Part shown: in pieces, positions 1 through 56,196 of the stretch
Position numbering within the stretch: position 1 is the first letter of the stretch
How the letters are laid out: every line of letters begins with the position of its first letter
Virus record (IMG/VR): IMGVR_UViG_3300010397_000013
Location: 1-56,196 of that record
Source: a virus
Strand: one strand, 5' to 3'
Length of the DNA stretch: 56,196 bases
Notes under the pieces: generated by a model
What the model was told of the DNA's origin: nothing
Seen by the model: the letters and a program-made list of their open reading frames with translations, nothing else
The model's database searches: none
Translations under genes and position numbers: made by a program

Positions 1-123
1 TTCAAAGACGGAAACCCACTACGAACGTTTACATTTCCAGCGTATAAAATCTGGAACCTAGCGGCACACTTTAAAGACATCGTGGACTGTTTACTGGATT
101 CGATCATGATCATTTATCAAGAA
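1..123. repeat. Terminal direct repeat, left copy
   Basis: The first 123 bases are identical to bases 56074-56196. This is seen directly. It most likely reflects a circular assembly whose ends were not trimmed, because one open frame reads uninterrupted across the joined ends. A short true terminal repeat in the virion DNA is an alternative that sequence alone cannot exclude. Confidence 0.97.
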
Positions 124-282
124 GCAGATTTAGCAGATGTGATGGACTTCTTTGCCAAATCTTACAAAGGCAAAATATTGGCTGCTGAATGGTTCATAGA
201 TACACAAAAGCGGAAGGTAGTATTTAGACTGCACGTCGAAGATACTGTTCGTCAAAAAGCTCTCGCTTCTACCGAAAGTTAA
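1..282 (+). CDS. Hypothetical protein, 3' part of the gene that crosses the contig ends
   Basis: The frame is open from base 1 to the TAA at 280-282 and continues in phase from 55951 at the other end. The joined gene would encode about 134 residues starting with GTG at 55951. The visible part is mixed hydrophobic and charged (FTFPAYKIWNLAAHFKDIV, then SIMIIYQEADLADVMDFF), without a motif I recognise. It leads directly into the small gene at 285, only 2 bp away, so it belongs to the same early-type operon as the genes before the junction. Function unknown. Confidence 0.8.
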   Translation, partial: FKDGNPLRTFTFPAYKIWNLAAHFKDIVDCLLDSIMIIYQEADLADVMDFFAKSYKGKILAAEWFIDTQKRKVVFRLHVEDTVRQKALASTES

Positions 283-284
283 CA

Positions 285-452
285 ATGACTTGGAAAGCAA
301 ACTACGATAACGATACTGGTCCTGGCGACGAGGGATTTTGGGAATGGTGGGATGTTACAAACGGTGACTATAACTTTAGATGCTTTAGTGAGATGGAAGC
401 GGATTGGTTGGTAAGTATTCTGAACTCGTTCGCGCCACACAGGACACCATGA
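285..452 (+). CDS. Small phage protein, 55 aa
   Basis: ATG at 285 lies 2 bp after the preceding stop and the frame ends at TGA 450-452. The product is acidic and rich in tryptophan (GFWEWWDVTNGDYNFRCFSE), ending EADWLVSILNSFAPHRTP. A short 'modified or filtered data, then residue-wise LVSILN' layout like this is common in small uncharacterised phage early proteins, but no function is known to me. The tight spacing on both sides supports it as a genuine gene. Confidence 0.7.
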   Translation: MTWKANYDNDTGPGDEGFWEWWDVTNGDYNFRCFSEMEADWLVSILNSFAPHRTP

Positions 453-456
453 TTTT

Positions 457-693
457 ATGAAAAGCCGAACAATAATTATTGATGGATGTGTCGCGCAACT
501 CACGCAAGTGTCCAAAAAAGATTTTAAATTAACCTACGATGGTTATCAGACTTTCTTGCGAATTGATGAACGCAATCCAGTAACTCGACGCAAACGCATA
601 ACCAATCTGGCGCATAAAGCTTTCCGGGAATGGCTCAAAGTGTTAGCTTCAGTTTCACTTTCTCCAAAAAGAGTTGGAATCAAATCATCATGA
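457..693 (+). CDS. Hypothetical protein, 78 aa
   Basis: ATG at 457 follows the previous stop by 4 bp. The protein is basic, with an N-terminal beta-rich stretch (RTIIIDGCVAQLTQVSKKDF) and an arginine/lysine cluster (NPVTRRKRITNLAHKAF). I do not recognise a family. Its stop overlaps the ATG of the next gene by four bases (ATGA at 690-693), which suggests translational coupling. Confidence 0.65.
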   Translation: MKSRTIIIDGCVAQLTQVSKKDFKLTYDGYQTFLRIDERNPVTRRKRITNLAHKAFREWLKVLASVSLSPKRVGIKSS

Positions 694-1001
694 ACTTAAT
701 ACCAATAGCAACGCTAACAGGAATGGTTGTGGGTGCATCAATTGCGTCATTTGCCTTTAGGCGTGGAATGAAAATGGCTATGGAAGAATTTATGGCTAAG
801 CGACGCCATATCGACAAATTCTCTGCATTGCGCTTAGAGAACGCATCGGCTAAATGCTATACTTTAATGCGACAGTATGGACCAGATGTGACCCTTGATA
901 ATGCGTTGCAGGGTATTCGTAGTGGTGTTTCAGAAGCCGAACGCCAAAAAGCATATAACCAACTCATCAACGAATTAAACTGGAATCTGCCAAAGAAATG
1001 A
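690..1001 (+). CDS. Small membrane-anchored protein, 103 aa
   Basis: Starting at ATG 690, the protein opens with a hydrophobic segment (LIPIATLTGMVVGASIASFAF) followed by a positively charged, mostly soluble domain. This is a single N-terminal anchor with the C-terminus probably in the cytoplasm. An in-frame ATG at 630 exists, but that start would overlap the upstream gene by 64 bp, whereas 690 gives the usual ATGA overlap. No catalytic motif is visible; function unknown. Confidence 0.65.
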   Translation: MNLIPIATLTGMVVGASIASFAFRRGMKMAMEEFMAKRRHIDKFSALRLENASAKCYTLMRQYGPDVTLDNALQGIRSGVSEAERQKAYNQLINELNWNLPKK

Positions 1002-1315
1002 ATAAGAGAAGTTTTTTAGAAAAGCTGTTTGTTGGTATTTGGGGCTTCCTGCTTGCGCTAATTGGAATAAAAAGACCTTCACTTAAGAAACATAAGGGAT
1101 ATTTTATCGCTGAATTTAAGGCAGCACCTCGTCCGATACCGAACACAGATGATATGATGATCATAATACATCCGAATGCTTTTGATTTTCTGTGCGCTTT
1201 TTGTGGAGAAACAGTAAACGAAAAAAACGGATTCTGTTTGGATGGCCGTTATAAATGGGCACACAAAGGCTGTCTTAACGTCTCCGCTTCGCCCACAACT
1301 CGCGGAAGTGGGTGA
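998..1315 (+). CDS. Membrane-anchored zinc-binding-like protein, 105 aa
   Basis: It starts in an ATGA overlap at 998. Residues 8-25 form a hydrophobic segment (FVGIWGFLLALIGI) after a basic start (MNKRSFLEK). The C-terminal half holds CAFCGETV and then KWAHKGC, a possible CxxC...HxxC zinc site. The last residues are serine/threonine rich. It is the last plus-strand gene before the minus-strand virion block and its stop lies 1 bp from that block's last stop. Function unknown. Confidence 0.6.
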   Translation: MNKRSFLEKLFVGIWGFLLALIGIKRPSLKKHKGYFIAEFKAAPRPIPNTDDMMIIIHPNAFDFLCAFCGETVNEKNGFCLDGRYKWAHKGCLNVSASPTTRGSG

Positions 1316-1316
1316 A

Positions 1317-4300
1317 TTACTTGGGCTTCTTGTTGGTGTCGTAGTTCTGAACACTCATCCCGAACAGCGATAAAATGGCAATGGCTGTTCCTGCTGTAAC
1401 TCCCTGCTCCTGCATCACGCTATAGATGTCACTCATTGACAACGGAATAACAGCATTCATAGCCACAGTCTTTGGTGTAACAGTTTCACCTACTACATTT
1501 TTACCAGTCAAAACGTCCACCACATCTCCAACCACAGGAGATAATTTAGTGCGCAAGAACCGAGCGATCAGGTCTGCGCTTGTGGGATGCCCAAAGGCTA
1601 CCTTACCCCGAATGGGTTCAACTTGGCCCTTACTGTTCACCATTTTCCCAGACGCCAAGCGCGATAGTAGGACGGTCACTTGAGATAATCCAGCGAGCGG
1701 ATCAACGCGAGTGTTTCCCCATTTCATCTTTCCAAAATCAGTAGATCGCGGGTCTGTGTTGATGCTGGCACCAGCAAGCTTTCCAAGACCATAAACAACC
1801 GCCAATCCGCCTAAAAATTTTGCATATTCCTTCGCTACCAAATACCGAGTCTGAGCAGATCCACGATAAGCCGGTTCACCGGCCAAAAGCTGAAACCGAC
1901 TCGCCACCAATCGGGGCGCAAAGAATGCCGTGCTTAGAGTTTCAGCAGCACCCGCTGCCTTCCCCAAATTGCCGCGTCCCGTAGCGATGTTGATATAATT
2001 GGAAATGGCTTCCAGTTCTGCTGGTGTAGCAGTTTTTCCAGAGGTTAAGCTTTCGTGAAGTGCATCGAAAGTATCTGCCCGAAGCCTGTTCAGGAATGTC
2101 ACGTAAGCACGCCCTGAAGCTGCAACCCCTGGAATTTTGCTGGCCAATCTCGACATGAAAGCTTCTTCCATGCTCGTCAGCCTTGCACCTTCACGCGGAG
2201 CCAAGAACAACTTAGATTGCGCATACAACTTTGCGTTTGGACGTGCGGCAATTTCTGCCTCAACTGTGGCAGCGTTTTTCTCTGAGAGCAGAGCCTTGAA
2301 CATTGGCCCAAGTGCTTTTGCTGCTCGCACTGGATTGCCAAGTGAAATGAACCCACCTTGCCGGAATACCGCTGATACATCCCAACTGGTCATTATTGCC
2401 CGGCTGAGATTGAGGGCCTCTTTTGTTCCCATCCAAATCTTTTCCGCTCTTGATTTGCGTAAATAACGTTCGTGCTCAAGGCCGCGATTGAACCTTTCAC
2501 GTAACAAATTAACTTCAGCTTTTGCGGAAGCTGTTATCGGGTCCAATGCCAATTCGCGCTTGATTCTCCGAGGCGAAAAATCACCAGCAGCCAATCGTTC
2601 ATTTAATTCCGCCCTCTCGGTAGCCAATCTGGTTTTAAGGGATTGGATGGCAATTTCTTCCGGGGTCTTTTTTGGTTTGGCCTCATTGCGTAGCCGCTGC
2701 TTGATTTTGTTCAGTTCTGCCAACTCTGCGCGTTTAGCTGAAAGTTCAGGCAACACAGACTTTCCCGGAGTTTTCTTGGCTTCAATGTCACCTTCATTGA
2801 TCTGGCGCGTAACTTCTTCGATGCGCTTATCAATCTCCCCAATTTGTTTCGTTTGCTCTTTGACTCGTTTGGCCTCTTGCAGAGCAGCATCAAGGTTTTT
2901 AAGGTGGGCAATCTGTTCCCGGATTGCTGTTGCTCTCGATTTTAGCGCGTTAAGCTTTTCACTTGCTGGCAGTGGTGTTCCAGCAGGCTTTCCGTAGTCG
3001 CCTTTCCTGGCACGTTCAAGCGCGGCTTCTGCTTGAACTGAATTGCGTTCGGCGGCAGCAATGGCCCTTTCAAGCCGTTGTTCAGGAGTTAATGTCTTAT
3101 CTCCAAAAATTTCATCATTCTCCTTCTTTAGCCTGTCGATTTCTGCTCGTTGAGCAATTGATTCAGCATCAGACGGCGAAACTCGCTTGCCTTTTACAAT
3201 GCGTGTCTTGGTGGCGTTCTCAAATCGCAAATCAGCAATGCGATGCTTATTGCGGGTCTTAATGGCATCCAACGTGGACTTCAACTGGCTGGCCGGATCG
3301 CTGGTAGTGATTCCAAGCTTTTTACTCAGTTCATTTATTTCCTTCGTTCGTCGTCGGGATAGATCGGTTTGTTCAACCCGCTGCTGGCCTGTGCGCAATC
3401 CGGCTTCACCTTTTTGGAGCCGTTCGAGCGTGGAAAGCTTCCGTTCTTCTTCTGACGCTTGAATTAACCGCTTACGAATTGGATCTGATGTGGCGGCTTT
3501 AAATTTACCGTATTGCGTCCAAGCATCACGCGCCTCAACAGTGGTTATTTCGGGGATAATATCTTTCAGGATGCCATGAACAGCATCAGTGATTTCGTTG
3601 CCTAGAATAGTTTTTGGATCTCGCCCCTTACCCGCTTCCTCTTTCAAAAAGTTGCTGGCTAATTCTCTCGCATAGCGTCCGATGTCAGCGTCGTCTGCTT
3701 CATCTGCAACAGCTTCTTTTAATCCTTCGGTGATTGCCTTGCGTTCATCGGCTGTCGATGTGATGGCTTTTTTGATTTTGTCTGCGGTCGCTTTGCCACG
3801 TGCTTTTTCCAGTGTTGATTGTTCATCGGCCAAAACCTTTTCGCTGGCGGCGCGGATTTCGTTGATGTGTTCTCGTGCCCATTCACCCAAGTCTGCAATC
3901 ATTGAGTCAGTCCACTTTGCCACATCCGTCAATCCGCGAGTAAGTTTAGCCGCACCATAGATTGCAGCATCGCTAAGAATAGTGGGGTCAATACCCGCTG
4001 AAGTTCTACCAAGTCTTGCCTTTAATCGCGCAAGGGCTTCATCACCCTTTTTATCCATGTATTTTGCAAATCGTTCAGCCTGTGCTATGACTCCCGGTGC
4101 ATAGGATGGCTGTTGTGCAACTGTGGCCCTGGCTTCCGCTAAAGCTTTGTCCATTTCAGCTTTAGCAACTCGCTCATTGGCAGCAGTTTCAGCTTCAGTA
4201 GCCTTCCTTTCGGCCTCAACTAATTTTTGGTGCAATTCGGCAATTTCAGCATGTTCCTGTTCAGTTAATGGCTCGAATCCTTTTGCTGCTCGCTGCCTTG

Positions 4301-5822
4301 CTTCCATCGCTGCTAGAGTGAAATCCTCCTTCATTAACCGTTGGCGCATCTGCCCGCTCCGTCCCCATTCAGTTCCAACTTTTTTAGCAACCTGCTCAAT
4401 TTTGTTTAACTTATTTTCAAAAAAGGCTGCTCTAGTTTTGGCATCTTCGACATCAGCCATTCTTCCATCTTCGTACGCTTGTGCGCCGTCGCGAGTCGCC
4501 TTGGCGTACTCGTTTTGTAAATCCACGTAACGATGATCAAGAGCCAATACTTCATCGGCATTAATTTGGGTTTTACGTCCTTGCTGTAGATCGTCAATCA
4601 ATCGGTCCTGCCACTCTGGCTCCAAATCAATGCGAGCCATGACGCGATCCCAAACCACGGCATTTTTGAGACGCTGTGGCGCAATTATTGGGGATAAGCC
4701 GCGAGATTGGCGTTCGGCATCAACGGCGGCATTCTTTACTCCAGTAGCGGTTCGGCTGGTTGGAGTGAACTCACTTGGTACTGCCCCGCCCATGCCGATG
4801 ATTTCTGACTCCTGAAGCCCTGGCTGTGGGGTTTGCTCAGTTGGTGCAGGTGGTGCAGGCTGAGTCACGTCAATTGCTGGTTCAGTAGAAGGAGCAGGAG
4901 CAGCTTCTACTGTTTCAAGCTTAGGTGCTTCCGGCGCTTTCCCCTCTTGCTCAAGACGGTCCAGTGTGGATTCGGAGACGGCGAGTTCACCAGCCAACTC
5001 AGCCTTTTGTTCCGCAATATACTTTGCGCGTCTTGCGCTTTCAGCCATTTCAGCCTCAGTCACATCGCGCAATGGCGGCAGTAATCGCGGAGCATTCTCT
5101 TTTGGAAGTGGAGCAGTCTTTGCCCCCTTAGCTATCGCCAATGGAATACCAAGTTGTGCCGCTAATCCAACTGTAGAAGCTATCAGTTCGGGGGTATCCT
5201 TTGCCTGCTTCACTCTTTCCACTGCTTCTGGGATCGATTCAACCATCGGAGCGGCAAAGAGTGGTGTGGCTAATCCCGGCGATCTTACCACTGGTCCCAT
5301 ACTAAAAGCCGCGGCTGGATCGGTAGTGGCACTGAGAACTTCTCCAGCCGCCTTTTGCAATCCTTGGCCAACACTTCCTTCTGAAGCCTTACCAAGCGGG
5401 GAAAGGAATTCAACCGCTCTTTGAGCCTGCTCAGGACTTACGATTGGTTGCTGAGTCAAATCTGGCGCATTCTCAGGTGTCTTTGGAATGCCGGGAATAA
5501 AGCCCAGCATCCTACCCACGCCTTTGCTGGCTACACCCAATGCTGAACGTGCTACTGTCCAAGGTGCTGTGCGATGGAGAATATCAGCACCAGTTTCAAG
5601 TCCAGAAAGAATGGATTGGCCAGCATCCAGTCTTTCACCTTCTTTGCGAGCCTGTTCCAGTTGTACAGTTCTTACCAGCGCACGAGTCTTCTGCATCGAC
5701 TCGGCAGCTTTTTTGTATTCGTCGGGTTCGGCTACTTGATCGAAAATGTCCGATTTGGCTGGCGCAACCTCATCAAAAATATCCTGTTTCGGCGCTTCGA
5801 GTGTATCGAAGATGTCATTCAT
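1317..5822 (-). CDS. Giant internal virion / DNA-ejection-type protein, 1501 aa
   Basis: This is the largest gene in the window. The N-terminal ~60 residues contain the repeated phrase DIFDxxxxxxxDIFDxVA. Small hydrophobic Ala/Gly segments follow, then roughly 700 residues of charged coiled-coil type sequence, and a conserved C-terminal third that includes DVSAVFRQGGFISLGNPVRA, INIATGRGNLG, FFAPRLVASRFQLLAG and DPRSTDFGKMKWGNTRVDPL. I recall this C-terminal pattern from large phage proteins of podovirus-like and metagenomic genomes, where the gene lies near tail and ejection genes. Size and position match internal core/ejection proteins; no peptidoglycan hydrolase motif was recognised. The start at 5822 shares one base with the next gene's stop. 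Confidence 0.8.
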   Translation of the reverse strand: MNDIFDTLEAPKQDIFDEVAPAKSDIFDQVAEPDEYKKAAESMQKTRALVRTVQLEQARKEGERLDAGQSILSGLETGADILHRTAPWTVARSALGVASKGVGRMLGFIPGIPKTPENAPDLTQQPIVSPEQAQRAVEFLSPLGKASEGSVGQGLQKAAGEVLSATTDPAAAFSMGPVVRSPGLATPLFAAPMVESIPEAVERVKQAKDTPELIASTVGLAAQLGIPLAIAKGAKTAPLPKENAPRLLPPLRDVTEAEMAESARRAKYIAEQKAELAGELAVSESTLDRLEQEGKAPEAPKLETVEAAPAPSTEPAIDVTQPAPPAPTEQTPQPGLQESEIIGMGGAVPSEFTPTSRTATGVKNAAVDAERQSRGLSPIIAPQRLKNAVVWDRVMARIDLEPEWQDRLIDDLQQGRKTQINADEVLALDHRYVDLQNEYAKATRDGAQAYEDGRMADVEDAKTRAAFFENKLNKIEQVAKKVGTEWGRSGQMRQRLMKEDFTLAAMEARQRAAKGFEPLTEQEHAEIAELHQKLVEAERKATEAETAANERVAKAEMDKALAEARATVAQQPSYAPGVIAQAERFAKYMDKKGDEALARLKARLGRTSAGIDPTILSDAAIYGAAKLTRGLTDVAKWTDSMIADLGEWAREHINEIRAASEKVLADEQSTLEKARGKATADKIKKAITSTADERKAITEGLKEAVADEADDADIGRYARELASNFLKEEAGKGRDPKTILGNEITDAVHGILKDIIPEITTVEARDAWTQYGKFKAATSDPIRKRLIQASEEERKLSTLERLQKGEAGLRTGQQRVEQTDLSRRRTKEINELSKKLGITTSDPASQLKSTLDAIKTRNKHRIADLRFENATKTRIVKGKRVSPSDAESIAQRAEIDRLKKENDEIFGDKTLTPEQRLERAIAAAERNSVQAEAALERARKGDYGKPAGTPLPASEKLNALKSRATAIREQIAHLKNLDAALQEAKRVKEQTKQIGEIDKRIEEVTRQINEGDIEAKKTPGKSVLPELSAKRAELAELNKIKQRLRNEAKPKKTPEEIAIQSLKTRLATERAELNERLAAGDFSPRRIKRELALDPITASAKAEVNLLRERFNRGLEHERYLRKSRAEKIWMGTKEALNLSRAIMTSWDVSAVFRQGGFISLGNPVRAAKALGPMFKALLSEKNAATVEAEIAARPNAKLYAQSKLFLAPREGARLTSMEEAFMSRLASKIPGVAASGRAYVTFLNRLRADTFDALHESLTSGKTATPAELEAISNYINIATGRGNLGKAAGAAETLSTAFFAPRLVASRFQLLAGEPAYRGSAQTRYLVAKEYAKFLGGLAVVYGLGKLAGASINTDPRSTDFGKMKWGNTRVDPLAGLSQVTVLLSRLASGKMVNSKGQVEPIRGKVAFGHPTSADLIARFLRTKLSPVVGDVVDVLTGKNVVGETVTPKTVAMNAVIPLSMSDIYSVMQEQGVTAGTAIAILSLFGMSVQNYDTNKKPK

Positions 5823-6817
5823 TAAAAACTGAATCCAGCATCACGCGCCATTTTGCGAGCTTTTTCTTTATCGCCGCCAGATTGTTTAAGGAAATCTATT
5901 GCAGCTTCACGAGTTAATGGATTGAGTGACGAAGATTGTAATCCGGCAGGCGGTGCAACTAATTTGTTTTGAGTTGGGATTGGCCTAACGCCCATGCTCA
6001 AATCTTTCAGATAAGCATTGATGTCAGAGAGTTCTTTGGCGTGTGCGGTTCTCTCTGTTTTATCTGTGGAAGATTTCAAAAGTGTCTGCAAAATTCGTGC
6101 TCTTGATTCAGCCATTCTGCCCATCTCGTTTGGGGTCAATTCTGCCACTGTCTTGCCTTTATCCTTACGCTCGAAGTGGCCAGTATGGGGATTTACCACG
6201 TACTTTTCACCTTCCAACTCAATGATCTTTGGTAGGTTTTCGGCCTGCTCCTGAGATAGTGCGCTTCTCGGAACAATATGGACCGCATTACCTCCAGTTG
6301 GCGTAGGAGCAATAACCGCATTCACCATGTCCTTACTTCCTGGCACTGCGAAGTTTGTCATGTAGGGGCTTGCCGCACGCGGCGGTGGTGCAATCGCCCT
6401 CATATCTGGTGCGAAGCTCTTATCTCCTGGCTGACTGAAATAACTGAAATTCTTATACGCAGCTTCACGCGGGTCCATGCCTGACCGTCGCGCTTCATCC
6501 ATACGCATCACGCCCAACAATCTTCGTGCTGCCGCAACATCCTGAACCGCTTGTGCTACGCTGGTTGCGTGTTCGTAAGTCTGTTTCAGGAATTGCTGTT
6601 CGCGCCGATTGCGCTGTTCTTCTGCTGCTTCTTGTGGCGTAGGTAACGCCATTGGCTGTGCCCCCGGTGGTGGGATCGGAAGTCCACGCCGAATTATTGG
6701 CACAGGCGGCATTGGTGCCTGAGTCATTGGAGGATTCTGAGGCGGCACTTGGCCAAGACTAGGCGCACTAAAATCAGGCACTTCTGGTCCAAGATCGATT
6801 ACGTCTTCTTCTGGCAT
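5822..6817 (-). CDS. Virion-associated protein, 331 aa
   Basis: The N-terminal ~70 residues are proline rich (PPQNPPMTQAPMPPVPIIRR), followed by a charged helical region and a C-terminal segment LTREAAIDFLKQSGGDKEKA RKMARDAGF. The last segment matches a short helical tail I recall from phage internal or structural proteins. Its position directly upstream of the 1501-residue protein in the same operon suggests a second ejection or internal-core protein. The precise role is not visible from sequence. Confidence 0.65.
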   Translation of the reverse strand: MPEEDVIDLGPEVPDFSAPSLGQVPPQNPPMTQAPMPPVPIIRRGLPIPPPGAQPMALPTPQEAAEEQRNRREQQFLKQTYEHATSVAQAVQDVAAARRLLGVMRMDEARRSGMDPREAAYKNFSYFSQPGDKSFAPDMRAIAPPPRAASPYMTNFAVPGSKDMVNAVIAPTPTGGNAVHIVPRSALSQEQAENLPKIIELEGEKYVVNPHTGHFERKDKGKTVAELTPNEMGRMAESRARILQTLLKSSTDKTERTAHAKELSDINAYLKDLSMGVRPIPTQNKLVAPPAGLQSSSLNPLTREAAIDFLKQSGGDKEKARKMARDAGFSF

Positions 6818-6820
6818 AAC

Positions 6821-7960
6821 CTAATACCAATCTTCCGATCCGTAATTGCTGTAACTCGGAGGGGCATAGTTCCAAGTGTCTGTGGCTTGATTTGCATAAG
6901 TCCATTCAGGGACATCAGGGTAAGCAGCCTGATCAATAAAAAACATATTTCTGCCAGGCACTCCAGTTGGGATCATGGTGTTGTAAAAAGGATCATCTGG
7001 CCCACCAAATCCGCCGTAACCTGGCCTTTCTGGTCTGACATTCGTTGGGTAGGCATTTCCATTATCGTCATACCACAATCCACCACCGCCTCCGCCAGAT
7101 GGTGTAAATGGATTCGGCGGCATTGATGCGCTTGAACTACCACCGCCTGAAATCGGTTGTGCTCGGTAACCATAACTTGGACTTCCACCCCCTCCACCAC
7201 CACCACCGCCCCGATTGAAATTTCTAGCTGCATCCAAGACTAGCCGTGCTCGTTCAATATCCAACTGTCCAAGCTGCACCTGCCTGCGAAGTTCCAGTTC
7301 CGCTTGTTGCAAACTCAATTGGCCTCGCTGCACAGCGGACAAAATTTGTTGGCTAACATCGTAAGGCTGTGGCACTCGACCATGAGCACCAGAAAGTAAT
7401 GAATTAGCGATTTGCGCACGCCGTTCAACATCGGATTGTCTTAGTCTCCCCGTTGTTTCCGATCCAGCGTAACTGCCGGGAATGCCTCGCGCTGTGGCAA
7501 GTTCAGCGCCTTGCATGGTGACATCATAATTGGCCTGCGCATCATTCGGGTTCAATAATCGCATGGTCGCGCCATACACGGGATCGCTTTGCTGTGCTCC
7601 CCGGTAATAATCCAAGTTGTATTGGTTTACCTGATTCCCAACCCCAATGGCATTACTGACTTCATCTCCTGAAGGCTGAAAAGAAACTGGTTGATACGAA
7701 TTTGGTTGTGTGGCGGTTCGAGAAGCTATCTCTGGATAAAGCTCAGGATACATTTGTTTGGCGGCAGCAATTTGCTGATCCATCGGTGCTGGATTAAATG
7801 GATATCCTCCGCTTGCGCTGTATGGATTGGGTGGCCTTCTCAGAACGTTAGGTCCTGTAGATCCTGGAACAAATGGCATGTATGGCTGCGCAAATTCTCC
7901 GGGATTATCAACTGTGCCGCCAATTGGTTTGCCGGTCTTAGGATCGTAAAATGTTGCCAT
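6821..7960 (-). CDS. Virion-associated Gly/Pro/Tyr-rich protein, 379 aa
   Basis: The product has disordered N- and C-terminal parts rich in Pro, Tyr and Gly. A central helical, glutamine-rich region (LSLQQAELELRRQVQLGQLD) precedes a run of nine glycines near residue 254. The C-terminus is aromatic (APPSYSNYGSEDWY). It sits in a tightly packed minus-strand virion operon, 1-3 bp from each neighbour. I infer an internal virion or tail role; no family recognised beyond that. Confidence 0.6.
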   Translation of the reverse strand: MATFYDPKTGKPIGGTVDNPGEFAQPYMPFVPGSTGPNVLRRPPNPYSASGGYPFNPAPMDQQIAAAKQMYPELYPEIASRTATQPNSYQPVSFQPSGDEVSNAIGVGNQVNQYNLDYYRGAQQSDPVYGATMRLLNPNDAQANYDVTMQGAELATARGIPGSYAGSETTGRLRQSDVERRAQIANSLLSGAHGRVPQPYDVSQQILSAVQRGQLSLQQAELELRRQVQLGQLDIERARLVLDAARNFNRGGGGGGGGGSPSYGYRAQPISGGGSSSASMPPNPFTPSGGGGGGLWYDDNGNAYPTNVRPERPGYGGFGGPDDPFYNTMIPTGVPGRNMFFIDQAAYPDVPEWTYANQATDTWNYAPPSYSNYGSEDWY

Positions 7961-7961
7961 A

Positions 7962-8993
7962 CTACTGCATGTTGATGTTCACCCGCGCCAAGTCAGCACT
8001 GCCAAACGGTTTAAAGCTAACTGCTGGCCGTAGTGCGCCTTCGTAATGGATTAGTTCACCATTCAACAATCGGATCGCGTCCCGATGATGTTTGATAGCC
8101 AATTGCGCGGCTCCCGGATTGTCCATAATGCTATATCTGATAGAAATACATTCCTCAATGATCGCTTCAAGGTTCCCTACTGGCACCAGATAGTCTGTAT
8201 CCACAGCAACCGGGATGTATTCCAGTTTGGCAATCGCTTCGATTTGCAGCGGTGACGTGCATGGTATACAGCACTTCTTCGGCATCCCTACAATCTGATA
8301 ACGCCGATAGGCAGCAGTGGTTTCTCCTGGCTGCATGGTGAGTATCAATCTCTCGTTCCCATCGGTATCAACTTCATAAAATCGCACTACCCCAATCGTC
8401 ACATCCTTTTGCAATCCAGTTAGACTGTTCAGGATTTGGCTGTCAATGAATGGAGCAGTCAAAACCAGAAATTCGCCAGTGACTTCAACCAATCCGTCAG
8501 CCGAATAAATGGTGTCATCGTTCTGGTCCGTGCCTTGAACCAGCACACGCTTTCCGGCATCAGCGGCATTGGTCAGGTAAACTCGAAGCGTGCTGCCGGC
8601 TACTAAATCGGAGAAGGTTGGGAATGTGCCGCGTTCATAGCCTTGCAGCCAATTCTGCCCACGCCGATTCCTCGGCTGAGGGCCAATGCCATAATCCAAG
8701 AATTCAAAGAATTGATTCTGAATTGGCACAGGGCGTTTGCACACCGCAATATTCTCAAGTCGCGCAACTTCTCTTGGTGTCGTGATGAATGGATTGCAGG
8801 TTGTATCGACGTTGAAAACCATCTTCACCCATGAACCATACCAGCCAGTATCTCCCTGCTCGACTGAGTAGGTCAGTTTTTGTTGCGCTGCATTCACTGC
8901 CGCTGCGCAGCCAGATAGATCGGACTGACACGTACCGATGGCCGTGGGGCCACGAGAGGTTCTGAAATCCAGCAAGCGCGTTCTAAGTGGCAT
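7962..8993 (-). CDS. Conserved phage structural protein, 343 aa
   Basis: The C-terminal portion (YIPVAVDTDYLVPVGNLEAI, IEECISIRYS, AIKHHRDAIRLLNGELIHYE) resembles a conserved segment I recall from metagenomic phage virion proteins found beside tail genes. The N-terminus contains several cysteines and a beta-rich middle domain (RVYLTNAADAGKRVLVQGTD). By context it may be a head-tail connector or tail-tube-like component; this is inference. It starts at 8993, 3 bp after the preceding small frame. Confidence 0.65.
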   Translation of the reverse strand: MPLRTRLLDFRTSRGPTAIGTCQSDLSGCAAAVNAAQQKLTYSVEQGDTGWYGSWVKMVFNVDTTCNPFITTPREVARLENIAVCKRPVPIQNQFFEFLDYGIGPQPRNRRGQNWLQGYERGTFPTFSDLVAGSTLRVYLTNAADAGKRVLVQGTDQNDDTIYSADGLVEVTGEFLVLTAPFIDSQILNSLTGLQKDVTIGVVRFYEVDTDGNERLILTMQPGETTAAYRRYQIVGMPKKCCIPCTSPLQIEAIAKLEYIPVAVDTDYLVPVGNLEAIIEECISIRYSIMDNPGAAQLAIKHHRDAIRLLNGELIHYEGALRPAVSFKPFGSADLARVNINMQ

Positions 8994-8996
8994 TAC

Positions 8997-9233
8997 TTAT
9001 TTTCGATCTTTCTTATTAGGCCATCCGTACCACCACACCATATTGTGGAAATCATCGAACATCTTCAAAAGCTCTACGACTTGAGCATCGAACACACACG
9101 ACCTCCACTTAAAACCATGATCCGAAATCATTTGCATCTCGCACCTCAACAGGCCGAAGCGCAAGACCAAGAAACAGCGCACCTGCAACAAGAAAAGGCT
9201 AAACTTATGAATGAAAGAACGAAGTGGTTTCAT
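8997..9233 (-). CDS. Doubtful small protein, up to 78 aa
   Basis: A minus-strand frame fits neatly between two virion genes. The full frame would begin with a hydrophobic Phe/Leu-rich stretch (FSLFLLQVRCFLVLRFGLL). An internal ATG would give about 45 residues ending DDFHNMVWWYGWPNKKDRK, which looks more protein-like. The opposite strand is also open here with a Gln/Glu-rich sequence, so the coding strand is not certain. Gene spacing and operon direction favour the minus strand and the shorter start. Confidence 0.4.
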   Translation of the reverse strand: MKPLRSFIHKFSLFLLQVRCFLVLRFGLLRCEMQMISDHGFKWRSCVFDAQVVELLKMFDDFHNMVWWYGWPNKKDRK

Positions 9234-9240
9234 GTTTTAG

Positions 9241-9396
9241 TTAAGCATAGTAATCCGGCTTGCGCTTCTTTTTCAAAGGTTGGCCTGTGTGATAATTTTG
9301 GCCCGTACTCGCCTGGCAGACTGCATAAGCATTCACCCCCTTGCCTTTGCGCTTCACCTTCTCCACGCATCTTGCCACTTTGGTTCCTTTAGGCAT
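9241..9396 (-). CDS. Small basic conserved phage protein, 51 aa
   Basis: ATG at 9396 overlaps the stop of the upstream gene by eight bases and the frame ends at 9241. The sequence begins MPKGTKVARCVEKVKRKGKG and ends GQPLKKKRKPDYYA. The pattern 'KGTKV.RCV.KVK.KG....YAVCQASTG' is one I recall from very small phage proteins located among structural genes. It is strongly basic and may bind nucleic acid, but no function is established. It is short enough to be missed by automatic gene callers. Confidence 0.72.
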   Translation of the reverse strand: MPKGTKVARCVEKVKRKGKGVNAYAVCQASTGQNYHTGQPLKKKRKPDYYA

Positions 9397-9688
9397 TGGC
9401 TGCCTCCATCAGTTTTAGGACTTCATCCTTTGGTGATTTCGGTCCAAACAAACCCATGTTGTCACCGTAAACCACCATGATCGCTTGCTTCTTGAAAAAT
9501 GCTTCCGTGAATGGTCCACCCACCACGCTGCTCACCGCCTGCTTACTCATGTTCAGTTCTACAAAACGGTGCGCCAATTCCATCGACTGAAGTTGATTCT
9601 CAAATACCTGATGCAGCGCCAATGGTTCTTGTGGGCGATGACGAGTTATCATTTGGCAATCCATACGCCTTTCCTTTGGGTTTGTCAT
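9389..9688 (-). CDS. Hypothetical protein in virion operon, 99 aa
   Basis: It starts in an ATGA overlap with the upstream gene (9685-9688). The N-terminus is basic and His/Gln rich; the C-terminal half (VVGGPFTEAFFKKQAIMVVY, GDNMGLFGPKSPKDEVLKLM) looks like a small folded domain. I do not recognise a family. Its position between an Ig-like surface protein and the 51-residue basic protein suggests a minor structural or assembly protein. Confidence 0.6.
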   Translation of the reverse strand: MTNPKERRMDCQMITRHRPQEPLALHQVFENQLQSMELAHRFVELNMSKQAVSSVVGGPFTEAFFKKQAIMVVYGDNMGLFGPKSPKDEVLKLMEAANA

Positions 9689-10638
9689 GTAGAAAGTCTG
9701 AAGGTTGGGTTTGGCGCTCCCGGATGGTTGTCGCTGTAATTCAAATCATCCAAAAACATTTCAATTGTTCCGCCTGTGTGATTGATCGTGATTTGCCGTC
9801 CCGCATTCGCTGCCTCCACAAGGGCCTGACTTCCATACGTTCCAGTCGTTCCCGGAAATTCAATGGTTGTTCCACCTGAATGACGGATGTAATAACCCTT
9901 GTTCGCAAAGGCGATATTCAACAACCAGAATGCATTATTTCCGTAGCGCAACGCTCCATTCACATAGCTTACTTTGTATGTTCCCGCTGGAACAGTCCCC
10001 CATGATGAAGCGGCATTACTTGTAATGATGGGTGTGATTGTTCCGTAATCAATTGCACCGTCGATATGAATCGTGAACTGTTTGCGCTGATACGCACCCA
10101 CTGCATCTGTGGCTTGAATAAAGAAACTAAAATCCCCTGGCACCGTTGGTGTGCCCATGATCTGTCCCGGTCTGCCTCCACCAAAACAGCCTAACGTTAA
10201 TCCAGTTGGGAGCAATCCAACAAATGGCGTTATTGGAACACGAAAATCATAAGGCACAACCCCCAAAGTAACACAGCCTATTGGTAAAAATGGGAATCTC
10301 CACGGCACGCCACCAATGGCTCGAACGGTAAAATCGTACGGCACATTTAGTTGTCCGTTTGGAAGTCCATTGGTTAAAAAGCAAATCTTCCCTACCCTGG
10401 CCCTTGAACAAGCCAAGTTGGTTGCCAAATAATTTGCTTCAACTTGAGTTCTTCCAATTACGATATTGGCTGGCACAGTCCATGTGAACGGCAACCCATC
10501 TACGCAAATCACATCGCAAGACACTGTCTGATTGTAAAAAAAGTTTGGTGGACAATTGGGAGGACACGGATCGCAATCCGGTGGACAATTCGGTGGTGGA
10601 GGACAGTTAGGCGGACATCCTGGCGGCAGACAACTCAT
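9685..10638 (-). CDS. Putative virion surface protein with Cys/Pro-rich N-terminus and Ig-like fold, 317 aa
   Basis: The first ~32 residues are built almost only of Cys, Pro and Asn with Gly/Asp (PPGCPPNCPPPPNCPPDCDP), an unusual tandem CPP pattern. A beta-rich domain follows whose phrase LLPTGLTLGCF ... GTPTVPGDFSFFIQATDAVGAY matches the 'putative Ig' type repeat found in bacterial and phage surface proteins. The C-terminus is Gly/Thr/Asn rich. I infer an adhesin-like or decoration protein on the virion surface. It overlaps its upstream neighbour by four bases. Confidence 0.65.
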   Translation of the reverse strand: MSCLPPGCPPNCPPPPNCPPDCDPCPPNCPPNFFYNQTVSCDVICVDGLPFTWTVPANIVIGRTQVEANYLATNLACSRARVGKICFLTNGLPNGQLNVPYDFTVRAIGGVPWRFPFLPIGCVTLGVVPYDFRVPITPFVGLLPTGLTLGCFGGGRPGQIMGTPTVPGDFSFFIQATDAVGAYQRKQFTIHIDGAIDYGTITPIITSNAASSWGTVPAGTYKVSYVNGALRYGNNAFWLLNIAFANKGYYIRHSGGTTIEFPGTTGTYGSQALVEAANAGRQITINHTGGTIEMFLDDLNYSDNHPGAPNPTFRLST

Positions 10639-11105
10639 GGCTCACCTCCAAGCACACATTCCTGTGCTTTTCGTAACGCGCACAACTGCGCATCGGTCTG
10701 AGAAATGTCAGAGCAACAAAATTGTGTGCAAGCCAAGTCTTGACCGCCGATGCCTCCACACTCGCCTAATGGTGGATTGGTGACACGGTAAGTTGCGGTC
10801 GCGCAAAATATGACTAAATCTGGGTCTTCACTTGAATAATTACTCGTAGGATCATCTAGGCAAGGTAGGCACGACTTCAGAACATTAGGACAAACTGGTT
10901 GTGGACTTGGTTCGCCTGTTGGGAGTTGTTGCATTACAGCAAACGCAACATCACTTACTAATGTTAAGGTTGGCTTATTTGGTGCAAAAGAAACATCACT
11001 TTGAATTTTTTGCGTAGCAAAAACAGAAAACGAGACATCGCTAGTAATGCTGGAACTTTTAGGTCCAACAAATGAGACATCACTAGTGGTTGTTTTACTA
11101 GGCAT
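10635..11105 (-). CDS. Hypothetical virion protein with SDVSF repeats, 156 aa
   Basis: The N-terminal ~60 residues contain the pentapeptide SDVSF or a close variant five times (TSDVSF, TSDVSF, QSDVSF, and SDVAF at the end) at spacings of 10-20 residues. The C-terminal half is cysteine rich with about 13 Cys (KSCLPCLDD, CTQFCCSDIS). Cys-rich small proteins recur in this operon, suggesting a shared surface or disulfide-stabilised assembly. No family recognised. Confidence 0.6.
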   Translation of the reverse strand: MPSKTTTSDVSFVGPKSSSITSDVSFSVFATQKIQSDVSFAPNKPTLTLVSDVAFAVMQQLPTGEPSPQPVCPNVLKSCLPCLDDPTSNYSSEDPDLVIFCATATYRVTNPPLGECGGIGGQDLACTQFCCSDISQTDAQLCALRKAQECVLGGEP

Positions 11106-11484
11106 CCAGTCCCTCCCTCAAACTGCCGTCAGCATAAAGTCTGTATCCAAATCTTTTACCACCATGCTCTAACCCCACACCATACCATAAACATTCTGCT
11201 GCGTCGTTCGTCTTGTCGTGCGTGGCGATGCTCTTTTGCATCCTCCGAAACCACACCAGTTTTCCTTGCTCGCCTGTTGAGAATTTAGTGGTCCCATCAA
11301 GCTTAATACGCCCAACCCTCGGCTGAACCAGCAGCTTGGCAAACCCCAAATGCAACACAAACGAATCCAGCAAGTCTTTCTGAGGCACCAAATGGCGCGA
11401 AAGCAGTCCGGAACCATTTTCGCGCATCGATCCAGCAGTTGCCGTCCACGCGGGCAGAAACGGTTGCGGAGTTGTCGGTTCCAT
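11098..11484 (-). CDS. Hypothetical protein in virion operon, 128 aa
   Basis: ATG at 11484 abuts the stop of the upstream gene (11485) and the end overlaps the next gene by 8 bp. The sequence is mixed alpha/beta (KLLVQPRVGRIKLDGTTKFS ... ECLWYGVGLEHGGKRFGYRL). The final residues LYADGSLREGLDA could be a beta hairpin. No motif recognised; a minor structural role is likely from context only. Confidence 0.58.
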   Translation of the reverse strand: MEPTTPQPFLPAWTATAGSMRENGSGLLSRHLVPQKDLLDSFVLHLGFAKLLVQPRVGRIKLDGTTKFSTGEQGKLVWFRRMQKSIATHDKTNDAAECLWYGVGLEHGGKRFGYRLYADGSLREGLDA

Positions 11485-11982
11485 TTACACCTCATCCCAC
11501 TGAACGCTGATAGTTTTCTGGTTTCCGTTGGCCTCTGGAGTCAACAGGCTACTAACGGTCTGAGAACGCCAATAATCAGTGAATCCTGGCGCAATGATAC
11601 TTCCCCCGGCGCCCCCGCCGATATAAAGATTCGTGGACCCTGGCAAGCTGGTTTGAATAGCTCCATAATTCAACAATGCCTGAGATGGCTGAGCATACGT
11701 TCCCTCAGATGGAAATGCCGTAGTGTTTGAATTTAACTGTTCGCCAGCCAGATAAACTCCAGCCGATTTCCATAGCTTGAAGTTGCTCAGACTGGTTGAA
11801 CCACCCATAGCCGTTACCTGCATTCGCACCATCTTTGAAAATGCGTTAGTGCCAATGATAACAGGATGATTGGCGGCGACAATATTGGGTTGATCAACGC
11901 TCCCGTAACTCACATTCGAGATGTTGCTGGTGACTGTTTCTCCAGCACCATTGCTCTCTGAAAATACTACCGTTGCTGCCAT
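11485..11982 (-). CDS. Probable minor structural protein, 165 aa
   Basis: A beta-rich, Ser/Thr/Gly/Asn-rich protein without charged clusters. The stretch IIGTNAFSKMVRMQVTAMGG and the end SVQWDEV have the look of virion coat or tail proteins. It is the second gene of the minus-strand virion operon, 20 bp after the 588-residue protein. I do not recognise the family; the assignment is by composition and location. Confidence 0.6.
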   Translation of the reverse strand: MAATVVFSESNGAGETVTSNISNVSYGSVDQPNIVAANHPVIIGTNAFSKMVRMQVTAMGGSTSLSNFKLWKSAGVYLAGEQLNSNTTAFPSEGTYAQPSQALLNYGAIQTSLPGSTNLYIGGGAGGSIIAPGFTDYWRSQTVSSLLTPEANGNQKTISVQWDEV

Positions 11983-12002
11983 AATTTATCTTTCGTTGAA
12001 TT

Positions 12003-13769
12003 CTAACACACAATTCCTTGATAGGGTTGCTTGCCTTTGTCCAGTGCATAAACAAGGATGCCTCGGACTCGGCACCAACCTTTGATTACGAGCTTGATTT
12101 GAAATTGGTATGCCAAAGTGCTTGGCCGCCCACTTACCTTGATGCAGCTAGGAGTTGGCTTCGGAAGCATCATAGTCGCTTTGAAGCTTTCACAGAATGG
12201 CTGTGTTGGATAAGCGCACGGATCATCGGCATCCTCCGTGCAATCTTTAGCTGTGCATTCCTCCCACTGCATCCATGGCAAAAAACAGGGATACTGATCT
12301 GGACGGTAAAGTACTTGGAAGGAAACGCGGCCTAACATTTTATCGATCCACAATTCCATCGTGTCCAATTCCTTCAATCTGAACACATCACCCCAAGTAA
12401 AGCTTGGTGTTTCAATCACCATCTCAATGCGCCGATCACCCACATCAAATCGTTGATCGCTGGTCAGCTCCCAAACTTCAATCTCGTTTGTCTGCGATGC
12501 CACGACTGCAAAGGCTCTCTGCAATCCACCAAAGTCACCTTCAAACAGTTGTAGCACATTGACACCTTGAAGAAGTCCTTCCCATGCAGGGGGCAACTTT
12601 TCTTCAAGAGTGCTAATCAAATCGAAATCCAGTGGGAGGATAGCTCGGTGCGCTACACCCACAGGGGTAAGAAAAGGGAGTGCTGTTTGCAATAAGCGAT
12701 TGTTGAATTCTATCCCACTGGAATAGCGGAGCAAAGCTCGGTCATTGAATCTCAATATCCGGTTCTCGTTTCGGCTGATAGGGGTGTTACCCCATTGTTG
12801 GAAGTATCGCAGTGAGTACGTGAGGCTGCGAATGCCCGGTTCAAGGGTCTGATAAAACAAGTCCCCATTCACCACTACATCACTTCTGTCGCCAACTGGC
12901 CCATATCGGATCTGTGCCACAGTTTGAAGCGGTTGTAGGTTGGCGAAGTTAGGGTTCGTCCAATCATCCCGCGTCACCGGCACATTGCAGCGATAGATCG
13001 ACTTGGTAGTGCCAATCAATAATCGTCCCTGACCAAGCGTGGTGTCGAGTTCCGCTGTATGTGCCAGCATCCGAATATTTCCTGCACTGGATGGAACTGA
13101 AAGCCCGTCACCGGCCAAGGCCATTGGATTCTCGGTTGTGGCAATGATGCTTTTTCCGGGGCCAGTAATGTCACCAGCGATGTAGAATCGACCGCGAGCA
13201 TACCAGATGCGCCCCATGTAATAGTCCATGGCGGTTGCTGGCGGGATTTGATTTCCGGGATTACCGGGCGCGATGAATCCATTGGATTGAGTCAACGCAA
13301 CATCATTCCAAAACAACGGGTTCGTCACCAAATCCCCGGCTTGAATGACGAGTATCTCTTTGCCGGTTGCGTAGTCTGAACCTTGAGTGAAATGGTAAAG
13401 TGGTTCTGTAGCTGGAAGACTTTTCCCGAACGCTGTGCTTAGATTTGTAAGGGCGTAGGTGTCGAGATCCACCTTCCAAATTTTGCCGCCCACTCCAAGA
13501 ATCAAATATGGATTAGCATCTGAAGATGGCTGATACATCCAACCACCATTGTAAAGCCCACTCCAGCTAGCGCCTTGAATCCTTGGCGTTTGGCCTGTGC
13601 GAGTGTTGATGCCTCCACCTCGCACTGTGCCATTATTGAGCATAGCGAGTTGATTGCGCTTCAATCCATGTGGATTGTTCGGACCAGCGATAGTAGTAGG
13701 ACGACTTGAGTCTATGCCCTGACTCCAATCAAGAGAGCCATCAACCAACCGGATACCATCAGATGCCAT
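12003..13769 (-). CDS. Large beta-rich phage tail/stabilisation-like protein, 588 aa
   Basis: The first gene of the minus-strand virion operon. The opening (SLDWSQGIDSSRPTTIAGPN, NQLAMLNNGTVRGGGINTR) resembles the start of phage stabilisation or tail proteins of podovirus-like genomes, where N-rich 'RNQLA...TVRGG' phrases recur. The body has propeller-like repeats rich in Gly, Asp and aromatic residues, and the C-terminus holds a Cys-rich patch (CTAKDCTEDADDPC). Only 44 bp separate its ATG from the divergent terminase gene. The role is inferred. Confidence 0.65.
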   Translation of the reverse strand: MASDGIRLVDGSLDWSQGIDSSRPTTIAGPNNPHGLKRNQLAMLNNGTVRGGGINTRTGQTPRIQGASWSGLYNGGWMYQPSSDANPYLILGVGGKIWKVDLDTYALTNLSTAFGKSLPATEPLYHFTQGSDYATGKEILVIQAGDLVTNPLFWNDVALTQSNGFIAPGNPGNQIPPATAMDYYMGRIWYARGRFYIAGDITGPGKSIIATTENPMALAGDGLSVPSSAGNIRMLAHTAELDTTLGQGRLLIGTTKSIYRCNVPVTRDDWTNPNFANLQPLQTVAQIRYGPVGDRSDVVVNGDLFYQTLEPGIRSLTYSLRYFQQWGNTPISRNENRILRFNDRALLRYSSGIEFNNRLLQTALPFLTPVGVAHRAILPLDFDLISTLEEKLPPAWEGLLQGVNVLQLFEGDFGGLQRAFAVVASQTNEIEVWELTSDQRFDVGDRRIEMVIETPSFTWGDVFRLKELDTMELWIDKMLGRVSFQVLYRPDQYPCFLPWMQWEECTAKDCTEDADDPCAYPTQPFCESFKATMMLPKPTPSCIKVSGRPSTLAYQFQIKLVIKGWCRVRGILVYALDKGKQPYQGIVC

Positions 13770-13813
13770 TGACTCTGAAAGTAATAGGGTTCACCTTCTG
13801 CGCAACTTAAAAT

Positions 13814-15592
13814 ATGGCAAAGCCACAACCTTCCTTCCTCAAGTACGGCATCAGGTGGAAGCCTACAACTCCAGACTTGGAGATAGAGTTTTACTGCATG
13901 AGGAATTATGTGCAGTGGGATCTTAATCAGTTTGAACACTACAAAAACGCTCAGAAATTGTTATGGCCCACCCACGATCATCACCGCTGGTCTGACTTGA
14001 TTCTAAGCACAATCCTTCAGGAGAGACTTACAATCGTTACTGGCCCAAAGGACACAGGCAAAACAACCGTAGCTTTGGCAAAGTTTGGACTTACTGATTA
14101 CTTCGCAAACCCAAACAACACCTTAATACTCGTTTCATCCACGGAATTAAGGGGGTTGGAGACAAGGGTTTGGGGTGAATTAAAGAAGCTGTTTACGGAA
14201 GCAAAAGAAATTCACCCATGGCTTCCCGGCAAAGTTGTCGATTACATGCATGGATTGTTCACCGATGATCTTGGCGAGAATTGCCAAACCAGAGACATCA
14301 GGAAAGGGATGCTTTGTGTTCCGTGTGTCGGTGGCTCCGGTGAATGGGTAGGTATTGAGAAGTTTTGCGGCATCAAGCAGGAGCGCAGAAGACTGTTAGC
14401 CGATGAGCTTCAATTTATGAAAGCTCCATATTTGAATTCAGTCGAGCACTTGGATAAAGGGGATTTCAAGTTCGTGGGGTGCAATAACCCAATCGGGCAA
14501 GGCGATCCAGCGGACAAGATGTCTGAACCAATTGATGGATGGGGCACTGAGCCACAGACTGAAAAGACTGAAGTTTGGAAAAACAAATGGGGTGGAGTCA
14601 CCATAAACCTTGATGGCCGAGACAGTCCAAACAACGATGAGCCAAAGAACAGATACCCATACCTGATTAACGATGGTGATATTCAGCGCACCCTGAAGCG
14701 GTGCGGGCCAGACTCAAGCGCCTTCTGGACTCAGGTCATTGGTAAAAGGAAAGTCGGGCTACTGGAGCACCGGATTTTAACCTATGCTATGTGCAAGACA
14801 TTCGGTGCGTTTGATGAAGTCATCTGGAAGAATGGCGTTGGGTTCAAGATTTACGCCATTGACGCCAGCTATGGCGGGGACCGTTGCGTTGGTGGATTTG
14901 CTGAAGTCGGTGAAGATGTTAACGGGCAATGGGTCATCGCGTTCAGCACTCCGGTATTGATCCCTATCAAAATGAGCGAACTGGAGAACAAGATCGCTGA
15001 GGATCAAATAGCTGAGTTTGTAAAAGCAGACTGTGATGTGAACGGCATTCCGCCAGAGAACGTTTACTTCGATGCCACCGGCAGGGGATCGTTGGGCACA
15101 AGCTTTGGAAGACTTTGGAGTGCCCAAGTAAACCCTGTTGAATTTGGTGGAACACCAACACCACGGCCCGTTGCTGGAGATTTGTTCATCCTTGATCCAC
15201 AGACCCGCCAGAAGCGGCTAAAGCGTTGTGACGAACACTATTCAAAGCGAGTCACAGAATATTGGTTCAGTGTTCGCTATCTGGTTGAGGCCAGACAGAG
15301 CCGAATGATGCCAAAAGAAGTGGCCGAAGAATTTGGAATGCGTGAGTGGTATATGGTTCGAGGGGACCGACGCGAGGTCGAAACTAAGGAAGAAACCAAG
15401 TTGCGAATGGGTTGTTCCCCTGACTTGGCAGATTGGGCCTGCATCATTGTAGAGGGTGCAAGACGCAAAGGATTCGTGATCAAACATGGCCAAGCAGTCA
15501 CGCTTGGACCCAAAAGCGTTCAGTGGAAAGACGATCTCCGTAAACGCGCCGAAGCCATCCGTAACAGATATGAGTTGAATTACTCAGTCTGA
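13814..15592 (+). CDS. terL: Terminase large subunit (TerL), 592 aa
   Basis: The DNA-packaging motor ATPase and nuclease. Walker A is GPKDTGKT at residues 77-84 and a Walker B-like LLADE lies at 194-198. The C-terminal RNase H-like nuclease is marked by IYAIDASYGGD (Asp350), VYFDATGRG and SPDLADWAC, which carry the expected acidic residues. Length of about 590 fits large terminases. It is the first gene of the plus-strand packaging block and no Shine-Dalgarno is visible before its ATG (CTTAAAATATGG). A small terminase subunit was not identified nearby. Confidence 0.9.
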   Translation: MAKPQPSFLKYGIRWKPTTPDLEIEFYCMRNYVQWDLNQFEHYKNAQKLLWPTHDHHRWSDLILSTILQERLTIVTGPKDTGKTTVALAKFGLTDYFANPNNTLILVSSTELRGLETRVWGELKKLFTEAKEIHPWLPGKVVDYMHGLFTDDLGENCQTRDIRKGMLCVPCVGGSGEWVGIEKFCGIKQERRRLLADELQFMKAPYLNSVEHLDKGDFKFVGCNNPIGQGDPADKMSEPIDGWGTEPQTEKTEVWKNKWGGVTINLDGRDSPNNDEPKNRYPYLINDGDIQRTLKRCGPDSSAFWTQVIGKRKVGLLEHRILTYAMCKTFGAFDEVIWKNGVGFKIYAIDASYGGDRCVGGFAEVGEDVNGQWVIAFSTPVLIPIKMSELENKIAEDQIAEFVKADCDVNGIPPENVYFDATGRGSLGTSFGRLWSAQVNPVEFGGTPTPRPVAGDLFILDPQTRQKRLKRCDEHYSKRVTEYWFSVRYLVEARQSRMMPKEVAEEFGMREWYMVRGDRREVETKEETKLRMGCSPDLADWACIIVEGARRKGFVIKHGQAVTLGPKSVQWKDDLRKRAEAIRNRYELNYSV

Positions 15593-15609
15593 AATGGCAT
15601 CCATTGGCC

Positions 15610-16326
15610 ATGGCAATGCTTAAGAACCGGCAGATGCAAGTCCCAAACGGGATGAGATTCACTCAGCCTGAAACCAAATGGCACTCTACGCCATGGTCCT
15701 CATTCGATACCATCGTCAATGCCGTGATTGCACATCGCCTTGGGAATCCTGCTTTGGCTCGAAAGCACAAATGGGCCACTGACTACGAGAGCGTTGCCAA
15801 TGAAGTTGATAGGTTTAACGCCGCCATCTGTGAGTCCAAGGGTTGGACCGAATTTATTATTCCTGCACCTACGGAGTCTCCACCCCCAAAATTCAAAGCC
15901 CTGTCACCTTTCGCGGGAAAGCAACTAAGTGCTGCGGCGGATAAGGTTAAAAAGGTGTGGCAGGGCGTTCGTAGTTTGAATGACTGGATGGATTCAAAAG
16001 CGCCGGCAGTTGGAGGGATTTTATCCCAAAAAAGGGCTGAAATTTGCATCAAGTGTCCAGTCAACGGCCAAGGAGGACTTGAAGAATGGTTTACCAAACC
16101 CGCTAGTGAAATCATAAAACGGCAGTTTGAGCGAGCATCAGATCGCAACTTGAAAACTACCGTGGACGAGAAGCTCGGAGTTTGTCAGGCGTGCCTTTGT
16201 CCGCTCAAGTTGCTCGTCCATGTTCCTCTGGAATTCAAACTTGCGCACATGGGTCTGGAAACCCGAAAAGCTCTGGACTCACGCTGCTGGATTTTGGCGG
16301 AAGAAAAAGAGCGTAACTCTGCGTAG
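15610..16326 (+). CDS. Conserved phage protein with cysteine motifs, 238 aa
   Basis: The N-terminal part (NRQMQVPNGMRFTQPETKWH, FDTIVNAVIAHRLGNP) is a pattern I recall from uncharacterised phage proteins encoded beside terminase genes. The C-terminal part holds CIKCPVN and CQACLCPLK, likely a zinc site. ATG codons at 15610 and 15616 and a TTG at 15604 are all possible starts; I chose 15610. It may serve in packaging or head assembly, but this is only suggested by position. Confidence 0.65.
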   Translation: MAMLKNRQMQVPNGMRFTQPETKWHSTPWSSFDTIVNAVIAHRLGNPALARKHKWATDYESVANEVDRFNAAICESKGWTEFIIPAPTESPPPKFKALSPFAGKQLSAAADKVKKVWQGVRSLNDWMDSKAPAVGGILSQKRAEICIKCPVNGQGGLEEWFTKPASEIIKRQFERASDRNLKTTVDEKLGVCQACLCPLKLLVHVPLEFKLAHMGLETRKALDSRCWILAEEKERNSA

Positions 16327-16342
16327 TGCTCCACGTGGAACA
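16327..16342. promoter_or_regulatory. parS-like palindrome
   Basis: TGCTCCACGTGGAACA is one substitution away from a perfect 16-bp palindrome, TGTTCCACGTGGAACA, that closely resembles the bacterial chromosomal parS (ParB-binding) consensus. It lies in the 30-bp gap between two plus-strand genes. No ParA or ParB gene is recognised in the window, so any ParB would come from the host. It could instead be an mRNA hairpin. Confidence 0.45.
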
Positions 16343-16356
16343 ATCGAAGGACTATC

Positions 16357-16623
16357 ATGGAAAATAAATTCTGCAAAGACTGCCGCCATCTGGTAAACCG
16401 CACGCCAGGACTTGGGTTCAACGATCCGAGGGGCGATTTCCGTTGCGCCAAAAGCCCACTGCTTCCGGTGTCTTCCCTTATCCTTGATCCTGTGAGTGGC
16501 GCAGAGCCTTACCAACTCGCTTCACTGATGCGCTTCGACGAGAAGCTTTGCGGACTGGAAGCACGATGGTTCGAGCCATCAAATGAACAGAACCGCCCCG
16601 GATTTGGAACGTGGGGCAATTAA
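16357..16623 (+). CDS. Small Cys-rich phage protein, 88 aa
   Basis: The N-terminal KFCKDCRHLV, a later FRCAKSP and a C-terminal LCGLEARWFEP place four cysteines in a small zinc-binding-like pattern. I recall similar short 'CKDCRHF ... CG.EGRWFEP' proteins among phage genomes, without a known function. It sits between the TerL-linked protein and the glycosyltransferase cassette. Confidence 0.68.
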   Translation: MENKFCKDCRHLVNRTPGLGFNDPRGDFRCAKSPLLPVSSLILDPVSGAEPYQLASLMRFDEKLCGLEARWFEPSNEQNRPGFGTWGN

Positions 16624-16641
16624 GTTTTCCACGAATGTTAG

Positions 16642-17265
16642 ATGCGTATAGCCATAGTGTATATCCACCCAACGGTTTCGGATCATATTTATGTGCCAAT
16701 GGCAAAACGATTCGTAAACACCTATATCAAGAATCCTCCCGGTGAATCAGATCATACTGTCCACGTTGCCATCAATGGTAGTATTGAAATTGGAAAATGG
16801 TGCCAGAAATTATTCGATCCTTTGCCATGCCAATTTTTCCAGCATAATAATGCCGGGAAAGACATTGGTGCCTACCAAGCTGCCGCTGATGCCATTGAGT
16901 GTGATTTGATGATTTGCATGGGATCTCCTATCTATTTTCACAAGGCCGGATGGCTCGATCAAATTGTCCGTGCATATGAGTCGTATGGTCCTACCGTTTA
17001 TGGGGCTTGGGGGTTTCAAGTTCCCAGGCAGCATCTTCGCACCACGGCATTCTGGCTTCCGCCAGAACTTCTAAATTCCTATCCAAAACGAGTCGCCAAC
17101 CATGACCGCTACAACTTCGAGCATGGCGAAAACTCTATCGCTCTATGGGCCAAGTCTAACGGGTTTGATCCGCTTATGGTGACGTGGGCTGGAGTTTATG
17201 AAATTCAAAATTGGCAGAACATATCACGAGAAGAATCGCTGTTCATTGACCAACATTGCCCATGA
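16642..17265 (+). CDS. RgpF-like glycan-synthesis / glycosyltransferase protein, 207 aa
   Basis: Begins with a beta strand MRIAIVYIHP. The phrase HNNAGKDIGAYQAAADAI matches the 'N.G.DIGAY' signature of the rhamnan synthesis F (RgpF) family of glycosyltransferase-related proteins. Near the C-terminus, GENSIALWAKSNGFDPLMVT could contribute to acceptor or donor binding. Residues needed for catalysis cannot be verified from sequence alone. It is the first of four genes joined by ATGA overlaps, all probably acting on sugars. Confidence 0.65.
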   Translation: MRIAIVYIHPTVSDHIYVPMAKRFVNTYIKNPPGESDHTVHVAINGSIEIGKWCQKLFDPLPCQFFQHNNAGKDIGAYQAAADAIECDLMICMGSPIYFHKAGWLDQIVRAYESYGPTVYGAWGFQVPRQHLRTTAFWLPPELLNSYPKRVANHDRYNFEHGENSIALWAKSNGFDPLMVTWAGVYEIQNWQNISREESLFIDQHCP

Positions 17266-17921
17266 AGCAAGTCGCCGTTTACTATCACAGCCTTCTTTCC
17301 AGCAAAGAACGCCACATAGATACCGATTACGCCATAAGTCTGATTGAAGTTCAAATGATTGCGATGAAAAAAAGCGGGTTGGCGGATTCTGCTACATCGA
17401 TCTATATCGGAGTAAATGGAAGCGATACCGATGCGATGGCCATTGCATGTTTATGTCCCACTAAGGCCACAATCATTTGCCATGGTCAGGGCGCTACTAC
17501 TGAGATACCAACTCTGAACGTACTCCGAAGCTGGGCAATCGACCACCCCGGTTGGTATGTGCTCTACCATCATTCCAAAGGCATTAGCACTCCAAATCAA
17601 GCTGACGGATGGAGGCGGCGCATGGAACATTACAACGTATGGCAATGGCGTAAGTGCATTGCTGCGCTCGACAAAGGTTCTGATGCTTGTGGTTGTCACT
17701 GGCTCACCCCGGAACAACATCCTGGCACTATTCTTACGCCCATGTTTGGCGGAAATTATTGGTGGTGTACCAGTGAATACGCCGCAACTTTACCCCCTCT
17801 GCCGGAACCCATTTGGGCAAACCGATATGAAGCGGAATCGTGGATCGGGCGAGGACCAAAACGCCCAAAGATAACAGATTTTTATCCCGGCTGGCCAACA
17901 CTTGAAGATTTAAAACTATGA
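17262..17921 (+). CDS. Putative glycosyltransferase, 219 aa
   Basis: Starts at ATG 17262 in an ATGA overlap with the previous gene. The protein contains YVLYHHSKGIST, the spaced tryptophans of WRRRMEHYNVWQWRKC, and MFGGNYWWCTSEYAATLPPL, followed by NRYEAESWIG. This combination resembles the 'YHSKG ... GNFWW ... LP ... E.WI' pattern I recall from glycosyltransferase-like proteins of phages and environmental bacteria. The donor and acceptor are unknown. Confidence 0.62.
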   Translation: MKQVAVYYHSLLSSKERHIDTDYAISLIEVQMIAMKKSGLADSATSIYIGVNGSDTDAMAIACLCPTKATIICHGQGATTEIPTLNVLRSWAIDHPGWYVLYHHSKGISTPNQADGWRRRMEHYNVWQWRKCIAALDKGSDACGCHWLTPEQHPGTILTPMFGGNYWWCTSEYAATLPPLPEPIWANRYEAESWIGRGPKRPKITDFYPGWPTLEDLKL

Positions 17922-18517
17922 AAGATAAACAGTTGATGACTCTGGACGAACTTGCTCACATTGAGACGGATTACAAGCTTTGGACTGACAAGCGTTCAGG
18001 GGACGGTATGGGATACCTTCCTGTTTATGAACGATATTTTGAGAAGTTGCGCCAGCAGCCGATTCATCTGGTTGAAATCGGAGTCAACATGGGGGCTTCC
18101 ATTCTTCTCTGGCTTGACTACTTCCCAAATGCGCGAATCACCGGCGTTGACATCGAAAAGAGAGAAAATCCGACGCACGAACGTTACACCTTCCTGCAAG
18201 GCGATCAGATGGACAAAAATTTCTGGCGCACATTCATCGAGAACCAGCCGAAGATCGATATTTTGATCGATGATGGAGGGCACCGCAACGACCAGATTGA
18301 AACTACTTATTGGTGCCTCTGGCAGCACCTTAAACCCGGGGGGCTTTATTGCATCGAAGACCTTGGCGCGGCTTACGTTCCTGACTGCAATCGTCCTGGA
18401 TTCGGAAACACCATTGACTTCGTGAAGCTGCTCTGTGATCGAATCAACATGAGCCGAGGTAATATGGAATCGCTTCACTTCTACCGGGAGCTTTGCATCA
18501 TCACAAAACGCCCATGA
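17918..18517 (+). CDS. SAM-dependent O-methyltransferase-like protein, 199 aa
   Basis: The Rossmann-fold methyltransferase signature is clear: VEIGVNMGASILLW (motif I region), ITGVDIEKRE (acidic residue that holds the ribose), and IDILIDDGGHRNDQIETTYW followed by LKPGGLYCIEDLG. The pattern matches sugar/macrolide O-methyltransferases of the macrocin/demethylmacrocin type, where a DDG(S/G)H motif coordinates metal. Coupled by ATGA overlap to glycosyltransferases on both sides, it probably methylates a sugar made or transferred by them. Confidence 0.78.
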   Translation: MKDKQLMTLDELAHIETDYKLWTDKRSGDGMGYLPVYERYFEKLRQQPIHLVEIGVNMGASILLWLDYFPNARITGVDIEKRENPTHERYTFLQGDQMDKNFWRTFIENQPKIDILIDDGGHRNDQIETTYWCLWQHLKPGGLYCIEDLGAAYVPDCNRPGFGNTIDFVKLLCDRINMSRGNMESLHFYRELCIITKRP

Positions 18518-19191
18518 CCGTCCAAGTGATCGCAAGTTACTTCAGGGAGGAATTTTTGGCCCCCCTTTTCTTTTTACACTATGATTGGGCGGATTCTATC
18601 ACTCTCATTACTCGACGCCGAGACGATCATCTATTCGATGACGAGGATAAAACCAATTGGGTTAATGAAGCAGTGAGACAGTCTATGTCTGATTGGGTGG
18701 TTTTGGTGGACATGGACGAGTTCATTTTCCCCACACCGTATGGACTAAATCCCCGCGTAGTTTTAGAGCAGGAGGATGGATCACTAATTTATTCCCACAT
18801 GGTGCGGGTCTGGAGGCACAAGAATGACTCAGACATAGATAGAACCCGGCATCCTGTCCCACAACGACTCCACGGGATCACAGATTTGCAAGACGATGGC
18901 GGACACATTAAGCCGTGCGTGTTCCGACCTAACACAACGATTAAGATGGGGGCGGGCAATCACAATATTGAATCTGAAACGCCACTCTTGGTTGGCCGGG
19001 AATGGTCTGGTTCACATTGGGCAAATGCTGACCCTTGTTTCTGGGTGGAACGTGAGACACGGGATCGTGGACCACGATTGACGCAACGCAACAAGGAACG
19101 AGGTTACGGCACGCACACGCTCCGAACCAAGGAGCAAATATTGGATGAGTGCAAAGCTCACGAAAACGATCCGAAAATCATCTCTATATGA
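18514..19191 (+). CDS. GT2-like glycosyltransferase, 225 aa
   Basis: ATG at 18514 overlaps the previous stop. The N-terminal half includes VIASYFREEFLAPLFFLHYD and WVVLVDMDEFIFP, a DxD-containing 'VDMDEF(I/L)' motif typical of glycosyltransferase family 2/92-like enzymes. A conserved-looking HIKPCVFRPN and the metal-ligand-like HNIESE follow. It is the third transferase-like gene in the cassette. The substrate is unknown. Confidence 0.68.
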   Translation: MTVQVIASYFREEFLAPLFFLHYDWADSITLITRRRDDHLFDDEDKTNWVNEAVRQSMSDWVVLVDMDEFIFPTPYGLNPRVVLEQEDGSLIYSHMVRVWRHKNDSDIDRTRHPVPQRLHGITDLQDDGGHIKPCVFRPNTTIKMGAGNHNIESETPLLVGREWSGSHWANADPCFWVERETRDRGPRLTQRNKERGYGTHTLRTKEQILDECKAHENDPKIISI

Positions 19192-19394
19192 GCAACCTAA
19201 CTGACGAAGATTTGTTAAAAGCCATTGAAAGTGGACTGGTGCCAATAGGATTTCTATACCGCCACAAAACCACTAGCAAAGACGGCACTTGCTCTCCCGG
19301 TGAATGGGAATGGTATGAACCCGGAAGTCCCGGACACTGGCATCGAGGTCCAACATTCCGAACTTGCATGGAGAATCTATTAAGACGTGATTGA
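19188..19394 (+). CDS. Hypothetical protein closing the sugar cassette, 68 aa
   Basis: Starts in an ATGA overlap at 19188. The sequence is acidic at its N-terminus (SNLTDEDLLKAIESG) and rich in Trp/Tyr and Gly (PGEWEWYEPGSPGHWHRGPT). No recognised motif. The coupling to the glycosyltransferase suggests co-expression, and 50 bp then separates it from the portal gene. Confidence 0.55.
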   Translation: MSNLTDEDLLKAIESGLVPIGFLYRHKTTSKDGTCSPGEWEWYEPGSPGHWHRGPTFRTCMENLLRRD

Positions 19395-19444
19395 CGCCAA
19401 GCCTGCTCAAGCGTAAGGGTTAGGTCATTGATCAGTAAATCCTT

Positions 19445-21844
19445 ATGAAATTTGGATCAGCGGAGAGTATAGAGTCGTTGTGCTGGCAACTGCGGTTAGC
19501 TGACTTTCCTCGATCCCAGAATCGTGCCCTGATCGATGAAGCATTCAATGGCGCACCTCCATACACCGATCAGGAACGACGAGATAACGGCATCAACGTC
19601 AATGTCAACTTTCTGGAAGGCACAAAGCTAGCCTTAGATGCCCGTCGCCAATATAACAATGCCCTCCTTAAACCGGGACGATTCTACACTGCCAAAACTG
19701 ATTACGGTCCAAAACATAAACGGCAGGATTATTCCACTGTAGTCAGCACTCAGGTAAACCGGATCATGAAGAATAATCCGGTCTATTACGAAACTCTGCG
19801 TTCCAAGATTGCTCTTTGCGTTCTGCACGGCATTGGCCCTGCCGCTTGGGGTGATCGTGACGGATGGTGCCCTGATGCGCTCGGTGTTGAAGATGTGTTT
19901 GTTCCATCGAACACACTTCTCACCATGAAGAACCTGCCATTCTTCGCCATCTACCGCGCTTACACCGCCAACCAACTTTCAAAACTAATTCACGGTCCAC
20001 AAGTTGATCCTGGCTGGAATGTTGATGTAGCTGAAGCCGCTATCAAATGGGTGGATCAAGAGGCGCAAATATTGATGGGCACAACCTGGCCTGAAATCTG
20101 GTCGCCAGAGAAGATGGCTGAACGAGTCAAGGGCGATGGTGGTTTGTATGCCTCAGATGCAGTTCCTACGATCAACTGTTGGGACTTTTATTTTTGGAAC
20201 GATAACGACAATGTGCAGGGTTGGAACAGGCGCATGGTGTTGGATGCTTATCAACCTCCTGGCATTGGTGGTGTCACACCAAACAGTGTTCCATCACGCC
20301 GTCGCAACAGTAAAGGGGAAGAACTTAGCTCAGACAAATTCATCTACAATCCTGGTAACAGAAAATACGGCTCGCGCTTGTCTGAACTGGTTACCTGGCA
20401 ATTCGCGGATCTCTCTGCCGTTGGACCCTTCCGATATCATTCCGTGCGCGGCCTTGGCTGGTTGCTCTATGCCGTGTGTCATCTTCAAAACCGGTTGCGC
20501 TGCAAATTCTCTGAAGCTTCTTTTGAAACGTTGATGATGTACATGCGGGTAGATTCACTGGATGACGCTGAACGCGCTTTGAAGGTGGAATTGATCTCAC
20601 GCGGTATCATCGACAACACAGTGAAGTTCATTCCACAAAATGAACGCTGGAATCCTAATCAAGCCTTAGCAGAAGGTGGATTGCTTCAAAACGCACAGAT
20701 CATCCAAGAAAACGCTTCGTCCTATCGGCCTTCACAGAACTACTCAGATCCCGGCAATGTCGAGAAGACCAAGTTTCAAGTGATGACTGAGTTGAACACT
20801 CAGACTGCTCTGATTTCCTCCGGGTTGCTTCAAGCTTATCGTTATCAGAAATCTGAGTTCATCGAAATCTTTAGACGATTCTGCAAGAAAAACTCGCGTG
20901 ACCATGAAGTGCGCGAGTTCCGCAATAACTGCCTTCGTGGTGGTGTGCCGGAAAAGATTCTGGTGCCAGAAGCGTGGGAGATTGAGCCTGAACAAGTCCT
21001 TGGCGCTGGCAACAAGACGCTGGAAATGGCCACGACTCAGTTGCTCATGCAGTATCGCAATCTCTACGATCCAAGTGCGCAACGGCGAATCTTGCGTGAT
21101 GTCACTCTAGCCATCACGGATGATCCGGCGCGTGCTGATGATTTGGTGCCAAATGAACCTTCAACCAGTTACGCCACAGACGACGCTCAACGCGCTGCTG
21201 CTGTGCTTTTGGCTGGATTACCGATGGCGTTCAAGGAAGGCGTGGCTCATGATGAGTATGCCACCGCGCTCCTTAACTCCATGCAGCATGAGATTGGAAA
21301 GATCAAAGCCATGCAAAACAACATGGCCACACCCGATCAAATTGTTGGATTGCTGGCAATTGCTGGTGAGGATATTGAAGGCAATCCTGTTGGTGGAAAA
21401 AACGGCAACGGCGTAGCACAGCATTTGATCAAACTTTCCGAAGATCCTGAGTCACGTCAAACCGTTAAGCAGATGCGGGATGTGCTTGGTAAAGCCCTGA
21501 ACGAAGTCAAAGGTTTTGCGCAACGAATACAGGAACAACGCAAGGCTGTGGCAGAACAAAATGGACAAGCCGGAATGTCTCCAGAATCTCTGGCCAAAGT
21601 TGAAGAACTTAAACTCACTGCCGAGACCAAGCGCGAGTCCGCCCGCCAAAGCCACGGAATGAAAGTTGCCCAAAAACAGGTCGCCTTTGACCAAAAAATG
21701 CGCGAGCAACAGGATCAGCACCGTATGGACATGGAACGCCAAGCCGCTGAGGTGCAAGCGGACATTGCTGCTAAAGCCGCCCAGACCGCTGCGGAAATTG
21801 CTCGACAGGAAGCCAAACCCAAGGAATCATCCACGGCAGAATGA
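19445..21844 (+). CDS. Portal protein, 799 aa
   Basis: Long, helix-rich protein following the terminase region and directly preceding scaffold and capsid genes, as portal genes usually do. N-terminal and central parts contain a mixture of alpha/beta segments with conserved-looking phrases (YYETLRSKIALCVLHGIGPA, QVMTELNTQTALISSGLLQA), and the C-terminal ~200 residues are Gln/Lys/Glu rich coiled coil (AEVQADIAAKAAQTAAEIAR). Length is within the range of portal proteins of P22-like and other podovirus-like phages. The identification is by size, position and general pattern. Confidence 0.8.
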   Translation: MKFGSAESIESLCWQLRLADFPRSQNRALIDEAFNGAPPYTDQERRDNGINVNVNFLEGTKLALDARRQYNNALLKPGRFYTAKTDYGPKHKRQDYSTVVSTQVNRIMKNNPVYYETLRSKIALCVLHGIGPAAWGDRDGWCPDALGVEDVFVPSNTLLTMKNLPFFAIYRAYTANQLSKLIHGPQVDPGWNVDVAEAAIKWVDQEAQILMGTTWPEIWSPEKMAERVKGDGGLYASDAVPTINCWDFYFWNDNDNVQGWNRRMVLDAYQPPGIGGVTPNSVPSRRRNSKGEELSSDKFIYNPGNRKYGSRLSELVTWQFADLSAVGPFRYHSVRGLGWLLYAVCHLQNRLRCKFSEASFETLMMYMRVDSLDDAERALKVELISRGIIDNTVKFIPQNERWNPNQALAEGGLLQNAQIIQENASSYRPSQNYSDPGNVEKTKFQVMTELNTQTALISSGLLQAYRYQKSEFIEIFRRFCKKNSRDHEVREFRNNCLRGGVPEKILVPEAWEIEPEQVLGAGNKTLEMATTQLLMQYRNLYDPSAQRRILRDVTLAITDDPARADDLVPNEPSTSYATDDAQRAAAVLLAGLPMAFKEGVAHDEYATALLNSMQHEIGKIKAMQNNMATPDQIVGLLAIAGEDIEGNPVGGKNGNGVAQHLIKLSEDPESRQTVKQMRDVLGKALNEVKGFAQRIQEQRKAVAEQNGQAGMSPESLAKVEELKLTAETKRESARQSHGMKVAQKQVAFDQKMREQQDQHRMDMERQAAEVQADIAAKAAQTAAEIARQEAKPKESSTAE

Positions 21845-22041
21845 ACCGCCGAAGTTTCTTCCAAAAAGCTGCCGCCTTCGTCGCTGGGACTTTATTGGCG
21901 CTCAAGCTTAAATCAGAAATGTTCCCACAAAATGAACGCTGGAATCTAAACCAAGCCATGACGGAAGTGGACACTCCATTTAACCCCATAGATTACATGG
22001 GCCATTACACTTGGGAAACCATTAGCTTGAAGATGGACTGA
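21841..22041 (+). CDS. Small protein with a Tat-type leader, 66 aa
   Basis: Its ATGA overlap with the portal gene supports the start. The N-terminus MNRRSFFQKAAAFVAGTLLA carries the twin-arginine motif RRSFFQK followed by a hydrophobic stretch, as in Tat signal peptides. The remaining 45 residues are hydrophilic. Small Tat-leader proteins near portal/capsid genes are a recurring finding in phages, with no known function. Alternatively the segment is only a membrane anchor. Confidence 0.6.
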   Translation: MNRRSFFQKAAAFVAGTLLALKLKSEMFPQNERWNLNQAMTEVDTPFNPIDYMGHYTWETISLKMD

Positions 22042-22066
22042 ATGATCACTGTTTAGAATTTAAGAC

Positions 22067-22330
22067 ATGATGTCGCCTAAAGCCAGATTCAATGCCAGTC
22101 CAGACCGTCGCTCTTTCCTTAGTCAACTTGTAGTCAACCCAACCTTCCTTGATGCCATAGATTCTGCCCTGCTCCAATACGGTGAAACCTTGGACGATCA
22201 ACAAGCTGCTGCCGTTGAAAGTGGAGTACGCCAGAAAGGTGCTCGCGAATTTGTTAAAGTGCTCCTGAACCTTTCCAAGACCATAGACATTCCACCACGT
22301 CCCGATCACGACAATCTGAAACGCACATAA
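22067..22330 (+). CDS. Hypothetical protein, 87 aa
   Basis: ATG at 22067 (an ATG follows directly at 22070). The middle phrase RRSFLSQLVVNPTFLDAIDS is helical; the C-terminus (VKVLLNLSKTIDIPPRPDHD) is mixed. It lies 2 bp before the scaffold gene. A minor assembly role is possible by position; no motif recognised. Confidence 0.55.
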   Translation: MMSPKARFNASPDRRSFLSQLVVNPTFLDAIDSALLQYGETLDDQQAAAVESGVRQKGAREFVKVLLNLSKTIDIPPRPDHDNLKRT

Positions 22331-22332
22331 CT

Positions 22333-23667
22333 ATGCCAGCCGAAGCCCCCGTAGCTCCTGCCTCTGTTGCTGATGCCGCCGCTGATGCCGCCGCGCTTGG
22401 CGGTTCACGTTCAGGCTCATCTTTTGGCACAGGCAAAAACCTTGAAAGCTCCTTTTCCACACTCGACAAGTTCGCCAAACCACCATCTCATGAACCGGGG
22501 ACAATCCCACCGCATCCATCTCAGAAAGCTAAAGAAGCCGCCAAACAAGAACAGCCTCCTGAAAAAGCCAAAGAAACTCCACCACCTAAACCGGATGAAA
22601 AGGCAGCAGAAGAACCAAAGACCGATGATCCCGCCAAGCAAGTAACCGATCCAAAGGCTGTCGAACAAAAGCAAAAGAAGCCTGCTGATTTCCTACGTGA
22701 AAAGCTACAAAAAACTGAACAGGAACGTGACACGTTTAAGGCTGAGTTGGAGAAGGTCAAATCCATCAAGCCAGAGGACAACCCGGAGATCAAGTCACTC
22801 TCTGAACGCCTTGAATCCGCCCTGAAAGAGAAGCAGGCACTTGAAGATGAATTTCGTTACGTCAGTTACGAGAAGTCGCCTGAGTTCAAATCCAAGTATC
22901 AACAGCCGTTCAACGATGCCTGGAATCGGGGCCGGCAAATGTTGTCTCGCCTGAAAGTGACTGATGCTGAAGGTAACAGCCGAGCCGCTACTGCTGATGA
23001 TTTTGATTCGATCATGCAAAACTACCTGCACGATCCCGAAGCTGCCGCCACTCAACTCGAACAGATGTTTGGTTCACGCGCCAGTTTGGTCACTCCGCAC
23101 ATGCTTGAAGTGGAGAAGGCTGGGCACGCCATGAACGGGGCAATTGAAGAATACAAGAAGGTAGGCGCAGATCGTGAAAAGCAATATCACGAAACCAGTT
23201 CCAAAGTTTCCAAAGAGATCGAGTCACACTGGCAATCCGCCACTAAGCCTGAATCTGTCCCGGACCAGTGGAAACCGTTCGTGCTGCCTAAGGGCCAAGA
23301 CAAAGATGGCAAACCAATCGACGAAGAAGGTGATAAGATGTTGGAACGAGGGCTAGCTGAGTTCGACCGTGCTGCCAGAGAGAATGCACGTGATCCAAGC
23401 CTGTCCAAAGAGCAGCGTGAAGCCATTCTTGGCCGTGCTGCTGCCATGCGCAATAAAGCGGCAAGTTTCAATCGGTTGGTGCGCGATGTTAAAGCCGGAC
23501 AAGCTCGCATTGCTGAACTGGAAAAGGAACTGGAAGGCTTTAAGAAGTCTGAACCTGGCACAGCGGAAGGTGATTCTGACGCCACTAAGACAGTCGGTGC
23601 TGCCGCCGATACCATGGAAGGCGTGCTTGGTTCACTTGAGAAACGTGCGCAACCGAAGTTCCATTGA
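22333..23667 (+). CDS. Probable scaffolding protein, 444 aa
   Basis: The N-terminal ~120 residues are Ala/Pro/Lys/Glu rich and disordered, followed by a long coiled coil (LREKLQKTEQERDTFKAELE, SERLESALKEKQALEDEFRY) and a charged C-terminal tail with further heptads. This layout, and its position between portal and major capsid, are typical of phage scaffolding proteins. No catalytic motif is visible. It could be a fused scaffold-protease, but no protease motif was recognised. Confidence 0.7.
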   Translation: MPAEAPVAPASVADAAADAAALGGSRSGSSFGTGKNLESSFSTLDKFAKPPSHEPGTIPPHPSQKAKEAAKQEQPPEKAKETPPPKPDEKAAEEPKTDDPAKQVTDPKAVEQKQKKPADFLREKLQKTEQERDTFKAELEKVKSIKPEDNPEIKSLSERLESALKEKQALEDEFRYVSYEKSPEFKSKYQQPFNDAWNRGRQMLSRLKVTDAEGNSRAATADDFDSIMQNYLHDPEAAATQLEQMFGSRASLVTPHMLEVEKAGHAMNGAIEEYKKVGADREKQYHETSSKVSKEIESHWQSATKPESVPDQWKPFVLPKGQDKDGKPIDEEGDKMLERGLAEFDRAARENARDPSLSKEQREAILGRAAAMRNKAASFNRLVRDVKAGQARIAELEKELEGFKKSEPGTAEGDSDATKTVGAAADTMEGVLGSLEKRAQPKFH

Positions 23668-23669
23668 TC

Positions 23670-23957
23670 ATGGTCTGGATCGTGTTCATTCTGTTTTCGT
23701 TTCCATTCGTTGCAATTGTTTGGTTCGAGTTCTCTCTGTTATTCAAACGCATCAACAACGCCGATGCCCGCATTCTGCGCCTTGAACAAGTCGAAGATCG
23801 CCGCCATGCCTTCGATAAAACCATGGCAGACAAGGCGAGCGATACTATCAAGCTAAGGTGCAAACCAGATCCCACTTGTAAACACTGTCATGGACGTGGA
23901 CATATCGGGAAAAATACTGAAACGGGTCTTTTCATCGTTTGCACATGCTGCGGATAA
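23670..23957 (+). CDS. Membrane protein with a C-terminal zinc ribbon, 95 aa
   Basis: ATG 23670 follows the scaffold stop by 2 bp. Residues 1-24 form one hydrophobic segment (WIVFILFSFPFVAIVWFEF). The C-terminus has CKHCHGRGHIGKN and FIVCTCCG, giving the CxxC...CxxC arrangement of a zinc ribbon. I recall 'CKHC.GRGYIG' phrases from phage proteins in head operons. Topology is single-span with the ribbon inside; function unknown. Confidence 0.62.
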   Translation: MVWIVFILFSFPFVAIVWFEFSLLFKRINNADARILRLEQVEDRRHAFDKTMADKASDTIKLRCKPDPTCKHCHGRGHIGKNTETGLFIVCTCCG

Positions 23958-23963
23958 ACTTTT

Positions 23964-24380
23964 ATGACTGAACCAACAATCAAACGCGGTCCCGGAAGGC
24001 CGCCAAAGAATCCTGTAATCACCGATGAAATGCACGCCGAATTAGCCAAGACGGTGCCGCCTGCTATGCCGGATATAGCCGAAACACTCCCAGCATTACT
24101 AGAAACCAATTCATCAAAAGTAGAAACGCCAGAAGCCATCACGCTTCCATCTCTGATGTCCGAACTATCCATCATCGGTGACATCCTTTCCAAACGGCAC
24201 AAGAACGCCATGGTTGGTTTGCGCTATTCACCATCCAGCACCGGATTCTACATCTTCAGTGAATACTCTACCGCTGAAGGCAAACTAAACCGATACACCT
24301 CGCGCAAGATCACTGATTCACTCACACCAAAAGGGCTGGCCATGGTCATTGAGGAAGTGAAAAGTGGAGTGGGGATTTGA
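23964..24380 (+). CDS. Hypothetical protein with AT-hook-like N-terminus, 138 aa
   Basis: Residues 6-17 (IKRGPGRPPKNP) match the AT-hook core (G-R-P flanked by basic residues and prolines), which can bind the minor groove of AT-rich DNA. The C-terminal half (MVGLRYSPSSTGFYIFSEYS) looks like a small beta domain. It may be DNA-binding, but phages also use similar motifs in disordered linkers. Part of the head operon, 7 bp after the previous gene. Confidence 0.6.
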   Translation: MTEPTIKRGPGRPPKNPVITDEMHAELAKTVPPAMPDIAETLPALLETNSSKVETPEAITLPSLMSELSIIGDILSKRHKNAMVGLRYSPSSTGFYIFSEYSTAEGKLNRYTSRKITDSLTPKGLAMVIEEVKSGVGI

Positions 24381-24745
24381 ATAATCCTTGGTATAAACTT
24401 ATGGAAACACTTGCTTCTGCTCTCATTGGTCACATGGTAGGCGATTATCTAATGCAAAACGATTGGATGGCCCTCAATAAAAAGAAACATTCTTGGCCGT
24501 GCTTTGTTCATTGCCTCCTTTGGACTCTTTCAGTATTCAATTTTACCCAATGGGGATTGATTCCCTGTGCGTTCTTGTTCGTTACGCATTTTATTCAGGA
24601 TCGAACATACATTGTGAAGTGGTGCATGGAGCACGCAGGCCAATCTGGATTCACTCAACCGCCATTTGCTCCTTGGTCACTAATCGTCGTAGATAATACT
24701 TGGCATCTTGTCCAAATCTGGTTTGCTTGGAAATATCTAATTTAG
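24377..24745 (+). CDS. DUF3307-like membrane protein, 122 aa
   Basis: Highly hydrophobic with three to four membrane segments. The opening LIGHMVGDYLMQNDWMALNK KKHSW matches the DUF3307 family signature '(A/G)H..GDY.LQ...MA..K', which occurs in phages and bacteria with unknown function. The TTG at 24377 overlaps the previous stop by four bases; ATG 24401 is an alternative, shorter start. The role in the virion operon is unclear; a holin-like or membrane-remodelling role is speculation. Confidence 0.7.
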   Translation: MNNPWYKLMETLASALIGHMVGDYLMQNDWMALNKKKHSWPCFVHCLLWTLSVFNFTQWGLIPCAFLFVTHFIQDRTYIVKWCMEHAGQSGFTQPPFAPWSLIVVDNTWHLVQIWFAWKYLI

Positions 24746-24759
24746 TTGACTCAAACCCG

Positions 24760-24778
24760 TTAATTTGCTTCAATCGGC
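24760..24778. repeat. 19-bp direct repeat, copy 1
   Basis: TTAATTTGCTTCAATCGGC occurs here and again at 25158-25176, so the two copies flank the 105-residue gene at 24830. Seen directly; no role known. Copy 1 lies in the 84-bp gap after the DUF3307 gene. Confidence 0.8.
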
Positions 24779-24829
24779 CCCGTCTCAGGAATGGTTCTTG
24801 GGACTATTATTATTATCGGTTTACAGATT

Positions 24830-25147
24830 ATGAAACTACGATTCGAGGTCAATCAAGCCGAAGCTTTCCGCCGAGGCATCAACATCGAAAAATCCATCGT
24901 CACAATTGACGTTGATCCTTCCAGCCTAAATCCGTTCCAACGAAGCATCATCGCGGATCGACTCAGAGGCATTGATGTTTGCAGGCTTGAACTAAATGCA
25001 TTCAACAAATTTTCTCCGTTAACTCGATTCGACGCCGAAGCCAAACGACATTATCCCAAACATGTTATAGCCAATGATGCAACCCTAGACGCACTCATTG
25101 ATGCCATCATGGAGGATGACAAAGTTATTTCAAAGAAAAGTGATTGA
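24830..25147 (+). CDS. Conserved small phage protein, 105 aa
   Basis: Starting at ATG 24830, the protein begins MKLRFEVNQAEAFRRGINIE and continues VTIDVDPSSLNPFQRSIIADRLRG. I recall this 'EA.R.GI..........R..IADRL.GIDV' pattern in uncharacterised phage proteins. A longer frame from 24791 is possible but adds only a short hydrophobic lead and lacks the family start. It is flanked on both sides by 19-bp direct repeats. Function unknown. Confidence 0.65.
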   Translation: MKLRFEVNQAEAFRRGINIEKSIVTIDVDPSSLNPFQRSIIADRLRGIDVCRLELNAFNKFSPLTRFDAEAKRHYPKHVIANDATLDALIDAIMEDDKVISKKSD

Positions 25148-25157
25148 TTCTGAACGC

Positions 25158-25176
25158 TTAATTTGCTTCAATCGGC
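25158..25176. repeat. 19-bp direct repeat, copy 2
   Basis: The second exact copy of the repeat seen at 24760. It lies just upstream of the HNH gene region, 398 bp from copy 1. Confidence 0.8.
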
Positions 25177-25377
25177 GGTGACGTGCAGTGAAGTGCATAA
25201 ACCTAAATTCTAAAATTTGCCCCGTCGACGACACCAGAACAAAGGAAGGCCAAGAACGAATACGCAAAGCAATGGCGCTCAAAGTGGACCGCCGAACAAA
25301 AACAAATAGACAAAGAAAAAAGGCTGGCAGCATGGAACGCATTATCCGAAGCGCAAAGGCAGCAAAAAAGAGATGCA

Positions 25378-25848
25378 ATGAAGGTTCGTTTCGACAAAAA
25401 CAAAGCTGCAATACTTGCAAATCGGAAAGGATATTACCACAAACGACAATTAAAAATCAAAGATGGACTATGTGTATCCACGTCAAATTGCACAGAACCA
25501 TTGGTAGGGAAAACAAGATTCTGTTTGAAGCACTGGTTGATAATTGTAGCCAATTCAAAAAGAAGGAAAAATGACACCAACCGAAATAGGTGCAAATGGA
25601 CTGAGCTTTTACTGTTGTGGAATCAACAGAAAGGGCTTTGCGCCATCACTGGAGTTGTTTTAACTCCGGGAATAAATGCTGAACTAGATCACATTGTTCC
25701 CGTTTCAAGAAATGGAACAAACCATATATCTAACCTTCGGTTTGTACATGAATCGATCAATCAAATGAAGGGCAGCAAACTGGATAGCGAATTCAAAGAA
25801 GTGTGCAGGTCGCTAATCCAAGGATTAACCAATTGGACAAACTCCTAA
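25378..25848 (+). CDS. HNH endonuclease, 156 aa (N-terminus possibly longer)
   Basis: A free-standing HNH nuclease. The core runs CAITGVVLTPGINAELDHIV, then PVSRNGTNHISNLRFVHESI and NQMKGSK, with the DH dyad, the downstream Asn and NQMK region expected for HNH enzymes. A Cys pair (CTE...CLKH) precedes it. The frame remains open and protein-like upstream to 25207 (Gln/Lys-rich, PEQRKAKNEYAKQWRSKW) but no ATG, GTG or TTG is found until 25378. Either the annotated start is right, an unusual start is used, or an upstream frameshift has split the gene. Such genes are often mobile (homing) elements. Confidence 0.75.
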   Translation: MKVRFDKNKAAILANRKGYYHKRQLKIKDGLCVSTSNCTEPLVGKTRFCLKHWLIIVANSKRRKNDTNRNRCKWTELLLLWNQQKGLCAITGVVLTPGINAELDHIVPVSRNGTNHISNLRFVHESINQMKGSKLDSEFKEVCRSLIQGLTNWTNS

Positions 25849-26123
25849 AATAATCCATTGACAGTTTTGGTGTAGCGTAGTAGTCGGTGTATCAGACGGT
25901 CATTGACCGAGCGAGTGCTGAGCACAGGTTGGCTGAGATACCAACCCTCCGTGGAACCATCAACCACGTTAATAAAAGACGGACATTCTAAATTCTAGCG
26001 ACTGCAAGAAGTCGCAGCCTGAGCGTAATTACGAACGCAGGGGCGGTGAGGGCAGAACTCCCGTAGCAGATTAACCCTAGCAGGGCAATTGTGCTAACTG
26101 CTAACACTTAGAAAGAATTTTTT
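25849..26123 (+). promoter_or_regulatory. Long structured leader of the major capsid gene
   Basis: A 275-bp non-coding stretch before the capsid ATG. A perfect −35-like TTGACA lies at 25858-25863, without a convincing −10. Many small inverted repeats follow: CGGTCA-t-TGACCG, GTGCT-g-AGCAC, GGTTGG with CCAACC, GCGACT with AGTCGC, and CCCT-agc-AGGG. Such density suggests a structured 5' untranslated region that may control or stabilise capsid mRNA. No known riboswitch class fits throughout. Confidence 0.5.
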
Positions 26124-27797
26124 ATGCCCGGTTGTCCAGACCCTACAGTGATTTCGGCCTGTAATTTTTCACAATTCCTCGTGGATCAAATGCCGGTCTA
26201 TGATCGTCTCATTTTGGAAGATATTACGCCAGTGGACTCATGGATACTCAATATGAAGACTGGAACTTTTTCTTCATATAGTGGCGTAGAGCACACGTTA
26301 GACCGTTTCAATGACGTGTGGCCCGACACCACCAAGCAATGGGATCGCACCCAATCCGGTAATTGCCTTGGAACACCTTGCGATAAGGCACGTCATAGCA
26401 TCGGCTGGGGCGCTACTCGGTTGAGTTACTTCCTTGAGGAACAAAGCTGGAAGACTCCATTGCTTTGCTACGACCAGGAGATGCACATCACTCATGCTCG
26501 TGAACATTTCCGCCAGATCATCAGCGACATTCTAAAGCCTTCGACTGCCGCGATTATGTCCAGCTTCATGCGCAAACGCGCCTTGATCAACGCTGGCAAG
26601 AAATGGGCGGCTAACAAAACCCAAAGCGATTTCACATTCACATTCTCAGTTGGACCAAATGGCGATGAAGAAATCTTCTTTGACACATCGGTAGCACCGA
26701 ACATCGGCGGCACAGACGCCACTGGCCTTGGGTTGCTTACTCCACAGATGTTGCAACGCCGGTTTGAGCCGCTCATGCGCATTGGTTACGGCGGCAAGAA
26801 TCCATTCAAAGAAACCGCTCCGTTCATTGAGTTGGTAACAGACATTGCCACTTGCTGGAGCCTTGATCGATTAGGTGGATCGGTTGGTGTTGGTGGAGGC
26901 AATAACCCCAATGTGCAAGCCAACTGGCGCTTTGAAGAATGGGGTTCAGCCAATAAGTATTGGCGCTATGGCTACTCCGGGCAGCTTGGCAACTTCATGG
27001 TTCGCACCGATTGGGCTGGCCTGCGCTTCAATTACAAGCAGGACTTGGGCGCTGGCAGTGCTCCCAATCGTTACCGCTATCAGGTTGTGTTGCCCTACAA
27101 GAACGTGCCTTCTACGGGTGCTGGCGGGGCTGCTGGTCTGCGCCGTATCGCTAATCCTGACTTCGACGCTGCGCAATATGCGATCAGCTACATCTGGCAC
27201 AAGATGGGTATGGAAGCCTTGGTTGCCGATGCTACTCCGGTTAATCCTGAGATGCCATATTCCAGCCGTAACTTCGGCGGCAAATGGCAGTTCGTCATGG
27301 ATAACCTTGGCGAAGACGAAAATGGCCGCGCTATCGAGAACTTCCTGCGCAACAAAGGAATGTTCGTGGCTGACTTCAAACTGGCTATTCGCCCGTTGAT
27401 GACCGAGTTCGTGGAAGGCATCTTCCATAAACGCGAACCGATGTGCGTCTATGTCGTGCAGCCGTGCAACAGCGACCCTGGCTATCCTTCTCAAGATTAC
27501 AATTCGGCCAATGGCGATTGCGACACCACCTATGAGCTTACGTTCACCCCGAACAAAGCAATTCATGGGGACGGCAGTGCGCAGACCTACGAGATCGCTC
27601 AGGACACCATTGTTTGCGATGGTTCACCCGTCAGCCATGCTGCTATTACTGGCACCACTACATTGGCGGCATTGGTGACACAGTTAAACACTTACGCTGA
27701 CTTCCTTGGCACATGGTCCGTTTCCGGCAGCAACATTGTCGTGGCCGGCACGACTTGCGCTAATCTGGAAATGAACTTCCTGGAGCACGTGGCTTAA
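26124..27797 (+). CDS. Major capsid protein, 557 aa
   Basis: Single long gene in the head operon after portal and scaffold, with its own long leader and followed by a strong terminator, as expected for the most abundant virion protein. The chain mixes alpha and beta with several aromatic-rich segments (FEEWGSANKYWRYGYSGQLG, YVVQPCNSDPGYPSQDYNS). Cysteines are frequent at both ends (CPDPTVISACN; CDTTYEL). The family cannot be pinned to HK97 fold by eye, and the C-terminal ~110 residues look like a separate beta domain. The call rests on position, size and context. Confidence 0.75.
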   Translation: MPGCPDPTVISACNFSQFLVDQMPVYDRLILEDITPVDSWILNMKTGTFSSYSGVEHTLDRFNDVWPDTTKQWDRTQSGNCLGTPCDKARHSIGWGATRLSYFLEEQSWKTPLLCYDQEMHITHAREHFRQIISDILKPSTAAIMSSFMRKRALINAGKKWAANKTQSDFTFTFSVGPNGDEEIFFDTSVAPNIGGTDATGLGLLTPQMLQRRFEPLMRIGYGGKNPFKETAPFIELVTDIATCWSLDRLGGSVGVGGGNNPNVQANWRFEEWGSANKYWRYGYSGQLGNFMVRTDWAGLRFNYKQDLGAGSAPNRYRYQVVLPYKNVPSTGAGGAAGLRRIANPDFDAAQYAISYIWHKMGMEALVADATPVNPEMPYSSRNFGGKWQFVMDNLGEDENGRAIENFLRNKGMFVADFKLAIRPLMTEFVEGIFHKREPMCVYVVQPCNSDPGYPSQDYNSANGDCDTTYELTFTPNKAIHGDGSAQTYEIAQDTIVCDGSPVSHAAITGTTTLAALVTQLNTYADFLGTWSVSGSNIVVAGTTCANLEMNFLEHVA

Positions 27798-27808
27798 AAC
27801 CGTCCGTG

Positions 27809-27843
27809 AAGGGGTTGGGTGCTTGATAAGTGCCCAACCCCTT
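27809..27843 (+). terminator. Rho-independent-like terminator after the capsid gene
   Basis: An 11-bp perfect stem AAGGGGTTGGG (27809-27819) with CCCAACCCCTT (27833-27843) and a 13-nt loop. The T tract is short (CTTTACAC), so termination may be partial, which would give high capsid expression and lower expression downstream. Confidence 0.72.
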
Positions 27844-27890
27844 TACACAATGAAACCGCTTCTAATCAAGTGGATGGAAGCCCCAAAAAT

Positions 27891-28181
27891 ATGGCTGATT
27901 TCTATAACGACGAAGCCGGTCCAAGCGAGGCACAGGAAGCACCCGAATCTGTGGAAGACAAGGATGAAGGAGAACAAACCGCGCTGGTCAACCAATCACT
28001 GTGTCCGGGGATGAAGGTTGGATCTAAGTTCGAGGTCGAAGTGGTTAGTGTTCTCGATGATGAGTACGAGATTTCATATCTCAAAAAAGACGAAAAAGAA
28101 GAAGAAAAGCCAAACCGATCCACCATGGAAGAATCAGAGGATCGGTTAGGGGCCATGGCTGTTCCACCATCGGAGGCATAA
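27891..28181 (+). CDS. Acidic small head-operon protein, 96 aa
   Basis: Starts at ATG 27891 (MADFYNDEAGPSEAQEAPES). The product is very acidic and mostly disordered, with a short beta segment KFEVEVVSVLDDEYEISYLK. I recall small acidic proteins of this kind following phage capsid genes. It may be a cement or assembly factor, by context only. A longer frame from 27819 overlaps the terminator and is unlikely. Confidence 0.62.
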   Translation: MADFYNDEAGPSEAQEAPESVEDKDEGEQTALVNQSLCPGMKVGSKFEVEVVSVLDDEYEISYLKKDEKEEEKPNRSTMEESEDRLGAMAVPPSEA

Positions 28182-28182
28182 C

Positions 28183-28572
28183 GTGGCCTGCGATATAACA
28201 ACCTTGCTTAGCAATGCCAGTTGTTGGCAGTGCTTACCCCCAGGACAATGGAACCTGATCCGGCTCAGCTTATTGTGCAGGATCGCAAATGGAGATGATA
28301 GCGTGTGTGATGTTGAAACTCTTTTGGCGGAAGCATCCTGTTTCCAGTGTTTACCGGCAGGTCAGCAGCAATTGATCGAACTTTCATTACTCTGCCAAAT
28401 TGCCACTAATGGCGGCGGGGGTGGTGGAGGTTCAGACTTCAATTCTGATGGCGTCATTGACCCTGTGGCTGCACCAACCGATCCTACAAAAACAAATCTC
28501 TACACCAATACCGCTGCTGGCACATTGTGGATATGGCCAGCCGGGGGAGCAGCGTGGCAGCAAATAGTCTGA
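28183..28572 (+). CDS. Protein with a duplicated Cys motif and Gly linker, 129 aa
   Basis: GTG at 28183 lies 1 bp after the previous stop. Two copies of one motif occur: ASCWQCLPPGQWNLIRLSLL and ASCFQCLPAGQQQLIELSLL, separated by about 40 residues, each with a Cys-x-x-Cys. A run of eight glycines then leads to an aspartate-rich end (DFNSDGVIDPVAAPTDP). I have seen 'C..CLP.G....I...LLC.I' repeats in phage head/tail regions. Probably a virion accessory protein. Confidence 0.62.
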   Translation: MACDITTLLSNASCWQCLPPGQWNLIRLSLLCRIANGDDSVCDVETLLAEASCFQCLPAGQQQLIELSLLCQIATNGGGGGGGSDFNSDGVIDPVAAPTDPTKTNLYTNTAAGTLWIWPAGGAAWQQIV

Positions 28573-28577
28573 TTTCT

Positions 28578-30425
28578 ATGAAACACAAAATCTGGTGGTT
28601 TTTAGCAGGTATCGTGTGCTTGCTATTTGCGGTAGAAGCAATTCCAGCACCAAGCCCAACCATTTACGTGCCTTGGCCAGCAGTGATTGGAACGAATGAA
28701 ATTCAGGTCAACACAAGCGCGGCTACCAGCAAGATGCGCATTGGTCCCGCAACCCCCATCAGCCAAATCGCCTCCAACGCCGCGCAGAATGTGGTGAATG
28801 CGAGTGCGGTTTGGACGAACGATGGTTCAATCACGTATCCGATTGTCCAACAAGCAGTCTATATACAGTCCGAAAAAGGGTTATGGATTGGTGACAGCAA
28901 TGCTCTCAGAAATTTGCTAGGCTCATGGACATCTTCGGGACAAACCATCTCGTCTGTCCTGAGCGGGGATAGTGGGCATCAGTATAATGGATTCACGTTT
29001 GGTTACGCCAACAGCGGAACGAATGTTTACATCCAAGCAACAAGCTCGTCAGGTGATCCGCACATGGACTTCCTGATGTACGTAAACACCAATAACGTTG
29101 GTCACAACTACGATCTGGACATAGACCTTAATCGTAGTTTGATCGGTTTAAGTTCCACCGATAGCCAGAGCCGTTTTGTTATCGCAAACGGTGATGCGTT
29201 CTCAACCGGCAATATGCTGTTGGCGACGTTGAGGGGAATCTTGAAAATGGCACTTGGAACCAATGGGTCACTCTTTATCGCGGGTACAATCACCAACACC
29301 GCCCTCTCGCCATCCAAACTCGTTGCCACCGGCACCGGCACAAACCTGACCAGCAGCGCCTATGGCGACAGCGACATTGCCGGATGGCTTGCGACCAGCA
29401 ATAGCTTCGTCAAGATTCAAAACGGCACCGCGAACGCGCTGATTGAAACCAACTCTACGTTAATCGGCGCGGTGGCTCGCCCTGCCACTGGCGCAACCAC
29501 GCCCGCATTCGCCGTGGGCAACACCAACCTGAGCAGCACCAACCTATATGTAGGCACAAATGGTAATGTGGGGATCAATACGAATGCGCCCTCAGTGCCG
29601 CTCGAAGTTACCGGACCAAGCGGCACCGCAAATATTCTTACCGTGACAAGCAATGGAAACCCCATTGTCCATATTGCACCCTACGGTATTCGTGTTCGTA
29701 CACCATCATCAAACCCAAGCATCCCTGAAATTGCCTCCATCTCAGGCACCAATACTGGAATTTCATTTAATACTTCGGCCCCAAACATAACGTTCTTAGT
29801 GAACAGCGCACAGGCAGCAATGGTTGACGCAACAGGATTTGGAGTTCTTTCTGGTGGTGCATTTACTTTTGTAAACAACTCCTCAACGATCAACGCCAAT
29901 CCTGGCACAAAGATTGTCTCGCCACGTTTAGGAAGCGTGATAGTTAGCAATGCAGTGGCTCTAACAGCTTACAGCCTCGGCGGAACCATTTGCGTGTCGA
30001 ATAACCCGATAGCAAGTGCAGGTGCCTCACAAACCAACCTTATCACTTTTACGGTTAAGGCGAACACTCTCACCAACAACGGAGACCGCATCAAAGCCCG
30101 ATGGTCTGGTCGATTTGGTGCGACCGCAAATACCAAAGACCTTTTCGTAATCTTTGGATCAGAGACAATTCTGGACACTTCGGCACAAATTGTGAACTCC
30201 GGTGCATGGACTGTCGAAGCGGAGATAATCCGAACAGGCAATACCTCTCAAGCCGCTTCTGCTGAGTTTCACGGTGCGGGTGTTACTCTTTTCACAACTG
30301 CTGCGGCAGTGGATTTAGTTCAGACCAACGGTATCGCAACTGTGCTCAAAATGATGAGCACGGCTGCTGGAGATGGAGACGTAACAAACAGGACCATGAC
30401 AGTTGAATTTTACCCTGCACCGTGA
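28578..30425 (+). CDS. Tail fibre / host-recognition protein with a signal-peptide-like N-terminus, 615 aa
   Basis: The start at ATG 28578 yields a Sec-type leader (KHKIWWFLAGIVCLLFAVEA) ahead of an Ala/Ser/Thr/Asn-rich, beta-repeat body. Repeated phrases of the NLYVGTNGNVGINTNAPSVP type match the 'GNVGIGT..P...LEV' strand repeats of phage tail fibres and long-tail spikes. The C-terminal part (VVSNAVALTAYSLGGTICVS, TFTVKANTLTNNGDRIKARW) is beta-rich. A leader on a virion fibre is unusual; it might export the protein or simply be a membrane-like N-terminus used in assembly. Confidence 0.75.
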   Translation: MKHKIWWFLAGIVCLLFAVEAIPAPSPTIYVPWPAVIGTNEIQVNTSAATSKMRIGPATPISQIASNAAQNVVNASAVWTNDGSITYPIVQQAVYIQSEKGLWIGDSNALRNLLGSWTSSGQTISSVLSGDSGHQYNGFTFGYANSGTNVYIQATSSSGDPHMDFLMYVNTNNVGHNYDLDIDLNRSLIGLSSTDSQSRFVIANGDAFSTGNMLLATLRGILKMALGTNGSLFIAGTITNTALSPSKLVATGTGTNLTSSAYGDSDIAGWLATSNSFVKIQNGTANALIETNSTLIGAVARPATGATTPAFAVGNTNLSSTNLYVGTNGNVGINTNAPSVPLEVTGPSGTANILTVTSNGNPIVHIAPYGIRVRTPSSNPSIPEIASISGTNTGISFNTSAPNITFLVNSAQAAMVDATGFGVLSGGAFTFVNNSSTINANPGTKIVSPRLGSVIVSNAVALTAYSLGGTICVSNNPIASAGASQTNLITFTVKANTLTNNGDRIKARWSGRFGATANTKDLFVIFGSETILDTSAQIVNSGAWTVEAEIIRTGNTSQAASAEFHGAGVTLFTTAAAVDLVQTNGIATVLKMMSTAAGDGDVTNRTMTVEFYPAP

Positions 30426-30427
30426 GC

Positions 30428-30970
30428 TTACGGCTTCCATGTTTCAAATCTGACCACATCGCTAACGATGGTTTGGTCAACTCCAAATTGCGCCCCAAGT
30501 TCCTCTTGGCTGTAATCGCCAGTCGCATACAGTGCTCGAATTTGTTCCGCTTTCTGCATCGTCAGCTTTGCCGAGTTGCACTGTTCCCCAACATGTCTTG
30601 GGGGCTTTACAAGTCGCCCTTTTCTCATGGCGTCCATGGTATTATCCATGTGTGTGCCAAGGAAAAGATGATCCGGGTTTACACAGCGGCGGTTGTCGCA
30701 TTTGTGGAGCACAAAAAGATCGCCGACCTCTCCGTGGTGCAGGAACCAAGAAACACGATGGACGTAGAGCACTCCACCCAGGCGCCCATTCTTGCTGATT
30801 ATTGCGTATCCATTGGGGATAAGACAACCTGCCCACTCCCAACATTTTCCAAGTTCGGGAGTGTGGGGTTGAACCGCTCCATCCTTATTCGCCTTACTCC
30901 AAAAGCGGTTGAGAAACGTTTTGGAAAATCCTTGAGCTTGCAGGAACTCCTGCGTAATTTCATTTCGCAT
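30428..30970 (-). CDS. HNH endonuclease, minus strand, 180 aa
   Basis: The HNH core is HRVSWFLHHGEV, LHKCDNRRCVNPDHLFLGTH and MDNTMDAMRKGR, the classic phage homing-endonuclease layout with paired Cys and His. Downstream, an HTH-like segment (ALYATGDYSQEELGAQFGVD) could bind the target DNA. It lies head-to-head with the tail fibre stop (2 bp) in the opposite direction to its surroundings, and a strong hairpin follows. It looks like a mobile insertion between virion and lysis/secretion genes. Confidence 0.8.
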   Translation of the reverse strand: MRNEITQEFLQAQGFSKTFLNRFWSKANKDGAVQPHTPELGKCWEWAGCLIPNGYAIISKNGRLGGVLYVHRVSWFLHHGEVGDLFVLHKCDNRRCVNPDHLFLGTHMDNTMDAMRKGRLVKPPRHVGEQCNSAKLTMQKAEQIRALYATGDYSQEELGAQFGVDQTIVSDVVRFETWKP

Positions 30971-30998
30971 TCGATCAGTTTGGTTGATTGTTTGTCAC

Positions 30999-31036
30999 GC
31001 CTTCGGTTGTTCGTTCAACGCGAAGGCACTTTTATT
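30999..31036 (+). terminator. Intrinsic terminator-like hairpin
   Basis: GCCTTCG followed by GTTG (30999-31009) pairs with CAAC-g-CGAAGGC (31016-31027), an 11-bp stem with one bulge and a 6-nt loop, followed by ACTTTTATT. It fits a plus-strand terminator before the secreted-protein cluster. Confidence 0.65.
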
Positions 31037-31065
31037 ATGGCTCAAACTGAAGCATTTTCGCAAGC

Positions 31066-31429
31066 ATGAAAACTCTCCTTGCCCTACTCCTAACCGCGCT
31101 CTCGTGCTTCGTGGCACAGCAACCGCCTACGACGTGGAAAGCCTACTTTTGGGGCGGAAACCAATACCGCCCTGTGGCGGCAGACACCAGCTTCGCTTTC
31201 CGCACCGAGGGCAGCAAAGACGCCTTCTGTGCTTTCTTGATACTGGTCCAATTCCCAGGGCCACAGCGCAGCCGACCCCGCTTACACGGCAGCATTTCAG
31301 GCAGTGGTGGCGAACGTGATGCAATCTGGCCTAGCACTTTCTGGAGGAAGTTTTTACGACACGGGAGTGGCGATTATGCCTAACACTGGAACGGCTCACT
31401 TTGACCTGAACAGCTTCATCGCCCAATGA
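31066..31429 (+). CDS. Secreted-protein gene with a +1 frameshift
   Basis: The first frame starts at ATG 31066 with a Sec-type leader (MKTLLALLLTALSCFVAQQP) and a mature start TTWKAYFWGGNQYRPVAADT. Around 31237 it appears to shift: the +1 frame, open from 31241 to TGA 31427-31429, reads YWSNSQGHSAADPAYTAAFQ and GLALSGGSFYDTGVAIMPNT, which joins smoothly. The frame used at the end also overlaps the next start by ATGA. Read as one protein of about 120 residues it looks intact, so it is either a one-base insertion (mutation or sequencing error) or a programmed frameshift. Confidence 0.55.
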
Positions 31430-31773
31430 CCGAGGACGAAACCAACTGCCAGCGGTTGTCGAAACTCGAAGCCGAGTTGAAGGCCGAACGTGAGTTGCGC
31501 CTTGCCTTGCGCGATCTGTTTGACGAACGTGATAAAGCCAACAAAGAAGCGATCAAAGCCGCCTTCGCGTCGGCAGAGAAAGCCAATGACAAAACCGATC
31601 AAGGCTTGAAAGAATACAAACTTGCCAGCAACGAATGGAGGGCGACGGTGAACGATCTCGTCACCCGCATCAGCGCAAAGGGTGAGGGACTGCATCAAGG
31701 TTGGGCTTTCCTTTTGGGTTTAGTCGGTCTGGCAGGAACAATCACCGCCATCGTTTTGGCGTTTAGAAAGTGA
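31426..31773 (+). CDS. Coiled-coil protein with a C-terminal membrane segment, 115 aa
   Basis: Starts at ATG 31426 overlapping the previous stop. Residues 5-80 are charged and heptad-like (LSKLEAELKAERELRLALRD); the C-terminus is hydrophobic (GWAFLLGLVGLAGTITAIVL) ending in RK. This is the layout of a tail-anchored membrane protein, sometimes seen for holin-like or inner-membrane spanin partners. No specific family recognised. Confidence 0.6.
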   Translation: MTEDETNCQRLSKLEAELKAERELRLALRDLFDERDKANKEAIKAAFASAEKANDKTDQGLKEYKLASNEWRATVNDLVTRISAKGEGLHQGWAFLLGLVGLAGTITAIVLAFRK

Positions 31774-31780
31774 GAAAATT

Positions 31781-31930
31781 ATGAGCACTATACTTTTGGC
31801 ACTCTGGGTGATCTTGTTTGGCGTCATGGCACTCTTTCCATCGCAAGTGCCGAACTGGATTGTGCCATTCACAGCCATCGCAGTTGGCCTTATCGTTCTT
31901 GTTGGTGCCTGGCGAAGTCCAAAAACTTGA
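31781..31930 (+). CDS. Two-segment small membrane protein (holin-like), 49 aa
   Basis: ATG at 31781, TGA at 31928-31930. It holds two hydrophobic stretches (TILLALWVILFGVMALF and VPFTAIAVGLIVLVGAW) separated by a short polar turn and ends in WRSPKT. Size and two-span layout are compatible with a small class II-like holin, though many unrelated small membrane proteins look alike. Preceded by AAAATT without a strong Shine-Dalgarno. Below the usual size cut-off of automatic annotation. Confidence 0.6.
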   Translation: MSTILLALWVILFGVMALFPSQVPNWIVPFTAIAVGLIVLVGAWRSPKT

Positions 31931-31936
31931 TGCGTC

Positions 31937-32095
31937 ATGGAAGAACCGCACAAGGACGTGCCGAAACGCTCCAAGGGCGACAAGGACTTTATTTCAGAGT
32001 GCCAATGGTGGGTGAGAGAAGGTAAAAAAGAACACGATGAAAAGCATAAAAACGACAATCGGCGGAGCGTTGGGGACGTTAGGGACAAGCCTTAG
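31937..32095 (+). CDS. Doubtful small basic protein, 52 aa
   Basis: An ATG frame overlapping the next gene by 59 bp. It is strongly charged (EEPHKDVPKRSKGDKDFISE, EGKKEHDEKHKNDN), the last part overlapping the start of the 94-residue gene. It follows the 49-residue gene by 6 bp. The composition is protein-like, but overlap and short length leave it doubtful. Confidence 0.3.
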   Translation: MEEPHKDVPKRSKGDKDFISECQWWVREGKKEHDEKHKNDNRRSVGDVRDKP

Positions 32096-32321
32096 CGGTG
32101 TTGCGAGCATCAGCGCCATGTCTCAGTTTAATGGAAGTGGCAACATCACTAAGTTTACAATGGCTTGTGTAGCGACTGGCACGCTGCTTTCATGCCTTGG
32201 GAAGTTTTTCACCGCCCTGTTTGCAGCCGACAACAGCGAAGTTCAACGACGCTTAGTCGATCACGATGCGCAGATCGCCCAAATTAAAGAGGACACAACG
32301 CATACACAAAAACCGAAATGA
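32037..32321 (+). CDS. Small membrane protein, 94 aa
   Basis: Begins MKSIKTTIGGALGTLGTSLS with one N-terminal and one central hydrophobic segment (KFTMACVATGTLLSCLGKFF), then a charged helical tail (VQRRLVDHDAQIAQIKED). Such 'TTIGGALGTLGT' leaders occur in small phage membrane proteins of unknown role near lysis genes. Its stop overlaps the next ATG. Confidence 0.62.
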   Translation: MKSIKTTIGGALGTLGTSLSGVASISAMSQFNGSGNITKFTMACVATGTLLSCLGKFFTALFAADNSEVQRRLVDHDAQIAQIKEDTTHTQKPK

Positions 32322-32545
32322 CCCCATTGCAAGTATCACCAGCGCCATCGGTGCTTACTCCATCTGTTCACCGCCTTGATGAACATGGACGCAAGGCGAC
32401 CTTCATCATCGGCCAATTCGGCGCTGTGATCCCCGCGCCAAGCTGCAACAAAACTTTCCTCAGCAACCCAAAAGCGAGTCCGCTGCCTGTCGCATGTGGG
32501 CTTGAAGTAAGCTGTGTGCCTGCCTTAAAGGTTGCTGGGGATTAG
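32318..32545 (+). CDS. Hypothetical protein, 75 aa
   Basis: ATGA overlap with the previous gene. Pro/Val rich (PSVLTPSVHRLDEHGRKATF ... VIPAPSCNKTFLSNPKASPL) with two cysteines near the end. No family recognised; expressed with the secretion cluster by context. The csrA-like gene follows 2 bp later. Confidence 0.55.
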   Translation: MTPLQVSPAPSVLTPSVHRLDEHGRKATFIIGQFGAVIPAPSCNKTFLSNPKASPLPVACGLEVSCVPALKVAGD

Positions 32546-32547
32546 AA

Positions 32548-32754
32548 ATGTTGGTCATCTCCAGAAAAGCGAATGAATCATTCACCATCGGCGACAGCAT
32601 CACTGTAACCGTCTGCAATATTCGTCTGGACCAAGGCCAACCCATTGTCCGAATTGGGATTGACGCTCCGAAAGAACTCGCTATACATCGCTCCAATGCG
32701 AAAGCTAAGTATGAAAAACCTTCTGACCCTCCTTTTACTGGCAGCCACGATTAA
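32548..32754 (+). CDS. csrA: CsrA/RsmA-like RNA-binding regulator, 68 aa
   Basis: The product reads MLVISRKANESFTIGDSITV, followed by PIVRIGIDAPKELAIHR, matching CsrA along its core: an IGD turn near residues 14-16, VRIG, APKE, and the HR whose Arg (residue 48) corresponds to the RNA-contacting Arg44 of E. coli CsrA. Relative to E. coli CsrA there is a 4-residue insertion before VRIG. The usual C-terminal helix is replaced by NAKAKYEKPSDPPFTGSHD. CsrA dimers bind GGA motifs in 5' UTRs. Its ATG follows GGGGATTAGAA, and its 3' end overlaps the next start. Likely controls phage or host translation; a host-derived cargo gene is plausible. Confidence 0.85.
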   Translation: MLVISRKANESFTIGDSITVTVCNIRLDQGQPIVRIGIDAPKELAIHRSNAKAKYEKPSDPPFTGSHD

Positions 32755-33196
32755 CCTTTTGGCACAGGAACCGCCGATACCCCCACCGCCACAACCACTA
32801 TTGAACGCTGGAGGCAACGCAATTCCAGCCCCACCGATGCCAGTGCCGCCAGAGCCGGCAACACCCGGAACCGCTCATCAGTGTTGGCAGACGAACATTG
32901 TTTTCATTGACACAAACCTTTTGCTTGGCACACGCCTAAACCAAAAAGTGATGACGGCTGGTGTTGAAATCGTCCCTAAGCACTGCCCTAAAATCTGGTA
33001 CTTCGGCATCGTTAACGAAGAACGCCGTCAATGGTGTATCCACGAACATGAAGCAGCGGCATTCGAGGCCAGCCAGTTCGATCCCGGACTAACTCAGTTG
33101 TGGCGCACGAAATATTTCGTTGAGGATTTAATGGTGGTGAAACTTAAAAAACCTACACCGCGCCAATGGATCATCCCCGCACAGGTTTCTAAATGA
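32711..33196 (+). CDS. Secreted proline-rich protein, 161 aa
   Basis: At ATG 32711 the protein begins with a Sec-type leader (MKNLLTLLLLAATINLLAQE), followed by a Pro-rich spacer (PPIPPPPQPLLNAGGNAIPA), and a C-terminal domain with HQCW, KHCPKIWYFGIVNEERRQWC and a His/Glu rich IHEHEAAAF. An earlier in-frame start (32645) would lack the leader. It overlaps csrA by 44 bp. The HxxEH-like stretch raises a possible metal site, but no family was recognised. Confidence 0.6.
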   Translation: MKNLLTLLLLAATINLLAQEPPIPPPPQPLLNAGGNAIPAPPMPVPPEPATPGTAHQCWQTNIVFIDTNLLLGTRLNQKVMTAGVEIVPKHCPKIWYFGIVNEERRQWCIHEHEAAAFEASQFDPGLTQLWRTKYFVEDLMVVKLKKPTPRQWIIPAQVSK

Positions 33197-33504
33197 TCCG
33201 CGCACTGTTCATCTTCTTCACTTGTGGCGCGTTTGCACAGACGTTCGACGTAGTGCCAACTCAATGGACTTTTTCGCAGGTTGGCCAGGTGATGACCGTT
33301 CAAGCGTTGTTCCAATCTTCGGTGCCAGGCAGTTACTACTTGCTTCGTTCAACTGATTTAAGTTCATGGACAACCGTGGCTTGCCTTTCGGCCACGAACT
33401 ATGCCTTGCGCCAGATCACAACTCAATGTCCGATGGATACAACGCCGCGAAGTTATTTGCGTGTTGTGCGTGGGGGACTTACGGTAGGTTGTTGCTGCAA
33501 ATAA
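33193..33504 (+). CDS. Secreted beta-domain protein, 103 aa
   Basis: ATGA overlap with the previous gene. A short leader (MIRALFIFFTCGAFAQ) precedes FDVVPTQWTFSQVGQVMTVQ and YYLLRSTDLSSWTTVACLSA. The latter 'Y.L..STDL..W..V' motif is one I associate with secreted Verrucomicrobiota and related proteins; it ends with SYLRVVR. The last residues are Cys-rich (GGLTVGCCCK). Its stop precedes an odd 5-bp periodic tract. Confidence 0.6.
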   Translation: MIRALFIFFTCGAFAQTFDVVPTQWTFSQVGQVMTVQALFQSSVPGSYYLLRSTDLSSWTTVACLSATNYALRQITTQCPMDTTPRSYLRVVRGGLTVGCCCK

Positions 33505-33508
33505 AAAT

Positions 33509-33536
33509 GGTGAGACAGGTTTTACCCCATCTCACC
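33509..33536. terminator. Hairpin after the secreted-protein gene
   Basis: GGTGAGA (33509-33515) pairs with TCTCACC (33530-33536), with a smaller inner GGT/ACC pairing. There is no T-run, so intrinsic termination is uncertain; it might act as a border or weak terminator between converging genes. Confidence 0.4.
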
Positions 33537-33747
33537 GTACCCGACCGGACCCCGCCTAACAAAACAATACCGAACCTGACATGGCCTGACCATACCCCAA
33601 TCAACCTGACCAAGGCCCACCATTTCTCGCCATACCATAGAATTCCACTCCACAGACTACCGTTCCTTACCGGCCCGAAGGCCCGTACCGCACCTCGACA
33701 GAACTTAACCCAACTCACCAATCCATACCTTTACTTACCATGCCTCT
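33534..33747. repeat. Degenerate 5-bp periodic tract
   Basis: About 42 consecutive pentamers of the form ACCNN or a close variant (ACCGT, ACCCG, ACCGG, ACCCC, GCCTA, ... ACCTG, ACCAT), with one phase slip near 33690. The plus strand is poor in G and rich in C and A. It has no start or stop structure of a real gene, though both strands are open by chance of composition. It sits between two genes facing each other (stop at 33504 and stop at 33751). Role unknown. Confidence 0.75.
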
Positions 33748-33750
33748 AAA

Positions 33751-34392
33751 TCAGTCTTCCAACACTTCAAATCCAACAACGTTGAAACGTCCGAATGAAG
33801 GACGGAAATCTCCAAGTCCAATCAGCTTGCCAGCCGCCGCAATCGTTGAGTTGAGAAGTTGAGGCTCAATGTATTCCGGCAGGTTGATCATCAAAATGAA
33901 CTTTGCCTTCCAACCTTCACGCATCGCTGGACGCGAACGGGTAATGGCGTTTCTCTGAATACAAACCCTTCTGCGATCCATGTAATCCCACTCTTTAACC
34001 CCAAGACTGGCGAGTGGAGTGAGTGAAATCACAGCCGCCTTAAACAAGTCCGCTGCCGACTTACGCGGGGACCGAGGGTCTTGTTGGAACTTGGCGGCAC
34101 CAACAATCGCACCTCGCAGATATTCACCGGGAATTGCCAACTCGCCTTCATCTGTTCGATAGACGTAGCTTTCAACGTCATCAGATTTTTTCTCTGCACT
34201 TCCTTTCTTGGCCTTCGATTTCGACTCAACCGATTCGCAGTTCCACCGATGGAACAAGATTGGAGCCGTGCCTTCAATTGTGATTTCACACCGATAAGGC
34301 ATCATCATTTCAATGCCATTTGCTGCACCGTTACTTGGAGACTCACCACCTATTGCGCCAACGATTCTATTTTTCTCTAATGTTTTTGCCAT
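33751..34392 (-). CDS. Conserved phage protein, possibly nucleic-acid binding, 213 aa
   Basis: The sequence has a disordered, lysine-rich segment (ESKSKAKKGSAEKKSDDVES) followed by conserved-looking phrases IPGEYLRGAIVGAAKFQQDP, RKSAADLFKAAV, QRNAITRSRPAMREGW and a C-terminal IGLGDFRPSFGRFNVVGFEV. I recall the last phrase from phage proteins of unknown role that lie near replication genes. The Gly/Arg-rich 'GLGDFRP.FGRF' end distantly resembles the glycine-rich loop of RAMP-type RNA-binding folds, but I cannot show homology. Confidence 0.6.
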   Translation of the reverse strand: MAKTLEKNRIVGAIGGESPSNGAANGIEMMMPYRCEITIEGTAPILFHRWNCESVESKSKAKKGSAEKKSDDVESYVYRTDEGELAIPGEYLRGAIVGAAKFQQDPRSPRKSAADLFKAAVISLTPLASLGVKEWDYMDRRRVCIQRNAITRSRPAMREGWKAKFILMINLPEYIEPQLLNSTIAAAGKLIGLGDFRPSFGRFNVVGFEVLED

Positions 34393-34467
34393 AACTGACC
34401 ACGCCCATCCAGACCGAAGCCGATCACGCCTAACAGGATCACGCCGAAGCCCATGGGAATTTTAAGA

Positions 34468-34530
34468 GCACCAGACCGCCAAAAGTTGTAGCGCCTCGCT
34501 TGGGAAGCGAAGCCAATTGACGACTGGTGC
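34468..34530 (+). other. Truncated tRNA-like fold (tRNA-Pro-like, anticodon GGG)
   Basis: GCACCAG (34468-34474) pairs with CTGGTGC (34524-34530), a 7-bp acceptor-type stem. Inside are a CGC/GCG D-type stem and a TCGC-TTGGGAA-GCGA arm whose 7-nt loop has T33, GGG at 34-36 and A37, as a tRNA-Pro would. There is no normal T arm (only about 12 nt remain before the 3' stem) and no encoded CCA. It looks like a deleted tRNA or a tRNA mimic rather than a working tRNA. Confidence 0.35.
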
Positions 34531-34624
34531 AAATTGTTTTGGTTTGCATAACGGGCTACAATCCGTTTAACAGTTGCAATTTCAGCAGAATACCGGTAAT
34601 AAGTCAATAATAAACTTTGGAAAT

Positions 34625-34813
34625 ATGAAAATAACCCTGCTCCTTCCACTCCTCTGTCTCTGCTGCACCTCTTGCAGCACAACGAACATCTCGAAGCTCG
34701 CCGAGCAGTTAAAGAACGACCCCGCGACAGTGGACCTCAACGTAACGACTATCTGGGGTTCGTTTCAATTCCATCGCTCGTTCCCAACGAATTGGGTGCC
34801 GCCGAAGAAGTAG
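34625..34813 (+). CDS. Small lipoprotein, 62 aa
   Basis: ATG 34625 gives a leader MKITLLLPLLCLCCTSC with a lipobox-like CCTSC|C or TSC|S site, then a short domain LAEQLKNDPATVDLNVTTIW GSFQFHRSFP. I recall small phage lipoproteins with 'L..DPATV...V.T.YG...F.R' phrases. It may be an outer-membrane spanin-like or exclusion lipoprotein; this is inference. It faces the structured non-coding zone and runs opposite to its neighbours. Confidence 0.65.
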   Translation: MKITLLLPLLCLCCTSCSTTNISKLAEQLKNDPATVDLNVTTIWGSFQFHRSFPTNWVPPKK

Positions 34814-35386
34814 GGCACAGGATGCATTTTTGCGGAGCGTTAACCACTGACTATCATCTTACTCCCCGAATGAGGAGAGATCGAACCGTGATCCGATCTC
34901 ATTCGCCCGTCACGGCGAACAGCCTGTATTAAATTGGTGGCTGCTCGTTGCTTTACCCCGGTTTTTCTCCGGGCAAGCAGCCATTAAAATTGATGCGGCA
35001 TCGAACCCTTGTTCGTTCTCAGCTTGGCTAACCCGCCATGCCGCGTGGCGTTCTCGTTTCGCGCATTTGGCTCGCACTTACCTTACCTTCATGGAGCGCG
35101 TGGAATCAGGTCCACTCTGCTTTGATCCACTACTGCATTGAGCCATTGGTAATTTATTCACAGCCAGCGCCATGTCATATCACAATGAAACCGGGCTGCG
35201 CATTTCTGCGCTCTGTTAATTTCAATCCGCACCCTGCAACTCAATGCGGGGTGACATCTTTATCGCTCTCTGGCGCTGGCTGAAATTTGGTGGCTCCCCC
35301 CGCTTTTCACGAGAATCCCGCGAACAGCCAGCCTAGGACTCTCGTTCGCAGTCATCGGAATTGCACCGATAGTAGCCATAAATGGA
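34814..35386. ncRNA. Candidate large structured non-coding RNA region
   Basis: About 570 bp without a plausible gene but dense in perfect inverted repeats: CGAATGAG/CTCATTCG (34867/34898), TGGCTGCT/AGCAGCCA (34938/34976) around CCCGG/CCGGG, TGCGGCAT/ATGCCGC (34994/35038) around CGAAC/GTTCG, TGGCTC/GAGCCA (35068/35140) around GTGGA/TCCAC, and CAGCCAGCGCC/GGCGCTGGCTG (35161/35272) enclosing ATGTCA/TGACAT, GCGCA/TGCGC and CCGCA/TGCGG. A last unit spans 35291-35378 with TGGCT/AGCCA and ATCGG/CCGAT. The nesting resembles multi-stem RNAs; strand is unknown. Large phage ncRNAs (GOLLD, ROOL classes) are precedents; I have not shown it is one. Confidence 0.55.
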
Positions 35387-35890
35387 TTACGGCTTCGGGG
35401 TCGGAGTGCCAGCAACCAAACCAAGGTTCGCCGCATTGGCTCCAATCACACTGAGGCGGACTACATCGCTGATTTCCTCAACGCCCTCTCCGAGGTCGGC
35501 ATCGGCCTTGACCATGACTTCCGTATCACCCGGATCATCGCTGCTGATCAGGTCAGCGGACAGGCCGTCATCGGCAACCTTCACTTGGCTGCTTCCACTG
35601 ATGACTGTCCATGAAGGTGAGCCATCCAGTTTGGCAGGTTTGCCGGTAGCGGTGACGGGTTTCAACGTAACGTTTACTTGCTGCTCATTTGTTATTCGAA
35701 TTTCCAGGGGCATTTTTATCTCTTTCTCTTTTGGTTTTGGCTGCCCGACAGACCAACCGAATCGAACAGTCCGTGTTTTTGTCTCACTACATCCAAACAA
35801 CCGGCAAAGCCAGTTTTGGAAATTTGTCTTTTTCACAACGTGCTCAATCTCGGCGATTGATGCATCAACTTCAATCACAACTTTAGGCAT
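35387..35890 (-). CDS. Ig-like domain phage protein, 167 aa (or 108 aa)
   Basis: The C-terminal ~108 residues, from an internal ATG at 35713, read MPLEIRITNEQQVNVTLKPV, WTVISGSSQVKVADDGLSAD and DPGDTEVMVKADADLGEGVE, a bacterial Ig/Big-type domain I recall from phages beginning in that way. The frame extends upstream another ~59 residues from ATG 35890 with a separate, Lys/Thr-rich segment. AGAAAGAGATAAAA before 35713 resembles a ribosome binding site, so both products may occur. A virion adhesin or decoration role is possible. Confidence 0.6.
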   Translation of the reverse strand: MPKVVIEVDASIAEIEHVVKKTNFQNWLCRLFGCSETKTRTVRFGWSVGQPKPKEKEIKMPLEIRITNEQQVNVTLKPVTATGKPAKLDGSPSWTVISGSSQVKVADDGLSADLISSDDPGDTEVMVKADADLGEGVEEISDVVRLSVIGANAANLGLVAGTPTPKP

Positions 35891-35903
35891 AGCAACACTC
35901 ACT

Positions 35904-36134
35904 CTACCTGCTCGCGCCCTTCTCGGCAACGGTGGGGATCTCCTCCTGAATCCTCGTGTTCCACGCCTTGATCGCCTCGCGTCGTGTCGCGAATGTCAAC
36001 ATGGATTGATAGCCTTGGCAGTGCTCAGTATTGCAACCGGCAGATTTGCGCACATCACCAAGCAACTCCGATTCTTCAATTTGAACATCGTTACTGCCGC
36101 AGAATGGACATGGAAGTAATGTTTCTTCGCTCAT
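35904..36134 (-). CDS. Lar-like zinc protein, 76 aa
   Basis: The N-terminus LLPCPFCGSNDVQIEESELL and the later AGCNTEHCQGYQS ... EAIKAWNTR match the layout of Lar/restriction-alleviation type proteins (CPFCG, then Cys pair, ending 'AI.AWN.R'). Members counter host restriction enzymes in some phages, though most are untested. It overlaps the next gene's end by 44 bp. Confidence in the fold is good, in the function moderate. Confidence 0.7.
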   Translation of the reverse strand: MSEETLLPCPFCGSNDVQIEESELLGDVRKSAGCNTEHCQGYQSMLTFATRREAIKAWNTRIQEEIPTVAEKGASR

Positions 36135-36507
36135 TTTGGCATTGGTTTATGAATGTCTCGTCTTGGTCCCCGCCATTGATACAGTCCCATCGGTGAACTA
36201 ATCCAACCGCCTTCAGCATTGTCGCCGCCCAATGGAATCCACCACATCCCTCCCCCGCGTGCCTACTCTCCCTATCATGCTTAGATTGAACTGCCATGAT
36301 AAGTTCGTTGTATTTGGAATTCGTTTCACCATTTTTTAATCCCTCCAAAACTTCAATCGCTAGAATTAAATTTTCACGCGCAATCTGCGCATCATCATAG
36401 CGACGTTTCCTTAATTTTGTGGATATGCTTTTGTGGTATTTGTCTGTTGCGCTAACGATCAAACACAGTTCATACTTTCGCAAAAGCTGAAGCATTAGCA
36501 CACTCAT
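36091..36507 (-). CDS. Hypothetical protein, 138 aa
   Basis: ATG 36507 overlaps the previous stop by four bases. A helical N-terminus (LLRKYELCLIVSATDKYHKS) is followed by KLRKRRYDDAQIARENLILA and a Gly/His/Trp-rich stretch (AGEGCGGFHWAATMLKAVGL). No motif recognised. Its C-terminal ~15 residues overlap the Lar-like gene start in another frame. Confidence 0.5.
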   Translation of the reverse strand: MSVLMLQLLRKYELCLIVSATDKYHKSISTKLRKRRYDDAQIARENLILAIEVLEGLKNGETNSKYNELIMAVQSKHDRESRHAGEGCGGFHWAATMLKAVGLVHRWDCINGGDQDETFINQCQNERRNITSMSILRQ

Positions 36508-36692
36508 ATTTGAAAATCAATCTGCGGTTCTCTTTTTTTGAAAAATGTTTCTTCAACGGACTCACCTTCGATCAGGCGATGGATATAACAAAACAGGATA
36601 GCCATCAGCAACCCACGTGGGAGTTTTACATTCCATTCAGCAATCTCCCGCTTCGCCACATCAAAGGCGTGCTTGCGTGTTAGAGTTTTCAT
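36504..36692 (-). CDS. Hypothetical protein, 62 aa
   Basis: Small, amphipathic protein (KLPRGLLMAILFCYIHRLIE in the middle), starting 32 bp inside the upstream gene's end. Possibly DNA- or membrane-associated but nothing specific is visible. Its stop forms the ATGA overlap with the following gene. Confidence 0.5.
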   Translation of the reverse strand: MKTLTRKHAFDVAKREIAEWNVKLPRGLLMAILFCYIHRLIEGESVEETFFKKREPQIDFQI

Positions 36693-36864
36693 TCTGGATC
36701 TTCAAACAGGCATTATCCGCGTATTGATGGCCAAACTCCATTCGCACCATCTCAAGAGCTTCCCTGGCGCTGTGCGCAGTGATTTCAACGACACATTCTG
36801 CGCCACGATTTACACAGTAAACTTTGCCTTTGATCAACGGGTTAAGTTTGACGCGGGAGATCAT
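36661..36864 (-). CDS. Hypothetical protein, 67 aa
   Basis: ATG 36864 forms a 4-bp overlap with the upstream gene. Sequence phrases VYCVNRGAECVVEITAHSAR and EALEMVRMEFGHQY suggest a small alpha/beta fold. A short 'V.I.A....AL.MV..EF' arrangement is common in small phage proteins of unknown role. Confidence 0.52.
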   Translation of the reverse strand: MISRVKLNPLIKGKVYCVNRGAECVVEITAHSAREALEMVRMEFGHQYADNACLKIQNENSNTQARL

Positions 36865-37046
36865 GGCAACACTGGTTCAACTCGCACCTCAACCTGAATC
36901 GCGTCGGGCTGTTCATCAGTGTAAGTGCAATGATTCAGCGCCTCTCCCTTGGACATACAAAGCTTTCCTGTAATCTGCCCATTGGGATAAAGATTCATCC
37001 AGAACGTACGCTTGAAAGCTGGATGCTTTTGAATTGTTGCATTCAT
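36861..37046 (-). CDS. Hypothetical protein, 61 aa
   Basis: ATG 37046 lies 7 bp after the preceding gene's stop (37054). MNATIQKHPAFKRTFWMNLY is followed by NGQITGKLCMSKGEALNHCT and a beta-rich end VEVRVEPVLP. A longer frame to 37256 exists but would overlap the upstream gene entirely. No family recognised. Confidence 0.52.
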   Translation of the reverse strand: MNATIQKHPAFKRTFWMNLYPNGQITGKLCMSKGEALNHCTYTDEQPDAIQVEVRVEPVLP

Positions 37047-37053
37047 GCCGGGA

Positions 37054-37275
37054 TCACCGTCTCTTTCCAGATGCCGCCTTTCGACTTGGCAATTCTCTGA
37101 CTTCAACTTTAACGATTTTACAGTAGCGCGTAGTGACTCTTGCCTGCACCATCTCTTTTGCCTTAACCATAGAGTCAAACAAGGCAGGACCGCCCGGCTT
37201 AATGTTAAGCAGGAGGTAAGGCGTATGAAACTTTGGGCTTCCAATCCGAATAGCAAAGTAAGTTTCTTTAATCAT
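37054..37275 (-). CDS. Hypothetical protein, 73 aa
   Basis: Begins MIKETYFAIRIGSPKFHTPY, then LLLNIKPGGPALFDSMVKAK, and ends with a basic tail (SRKAASGKRR). It overlaps the RusA-like gene's end by eight bases. A small alpha/beta protein; function unknown. Confidence 0.55.
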   Translation of the reverse strand: MIKETYFAIRIGSPKFHTPYLLLNIKPGGPALFDSMVKAKEMVQARVTTRYCKIVKVEVRELPSRKAASGKRR

Positions 37276-37666
37276 GTATCACCTCAATCTTGATTACCGT
37301 TCCCTCCTGCTCGCGCTCCAGCACCTTCACTTGGCTGACTTCAAGCGCAATGTCTTGCGCTCTGTCGTTCGGGATGATTTGCGCGTAGCGGCAGCAATCG
37401 ACAAAATATTTTGGGCAAAGATTGTCTGGATCGATGAGCCTCCGTCGATAAGAGATAATGCTGACCCGAAGGCGCTTTGCGTTGCCTGCTTCTCCTTTTT
37501 GCGTTGCCAAGGATTCATCGCAAAAAGGGCGTTCAGACTCGGAACGGGATGCTTCACAAACAGAGCGATGTCCTTCATTTATTCTTTCAACATTTCTCGC
37601 CAGCGTGCTCTTGCTGGCACCAGGAAAACGGCGTCGAAGTTCGTCTGGAGTGATCTGATTACTCAT
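37268..37666 (-). CDS. RusA-like Holliday-junction resolvase, 132 aa
   Basis: The C-terminal half, RLRVSIISYRRRLIDPDNLC PKYFVDCCRYAQIIPNDRA, with later VSQVKV and a final TVIKIEVIHD, matches RusA family endonucleases: the Asp residues of DPDN and the following D are the likely metal ligands. RusA resolves four-way junctions made by recombination or replication. The N-terminal ~60 residues look like a separate helical region. It is transcribed with small genes of block 6; the exonuclease/Sak4 module lies elsewhere. Confidence 0.72.
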   Translation of the reverse strand: MSNQITPDELRRRFPGASKSTLARNVERINEGHRSVCEASRSESERPFCDESLATQKGEAGNAKRLRVSIISYRRRLIDPDNLCPKYFVDCCRYAQIIPNDRAQDIALEVSQVKVLEREQEGTVIKIEVIHD

Positions 37667-38097
37667 TTAATTAACTTCTGCTTTGCCGCATCTGCTTTTA
37701 CCTTCTCTGCTTTAGCTGCCTCTCGTTCCGCCTTTGCATCTTCTCTGGCTAGACAACGAATCGTCTCAATTTTCTCATTATTGTAAACAGCGTCTTCTTT
37801 TTCTTTTTGAGTTGGCCCCGAACCCAATGGTGTTCCTTCAAGAAGTATCTCCACAAAAAACGCAGTGAATGTCTTCGCATAGTCCCGATCACTCCAAGTG
37901 AGAGGATTGAGGACTTTTCGCGAAAGTTTTATCGCCGCATTTTCAATCTCTGTGCGAGATGATGACGCTGGGATCGGATCTGTAAACCGAACCTTGGCCG
38001 GATCTTTAGCCACCACAACACAGAGTTCATTATCACGAAGAATCTTGATGTCCTCTGCGCTCATGGAGTTTTCCGGCAGAATAATAATTGGCTTCAT
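37663..38097 (-). CDS. Conserved phage protein, 144 aa
   Basis: First gene of the minus-strand block 6. The opening MKPIIILPENSMSAEDIKIL and RDNELCVVVAKDPAKVRFTD PIP are phrases I recall from uncharacterised phage proteins next to replication genes. The C-terminus is a Lys/Glu/Ala coiled coil (REDAKAEREAAKAEKVKADA). The role is unknown. Confidence 0.6.
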   Translation of the reverse strand: MKPIIILPENSMSAEDIKILRDNELCVVVAKDPAKVRFTDPIPASSSRTEIENAAIKLSRKVLNPLTWSDRDYAKTFTAFFVEILLEGTPLGSGPTQKEKEDAVYNNEKIETIRCLAREDAKAEREAAKAEKVKADAAKQKLIK

Positions 38098-38248
38098 TTA
38101 ATTTTCAGCGTGAACGAAAATGGTTTGTTTCAATCCGCGCCCCATAATTACAGGGCGATAACTCACGCGAGCGAGAATGCCGAAATCCAAACTCCCTGTC
38201 AACAAATATTTTTACTTTCGTCAATTATTTTTCTTGACCCTACCCAGA
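38098..38248. promoter_or_regulatory. Divergent control region
   Basis: 151 bp between divergent genes. It is AT-rich near 38200-38240 and contains TGTCAA, CGTCAA and CTTGACC half-sites, i.e. TTGAC motifs on both strands that could be −35 boxes or an operator for the adjacent HTH protein. No clear −10 is visible. An inverted repeat GCCCCATAATTACAGGGC lies at about 38138. Confidence 0.42.
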
Positions 38249-38440
38249 ATGAATGATTTGCTTGCATCTATGACCGTAAGAGAAGAAGCGCGACAGTCTG
38301 AAAAGCAGAACCTTGCAAGGCTGCTTAAGATTCACGGTGGCAACATTGCAGCCGTCTCAAAAGAAATGGGATACACCCGAACTGCCATTATCTGGAAGCT
38401 TCGCAAGTACGGCCTTTACAAACCCCTGAGGCGAGCATGA
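38249..38440 (+). CDS. Fis-type HTH protein, 63 aa
   Basis: Residues 26-60 (LLKIHGGNIAAVSKEMGYTR TAIIWKLRKYGL) match the Fis/NtrC C-terminal helix-turn-helix, including the 'GN..A.....G..R..I..KLRKYGL' pattern. It is short, as free-standing Fis-like phage regulators are. ATG 38249 or 38270 may be used; an upstream ATG at 38177 is less likely. It could regulate the divergent operons that meet just upstream. Confidence 0.72.
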   Translation: MNDLLASMTVREEARQSEKQNLARLLKIHGGNIAAVSKEMGYTRTAIIWKLRKYGLYKPLRRA

Positions 38441-38793
38441 CCCAACCCCAACTCAACGCACTGAACCTTTTCTGCGCAGAGAAGGTGATGGGGTGGCATC
38501 GCACCACTGGCTTTCTTGGCGAAAGCCGCTTTGGAATCACTTCTGATGGAGAAATTCTGATGCGCGGCACCGCCAACACTTCACCTATCTGGTCCCCCAC
38601 AACCGATCCCGCACAGGCCATGCTGGTGTTTGAGAAGTGTGCCCTGAAATTAGATTGTAATTTCAGAATTGAATATTGGTTATCTGGCAAATACCACTGC
38701 CTTAAATCTGATGAGCCTAATTGCATGATAATCAGCGCCGAAACACTCCCTCTTTGCATCGTCAAATTCGCTGAGAAGATTTTTAATAAATGA
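38437..38793 (+). CDS. Phage ABA-sandwich-like protein, 118 aa
   Basis: Overlaps the HTH gene by ATGA. The segment LNALNLFCAEKVMGWHRTTG, then SPIWSPTTDPAQAMLVFEKC fits small alpha-beta-alpha 'phage ABA sandwich' proteins I recall ('AEKVMGW ... W.P..D...A..V.EK'). These are very common in phages and prophages, with unknown function. Confidence 0.68.
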   Translation: MTQPQLNALNLFCAEKVMGWHRTTGFLGESRFGITSDGEILMRGTANTSPIWSPTTDPAQAMLVFEKCALKLDCNFRIEYWLSGKYHCLKSDEPNCMIISAETLPLCIVKFAEKIFNK

Positions 38794-39191
38794 AAACTAA
38801 CAATGTTATGACTCCACGACGCAAACAGATCCGCTACATCACTGAATCCGAAATCATCGACGTTATCGACAGGGCACAAAAAGAAGCAGGCCGATGTTTG
38901 GTTGGCGCAATCGAGAATGATCGGATTGCCGACGCCCATTACAGATCCATCCCGGAATTGAAATCCAAACTGGCCAAGGCAACATTAAAGCGTGAACAGG
39001 ATGATTTAAGGCGCAAAATCCACGATGCGGGAAAGGCAGCAGAACATGCCCGCGAGCAAGCAAAAAAACTCTCTCGCCGCCGTCACACACTGGAAGATGC
39101 CACTATCCCAAGGCTTGGAGTTGCTCTGGCAGAAATGCGAACCATGATCATGCAACCGATCACAACCGACCCCGGAGTTGTGCTGCACTGA
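38790..39191 (+). CDS. Charged helical protein, 133 aa
   Basis: ATGA overlap at its start. Mostly charged helical sequence (SIPELKSKLAKATLKREQDD, AEHAREQAKKLSRRRHTLED) with a beta-like start (RRKQIRYITESEIIDVIDRA). A coiled-coil or nucleic-acid-associated role is possible. No family recognised. Confidence 0.55.
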   Translation: MKTNNVMTPRRKQIRYITESEIIDVIDRAQKEAGRCLVGAIENDRIADAHYRSIPELKSKLAKATLKREQDDLRRKIHDAGKAAEHAREQAKKLSRRRHTLEDATIPRLGVALAEMRTMIMQPITTDPGVVLH

Positions 39192-39192
39192 A

Positions 39193-39393
39193 ATGAAAAC
39201 CTTCCACGCCAAAGATTTTAGCAGTCCACTGGCCCTTTTTGGTTCACCAGCATTTTGGAACGTTGAATTACCTTGCGAAATAGACACTGGCGGCGGCTCC
39301 ACATTTACTATGACCAAAGATAACATTGAAGCTGTTTGCCTTGGCTGCACCATGGCGTCAAGCTGGCCGAAGAAAGAAACAAATGACACCTGA
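39193..39393 (+). CDS. Small protein, 66 aa
   Basis: ATG 39193 lies 1 bp after the previous stop. MKTFHAKDFSSPLALFGSPA leads to FWNVELPCEIDTGGGSTFTM and a C-terminal CLGCTMASSW, a CxxC that may bind metal. Its end overlaps the next gene. Confidence 0.55.
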   Translation: MKTFHAKDFSSPLALFGSPAFWNVELPCEIDTGGGSTFTMTKDNIEAVCLGCTMASSWPKKETNDT

Positions 39394-39586
39394 CGAAGCA
39401 ATTACCAACTTGGAGCAGATGCAGAAGCAAATCATCCACGGCTCAAATGTTTTTGGTGAAACAGCGCAAATAATCAAAGAGGCCAAAGACTTGATCCAAC
39501 ATTTTGGATGGACCAGCTGCGAGCGCAGTGACGTAGTCACCAACGCGGAGAGATGGCTTCAGGGAAAGCGCCCGTTAAATACATGA
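39383..39586 (+). CDS. Small protein, 67 aa
   Basis: Starts at ATG 39383 (MTPDEAITNLEQMQKQIIHG). Helical, amphipathic, ending ERWLQGKRPLNT. No recognised motif. It is followed immediately by a short gene fragment that begins like a phosphoadenylylsulfate reductase. Confidence 0.52.
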   Translation: MTPDEAITNLEQMQKQIIHGSNVFGETAQIIKEAKDLIQHFGWTSCERSDVVTNAERWLQGKRPLNT

Positions 39587-39587
39587 T

Positions 39588-39734
39588 ATGACTGACACTG
39601 AATTGTTAGACAAAGCAAACCACATGACCACCCTCAATCACATCGGGAGTGCGCCTGAACCGATTCACATCCTAAACTTAGGAGCCGGTGTACAATCCAG
39701 CCACTCGCCACTTTCGGTAGAGTGGGGGTGTTAG
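39588..39734 (+). pseudogene. 5' stub resembling a phage PAPS-reductase-type gene, 48 codons
   Basis: The frame reads MTDTELLDKANHMTTLNHIG, then SAPEPIHILNLGAGVQSS, followed by unrelated residues and TAG at 39732-39734. 'I.NLGAGVQSS' is the PP-loop start of phage phosphoadenosine-phosphosulfate-reductase-like proteins. The expected rest of the gene (about 200 residues) is absent and a structured non-coding stretch follows. It is either a deletion remnant or an exon broken by an insertion. Confidence 0.5.
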
Positions 39735-39873
39735 AGCCAGAATAAATTGAGTATCGTATGCGCAAGCTTTCATCGAAACTTCCGATGTGCTGCCTCCCGT
39801 GGGTGACGCAACAGGTTCCTCGCCTGTCTCGATTTCCCTTGGCCGGGTTAGGCAGCACATCAGAGGATTCGGT
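39735..39873 (+). ncRNA. Structured non-coding stretch with an 11-bp stem
   Basis: GATGTGCTGCC (39784-39794) pairs perfectly with GGCAGCACATC (39851-39861). Within it ACAGG/CCTGT (39811-39815 / 39823-39827) closes a 7-nt TTCCTCG loop. The arrangement is tRNA-like in outline but lacks the conserved T-arm and anticodon residues. It follows the PAPS-like stub and ends just before the next small gene. Confidence 0.4.
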
Positions 39874-40041
39874 ATGCTTCATAAGCTAATCACGGTCACG
39901 GATCAAACCGCCTTCCACTGGTATCCACTATTCCCATTTTGGGTCTATCCATTGCGTTGCCCTTGGGGACATGGGCCTGTATCGCAGGCTGACTTTTTAG
40001 CCCACGAACCACGCGAAGGGATTTGGTTTGGGAGGAATTGA
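39874..40041 (+). CDS. Small protein, 55 aa
   Basis: ATG at 39874 gives MLHKLITVTDQTAFHWYPLF, PFWVYPLRCPWGHGPVSQAD and ends FLAHEPREGIWFGRN. Aromatic and Pro rich; function unknown. It lies 2 bp before the next gene, which supports it. Confidence 0.5.
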   Translation: MLHKLITVTDQTAFHWYPLFPFWVYPLRCPWGHGPVSQADFLAHEPREGIWFGRN

Positions 40042-40043
40042 AC

Positions 40044-40589
40044 ATGAACGATCTTCAGTTCAAGGTCATCCCCACGCTCTATAACGGCATTGAGTTTCGT
40101 TCCAGGCTCGAAGCGCGTTGGGCGTTGTTCATGGATCTAATCGGGGTGAAGTGGGCCTACGAACCTGAAGGCTACCAAATTGGCGGTGACAAATACCTGC
40201 CCGACTTCTTTCTCTACCGCCAGAATTGCTTTTACGAAATCAAACCCGCGTGGCCAACCAATCAAGAGGCCAAAAAGTGTGAATCCCTTGCAATGGCAAC
40301 TGGCCGCAAAGTCTTCCTTCAGCATGGACCGCTTCTTGTTCCAACTGGTGATGTTAATGAAGGGGCACTTGCGTACTGGCGATGTGATGATGGAATGCCG
40401 GGGAGTGACATAACCTACCTTTGGGCTGAATGCAAAAAATGCGGCTATTGCGAACTGCAATTTGAGGGACGATCCGCCAGGAACTCTTGCCGCCATTACG
40501 GGCCAGAATCCAACAAGGAATATAACGAAGATTCCCCTAAGTTGGTTCGAGCCTACCACCTCGCAGATTCAGAAAGATTCGGAACATGA
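40044..40589 (+). CDS. PD-(D/E)XK nuclease-fold protein, 181 aa
   Basis: Starting at ATG 40044, the sequence includes EFRSRLEARWALFMDLIGVK, WAYEPEGYQIGG, KYLPDFFLYRQNCFYEIKPA. This is the restriction-endonuclease-like pattern (E, then D, then ExK) I recall from phage single-domain nucleases: 'FRSRLEARWA...G..W.YEPEG...YLPDF......EIKP'. A Cys-rich region (CKKCGYC) follows near the end. Probably acts on DNA in replication or host DNA breakdown; not verified. Overlaps the primase gene by ATGA. Confidence 0.72.
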   Translation: MNDLQFKVIPTLYNGIEFRSRLEARWALFMDLIGVKWAYEPEGYQIGGDKYLPDFFLYRQNCFYEIKPAWPTNQEAKKCESLAMATGRKVFLQHGPLLVPTGDVNEGALAYWRCDDGMPGSDITYLWAECKKCGYCELQFEGRSARNSCRHYGPESNKEYNEDSPKLVRAYHLADSERFGT

Positions 40590-42532
40590 CAATTCAAGAA
40601 GCCCTACTTCAACAAAACCTCTCTTATGACGGCATAATTCACGAGGACGGCAAGCTTCACAGGTTCGGCACCAAAGACGACAAGCCGGAGGTGCCATGCT
40701 GGTACGTCTTTCACGCCCTGCCAAACCAAGTTATCGCCGGAGCGTTTGGCTGTTGGAAGCGGCAGGTTAAACAGCGATTCTGTTCGCGGGAACGCTCGTC
40801 CATGCCCGCCAGTGAATGGGCGGAAGTGTGCAAAGCTCAAAAGCAGGCTGAGGATCTTCGCCGAATCGAAGAAGAACAGAACCACTCCAGGGTGCGCGCC
40901 GAATGCAAAATCATTTTCTCAGGTTCTAATCACCCCAAATTGCTCGCCCACCCCTACCTGAAGAAGAAGGGCGTCAACGCTTACGGTAATCTGCGCCTAT
41001 CAACCAGCAACTTGACCCCCGGCTGGCTCGCGCTTCCCTTGATCGATACTGATGGGGTAATTCACAGCGCCGAATTCATCGCTGATGATGGCACCAAGCG
41101 AATGTTCTACCAAGGGCGTTGCCAAGGATGCTGGTTCCCGCTGGCGGACGCCCCGGATGGGCCAATCTGCATCGTGGAAGGCTATGCCACCGGCGCAAGT
41201 GTCCATCAAGCCACAGGTTGGGCCACAGTCTGCGCTCGCAATGCCGGAAACCTGATCCCAGTCGCGCAATCCATCCGTAAGCTTCATCCAAACCGAGCCA
41301 TCATCATCGCCGCCGATAATGACCAGTTTACAGAGGGCAATCCCGGCATAACCAAGGCCACTGCCGCCGCAAAACCAATTTCCGGCACTGTCGTTTACCC
41401 GCAATTCTCGGACGAATCGCTCGAACACAAGCCCACAGATTGGAATGACTTACATCAATTGACCGGATTGGCAGAGGTGAAGCGTCAGATCGTTGAAGGA
41501 GCCAAGCTTGGCGGTGATTGGGATTTGTTGCTGGAGGATGCCGCCGATACCATGACCGAAATCATCCCTGAACCGATTCAAATCGTGGAGGGATTGCTGT
41601 GTGTGGAGGCGAAATTGGTCATTGGCGGGTCATCCAAGACCTACAAAACGTGGATCACGATGGATATGGCGATTTCATTAGCTACCGGAGCCAATTTCCT
41701 TGGCCGGAAGTGCAAACAACAGCGCGTTCTCTATGTTAATTTCGAGTTAAAGAAGAACACCTTCAAAACTCGCCTGCAAACTATCGCCAAAGCCAAGGGT
41801 GTTCACTTCGATTATCGCCAAATGGTTCATCTTTCCCTCCGTGGGCTTATCTCCCGACTTACCCCCAAGCAAATCGTGGACAAAATCGTTACCATGGCCG
41901 CCACCCGCAAGGTTGGGGTGGTAGTAGTTGACCCCATTTACAAGCTGAACACCCAGGGGAAGGACGAGAATTCAGCCGGGGAACAAACTATCCTGCTCAA
42001 TGAACTCGATAGAATCACCACCGAAGCCAAATGCTCCCTGATTTTCGATGATCATTTCTCAAAAGGCTCGCAATCTGACAAAGACCCACTAGATGCTATC
42101 CGAGGCAGTAGCGCCAAGGGCGGTGACGTGGATGCCGCTTTGATTATCCGCAAACACAAGATAGAAGGATCATTTTCTGTCGATGTAGTTCACCGGGAAT
42201 TGCCGCCCGTGAACCCATTCGTCATCACTTGGCAATATCCTCTATTCCATCCCAATGAGGATTTGGATGCTGCCGACATGAAACAACCCAAAAGGGGCGG
42301 CAGACCACCCACTACTGACCCAATGGAAATACTGGAGGCTTTTAGGGATACAACCCCCCTCAATGGAACCACGATTTCAGAGTTAAGCAGGAAGGTTGGC
42401 ATTGCCCGTCAAACAATCCAAAACCATCTATCCTTCCTCCGATCCAAATCATGGATAGCAACTTCCGGTGAGGGAGCACGAGCCACCCAACACATCACCC
42501 AGGAAGGACTTACTCGCCTTCAAAATATATGA
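40586..42532 (+). CDS. Primase-helicase (Toprim plus RepA-like ATPase), 648 aa
   Basis: The main replication enzyme. The N-terminal half holds a Toprim-type primase: CIVEGYATGASVHQATGWAT near residues 194-213 and IIIAADND near 238-245, the acidic motif expected for metal binding. The C-terminal half is a RecA/RepA-type ATPase: GGSSKTYKTWITMDMAISLA near 346-365 is Walker A-like, and VVVVDPIYKL the Walker B region. A final winged-helix segment (ISELSRKVGIARQTIQNHLS) may bind DNA. No separate helicase or primase was found, so this protein likely does both. Confidence 0.82.
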   Translation: MTIQEALLQQNLSYDGIIHEDGKLHRFGTKDDKPEVPCWYVFHALPNQVIAGAFGCWKRQVKQRFCSRERSSMPASEWAEVCKAQKQAEDLRRIEEEQNHSRVRAECKIIFSGSNHPKLLAHPYLKKKGVNAYGNLRLSTSNLTPGWLALPLIDTDGVIHSAEFIADDGTKRMFYQGRCQGCWFPLADAPDGPICIVEGYATGASVHQATGWATVCARNAGNLIPVAQSIRKLHPNRAIIIAADNDQFTEGNPGITKATAAAKPISGTVVYPQFSDESLEHKPTDWNDLHQLTGLAEVKRQIVEGAKLGGDWDLLLEDAADTMTEIIPEPIQIVEGLLCVEAKLVIGGSSKTYKTWITMDMAISLATGANFLGRKCKQQRVLYVNFELKKNTFKTRLQTIAKAKGVHFDYRQMVHLSLRGLISRLTPKQIVDKIVTMAATRKVGVVVVDPIYKLNTQGKDENSAGEQTILLNELDRITTEAKCSLIFDDHFSKGSQSDKDPLDAIRGSSAKGGDVDAALIIRKHKIEGSFSVDVVHRELPPVNPFVITWQYPLFHPNEDLDAADMKQPKRGGRPPTTDPMEILEAFRDTTPLNGTTISELSRKVGIARQTIQNHLSFLRSKSWIATSGEGARATQHITQEGLTRLQNI

Positions 42533-42539
42533 AAAGCAC

Positions 42540-42782
42540 TCAGCTTTCAGTCGCTTTCTGCATAGCAACCTCGCGCCCTCGTTCGGTTTGTGCGCCAACC
42601 CAAGTTCCATTGGCATTGTCAAAAACAATCGCTCCGGTTTCTTGCGCCCGCTTGAATGCCCAATCCCAAAACCAAGGCTCACCCAAAAGCCACTTACATA
42701 CATTCCGAGTTTTCATATTTGAATGGAACCCTGCGATCTGGCCAATGCGCCTTCGGTGGCATCTTGGACAATTCAAATACAA
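42540..42782 (-). CDS. Small Cys/His protein, 80 aa
   Basis: Minus strand, converging on the primase gene. The opening MYLNCPRCHRRRIGQIAGFH SNM contains a CxxCH-type cluster, followed by WLLGEPWFWDWAFKRAQETG and a C-terminal ERGREVAMQKATES. Possibly a small zinc protein. It overlaps the next minus gene by 89 bp, so one of the two starts may be wrong. Confidence 0.5.
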   Translation of the reverse strand: MYLNCPRCHRRRIGQIAGFHSNMKTRNVCKWLLGEPWFWDWAFKRAQETGAIVFDNANGTWVGAQTERGREVAMQKATES

Positions 42783-42852
42783 AACGAGATTTAATCACAT
42801 CACCTTCACGTAGTTTTCGCATAGGAACTACTATTACACCTATAGGTAACAT
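42694..42852 (-). CDS. Small basic protein, 52 aa
   Basis: From ATG 42852 the sequence is MLPIGVIVVPMRKLREGDVI KSRFVFELSKMPPKAHWPDR RVPF. It has a beta-like start and a basic centre. A repeat-rich control region lies directly upstream. Low-to-moderate confidence because it overlaps the 80-residue gene. Confidence 0.42.
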   Translation of the reverse strand: MLPIGVIVVPMRKLREGDVIKSRFVFELSKMPPKAHWPDRRVPFKYENSECM

Positions 42853-42867
42853 GTCAACACTAGACGC

Positions 42868-43016
42868 CTGCCGGAAACTGCCGAAAAGTATATTTTCAGC
42901 ACTCAGTGCCAACCTGTTGACTGCTGCCTGCCGAAAACCTTACATAGTAAGTTTTCGGCAGTCGGCAGTCGGCACTGCCGATAATGAGAGTAAAAACACA
43001 AAAAGGTTTTCGGCAG
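42868..43016. repeat. Iteron-like CTGCCGAAAA repeats with a hairpin
   Basis: CTGCCGAAAA or its complement occurs at 42878-42887, 42928-42937, 42952-42961 and 43007-43016, with a near copy at 42868-42877. The two central copies face each other and form a 14-bp stem with one bulge (TGCCGAAAAC-c-TTAC, loop ATA). A tandem CGGCAGT repeat lies at 42956-42976. This lies between the minus gene at 42852 and the methyltransferase genes, so it may be an operator cluster or a replication-control site. Confidence 0.6.
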
Positions 43017-43027
43017 GTAATCACCCC

Positions 43028-43081
43028 ATGACCAAAACCCTGGAAATCTACGATCAAAACCAGAAAGGAAACCAACCTTGA
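43028..43081 (+). CDS. Leader-peptide-like frame duplicating a downstream gene start, 17 aa
   Basis: ATG 43028 reads MTKTLEIYDQNQKGNQP and stops at TGA 43079-43081, which overlaps the TTG of the methyltransferase and the ATG of the overprinted frame. Its first ten residues, MTKTLEIYDQ, are identical to the start of the 57-residue gene at 43942. It could couple translation of the overlapping genes or be a duplication scar. Confidence 0.5.
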   Translation: MTKTLEIYDQNQKGNQP

Positions 43082-43938
43082 ATGAGTTACACCTTTTTGC
43101 TGGATGCGGGGGAGGAATCATGGGCGGACTCCTTCTCGGCCATACCTGCGTCTGTGCTGTCGAGATTGAACCTTACCGCCGAAAAGTCCTGCTACAACGA
43201 CAACGGGACGGAATCCTGCCAAGGTTCCCTATTTGGGATGACGTGCGAACCTTCGACGGAACTGTATGGAAAGGAAATATTGACGTTGTGGCAGGAGGGT
43301 TCCCTTGCCAGAACATCAGTCCTTCCGGGGATCGCACAGGACTTAAAGGAGCCAAAAGCGGACTCTGGAAACACATGGCTCGAATCATTTGCGAAGTTCA
43401 ACCCGGTATCGTGTTCGTGGAAAATTCGGCAGCTCTCACTGTTCGAGGACTTGGAACCATTCTTGGAAATCTGGCCGAAATGGGGTTCGATGCGAAATGG
43501 GGAGTGTTGGGAGCTGCCGATGCCATCTGGCTTGAAGGAACTCCGATCTTTGATCACGAACGCCTTCGATGCTTTATCAAGGCTGCCAACACCAACCGTC
43601 TGCGGGAACTACAATCGAAAAGGAGCAAGCCCTACAAGCGGGGATGGACTAGCAACGGCACTCCGGCGCCTGCCAACTCCAACAGCGTCAGACAAAGGGA
43701 CAATTCGCCAACTTCCAAAACGAATAAAATACACAGCCAAGGGAACACTTCGCCATTTGAACGCAGACGGAATCGAGTCTCAATGCAGACTTCAACAGCA
43801 GATTGCGGCTGGTGGACCCATGAACCCGGAGTGGGTCGAATGGTTCATGGGATGGCCCATCGGAATGACCGCATTGCAGCCATTGGAGATGGCCAAGTTC
43901 CAGCAGTGGTTAAACTCGCATGGGAAACTCTCTCCTGA
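43078..43938 (+). CDS. C5 cytosine DNA methyltransferase, 286 aa
   Basis: Carries the C5 methyltransferase motifs: HLFAGCGGG (motif I, residues 5-13), GGFPCQNIS with catalytic Cys77 (motif IV), VFVENS (motif VI, 115-117), HERLR (motif VIII-like, 160-164), and RIAAIGDGQVPAVVKLAWET near the C-terminus (motif X). The target-recognition part (about 165-250) is Ser/Thr/Arg rich and not conserved-looking. The start is TTG 43078, sharing bases with the preceding stop. A second 287-codon frame lies fully within it in the +1 register. Probably protects or marks phage DNA against host restriction. Confidence 0.85.
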   Translation: MNELHLFAGCGGGIMGGLLLGHTCVCAVEIEPYRRKVLLQRQRDGILPRFPIWDDVRTFDGTVWKGNIDVVAGGFPCQNISPSGDRTGLKGAKSGLWKHMARIICEVQPGIVFVENSAALTVRGLGTILGNLAEMGFDAKWGVLGAADAIWLEGTPIFDHERLRCFIKAANTNRLRELQSKRSKPYKRGWTSNGTPAPANSNSVRQRDNSPTSKTNKIHSQGNTSPFERRRNRVSMQTSTADCGWWTHEPGVGRMVHGMAHRNDRIAAIGDGQVPAVVKLAWETLS

Positions 43939-43945
43939 ACAATGA
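43082..43945 (+). CDS. Overprinted +1-frame protein inside the methyltransferase gene, 287 aa
   Basis: ATG 43082 opens a second frame through almost the entire methyltransferase gene. It contains SSW/SWKIRQLSLFEDLEPFLE, GSMRNGECWELPMP, two LPTPT phrases (168 and 197), GDGLATAL, and NPEWVEWFMGWPIGMT (248-263). I recall these same motifs from widespread uncharacterised phage proteins, many of which overlap a C5 methyltransferase. Its TGA (43943-43945) overlaps the ATG of the next gene, supporting translation. Function unknown; the middle part, unlike the methyltransferase frame there, is motif-rich. Confidence 0.65.
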   Translation: MSYTFLLDAGEESWADSFSAIPASVLSRLNLTAEKSCYNDNGTESCQGSLFGMTCEPSTELYGKEILTLWQEGSLARTSVLPGIAQDLKEPKADSGNTWLESFAKFNPVSCSWKIRQLSLFEDLEPFLEIWPKWGSMRNGECWELPMPSGLKELRSLITNAFDALSRLPTPTVCGNYNRKGASPTSGDGLATALRRLPTPTASDKGTIRQLPKRIKYTAKGTLRHLNADGIESQCRLQQQIAAGGPMNPEWVEWFMGWPIGMTALQPLEMAKFQQWLNSHGKLSPEQ

Positions 43946-44115
43946 CAAAGACTTTAGAAATCTACGATCAAAAGACGGCTGAGATCCGAGCCTTTGAAAA
44001 GGAGGTTAAAGACCTTGGTGGTTATGTGACTGATTGCGGATACCCAAAGGACAACTCAACCCTCCAAATCAACGCCTGGATACCGGACCAACCGGAACTG
44101 GAATTGAAACCATGA
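43942..44115 (+). CDS. Hypothetical protein, 57 aa
   Basis: ATG overlaps the stop of the overprinted frame. MTKTLEIYDQKTAEIRAFEK, then VKDLGGYVTDCGYPKDNSTL and ends QPELELKP. Its first ten residues match the leader frame at 43028. A small acidic protein; role unknown. Confidence 0.6.
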   Translation: MTKTLEIYDQKTAEIRAFEKEVKDLGGYVTDCGYPKDNSTLQINAWIPDQPELELKP

Positions 44116-44300
44116 ACGACTGTCAACAACTTATCGAAATTGCCAAACTTAGCCATGCCCTCTGCGCAACTGCCGATTGTTCGCATCCATGGGCAAAGGA
44201 TTTCAAAAATCAATTGCTGGTTAAAATAGCCAAGCTTCCATCACACATTCGAGATGAAGTGATCAATCCAAACTACAACCCATCCCAACCAAAACCATGA
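44112..44300 (+). CDS. Small protein, 62 aa
   Basis: ATG 44112 overlaps the previous stop. MNDCQQLIEIAKLSHALC and CSHPWAKDFKNQLLVKIAKL form two amphipathic helices; ends INPNYNPSQPKP. No motif recognised. Confidence 0.55.
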   Translation: MNDCQQLIEIAKLSHALCATADCSHPWAKDFKNQLLVKIAKLPSHIRDEVINPNYNPSQPKP

Positions 44301-44509
44301 ACCTTACTCCCGCTGAAACTTGGAATGACTTACGACCACCACGGCTTGATTACGATCTTGAAACCAGACTTCTATTTATCCGCCAGATCCAAGCCGATGC
44401 GCTTAGGTGGGCTGTTTATGAGATCCAAGATTTCAGTGACCCAAAACTTGGAATGGATGCCATCCTTAAAAAAGCCAACCAACTCGACCCGGTGAGGGAG
44501 AAGTCATGA
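44297..44509 (+). CDS. Small acidic protein, 70 aa
   Basis: ATGA overlap at 44297. MNLTPAETWNDLRPPRLDYD and LETRLLFIRQIQADALRWAV YEIQ are helical; ends LDPVREKS. No function recognised. Its stop overlaps the next small gene. Confidence 0.55.
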   Translation: MNLTPAETWNDLRPPRLDYDLETRLLFIRQIQADALRWAVYEIQDFSDPKLGMDAILKKANQLDPVREKS

Positions 44510-44670
44510 GATACAAAACCGTCCATGATAGCGAATGGGTCAAACCGCGCATGAAAAATTACCTGATGAAATGTTGCGACTGTGGCCTTGTCCATCGCCT
44601 CAACTTCAAAGTCATCAAACATGCTCGCGGTCACAAAGTCCTTTTCCAAGCCTCTCGACTAAAACCTTAA
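44506..44670 (+). CDS. Small Cys-rich protein, 54 aa
   Basis: ATG 44506 is coupled to the previous stop, ending TAA 44668-44670. The centre KNYLMKCCDCGLVHRLNFKV forms a CxxC-type site. I recall 'MRCCDCGLVH' proteins from small phage genes. Below the usual calling size limit. Confidence 0.62.
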   Translation: MRYKTVHDSEWVKPRMKNYLMKCCDCGLVHRLNFKVIKHARGHKVLFQASRLKP

Positions 44671-44687
44671 CCCAACTCCTGCTCTTT

Positions 44688-44861
44688 GTGAGAACTGAAC
44701 TTAACATTCCACCGGGTATCACTCTCAATACTCCATTGGATCGCGAACAAGCCGAAGAAGTCATGGGGTGTGCGGAATATGAAGAAGCTTATCGCATTGT
44801 CGCCCACCACAACGGTGAAATTGATGAAATGTTCCGTATCTTACGAAAGGAATCCCTGTGA
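44688..44861 (+). CDS. Small protein, 57 aa
   Basis: GTG 44688 gives MRTELNIPPGITLNTPLDRE, QAEEVMGCAEYEEAYRIVAH and ends EIDEMFRILRKESL. The frame could start earlier but only with rarer starts. It overlaps the next gene by a GTGA. Possible alpha/beta mini-protein; function unknown. Confidence 0.5.
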   Translation: MRTELNIPPGITLNTPLDREQAEEVMGCAEYEEAYRIVAHHNGEIDEMFRILRKESL

Positions 44862-45223
44862 ACGAAATACCCCAATCCTTTAAAGAGGGCGTCTTCAATC
44901 ACGTCCTTATCTATTCCACTCAACCTGAGTCTGAAAACACTCCATTAGCCATCTACGAGAAATCCGATAACGGCAAACCTCGCGGCTTTGAAGTCGTTCG
45001 CTTCCAACTGCGCAAATCTGAATCCGTAACTGTCAAAGGAATCCGATACGATTACGAGGATAGACTTGTTTACCCATCAAACGAACAATGGGGGACTCAT
45101 GGTTTCTCCTGTGTCAGCCGCCAAGCTGCTGAAATTAGGCTCCAAACCATGATTGCAGAGGGTATCAAAAGAAACTCAAGTGCGGACAAGGTGCCAACCA
45201 CGCCAGACACTACAGCACCCTAG
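44858..45223 (+). CDS. Hypothetical protein, 121 aa
   Basis: GTG start overlapping the previous stop. MNEIPQSFKEGVFNHVLIYS and KPRGFEVVRFQLRKSESVTV suggest a small beta protein; the C-terminus is low complexity (PTTPDTTAP). Last gene before the regulatory zone. No family recognised. Confidence 0.55.
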   Translation: MNEIPQSFKEGVFNHVLIYSTQPESENTPLAIYEKSDNGKPRGFEVVRFQLRKSESVTVKGIRYDYEDRLVYPSNEQWGTHGFSCVSRQAAEIRLQTMIAEGIKRNSSADKVPTTPDTTAP

Positions 45224-45552
45224 AATCCTTGTTTGGAGACGTTTTACCAAAAACTGACCTCTCTCTAAAGTGGGTGGTAGAATAACGCCTCACCGGGGGT
45301 CAAAAGGGGCTTCCCACTCCCACCCCGTAGCCACCCTCTGGCCAAGAAAAGAGATTCCTTTGACAAACAAGCAGTCTGACAACCTGTTCAGCAAGCCAAC
45401 ACTCTCAGACCTGACTTGCTCTGTCAAGCACCATAGCCATACCCATAGAACAAACCATACCGGGTTGATCGGTTCTCCACACTGGTCAAACCCGTTTCAC
45501 TTTAAGCTTGACAGAGTTAGAGTAAAGCCCCTTAACTATCCCCCATTGAGAA
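45224..45552. other. Non-coding stretch before the operator zone
   Basis: No supported gene here. It contains GTGGGTGG and CCCACTCCCACCCC (G/C-rich, partly self-complementary), two TTGACA hexamers (45360-45365 and 45508-45513) without clear −10 partners, and a short CCATAGCCATACCCATAGAA stretch that resembles the 5-bp periodic tract at 33534. Likely part of the control region. Confidence 0.4.
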
Positions 45553-45570
45553 TGAGTCAATTATGACTCA
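45553..45570. promoter_or_regulatory. Perfect dyad TGAGTCA-N4-TGACTCA
   Basis: TGAGTCAATTATGACTCA is an 18-bp perfect inverted repeat. It may be an operator for a small dimeric regulator. Seen directly; the binding protein is unknown. Confidence 0.55.
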
Positions 45571-45633
45571 AGTGAAGTTGATAAGAAGTGATGATAAATG
45601 AGACATTATGTCACACTTCATCCGTACAGTAAA

Positions 45634-45663
45634 ACACCCATCGACCTTGCGATCAATGGGTGT
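45634..45663 (-). terminator. Hairpin serving the minus strand
   Basis: ACACCCAT (45634-45641) pairs with ATGGGTGT (45656-45663); on the minus strand the stem is followed by TTTTAC. It is well placed to end transcription of the small minus gene at 45709. Confidence 0.55.
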
Positions 45664-45708
45664 CTCGTAACGCAGGTCGCAATGACTAGGCGACCCGTGA
45701 ATCTTTTC

Positions 45709-45807
45709 TTACAGTTGATGCATAAACCATATCGCAGCGCAGGCAACACTAAAAATGATTGTCAGTGTGATTTCCAGCCAAGGGATGGGAGCTTCGTTCT
45801 TAGTCAT
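45709..45807 (-). CDS. Very small membrane protein, 32 aa
   Basis: Minus strand ATG 45807 follows GAAGGAAATAAA, one of the better ribosome binding sites in the window. The sequence is MTKNEAPIPWLEITLTIIFS VACAAIWFMHQL: one membrane segment ending at the C-terminus. Operators lie upstream at 45953-46026. Such tiny membrane proteins can be toxins, lysis regulators or leader peptides; function unknown. Confidence 0.55.
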   Translation of the reverse strand: MTKNEAPIPWLEITLTIIFSVACAAIWFMHQL

Positions 45808-45952
45808 TTTATTTCCTTCGTTACACCCGCGCGTAATTGCGCGGACAACTACACAAACGAAATCATAGTCTGACTTGGAAAGATCCGAAGCATACTCTTT
45901 TCGCATGCTGAGTATGTCTTTTGGTTATAAGTATGTCTGACTGTTAGCAGGG

Positions 45953-46026
45953 GTATGACAATCAATGTCCTACACCTCAATGTCACGTACCAGCGGAGAT
46001 TTAGTGTATGACATCGTATGTCCTAC
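45953..46026. promoter_or_regulatory. Two near-identical 21-bp palindromic operators
   Basis: GTATGACA-N5-TGTCCTAC occurs at 45953-45973 and at 46006-46026, 53 bp apart, identical except for the central five bases. GTATGTC half-sites also lie at 45912-45918 and 45931-45937. The spacing and dyad symmetry fit repressor binding sites that control the divergent genes on both sides. The regulator is not identified. Confidence 0.65.
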
Positions 46027-46277
46027 CCCTCTTTGCTTGGCTCAATCGGCCCTGTAGAATCAACCTTTTTACGCTTTGGTTCGGTCGATTTGATGCTTTG
46101 GGAGGTGTTGGCGGGCAAGCCCCTCATAACTCGCTTCATTCTCTCCAGGTCGCACCATGATCGTGCAAGCATGGCAATTACTCCAGGTTTAGCATCTTTG
46201 GCCCTGACAGTTTCCATGATGCCAGATTGCAGTTCCAGGGCTTCTTTATAGGGCTTTGATGCGCTTTGGAAGCTCAT
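46023..46277 (-). CDS. Small basic protein, 84 aa
   Basis: ATG 46277 gives MSFQSASKPYKEALELQSGI and METVRAKDAKPGVIAMLARS WCDLERMKRVMRGLP, then a Ser/Lys/Pro-rich tail. It could be a small regulator or antirepressor. Its 3' end overlaps one of the operators. An alternative start 24 bp upstream is possible. Confidence moderate. Confidence 0.5.
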   Translation of the reverse strand: MSFQSASKPYKEALELQSGIMETVRAKDAKPGVIAMLARSWCDLERMKRVMRGLPANTSQSIKSTEPKRKKVDSTGPIEPSKEG

Positions 46278-46301
46278 ATGGGCGGCAAATCTGGACGGCA
46301 A

Positions 46302-46419
46302 ACGTCATTTAGTTTGAAATTCCCCTTTCCACTTGGATATGTCAAATCGTTTGTATGAGTGACGACTTGACCGTTGTCCGTTCGGGAATTAACTCGGATG
46401 AAATGAAAGTGACAAGACA
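46302..46419. other. Short intergenic promoter region
   Basis: 118 bp between divergent genes. It contains GATATGTCAAATCG and several GTC/GAC elements related to the operator zone. No clear −10/−35 pair was recognised. Confidence 0.35.
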
Positions 46420-46830
46420 ATGACTAAATTCCGAAACGAGTCTATCCAATCCATTACATTGGCAAACAAGTTGCGATTGTACGCAGCAGGCAACACCTGC
46501 ATAACAGATCAGGCTATGTTGATGGAAGCAGCGCAAAAGCTAGACGCATTCCAACAACTTCAACTCAACAATCAGGCTTGGCAAACCGATTTGCGAAATG
46601 TCACAGAGGAGCGTGACCGGCTGGCGCAGAAAGACCGGCTCAAGACCACTGAATATAACATTTTGGTTCATGAGAATCGTAAATTACGCGAGGCATTGCA
46701 AGCGGCTCTCAATGATATTGATTTAGCGGCCAAGATATTCAGCAAGCAATACCATTCGGCTGCCACTGAATTGGCCGATCATGCAGAGATTTACCGCGCT
46801 GTTCTGAAGGGAGTTGCGAGTAACTCATGA
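46420..46830 (+). CDS. Coiled-coil protein, 136 aa
   Basis: First gene of the plus-strand early operon on this side. Long charged helices (LQLNNQAWQTDLRNVTEERD RLAQKDR, KLREALQAALNDIDLAAKIF) with a Ser/Thr-rich start. No catalytic motif. Its stop overlaps the next start by ATGA. Confidence 0.6.
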   Translation: MTKFRNESIQSITLANKLRLYAAGNTCITDQAMLMEAAQKLDAFQQLQLNNQAWQTDLRNVTEERDRLAQKDRLKTTEYNILVHENRKLREALQAALNDIDLAAKIFSKQYHSAATELADHAEIYRAVLKGVASNS

Positions 46831-47000
46831 AATGGTACTACGAGATTGCTGGCGGACATACTCACGTCCGAGTTTTCATGAACGGCGGAAAGTGTGGGGA
46901 CTTGTGCTTTCGCAATGAAGAATTTGCGCTTATCAGGAAGTCTTGTCCGTGGATTCGGTTTATTCCATTAGCAGACGCAAGAGCGGATGGAATTGTATGA
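46827..47000 (+). CDS. Small beta-rich protein, 57 aa
   Basis: ATG 46827, TGA 46998-47000. MKWYYEIAGGHTHVRVFMNG and KCGDLCFRNEEFALIRKSCP are phrases I recall from tiny phage proteins ('HVRVFMNG.KCG.L.FRNEEF'). Function unknown. Coupled on both sides by overlaps. Confidence 0.58.
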   Translation: MKWYYEIAGGHTHVRVFMNGGKCGDLCFRNEEFALIRKSCPWIRFIPLADARADGIV

Positions 47001-47203
47001 ACCTTGTAATGCTTAAAGAGGAAGGGTGTCGGGACGTTTATATCGACCCGCAAACCGTTGAATCAGTGCAGGCTGCCGCAGGCGGAAAAGAATCAATCGT
47101 GTATCTGAAAAGCGGACGAAAGCTGATCGTCACTGGGCGGAGCGCTGAAATAATCTGTAAACTTAAAGGCATACATTCATGGCGGGACGCGATAAATCTG
47201 TGA
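46997..47203 (+). CDS. Small protein, 68 aa
   Basis: ATG 46997 overlaps the previous stop. MNLVMLKEEGCRDVYIDPQT VESVQAA is followed by KESIVYLKSGRKLIVTGRSA, then IHSWRDAINL. A short beta-alpha fold; function unknown. Confidence 0.55.
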   Translation: MNLVMLKEEGCRDVYIDPQTVESVQAAAGGKESIVYLKSGRKLIVTGRSAEIICKLKGIHSWRDAINL

Positions 47204-47388
47204 AAGGCGAGATCGCGGAGTTTCGGCGCTGGTTAAATGCTCGCGATACTGGAGATTCGCACCATCGACATTTGCGTTACAGGCAACGAACGCGCCTTTA
47301 TGGTGACTACCTGTATTTTCAAGATCGGGACCGATTCAACGTCGAAATGGCACAATGGAAAGAGAGAGAAAAAAAAGAATGGACTTAA
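47179..47388 (+). CDS. Small basic protein, 69 aa
   Basis: MAGRDKSVKGEIAEFRRWLN, then RHLRYRQRTRLYGDYLYFQD RDRFNVEMAQWKER. Very Arg/Tyr rich; may bind nucleic acid. Overlaps neighbours by 25 bp and 10 bp. Confidence 0.55.
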   Translation: MAGRDKSVKGEIAEFRRWLNARDTGDSHHRHLRYRQRTRLYGDYLYFQDRDRFNVEMAQWKEREKKEWT

Positions 47389-47648
47389 ACGAGCCAACCT
47401 TTAGCGAGCCAATCGGGCGAATTGTTTATACCTCTTTCGGTTGCCTAAAAATGGGAACGATTGTCGATGCAAACCTTTCTGGTTGCCCGGCATACTACAA
47501 AATTGTTTACGAAGATGAGCAGGTGCATACTGTCACGCCGGCATTTGTTCATTTCACCCCGCAAGACGCAATGAAAGCGTGTGAAGAAAACGCGGAGTAT
47601 TGGGCGAATAAAGCCCAGCAAATTGAGAAAGATTTAACAGCCGATTAG
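47379..47648 (+). CDS. Small protein, 89 aa
   Basis: ATG 47379 gives MDLNEPTFSEPIGRIVYTSF GCLKMG, IVDANLSGCPAYYKIVYEDE and a charged helical end. A KOW-like beta opening is possible ('G.IVY..FG....G.IV.......YYKIVYEDE'), but weak. Function unknown. An intrinsic terminator follows. Confidence 0.55.
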   Translation: MDLNEPTFSEPIGRIVYTSFGCLKMGTIVDANLSGCPAYYKIVYEDEQVHTVTPAFVHFTPQDAMKACEENAEYWANKAQQIEKDLTAD

Positions 47649-47666
47649 TCATCGGCTTGTCACGAG

Positions 47667-47700
47667 ACCCCGGAGTGCTTTCGAGTGCTTCGGGGTTTTT
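47667..47700 (+). terminator. Intrinsic terminator, plus strand
   Basis: ACCCCGGAG (47667-47675) pairs with CTTCGGGGT (47688-47696; one G-T pair) and is followed by TTTTT to 47700. Ends the 46420-47648 operon. Confidence 0.8.
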
Positions 47701-47710
47701 CGTGTACAAG

Positions 47711-47744
47711 AAAAACACCCCGACGAAATGAATCGACCGGGGTG
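47711..47744 (-). terminator. Intrinsic terminator, minus strand
   Basis: CACCCCG (47716-47722) pairs with CGGGGTG (47738-47744); on the minus strand it is followed by TTTTT. It would end the transcript of the minus gene at 47881. Together with 47667 it forms back-to-back terminators. Confidence 0.72.
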
Positions 47745-47880
47745 ACTCAAGAAAAGATTTATTTATTGAGCATACCTAAAAGGCATAGTGCTTTGGTTCA
47801 ATGTTTATAGGGTTTAAATGAGTTATGTAAAGATTGTGCCAAGCGAGTATACTTTTTTGGCATTAGACGGGATTGTGGGA

Positions 47881-48168
47881 TTATGATTGAATCGGGATTG
47901 ACCGCCCGCCTTTGTGCCGATCATGCGAAATTTCGCATTTTTCAAGAAAGTCGGCTTTTTCCTTTATTTCAGATGCCCTGCATGTAACATACTGCTCAAA
48001 AGCCCAACGCAAAACATCGACTTGGCTTTTCGTAATACAGTCAACCAAAGATCCAAAATCCGCTTGTGAAAGTTTACCACAAAACGAGTCTTGAATTAGT
48101 GTCGCCCAATAATTTGGGTTTTTCAATGCGGCAATATTTGCCGATTCTGGCCATGAGTCAAGCCCCAA
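47881..48168 (-). CDS. Small protein on the minus strand, 95 aa
   Basis: Best start is TTG 48168 (no ATG in frame). The sequence MGLDSWPESANIAALKNPNY WATLIQDSFCGKLSQADFGS and VDCITKSQVDVLRWAFEQYV is globular-looking; it ends in basic KCEISHDRHKGGRSIPIQS. Lone gene facing the plus operons, with its own terminator. A small regulator is possible but not shown. Confidence 0.5.
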   Translation of the reverse strand: MGLDSWPESANIAALKNPNYWATLIQDSFCGKLSQADFGSLVDCITKSQVDVLRWAFEQYVTCRASEIKEKADFLEKCEISHDRHKGGRSIPIQS

Positions 48169-48376
48169 AACAAAAACACCCCGGCGAAATGGAAAACAAA
48201 AAAATAATAAAAATAGTTGAAGATTTTTCTTTCCAATCGTATGGGTCTACGCGTTTGTATAGGTGTGCAACGGAATTCGGTAAATCAATTTAGCTCGCCT
48301 CTCAGCTTCTTAAGCAGTGTCGCAAGACATTCCCGTTGCACGGTGGGGGGTGAGCTTTTTAAGTGCAAACGGAATT
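48169..48376. other. Gene-free stretch, 208 bp
   Basis: No supported gene. AT-rich poly-A like run (AAACAAAAAAATAATAAAAA) near 48190 and a CACCCCGGCGAAATG element that recalls the terminator half at 47716. It probably carries promoters for the genes on either side. Nothing specific recognised. Confidence 0.35.
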
Positions 48377-48871
48377 ATGAGAACAAACTACCGACCCGAC
48401 TTGGGCGAATTGCCCGACAATGAATCAGAGCCTATCGCCAGGCACCAGCGCAAGGCGCCTGGAGCACCCGAAATCTTTGCCGATGTCAAAAAAGCCCTTG
48501 CCTTTGATGGCCACAGTCCAGAGCGGAGAGAGTACGAAGCTATCGCGTTGATCGGAATTCATTTCAACGGTCTTGCTCGTCGTTCCTACGAGCAAGGACT
48601 CGCCAAAGCCGCCGACATCGCGCGCGCCCATAAGGAAGCCCCAGAAGCTAATGCCCGACTGATTGCGGCCGCTCCCAAATTGCTGGCGATGTGCCAAAAC
48701 GCCCTGGAAGCGCTGGAAGGATTGAGTGAATCAAACGCGTGCATGTCAGACTTTGAACGCGCTTGTATTCCAGCACTCAAAGCAGCTATTGGCCAGGCAA
48801 TATCTAAAACCTCTGCTCTTGACTATCCCGAAACAAACTATAACCGGATTAGCAATCCTGACGGTGTGTAA
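48377..48871 (+). CDS. Ea22/EAD-like early phage protein, 164 aa
   Basis: The segment ANARLIAAAPKLLAMCQNAL (about residues 90-110) is a signature I recall from phage Ea22/EAD-like and related proteins ('ANARLIAAAPELL'). The N-terminal part is Arg/Pro rich. Ends with KTSALDYPETNYNRISNPDG. These are common in phage early regions; function unknown. ATG 48377 is preferred over a frame start at 48317. Confidence 0.6.
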   Translation: MRTNYRPDLGELPDNESEPIARHQRKAPGAPEIFADVKKALAFDGHSPERREYEAIALIGIHFNGLARRSYEQGLAKAADIARAHKEAPEANARLIAAAPKLLAMCQNALEALEGLSESNACMSDFERACIPALKAAIGQAISKTSALDYPETNYNRISNPDGV

Positions 48872-48874
48872 GCC

Positions 48875-49249
48875 ATGAATACCTTGCGATCCAATCGAAT
48901 CTTCAAGGTTGATACGTACGGCTCAATCCATGCCGCCAGCGGGGCGGCAATGGACTACGCCAAGCAATTTAGCTGGCCCTGGCGGCATCGCTTCAATCAA
49001 CCGCTGCTCTGGGTGAAATACGACAATGCTGTTGACGGGTACGTGATTGAACCGAACCTTGAGCCAGTGCAGAACCTGGCGTGGAATGACTTGGTTGCTT
49101 ACGAATTGAATCAGGCTCAAACCGAGATGCCAAATCAATGGGATGCCGCAACCCGTCCGCAGCTTGAATCACTGGCAAATAACGGCAGTTATGGTCAGCG
49201 GCTTATTGCTAGTCGTTATTTGCGCGATATGGAAAAGGATCATCAATGA
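48875..49249 (+). CDS. Hypothetical protein, 124 aa
   Basis: MNTLRSNRIFKVDTYGSIHA, then LLWVKYDNAVDGYVIEPNLE and AYELNQAQTEMPNQWDAATR. Aromatic-rich N-terminal half and a helical end (RLIASRYLRDMEKD). No motif recognised. Coupled by ATGA to the next gene. Confidence 0.55.
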   Translation: MNTLRSNRIFKVDTYGSIHAASGAAMDYAKQFSWPWRHRFNQPLLWVKYDNAVDGYVIEPNLEPVQNLAWNDLVAYELNQAQTEMPNQWDAATRPQLESLANNGSYGQRLIASRYLRDMEKDHQ

Positions 49250-49797
49250 GCAACTGCCACAAATGCGGCTGCGAAATAGACGACATGGCGGAATGTTGTC
49301 CGGGTTGTCTAACAAGTGTTAATTCGCTAGTTGCGGCAATCGAAGGCAATTACAGCGGCATGTCAAAAGCTGATTTGGTTCTGACCTGCAACATGCTTCT
49401 CAAGGGCCGAGAGGCGTGGAGAAAGGAATATGACAGTCTCAAGGCCAGATTGGACAATGCGTCATGTCTATTGGCTTGTCCAGGCCGTGGAGATTGCGAG
49501 CATTTTATAGGACTGCCGAGCGTATTTGATGAGCACACAACAGACACTTACGGCAAGCCAAATGGTTGGTGCTGGTTTTGCTGGTGGGCTTATAGGACTC
49601 ATAAAGCAGAATCTCAGTCCGAAACCGAAGGTTTGCGTACTGCTCTCCGGAGTGTGGCGCGACATCGAATGCCCGACGGGACGCTTTGCTGGTGCAATGA
49701 ATACTTCCATGCTCAGGCCTTTGCTGGCTTTGCGCATTCTCCTTCTTGTACCGTTGCCCGGCAAAGTTTGTTCGTGCAAGACGCCACAATCGCATGA
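49246..49797 (+). CDS. Cys-rich zinc-binding-like protein, 183 aa
   Basis: Cysteine pairs occur as CHKCGCEI, CCPGC, ACPGRGDCEHF, WCWFCW and CWCNEYF, giving two or three potential zinc sites. A middle helical stretch (LLKGREAWRKEYDSLKARLD) links them. The overall look is of a treble-clef or ribbon protein of unknown role. Confidence 0.58.
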   Translation: MSNCHKCGCEIDDMAECCPGCLTSVNSLVAAIEGNYSGMSKADLVLTCNMLLKGREAWRKEYDSLKARLDNASCLLACPGRGDCEHFIGLPSVFDEHTTDTYGKPNGWCWFCWWAYRTHKAESQSETEGLRTALRSVARHRMPDGTLCWCNEYFHAQAFAGFAHSPSCTVARQSLFVQDATIA

Positions 49798-50069
49798 AAA
49801 TCACACTCCAACAAGCCAAGCAACTTGAGAAGCGCATTGGGCCTCGTGTCTGGGACGGGCTGCTTTTCAATCGAGACGGCATCACGAATCCTTTGCTGAC
49901 GGTTTTACCGAATAATGTGGGCACGGAGATACGTCGCATACTGGAAATAGCAGACCGACCACATTGCGGCGCTTGCCAGCTTGAAATGACGGCAAGCAAT
50001 TCAACTATCGTTCCTGAAATGTTTCTCTGCGATGCGTGCGCCAAGCTGCACGGATATTTTAAATCATGA
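49794..50069 (+). CDS. Small protein with zinc ribbon, 91 aa
   Basis: ATG 49794 overlaps the previous stop. MKITLQQAKQLEKRIGPRVW is helical; CGACQLEM and CDACAKLHGYF give a CxxC...CxxC ribbon. No known function. Confidence 0.58.
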   Translation: MKITLQQAKQLEKRIGPRVWDGLLFNRDGITNPLLTVLPNNVGTEIRRILEIADRPHCGACQLEMTASNSTIVPEMFLCDACAKLHGYFKS

Positions 50070-50078
50070 ATTCGCGCC

Positions 50079-50255
50079 ATGAAGCCGACAACTCAAAAAC
50101 GCACCTGTCCGGCTGGAGCGGTCAAAGCGTGCTGGGAAGCTGACATCGGAACAGCAATGGACGTGGTAATCCGACTCTCAGACAATGACCGATACGACAG
50201 CAAGAAATTCGTGCGCGAAGTGATCCGTAAACTTAAACCCTGGGGTCAGAGCTAG
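50079..50255 (+). CDS. Small protein, 58 aa
   Basis: ATG 50079 to TAG 50253-50255: MKPTTQKRTCPAGAVKACWE, then MDVVIRLSDNDRYDSKKFVR and ends RKLKPWGQS. Basic, with two Cys; a short overlapping frame from 50066 exists. Function unknown. Confidence 0.5.
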   Translation: MKPTTQKRTCPAGAVKACWEADIGTAMDVVIRLSDNDRYDSKKFVREVIRKLKPWGQS

Positions 50256-50260
50256 CTAGG

Positions 50261-50638
50261 ATGAAACACTACCAAGTTGAAGTCGATAGGAACGGTTGCG
50301 AGCGTTGCGGCGCTGGCAAGTATTGGGTAATCGTGGCCAACGGAGTTGCGGGCGGGACTTCGTACGAAAACGAGGAAGAGACGGCAGAGCTTTGCAACGA
50401 TCTGAACGAGGCTTTTGAAGCGGGGATTGCTTCAATGGAATCCATTGTGGCATCGGCAACCATGATAGCCCATTACGCACGGCGGACCGATGAAAGTGCC
50501 AATGCCGAATTGAGTGCCAAGCTGATTTACAAGGAGCTTGAATCAGCACTGGCAAAATGCGACGTCCCGTCTTTGACTGGGGATTCCGTTCACTGGGCAG
50601 CATTCGGAGACTCACCACTAACGTCAGGCATCGAATGA
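50261..50638 (+). CDS. Hypothetical protein, 125 aa
   Basis: MKHYQVEVDRNGCERCGAGK YWVIVANG with CERCG, then acidic helical ENEEETAELCNDLNEAFEAG. A C-terminal mixed region. No family recognised; overlaps the next gene by ATGA. Confidence 0.52.
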   Translation: MKHYQVEVDRNGCERCGAGKYWVIVANGVAGGTSYENEEETAELCNDLNEAFEAGIASMESIVASATMIAHYARRTDESANAELSAKLIYKELESALAKCDVPSLTGDSVHWAAFGDSPLTSGIE

Positions 50639-50868
50639 AACAGCCGATGATTATTCTGCCATGCCCATTTTGTGGCTCAACTAAAATTACAATCGAATGG
50701 GAGCCATGCCCGCCGCTCGACTCAACAGAGACAAATCGCCGATGGTTTGCAGAGTGCACGCAATGTTCCTGCCAGGGGCCGTTTTGTCAGAAAGAGCCGC
50801 AAGTTATACCAGCGTGGAATAAGCGCACAAAATATGCCCTGCTTGCTATGGCAACCCCACAATCATGA
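50635..50868 (+). CDS. Lar-like Cys-rich protein, 77 aa
   Basis: ATG 50635 gives MKQPMIILPCPFCGSTKITI EWEPCP, CTQCSCQGPFC and ends VIPAWNKRTKYALLAM. The 'CPFCGS ... AWN.R' pattern again matches the Lar/restriction-alleviation-like fold. This is a second such gene in the window, beside the 35904 gene. Confidence 0.6.
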   Translation: MKQPMIILPCPFCGSTKITIEWEPCPPLDSTETNRRWFAECTQCSCQGPFCQKEPQVIPAWNKRTKYALLAMATPQS

Positions 50869-51059
50869 ACTACCCTGAAGCAATCTGGTGCGATACCGAT
50901 CTCGTCGGCGATGACAAGCCGCATGACGGCTGGCAGAAATACGGGCGTTTGCCCAAACAGCCCAACGATTACGGCGTAAATTCCGGTTCGATGGTTCGCA
51001 AGGAAATTCATACCGTAATTCGCAGATATAGCCAGGAAAGCAACATGACCGGACAATGA
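50865..51059 (+). CDS. Small protein, 64 aa
   Basis: MNYPEAIWCDTDLVGDDKPH DGWQKYGRLPKQPND. Its end (ESNMTGQ) and the start of the following protein-like frame (51062 onward, +1) are separated by one base, hinting at a frameshift or overlap. Confidence 0.5.
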   Translation: MNYPEAIWCDTDLVGDDKPHDGWQKYGRLPKQPNDYGVNSGSMVRKEIHTVIRRYSQESNMTGQ

Positions 51060-51135
51060 CAGCATCCGTGAAATCTTATGTTCCGAGAAGGTTACAGTCC
51101 CAAAAGGACGGCGGTTCATCACCGTAGGCCGAGAA

Positions 51136-51393
51136 ATGGCGTGTAATTCGCCAACCGGAACACCATCCGTGAAATCTCTAATACGCGTGAGCGTGACAAT
51201 GAAAGTCAAAGACATAAGCAGGGAGAGGGTTATTAGTGAACTTCTAAACGCGGTAGAGAACGCAGACACGACGTACAAAGTTCTTTCTGAAACGGAGTGC
51301 ATTCCGGCTTGGCTACGGAAGACGATGCGCAAAGAATGGATTAAAACCAAAAAGATCCTAAGGCAAGCCGAGGCCGTAGGAATTTTGTTTTAA
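51136..51393 (+). CDS. Hypothetical protein, 85 aa (N-terminus uncertain)
   Basis: The frame is protein-like from about 51050 (SIREILCSEKVTVPKGRRFI TVGREM) but offers an ATG only at 51136 (MACNSPTGTP) or 51199 (MKVKDISRERVISELLNAVE). The C-terminus is helical and basic (RKEWIKTKKILRQAEAVGIL). Possibly a fragment or a gene with a shifted N-terminus. Confidence 0.48.
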   Translation: MACNSPTGTPSVKSLIRVSVTMKVKDISRERVISELLNAVENADTTYKVLSETECIPAWLRKTMRKEWIKTKKILRQAEAVGILF

Positions 51394-51395
51394 AC

Positions 51396-51430
51396 ACCCC
51401 CCGTTCTGGCGCAAGCTGGCCGGGGTTTTT
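51396..51430 (+). terminator. Intrinsic terminator
   Basis: ACCCC (51396-51400) and GGGGT (51422-51426) flank an inner, G/C-rich stem, followed by TTTTT to 51430. Ends the 48377-51393 operon. Confidence 0.65.
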
Positions 51431-51469
51431 GCTTGACGATGGCCGCAATGTTATGCAACCGTTGAAACT

Positions 51470-51628
51470 ATGCGTAAGTACTACAAGCCAAAGCCAGGGG
51501 TGCCCAGGGCCGTAAGTCTCTACATGGCTGCTCTCGGTCGCATGGCTAGCAAGACAAAGAAGCGCGAGGCCGCAAATAAACGGTGGGAACTGGAGAAAGA
51601 AAAATCAAATGAGCTACATAAAGCCTAA
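51470..51628 (+). CDS. Small very basic protein, 52 aa
   Basis: ATG 51470 gives MRKYYKPKPGVPRAVSLYMA ALGRMASKTKKREAANKRWE, ending SNELHKA. Strongly basic, possibly nucleic-acid binding. Overlaps the next gene by 20 bp. Below the usual calling limit. Confidence 0.5.
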   Translation: MRKYYKPKPGVPRAVSLYMAALGRMASKTKKREAANKRWELEKEKSNELHKA

Positions 51629-51800
51629 AGAATGGACAACGCTACCTGTGCGGACCTGCCAAACATTGCATTATTGCTGTATTTGTAAGCAGAATATCCG
51701 CTTGGTAGAAAAATACTTTGACGGCGGAATCAGGCGACGAGCACACGAAACATGTGTTCTTCCAAGTGTATTTAATGAATCTTTTAACGGGAAAGATTAA
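51609..51800 (+). CDS. Small zinc-binding-like protein, 63 aa
   Basis: The centre CQTLHYCCICKQNIRLVEKY FDGG and RRRAHETC form two Cys pairs with a His. This pattern resembles small zinc proteins near phage replication genes. Function unknown. Confidence 0.6.
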   Translation: MSYIKPKEWTTLPVRTCQTLHYCCICKQNIRLVEKYFDGGIRRRAHETCVLPSVFNESFNGKD

Positions 51801-51861
51801 CTAATAGTGAAACATCACAGCATTAGTTTTACTAAAATGTTTCAGAACCACAAAATAACTG

Positions 51862-51890
51862 TTGACGGTATATGCAACCGTTGCTAATGT
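51862..51890 (+). promoter_or_regulatory. Candidate sigma70-like promoter
   Basis: TTGACG (51862-51867), a 17-bp spacer, and TAATGT (51885-51890). It lies about 78 bp upstream of the recombination operon. The 12-mer ATGCAACCGTTG occurs within the spacer and again at 51453-51464. A reasonable but untested promoter. Confidence 0.5.
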
Positions 51891-51967
51891 GAGGGCAGAT
51901 ATGAAAGTTTTATTTGCAGTTCGCAAGGGGAAGGAGCGTTAGCTAAGAGAGTGAGGGAGAAAAGTTT

Positions 51968-52936
51968 ATGACAATGACAATCAAGAAGGCATCACGAACA
52001 GGTGTAAAACCGCTGATCGGATTCTACTCTGAAAGCGGATGCGGCAAAACAATGTCGGGCCTTTTGCTCGCTCGCGGCTTAGTTGGGCCATCTGGCAAAA
52101 TCGTAATGATCGACACCGAGAGCGGGCGCGGGAGTCTCTATGCTGACGTGATTGAAGGAGGTTATGATGTGCTCGAATTGCGCGAGCCGTTTAGCCCAGA
52201 ACGATACATTGAAGCAATCAAGGCCGTCGAAGACTCTGGGGCGCAAGTTGGAGTGCTTGATTCAGGATCTCACGAGTGGGAAGGACTTGGGGGGGTCATC
52301 GACATGGCTACACAGCGCGAGGCCAAGAGCGGTAAGCCCGGACTGCACAACTGGCGCGAGCCGAAGATTGAACACCAGAAGTTCATGCTTAAGCTTTTGC
52401 AATCGCCGTTGCCGTGGATCATTTGCCTTCGGGCCAAGTTCAAGACGCGCCAAGGCAAGAATGCCCAAGGCCGAACGGAGATTGTTAAAGACGAGCATAC
52501 TTCCCCAATTCAGGCGGAAGATTTCATCTTTGAGATGACGTGCCACGGCGAGGTCATGCCGGATCACACGTTCAGGCTGACGAAATGCAGCCATCCAGCC
52601 TTGAGGCAGGCCATGCCTAATAATGAGCTGACCACCATCGAACACGGCAAGAGGCTGTCTCAATGGTGCGCTTCGCCCGGTGGCCCTGGCCCGCAAGCGA
52701 ACGGCAACGGCAAAAGTGAATTGCTTTCCAAACTCCGGGACATGACTGTCTCAATTCACGGCTGGCAAAAGGGAATGAAGCCTGCGGAATGGCAGGCGCT
52801 AAAGCCGAAATTGGGTCAGTGGCTTTGGGATGAGGGGATTCTATCGGACACTGAATCGCTCGACAATTTGGACTCAGGGAGATTGTTCGAGGTCTGCGAT
52901 AATGCGGAGAAGAAACTTTCCGTTACTGCTACATGA
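51968..52936 (+). CDS. Sak4/RecA-like recombination ATPase, 322 aa
   Basis: N-terminal Walker A SESGCGKT (residues 21-28) and Walker B VGVLDS (94-99) in a RecA-type core. The match to 'IGFYSESGCGKTMSGLLLAR' fits the Sak4/AAA_24 family of phage recombinases (single-strand annealing or RecA-like). A GAGGGAGAAAAG sequence precedes its ATG, the clearest ribosome binding site of the recombination operon. It is coupled to the nucleotidyltransferase-like gene and the exonuclease, forming a recombination module. Confidence 0.75.
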   Translation: MTMTIKKASRTGVKPLIGFYSESGCGKTMSGLLLARGLVGPSGKIVMIDTESGRGSLYADVIEGGYDVLELREPFSPERYIEAIKAVEDSGAQVGVLDSGSHEWEGLGGVIDMATQREAKSGKPGLHNWREPKIEHQKFMLKLLQSPLPWIICLRAKFKTRQGKNAQGRTEIVKDEHTSPIQAEDFIFEMTCHGEVMPDHTFRLTKCSHPALRQAMPNNELTTIEHGKRLSQWCASPGGPGPQANGNGKSELLSKLRDMTVSIHGWQKGMKPAEWQALKPKLGQWLWDEGILSDTESLDNLDSGRLFEVCDNAEKKLSVTAT

Positions 52937-53838
52937 AAACAAAAACAGCCAATTTAATGATTTGCAAGAAGTTCGATGAATGGATTGCAACAATCACCGA
53001 TCCTGCCGTAAAGGAAAAGGTAGAGAAAGGCTCAATTCTAACAGGGGGCGCAATAGCGTCCATGCTCTTGCGTGAGTCAGTAAATGACTTCGATTTTTAT
53101 TTCAAAGATCAGGACACGGCGAAAGCAGTAGCAGAATATTATGTTGCCGTATTCAATCAAAACCCGCCCCCGCGTAGTAATGTAAAACCCGTAACGATCA
53201 CGGTGGAAACATCATCTGATAGGGTAAGGATAGTAATTAAGTCTGCGGGCATTGCCGGGGAGTCGCAGCAAGCCACTACCTACGAGTATTTCGAGGGTCG
53301 CCCCCCGGAGGCGAGCGAGGATTACGCGACAAAGGTAATAGAGGCAAAAGAGCAGGCCGAAGAAAAACCCGATTACCGCCCCGTTTTTTTATCGGACAAC
53401 GCCATTACGCTTTCTGGGCATGTGCAACTTGTGATCCGTTTTTTCGGCACCCCGGACCAAATCCACGAAAATTACGATTTCGTCCATGCTACCAACTACT
53501 GGACATCTTGGGATCGCAAAATAAGCCTGAAGGCAGAAGCCTTGGAATGCTTGCTAACTAAGGAATTGCGCTACACAGGCTCGAAATATCCGATTTGTTC
53601 ATTGATTCGAGCGCGAAAGTTTATTCAGCGAGAGTGGACGATCAACGCTGGGCAGTATCTTAAAATCGCGTTCCAAATCAATGCGTTGAACCTAAAAGAT
53701 TTTGATGTGCTACGGGAGCAGCTAATCGGAATGGATGTGGCCTATTTCATGCAGGTATTGGCTTTGCTGAAAGAGAAAGACCCCAGCAAGGTGAATACGG
53801 CCTATTTGGTGGAAATTATTGATCGCATCTTTGGATGA
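52933..53838 (+). CDS. Nucleotidyltransferase-like protein, 301 aa
   Basis: Residues about 36-58, LTGGAIASMLLRESVNDFDF YFKD, match the polymerase-beta superfamily NTase motif (GG ... DFDFY). A second conserved-looking phrase HENYDFVHATNYW lies near residue 190. I recall this family as a phage 'NTase' protein next to recombination genes. Substrate unknown; it could adenylylate or modify nucleic acid ends. ATGA overlap with the ATPase gene. Confidence 0.7.
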   Translation: MKTKTANLMICKKFDEWIATITDPAVKEKVEKGSILTGGAIASMLLRESVNDFDFYFKDQDTAKAVAEYYVAVFNQNPPPRSNVKPVTITVETSSDRVRIVIKSAGIAGESQQATTYEYFEGRPPEASEDYATKVIEAKEQAEEKPDYRPVFLSDNAITLSGHVQLVIRFFGTPDQIHENYDFVHATNYWTSWDRKISLKAEALECLLTKELRYTGSKYPICSLIRARKFIQREWTINAGQYLKIAFQINALNLKDFDVLREQLIGMDVAYFMQVLALLKEKDPSKVNTAYLVEIIDRIFG

Positions 53839-53839
53839 T

Positions 53840-54739
53840 ATGCAGACCCCTTTCACTAACGCCCACATCATTGGATCGGTTCGCCCTGCTGACTATTGCA
53901 AGGCACCTAATCCGAGAGGGCACAAGGAATTTGTGATGAGCCGGGGTGAGTTGATGGAGTTCAACCGCTGTCCGCATCGTTGGTTGCGCGGTTATCAGTC
54001 AGACGAAACCAAATCAACCGAATGGGGGACACTGATGGATTGCCTTGTCTTGACTCCGGGCCAGTTCGACAAGGAATTTGCTGTTGCGCCACAGACTTAC
54101 GAGAACAGCAAAGGTGAAGAAAAGACGTGGAACTGGAACGCGAACACCTGCAAGGAGTGGCGCGATGAACATCAGGGATTGACCATCATTAAGACTGATT
54201 GGCTGGAACAGGCTAATCAAGCAAAGCGTGTATTGGCCGAAGATCCTCAAATCGTCGCGCTCCTGATGTGCAGTAAAACTCAAGTGATGGGGGTGGCCGA
54301 GTATCACGATAAAGAGACAGGAATAACGGTGCCAGTTAAAATCCTCGTGGATATTGCGCCAGAGATTGGTTCATCCTACCAAAATTCATTAGCCGATCTT
54401 AAGACCTGCGCAACCGCAAGCCTACGCGCATGGACGCGAGCAGTCTTTGACCACGGTTATCACGTTCAAGCCGCGTTTTATCTGGACGTATGGAAAGCAG
54501 CCACAGGCCAAGACCGCGTTGACTTCCTGCATGTGTTACAAGAATCGTTTCCGCCTTACGAGGTCGGCAAGCGTCTGCTTTCTCAAGAGTATATCGAGCT
54601 TGGCCGACTCACTTACACAGCAGCCATGCAGCGATATTGTCGCTGTTTGGCTGACAATGATTGGCCTGGATATGACAGCAAAGCAATTTTCAACGGCTGG
54701 AACTTGGTTGATGTAGAAAGCTGGATGATAACCCTATGA
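53840..54739 (+). CDS. PD-(D/E)XK exonuclease (lambda-exo/RecE-like), 299 aa
   Basis: The C-terminal half has VKILVDIAPE and LADLKTCATAS, the Asp and 'DLKT' of lambda-exonuclease/RecE and Cas4-like nucleases, followed by HGYHVQAAFYLDVWKAATGQ (the usual Gln/Tyr motif). The N-terminal half contains FNRCPHRW. It likely resects DNA ends for annealing by the Sak4-type partner. ATG 53840 lies 1 bp after the preceding stop. Confidence 0.78.
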   Translation: MQTPFTNAHIIGSVRPADYCKAPNPRGHKEFVMSRGELMEFNRCPHRWLRGYQSDETKSTEWGTLMDCLVLTPGQFDKEFAVAPQTYENSKGEEKTWNWNANTCKEWRDEHQGLTIIKTDWLEQANQAKRVLAEDPQIVALLMCSKTQVMGVAEYHDKETGITVPVKILVDIAPEIGSSYQNSLADLKTCATASLRAWTRAVFDHGYHVQAAFYLDVWKAATGQDRVDFLHVLQESFPPYEVGKRLLSQEYIELGRLTYTAAMQRYCRCLADNDWPGYDSKAIFNGWNLVDVESWMITL

Positions 54740-55047
54740 CAAACACAGAAAAAATCATTGAGGCGTGGCAAGCAAACATCCTTGAACTGCAACAGGCTAT
54801 TAAGTGGGCGCAACAGCATCGGGAGGCGTTAGATAGCCAAGAGTGTAATCCGATGGCTGGCGGTGGTTATGTATGGCTTAACACCTACCCATCAGATCCA
54901 AAACAATTCGCCAAAGCCATTGGCGGAACGTGGATTGATAAAAATCAAGAATGGCAACTGAAGCGGGATGACAATATCAGGATCAGGATTAACCCAGGCA
55001 AGCTGCCCAACCCAGAACCCACTGAACGAATCGTCAACCTTGAATAG
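54736..55047 (+). CDS. Hypothetical protein, 103 aa
   Basis: ATGA overlap. MTNTEKIIEAWQANILELQQ is helical, then GGYVWLNTYPSDPKQFAKAI GGTWIDKNQEWQLKRD. Part of the recombination operon by spacing. No family recognised. Confidence 0.55.
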   Translation: MTNTEKIIEAWQANILELQQAIKWAQQHREALDSQECNPMAGGGYVWLNTYPSDPKQFAKAIGGTWIDKNQEWQLKRDDNIRIRINPGKLPNPEPTERIVNLE

Positions 55048-55049
55048 CT

Positions 55050-55133
55050 ATGAGCAACCAAAGCAAGCTCGCAAAAGAAGCTTACAAAATGGCCGATGCC
55101 ATGATCGCCGAACGAGAAAGGAACCATGAATAG
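55050..55133 (+). CDS. Very small phage protein, 27 aa
   Basis: ATG 55050 to TAG 55131-55133: MSNQSKLAKEAYKMADAMIA ERERNHE. The pattern 'LAKEAY..ADAMIAERE' recurs in short phage proteins and is often missed by gene callers. Function unknown; may be structural or regulatory. Confidence 0.5.
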   Translation: MSNQSKLAKEAYKMADAMIAERERNHE

Positions 55134-55440
55134 CAAATTTAACTGCCCAAGTTGTTCCTTCCCGTTGGAGAAGGACATATTCACCAGAGCCAAAAAGGTT
55201 GACGGCCAATACTTCCAAGTCTGGTGTCACAATGTCAAATGCCCATCTGATGTAGCGCAAAAGGATGGTGGTAGCGCCGAAACCGAAGAAGCCGCCTATC
55301 GCAACCTCTGCAATGCAGTGGACAACGAAACTGAGCGCCTTGGCCATTTCACGGATGAGACTGAGGAAGACCGTAAAGAACACATTCGGATGGACACAGG
55401 CGATCATCTTGAAGACTTGAGAAGGAGCGGGGGAGCATGA
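55126..55440 (+). CDS. Zinc-ribbon protein, 104 aa
   Basis: MNSKFNCPSCSFPLEKDIFT with later VWCHNVKCPSDVAQ: a CxxC...CxxxxxC ribbon at the N-terminus. The rest is acidic helical (DNETERLGHFTDETEEDRKE). Function unknown. Confidence 0.58.
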   Translation: MNSKFNCPSCSFPLEKDIFTRAKKVDGQYFQVWCHNVKCPSDVAQKDGGSAETEEAAYRNLCNAVDNETERLGHFTDETEEDRKEHIRMDTGDHLEDLRRSGGA

Positions 55441-55763
55441 AACCTCAATCTGTAACAGACTTAGAGATGTCCTTTCCTGCTAGGATAGAGCATTTAATGC
55501 CGCCCTACTCCGAGATACCGCAAGAGTTCAAGGATGGCCACACCAAATGGAACAATCTGTTTAGTGACTGGTTCTTTTCTGGGTTGTCGTCATTGTCTAT
55601 TACTCCCAAAGAAGGCATTAAACTGGAAGATGCACGGCGGCACCTGCACTGTGTCATGGGATCGTTTGAGCCAAAACACGAACATAAAGAAGCCGCGTGC
55701 GCTTACCTGATGAGCCTTTGGTTTGAAGACGCAAAATGGGAAAAGAAAAAACAAACTCCATGA
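55437..55763 (+). CDS. Hypothetical protein, 108 aa
   Basis: MKPQSVTDLEMSFPARIEHL and QEFKDGHTKWNNLFSDWFFS are followed by LEDARRHLHCVMGSFEPKHE HKEAACAYLM. A helical protein with a His/Cys cluster. No family recognised. Overlaps the next gene. Confidence 0.55.
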   Translation: MKPQSVTDLEMSFPARIEHLMPPYSEIPQEFKDGHTKWNNLFSDWFFSGLSSLSITPKEGIKLEDARRHLHCVMGSFEPKHEHKEAACAYLMSLWFEDAKWEKKKQTP

Positions 55764-55954
55764 TCCCACTCCATCAACTTCCGTTGTCTCGCTGGCGAAA
55801 GATTATGCGAACTAAACCTACCACAGACAATTCATGGCAGAATTGGCAAGCGTCCGAGCGCCTGCGCAATAAGCGCATTGAATGTCTGTGGCGAATCGTG
55901 TGCTCCTGTGTGCTGTTAGTAGTTGCGTTTTTAATTGTGGGAGGGTGTAAGTGA
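55760..55954 (+). CDS. Small C-terminally anchored membrane protein, 64 aa
   Basis: ATG 55760 overlaps the previous stop. A polar, Trp/Arg-rich N-terminus (SWQNWQASERLRNKRIECLW) precedes a hydrophobic end (IVCSCVLLVVAFLIVGG). One membrane segment at the C-terminus. The final GTGA forms the start of the junction-crossing gene. Confidence 0.58.
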   Translation: MIPLHQLPLSRWRKIMRTKPTTDNSWQNWQASERLRNKRIECLWRIVCSCVLLVVAFLIVGGCK

Positions 55955-56196
55955 ATCTAAGTAATTTAGCAGTAGAGGAAATTGCTTTTGAGTCGAAGAC
56001 TCCAGATCGTGGCTATACCATTCGAGCATCATATCTTAAAGAGCCTCACAGAGGGGACGCTCTTATCGAAATATTCAAAGACGGAAACCCACTACGAACG
56101 TTTACATTTCCAGCGTATAAAATCTGGAACCTAGCGGCACACTTTAAAGACATCGTGGACTGTTTACTGGATTCGATCATGATCATTTATCAAGAA
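55951..56196 (+). CDS. Hypothetical protein, 5' part of the gene that crosses the contig ends
   Basis: GTG 55951 overlaps the previous stop. The frame is open to the end of the window and continues at base 1 (see the 1-282 entry), giving about 134 residues in total. MNLSNLAVEEIAFESKTPDR is the N-terminus. Continuity of the frame across the ends supports circularity. Confidence 0.78.
   Translation, partial: MNLSNLAVEEIAFESKTPDRGYTIRASYLKEPHRGDALIEIFKDGNPLRTFTFPAYKIWNLAAHFKDIVDCLLDSIMIIYQE
56074..56196. repeat. Terminal direct repeat, right copy
   Basis: Identical to bases 1-123. See the left copy. Confidence 0.97.

What the first reader, a model, noticed from the sequence alone, without database searches (positions are those of the whole stretch)
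34814..35386. About 570 bp dense in nested inverted repeats: a candidate large non-coding RNA
At least five long-range stems of 6-11 bp enclose shorter perfect hairpins. The largest is an 11-bp pair (35161/35272) around four inner stems. Several units share TGGCT...AGCCA borders, so the zone may be modular. It is of the size of known large phage RNAs such as ROOL, but I cannot assign it to a known class.
Basis: partly seen in the sequence, partly recalled or inferred. Interest (0 to 1): 0.72.

Follow-up and report, generated by a model that had tools for sequence, protein, structure and literature searches.

The report
Phage decoy mimicking a CRISPR repeat
Inside a hairpin-rich non-coding stretch, this phage carries a single copy that imitates the repeat unit of a bacterial type I-C CRISPR immune system (and a second, better copy 2.9 kb away), which probably makes decoy RNAs that jam the host's CRISPR machinery; the hairpins around the first copy remain unexplained.

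Summary
The structured zone is real. It is no known large RNA: Rfam gives nothing, and close relatives hold different content in this gap, so a conserved ROOL-like RNA is unlikely and covariation cannot be tested. What can be identified lies inside that 12-bp stem, on the minus strand: 35255-35219, GTCACCC..GGGTGCGGATTGAAAT, a solitary type I-C CRISPR-repeat-like unit. A covariance model built only from CRISPR repeats of Verrucomicrobiota genomes finds two strong sites in the 56-kb window: this one (E 7e-6) and a better one at 38159-38127 (E 7e-7). Distant relatives carry the same kind of unit, some with a terminator or promoter beside it; no Cas5d gene is present. Best reading: RNA anti-CRISPR (Racr) candidates that titrate the host's Cas5d/Cascade. 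That is a known kind of element, here divergent and embedded in a larger fold. The function of the remaining hairpins is not shown. In passing, a separate covarying RNA motif was found at 34468-34542.

The parts
35219..35255 (-). SRU1: solitary type I-C CRISPR-repeat-like unit GTCACCCCGCATTGAGTTGCAGGGTGCGGATTGAAAT (hairpin plus single-stranded GGATTGAAA handle; enlarged apical loop compared with host repeats)
   Evidence: Model R1, built only from Verrucomicrobiota CRISPR repeats: 26.5 bits, E 7.1e-6; Rfam CRISPR-DR9 18 bits, below cut-off
35161..35172 (-). 3' arm (minus-strand RNA) of the 12-bp helix enclosing SRU1
   Evidence: centroid fold, z -4.5 for 35155-35290
35271..35282 (-). 5' arm (minus-strand RNA) of the 12-bp helix enclosing SRU1
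35198..35211 (-). GCGCAGAAATGCGC hairpin with GAAA loop, 3' of the SRU1 handle
38127..38159 (-). SRU2: second, better solitary type I-C repeat-like unit ATCGCCCTGTAATTATGGGGCGCGGATTGAAAC, in the 5' leader of the ORF 37663-38097 (-)
   Evidence: R1 29.5 bits, E 7.4e-7; no overlapping ORF of 60 aa or more
38197..38202 (-). TTGACA, a possible -35 element upstream of SRU2 (no good -10 recognised)
   Evidence: not listed by the consensus scan
34938..34983 (-). TGGCTGCTTG..CGAGCAGCCA stem with inner 5-bp hairpin, then CCA; role unknown
   Evidence: z -4.3
34995..35044 (-). 7-bp stem GCGGCAT/ATGCCGC with two inner hairpins, then ATCA; role unknown
34867..34920 (-). two or three adjoining hairpins; role unknown
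   Evidence: z -2.8
35309..35345 (-). hairpin of about 10 bp, one mismatch; role unknown
   Evidence: (I13)

Best explanation
The minus strand of the zone carries a solitary mimic of a type I-C CRISPR repeat (SRU1), enclosed by a 12-bp helix and followed by a GAAA-capped hairpin; a second solitary repeat (SRU2) lies 2.9 kb away on the same strand. Proposed mechanism: minus-strand transcripts of the phage fold into the repeat hairpin plus its GGAUUGAAA handle, and the host's Cas5d (which processes type I-C repeats) binds or cuts them instead of pre-crRNA. Cas5d and perhaps Cas7 are then tied up in useless subcomplexes, so functional Cascade does not assemble: an RNA anti-CRISPR (Racr). Shown here: both sites resemble genuine type I-C repeats far above background, are solitary, lie in gaps between the likely genes, and have no Cas5d gene in the phage. 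Inferred: transcription, Cas5d binding, inhibition, and that the host is a bacterium with a type I-C system. The other hairpins of the zone may stabilise or insulate the RNA, but this is a guess.
For: R1 was built from seven CRISPR repeats of Verrucomicrobiota genomes only; in the window it finds SRU2 (E 7.4e-7) and SRU1 (E 7.1e-6), next best 0.2. In 49 other records of this phage group it finds only G005/L141 (two sites) and G007/L136 (one) strongly, plus one weak site (0.0089). The repeats used come from real arrays, 7-59 copies at 64-72 bp spacing, with Cas5d in 9 of 10 such genomes, mostly on the array's contig. Other records carry solitary units with telling neighbours: L162 (Chthoniobacter MAG contig) followed by a T-rich terminator-like hairpin; L165, two copies, one shortly after TTGACA..TATAGT and the other after a near-identical TTGATA..TATAGT; L136 and L141 with strong hairpins downstream. 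Hairpin + GGATTGAAA occurs 22 times in the fetched DNA (some entries are overlapping loci of one site) against a mean of 2.1 and maximum of 8 for shuffled motifs. The 8 phage/MAG units pair in 100% of cells, with one A-U to G-C double change (5/500 shuffles). SRU1 folds as hairpin plus unpaired handle inside the 12-bp helix. No Cas5d in these phages. Racrs, including a type I-C one, are experimentally established elsewhere (PMC10651486).
Against: SRU1 is degenerate: larger loop, C-A mismatch above the basal stem, final T for C; it matches the best host repeat held at 29/37 positions and 30 blastn bits, below the 90% identity and 41.1-bit cut-offs used to call SRUs. No good promoter or terminator was found for SRU1 on the minus strand. 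The three close relatives that hold this gap lack it. The host is unknown: no relative of the capsid protein in 387 Verrucomicrobiota genomes and no convincing spacer match. SRU1 explains 37 of 573 nt.
Confidence: 0.6

Rival explanations
1. The zone is a single large structured non-coding RNA of an undescribed class with its own function, and the CRISPR-like hairpin is one domain of it or an incidental resemblance.
For: Excess structure on both strands; a 12-bp helix closes an inner multi-hairpin domain with z -4.5.
Against: No Rfam match; absent from close relatives with the same neighbouring genes; no homologue found, so no covariation; incidental resemblance is unlikely at E 7e-6 with a second unit on the same strand.
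Confidence: 0.15
2. The solitary repeats act as Cas5d-dependent processing or sensing sites in phage transcripts (SRU2 and one L141 unit sit in the leader just before a gene), so that host CRISPR activity alters phage gene expression, rather than as decoys.
For: SRU2 lies about 30 nt before the start codon of ORF 37663-38097, and the L141 unit at 15096-15130 lies 11 nt before the start of a lipoprotein-like gene.
Against: SRU1 is not directly in front of a gene; other units (L136, L162, L141 9161) are followed by terminator-like hairpins, as stand-alone small RNAs would be.
Confidence: 0.12
3. The zone is a decayed or non-canonical tRNA-like array on the minus strand: several stems end in N-C/T-CA followed by AATTTAA, and relative L082 has a genuine tRNA-Leu in this gap.
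For: Repeated GCC-ACCA / GC-ATCA ends followed by AATTT in the sequence; tRNA-Leu in L082, 57 bits; weak tRNA-like gene in L103.
Against: No tRNA by ARAGORN at default settings, no tRNA-model match in the window at E up to 10; stem plus NYCA occurs 21 times genome-wide under the same rule, so two in the zone are a modest excess.
Confidence: 0.05
4. The inverted repeats act at DNA level (replication origin, recombination or packaging site), or the gap is a hotspot where mobile fragments accumulated, the CRISPR-like unit being a passenger remnant of a host array.
For: Gap content changes completely between close relatives: small ORFs, a tRNA, a shared 142-bp element.
Against: A second unit in another gap of the window and units in distant phages and a MAG contig point to recurrent selection for the repeat.
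Confidence: 0.08

Closest known systems
RNA anti-CRISPRs (Racrs) / solitary repeat units, in particular RacrIC1 of a Bifidobacterium prophage (PMC10651486)
   Same: Single CRISPR-repeat-like unit of type I-C on a phage, not in an array, no Cas5d gene alongside; hairpin plus repeat-derived 3' handle.
   Different: SRU1 is more divergent than the published calling threshold allows against the repeats held here, has no recognised promoter, and sits inside a 12-bp helix of a larger structured zone; activity untested.
Type I-C CRISPR repeats of Verrucomicrobiota (e.g. GTCACCCCCCGCGAGGGGGGTGCGGATTGAAAC of genome G237)
   Same: Shares GTCACCCC at the 5' end and GGGTGCGGATTGAAA at the 3' end with SRU1.
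   Different: Host repeats form arrays with spacers and cas genes; the phage unit is single with a longer, altered apical part.
Large phage/bacterial ornate RNAs (ROOL, GOLLD)
   Same: Size of the zone and dense nested helices.
   Different: No Rfam match, not conserved in close relatives, no homologue found.
Phage tRNA clusters
   Same: A relative has a tRNA-Leu in the same gap; some stem ends resemble acceptor ends.
   Different: No tRNA model or ARAGORN hit here.

Membership tests
Racr / solitary repeat unit (type I-C) | Sequence and fold match a CRISPR repeat subtype | tested here: met
   R1 E 7.1e-6 (SRU1) and 7.4e-7 (SRU2); fold
Racr / solitary repeat unit (type I-C) | Published calling rule: at least 90% identity over at least 90% of a known repeat and at least 41.1 bits | tested here: inconclusive
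   Not reached against the nine Verrucomicrobiota repeats held (best 30.2 bits SRU1, 34.2 bits SRU2); the 17,823-repeat library and the true host's repeat could not be tested
Racr / solitary repeat unit (type I-C) | Solitary: no second repeat nearby | tested here: met
   Flanks of 200 nt hold no second copy
Racr / solitary repeat unit (type I-C) | No cas genes alongside | tested here: inconclusive
   Only Cas5d was sought: absent from the window record; other cas genes were not searched for
Racr / solitary repeat unit (type I-C) | Intergenic | tested here: met
   SRU2 overlaps no ORF of 60 aa or more; SRU1 overlaps only an 81-aa + strand ORF that nothing supports as a gene
Racr / solitary repeat unit (type I-C) | Often directly downstream of a promoter | tested here: inconclusive
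   SRU1 none recognised; SRU2 has TTGACA at 38202-38197 without a clear -10
Racr / solitary repeat unit (type I-C) | Host carries the same CRISPR subtype | tested here: inconclusive
   About 10 of 387 Verrucomicrobiota genomes have matching type I-C arrays; host of this phage unknown
Racr / solitary repeat unit (type I-C) | Inhibits CRISPR-Cas as RNA | not testable with these tools
   Needs an experiment
ROOL / GOLLD / any Rfam family | Match at the family's gathering score | tested here: not met
   0 matches in the whole window
tRNA | ARAGORN or tRNA covariance model match | tested here: not met

The most novel reading that the evidence does not exclude
The zone encodes one multi-domain decoy RNA in which a CRISPR-repeat mimic is displayed inside a stabilising 12-bp helix together with other hairpins that mimic or titrate other host RNAs or defences: a composite RNA anti-defence locus rather than a minimal Racr.
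Probability: 0.15. Interest if true: 0.75.

Novelty: new member of a known kind. Interest (0 to 1): 0.45.

Why it matters
If right, a hairpin thicket that looks like an unclassified large RNA contains a divergent RNA anti-CRISPR that the published calling rule would probably pass over, in a phage group whose capsid protein has no match in the phage collection searched. Subtype-specific covariance models made from host repeats, as here, could then uncover many more RNA anti-CRISPRs. The embedding helix raises a testable question: whether decoy repeats work within larger RNAs.

Tried and rejected
Rfam search of the window at gathering score, and of the zone with permissive E-values: nothing above threshold. 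BLAST of the zone against phages and plasmids: chance-level only. Relatives via flanking genes: the phrog_4652 gene gave 80 loci but not the zone; the Ig-like gene and its counterparts gave only the same few phages. tRNA-array idea: dropped after ARAGORN and the tRNA model. A 142-bp element shared by L082 and L103 in this gap (94%) was traced only to those two records. Spacers of Verrucomicrobiota type I-C arrays against these phages: only chance-length matches in the part of the output seen. Search for related prophages by capsid protein in Verrucomicrobiota: none, which shows little without a positive control. One fold scan timed out and was repeated smaller. L138 has a hairpin before GGATTGAAA but a different stem base, and R1 did not report it, so it is not counted.

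Full report
WHAT IS THERE. The window is a 56,196-bp virus record. The zone 34814-35386 is the gap between a short lipoprotein ORF on + (34574-34813) and an Ig-like ORF on - (35387-35929). Its structure is real: z -3.7 and -3.3 on the two strands with 0 of 100 shuffles as good; the most structured of 25 windows of the same length sampled over the genome; five perfect inverted repeats of 8 bp or more against 0.87 expected. The largest helix is 12 bp, 35161-35172/35271-35282.

NOT A KNOWN LARGE RNA. No Rfam family reaches its threshold anywhere in the window. Relatives were fetched through a neighbouring gene and the presumed major capsid protein. The four closest (83% capsid identity: L082, L083, L084, L103) do not contain the zone. 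L103 has the same neighbours but a 433-bp gap with other content; L082 has a genuine tRNA-Leu and small ORFs; L084 has a short gap; for L083 the fetched stretch showed no match to the neighbouring genes.

THE IDENTIFIABLE PART. Permissive Rfam search gave a weak CRISPR direct-repeat hit (18 bits) at 35255-35220 minus, and blastn gave a short match of the same place to L136, a distant relative. The shared letters, CACCCCGCATT and GGGTGCGGATTGAAA, look like a type I-C CRISPR repeat. A pattern scan found such units in only two bacterial contigs (a Chthoniobacter MAG contig and a Sedimenticola contig) and in two viral records. In L162 the unit is single and followed by a T-rich terminator-like hairpin; in L165 one unit follows TTGACA..TATAGT and the other a near-identical TTGATA..TATAGT. 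Scanning all fetched DNA for hairpin + GGATTGAAA gave 22 entries (some are overlapping loci of one site) against a mean of 2.1 for shuffled motifs, and disclosed a second, better unit in the window itself at 38159-38127 minus.

INDEPENDENT TEST. Of 387 Verrucomicrobiota genomes, about ten hold genuine arrays whose repeats contain GGGYGCGGATTGAAA (7-59 copies, 64-72 bp apart); nine of ten such genomes have Cas5d. A covariance model from seven of these host repeats only (R1) finds two strong sites in the window, 38127-38159 (E 7.4e-7) and 35219-35255 (E 7.1e-6), both minus; the next is 0.2. Of 49 other records of the group, only G005/L141 (two sites) and G007/L136 (one) match strongly, one more weakly at 0.0089. 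The eight phage and MAG units keep the basal stem in every cell, with one A-U/G-C double change. The phages carry no Cas5d gene and the window's units have no second copy nearby. SRU1 folds as a hairpin plus unpaired GGAUUGAAA handle within the 12-bp helix, followed by a GAAA-capped hairpin (z -4.5).

INTERPRETATION. Solitary repeat units on phages can act as RNA anti-CRISPRs: RacrIF1 binds Cas6f and Cas7f and prevents Cascade formation, and a type I-C Racr was active in tests (PMC10651486). In type I-C the repeat is processed by Cas5 (same paper). I therefore read SRU1 and SRU2 as Racr candidates. Identity as type I-C repeat mimics is, in my estimate, about 90% certain; anti-CRISPR function about 60%, since nothing here shows transcription, binding or inhibition. 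SRU1 is degenerate and, against the repeats I hold, below the published calling rule; it may be a decayed or a functionally altered mimic. SRU2 lies in the leader of a gene, about 30 nt before its start codon, and one L141 unit is similarly placed, which leaves open a processing or sensing role.

WHAT STAYS UNEXPLAINED. SRU1 is 37 of 573 nt. The other helices (34867-34920, 34938-34983, 34995-35044, 35309-35345) match nothing. Some end in acceptor-like NCCA or NTCA, but neither ARAGORN nor the tRNA model supports tRNAs. The host is not known; Verrucomicrobiota are suggested only by repeat similarity and by the L162 contig, and other phyla were not compared.

VERDICT. The recognisable core is a divergent member of a known kind of anti-defence RNA element.

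Noticed in passing
window 34468-34542 (+), beside the phrog_4652 gene 33751-34392 (-): A conserved structured RNA motif: GCAC..GTGCAAAT outer stem with an inner hairpin; 9 of 17 pairs change on both sides across 7 phages, 0/500 shuffles reach the covariation score. A model of it finds further members in L137 (1.2e-8), L005 (1.4e-5) and L042 (3.7e-5), near homologues of the same gene. No Rfam match; strand unknown.
   Followed up: partly
L082 18787-18928 and L103 21061-21202: A 142-bp non-coding element, 94% identical between two phages although the neighbouring Ig-like genes differ strongly; not found elsewhere in IMG/VR by exact 20-mer.
   Followed up: partly
L103 20986-21058 (-): ARAGORN tRNA-like gene with an 8-nt anticodon loop; the tRNA covariance model does not report it.
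   Followed up: no
window 42917-42980: Long hairpin with repeated TTTTCGGCAG motifs just before the ORFs starting near 43078 (region z -5.3).
   Followed up: no
window 47657-47745: Back-to-back strong hairpins, the first followed by a T run, probably terminators (z -6.9).
   Followed up: no
window 35904-36134 (-): Lar-like restriction alleviation protein (PF14354, phrog_599) about 650 bp from SRU1: a possible counter-defence neighbour.
   Followed up: no
L163 5934-5964: Single degenerate type I-C-like repeat next to other CRISPR arrays in a Sedimenticola contig, probably an array remnant.
   Followed up: no

Follow-up and report, generated by a model that had tools for sequence, protein, structure and literature searches.

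Staggered frames at the locus

The window analyzed here is a virus record of 56 kb, and the part of interest is a stretch of 868 bp at positions 43078 to 43945. Two long frames were found on the same DNA, one base apart, with the coordinates and frames that an earlier, sequence-only reading had given. Frame A encodes a predicted catalytic subunit of a C5-cytosine DNA methyltransferase. Frame B, one base out of phase with A (+1), covers the whole of it and is proposed below to encode the specificity subunit. Frame B has its own ATG, and its TGA stop (43943-43945) overlaps the ATG of the next gene at 43942, both features being present as previously described. The features of the locus are listed here, all by position in the window.

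43064..43069, plus strand: Shine-Dalgarno (SD)-like AAAGGA, 8 nt 5' of the TTG of A and 12 nt 5' of the ATG of B (from the sequence)
43078..43084, plus strand: staggered double start TTGAATG, with the A start at 43078, a TGA in the B frame at 43079-43081, and the B ATG at 43082
43078..43938, plus strand: frame A, TTG start, 286 aa; predicted C5-cytosine DNA methyltransferase catalytic (alpha-type) subunit (PF00145, phrog_363, and M.HhaI model match)
43082..43945, plus strand: frame B (+1), ATG start, 287 aa; putative specificity (beta-type) subunit (phrog_1008; selection in >200 loci)
43297..43311, plus strand: motif IV of A, GFPCQ, with the catalytic cysteine C77 at 43306-43308 (from the sequence; columns F75, P76, and C77 are invariant)
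43582..43669, plus strand: LPTPT module 1 of B (LPTPTVCGNYNRKGASPTSGDGLATALRR), recognition-like; B varies less than A here, and in-frame counterparts occur in actinophage C5 methyltransferases
43627..43848, plus strand: residues 184-257 of A, predicted to be disordered, in place of the recognition small domain (AlphaFold pLDDT about 40-50)
43670..43819, plus strand: LPTPT module 2 region of B (LPTPTASDKG..., from the sequence)
43820..43870, plus strand: motif IX-like segment of B (MNPEWVEWFMGWPIGMT), the most conserved part of B (hhalign to actinophage C5 methyltransferases)
43870..43935, plus strand: motif X and C-terminal helices of A (RIAAIGDGQVPAVVKLAWETL), with model helices at residues 259-271 and 275-285

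The paired start is shared by most homologs. A start codon (ATG, GTG, or TTG) followed by AATG was observed in 82 of 104 homologous genes; the common motif, NTGAATG, contains the A start, a TGA in the B frame, and the ATG of B, 4 nt downstream of the A start. The first two residues of B, Met1-Ser2, are nearly invariant among the homologs. SD-like words were found at most 20 nt upstream of the A start in 69 of the 104 genes, compared with 23% at random sites. As the two starts lie 4 nt apart with an SD-like word upstream, one ribosome-binding site can serve both. A similar staggered start is found in the Thermus rpmH/rnpA pair.

The two genes upstream of the pair encode a primase/helicase and a resolvase-like protein, and the four small genes downstream have no PHROG match; no restriction enzyme was recognized among these adjacent genes (two upstream, four downstream). 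A 32-nt direct repeat (84%) is present on both sides of the A/B gene, at 43028-43059 and 43942-43973. A 17-codon ORF upstream of the pair repeats the beginning of the next gene downstream (MTKTLEIYDQ...), and the final TGA of this ORF overlaps the A start. The flanking repeat suggests that the A/B pair may have arrived as an inserted cassette, the start of the downstream gene being duplicated. Just 5' of the A/B gene, at 42919-43017, there are also inverted repeats, which are built on CCTGCCGAAAACCTT / AAGGTTTTCGGCAGG and are possibly a regulatory site or an origin.

Selection on the two frames and breadth of the pair

The open +1 frame of the window gene alone is only marginally unusual: shuffling of synonymous codons predicts 3.9 stops in this frame, and one was seen (P = 0.053); this stop is the TGA contained in the TTGA of the start. 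In a set of 109 different homologous genes, the +1 frame contains a mean of 1.67 stops compared with 5.41 expected, and nearly all of the remaining stops are located either in codon 0, as the TGA of NTGA, or at the C-terminus. The +2 frame of the same 109 genes showed no avoidance (14.2 stops compared with 13.1 expected). The homologs comprised 80 viral loci collected using frame A alone, 27 collected using frame B, and others from annotated phages. When B was used as a query in tblastn, the matches ran as a single piece through nearly the whole gene.

For homologs at 90-96% nucleotide identity, dN/dS was 0.30 in A, 0.41 in B, and 2.70 in the +2 frame, while the flanking-gene control gave 0.08 in the gene itself, 2.18 in its +1 frame, and 2.36 in its +2 frame; since the counts ignore the interaction between frames and the pairs share ancestry, these values are to be read as a contrast with the controls and not as an estimate of the strength of selection. 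Among close relatives (90-95% nucleotide identity), the differences fall on the three codon positions of A in the proportions 0.42/0.11/0.48, and the identity of the A protein (0.89) is lower than that of its DNA. Third positions account for 0.44-0.48 of the differences in the A/B gene, compared with 0.62-0.89 in neighboring genes, in which protein identity is as a rule higher than DNA identity, like in ordinary genes (few pairs in both comparisons with the neighbors).

Column entropies were computed on 87 non-redundant genes. Frame A is more constrained over motifs I-VIII, whereas B is less variable over most of the middle, in agreement with the earlier suggestion of a middle part constrained chiefly in the +1 frame; B is by far the most constrained at LNPTWVEWLMGWPIGWT, with 0.55 bits compared with 1.11 for A. 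Plain frame identity compared with shuffles is not diagnostic, because the +2 frame is likewise more alike than its shuffles. Taken together, the avoidance of stops, the purifying selection in both frames, and the conserved second start establish that the dual coding first proposed from the sequence is real and well supported. That the conservation of B is a by-product of that of A was rejected on the basis of the stops, the dN/dS values, and the controls.

The sequence-only reading had named a +1 frame broken at the rate of chance in homologs as the result that would refute dual coding; instead, both frames are full length at 223 of 251 distinct loci. Ten loci possess B only, 7 possess A only, and 11 possess neither, several of these 11 ending at contig ends. 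At four loci (L198, L211, L237, and L020), A is shortened or broken, mostly after about codon 165, and B is full length; these cases possibly reflect a real loss of the C-terminus of A or sequencing errors. With the B profile, the pair was detected in IMG/VR viruses as well as in bacterial genomes, in phages and prophages alike, and the phyla concerned include Proteobacteria, Acidobacteriota, Verrucomicrobia, Spirochaetes, Planctomycetes, Nitrospirae, and others. The pair was also found in contigs binned as archaeal. In the 159 loci obtained from scans of viruses and genomes with the B profile, A lies one base back in all but a few, for which the domain call is ambiguous, and no B-only gene was found among them. 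More distant enzymes from Lacticaseibacillus, Paenibacillus, Nodularia, and Mycobacterium phages have an A frame that is 27-34% identical; their +1 frame stays open from roughly codon 25-60 until close to the end and, Nodularia excepted, finishes with a recognizable motif of the LNPxWVEWLMGFPIGWT type. To our knowledge, same-strand overlaps of such length that are conserved over great distances have rarely been documented in DNA phages.

Nearly all the phage records inspected in the A/B family annotate A only or B only. In PP083311, MG592600, and OR683409, B alone is called, as a "hypothetical protein," and the enzyme is missed. With one frame annotated per record, either the enzyme or the probable specificity subunit is lost. 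An overlap that spans the full length of an enzyme gene and occurs in many bacterial phyla is therefore systematically missed by annotation.

Probable division of methyltransferase parts between A and B

Frame A matches PF00145 (E = 4e-24) and phrog_363 (E = 2e-55), and its AlphaFold model matches the fold of M.HhaI (E = 1.5e-13). Motifs I, IV (PCQ), VI (ENV), and VIII are found in one catalytic domain, and the motif content as a whole is I-VIII and X, motif X reading GD here where the usual form is GN. Neither the Pfam nor the NCBIfam match reaches the C-terminal third of the profile, the region aligned to PF00145 ending at profile position 216/324, and the PDB profile match to M.HhaI is limited to residues 15-177 of 327. 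In the AlphaFold model, pLDDT is >90 over most of residues 1-180, disorder is predicted over residues 184-257, or about 190-257 or 201-255 when delimited more narrowly, and the helices of motif X are well formed within 259-285. Neither a recognition domain nor motif IX was found in the A chain, as judged by the end of the Pfam match, the disorder, and the motif pattern. The sequence-only reading was thus wrong in crediting A with all catalytic motifs.

Frame B matches phrog_1008 (E = 2e-21), a family labeled "DNA methyltransferase"; residues 62-298 of the B protein at locus L048 match positions 33-282 of this profile with E = 6e-30. The phrog_1008 family also matches the in-frame C-terminal half (modules, IX, and X) of the single-frame actinophage enzymes L008, L299, and L300. 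Over 256 loci, the motif IX pattern was found in B at 243 and in A at 2, while the motif X pattern was found in A at 231 and in B at 3; as the regular expression was tuned by eye, and also fits Dcm and ORF13 of phage MM1, these counts are descriptive. The motif IX segment of B aligned (hhalign, 94-95%) to the in-frame stretch directly before motif X in actinophage C5 methyltransferases. Its alignment to E. coli Dcm is colinear and in the correct register but weak (hhalign probability 2.9%), and a sequence search of the PDB gave no match to this segment. Its place before motif X in the single-frame relatives and the shared LxPxxxxxxMG point to the EWLMGWP segment being motif IX.

The rest of B is less familiar. 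Its N-terminal half, which overlies motifs I-VIII, is conserved and has no counterpart in ordinary methyltransferases. B was set aside as a known fold, since the AlphaFold model (mean pLDDT 56.7) is too poor and the PDB gave neither a fold nor a sequence match, and as a known defense or anti-defense protein, since PADLOC gave no match; Pfam and NCBIfam gave none either. A poor model of the isolated protein would fit a subunit that takes up its fold on its partner.

The number of LPTP modules per B varies from 0 to 5. Among related actinophage methyltransferases, these modules are located now in frame A and now in frame B: at L288, L292, and L299, B contains LLPTPRATDGTKGGPNQRGSSGDLMLPSAV or a near-identical sequence, and at L291, L295, and L298, A contains close forms of it. 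They look as if they had been moved between frames by frame-changing indels. At two loci (L290 and L293), the enzyme carries an insertion whose +1 frame encodes LAYVAGLIDGEGCV..., a sequence similar to LAGLIDADG homing endonucleases. Phage methylases with HNH insertions out of frame have been described (PMC11855218).

The role of B had been left between controlling and partnering the enzyme. Partnering is favored because B carries motif IX and recognition-type modules that A lacks, while no regulatory evidence was found in support of a controlling role. A and B probably form a heterodimeric, split C5 methyltransferase resembling M.EcoHK31I, with A as its alpha and B as its beta subunit. In the mechanism that we propose, a single SD would bring ribosomes to the gene, and translation would start at the TTG at 43078 (A) or, 4 nt further on, at the ATG at 43082 (B); with a common SD and alternative adjacent starts, A and B would be made together. 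A would be the catalytic subunit, providing SAM binding, the PCQ cysteine, ENV, and motif X, with a predicted disordered loop in the position that the recognition domain occupies in a normal C5 methyltransferase. We infer that B binds A and supplies motif IX in trans, along with LPTP-type modules that would act as target-recognition domains and are probably the parts that read the target. The holoenzyme would most likely methylate the phage genome, giving protection from host restriction.

This alpha and beta arrangement would account for the frame-B proteins filed as "DNA methyltransferase" without a catalytic motif; on this view, many of the phage "orphan C5 methyltransferases" should appear inactive when only the annotated frame is expressed. 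It would also provide a clear case in which to study how DNA came to be shared between two parts of an enzyme. More tentatively, and with the odds leaning slightly against it, the pair could represent a whole class of phage C5 methyltransferases whose recognition half is encoded by the catalytic gene itself, in the +1 frame; the LPTP modules would be exchangeable and act in trans, and NTGAATG would fix the stoichiometry of the subunits. On the same reading, exchangeable modules acting in trans would allow the methylated sequence to be changed, and the disordered region of A would tolerate any such change.

B might instead be a real but independent protein, such as a regulator or an anti-defense factor, that merely shares the DNA of the methyltransferase. 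It is under selection of its own, its conserved N-terminal half is unlike any methyltransferase part, it has no Pfam or PADLOC match, and the short +1 ORF of MM1 overlies a methyltransferase that is complete in itself; however, the motif IX-like and LPTP parts that B carries are missing from A and stand in frame in other C5 methyltransferases, and B was never found away from the A frame in the 159 B-profile loci, which makes an independent protein unlikely. It is decidedly improbable that B is expressed only as part of a frameshift product, a +1 shift from A to B (and perhaps back) yielding a single-chain methyltransferase. The order in the DNA (catalytic part, modules, IX, and X) would indeed be that of a single-chain enzyme if read as A, B, A, and single-chain relatives exist, but B has its own start just after that of A, the TGA of the B frame that precedes it is kept in most of the close family, the N-terminal half of B is conserved, and two opposite shifts would be required to reach motif X.

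There is also a very slight chance that B is untranslated, with the openness and similarity of the +1 frame resulting from codon usage, constraint at the DNA level, or the conservation of A. The marginal P value of the window gene alone would fit this, as would the part of the frame similarity that is due to shared ancestry, given that the +2 frame also lies above its shuffles. This reading is already close to refuted by the avoidance of stops in the +1 frame only, over 109 genes, by the frame-specific dN/dS values with their controls, by the conserved start with its SD, and by a middle that is less variable in B than in A, as well as by the homology of B to in-frame parts of enzymes.

Relation to known split and overlapping methyltransferases

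M.EcoHK31I (YGGCCR) is a C5 methyltransferase made of two polypeptides, with motifs I-VIII and X in the large subunit and motif IX in the small subunit; its recognition domain is predicted to be in the large subunit, which counts against B as a recognition subunit (PMC3404938). The A/B pair shows the same split of motifs, the two systems being likened by description and not by sequence. The small polypeptide of M.EcoHK31I, of about 176 aa, is shorter than B, and Lee, Kam and Shaw are said to have described in 1995 that its coding region lies inside the large gene in a different frame. Unlike M.EcoHK31I, which belongs to a restriction-modification system, the A/B pair has no restriction enzyme recognized in the scanned genes beside it; moreover, B spans the whole gene and starts 4 nt after A, and the conservation of the recognition region lies in B.

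Overlapping C5 methyltransferase ORFs have been noted in streptococcal phages. A survey of Streptococcus thermophilus phages from 2017, which included phages of the 5093 group, calls it "striking" that two such ORFs overlap totally and traces the overlap to phage MM1 and transposon Tn5252; its passages on the overlap assign no roles to the two ORFs (PMC5601072). As in the A/B pair, ORF14 of MM1 lies in the +1 frame of ORF13, and it is weakly related to phrog_1008. In contrast to A/B, ORF13 is complete (Pfam 1-321/324, motif IX present) and ORF14 is short. Over this complete ORF13 (L305, 1501-2658), ORF14 encodes SLSDILEEEVDERYFLS, a segment that other C5 enzymes usually carry in their main frame. 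In GenBank, both ORFs are annotated for MM1 and likewise for Paenibacillus phage Likha. The Likha genes 51/52 form a nested +1 pair like A/B, both annotated as DNA cytosine methyltransferase, and gene 52, a phrog_1008 member (E = 6e-72), closes with the type of motif seen in B, LNPDWVECLMGFPIGWT. The B start of Likha is internal (position 1685, with A at 1501) and not beside the A start as it is here.

In the M.AquI-type split C5 methyltransferases, as in gp76/gp75 of Mycobacterium phage Stasia and 067a/067b of Arthrobacter phage ArV1, two polypeptides also correspond to one C5 enzyme. In the split pairs of Stasia (L307, 1432-2572) and ArV1 (L308, 1429-2899), the gene for the N-terminal half stops after motif VIII, and the +1 gene for the C-terminal half contains the modules, IX, and X. 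This C-terminal half is, like B, a phrog_1008 protein in the +1 frame; unlike B, it carries X as well as IX, and the genes overlap only partly (26 bp in Stasia and 266 bp in ArV1). Both halves are annotated as "DNA methyltransferase" in these phages, each without essential motifs, and the C-terminal half is best understood as the part of the enzyme that the first gene lacks. The multispecific C5 methyltransferases of Bacillus phages serve in anti-restriction and possess several exchangeable recognition modules. There, one chain in one frame holds both the modules and the catalytic part; the analogy with A/B would be functional only.

General literature searches returned nothing on the overlap, and one Streptococcus phage paper reports it (PMC5601072). 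No account was found of a widespread, conserved, dual-coding subunit pair with staggered starts, although most subscription papers and REBASE lay outside the search, so this missing account is weak evidence of novelty. Given M.EcoHK31I, the streptococcal phages, and the GenBank records of MM1 and Likha, neither the overlap nor split C5 enzymes are new. What the A/B pair adds to these systems is its breadth, the geometry of its starts, the evidence for dual constraint, and the assignment of roles, and it is best described as a widespread variant of the split C5 methyltransferase.
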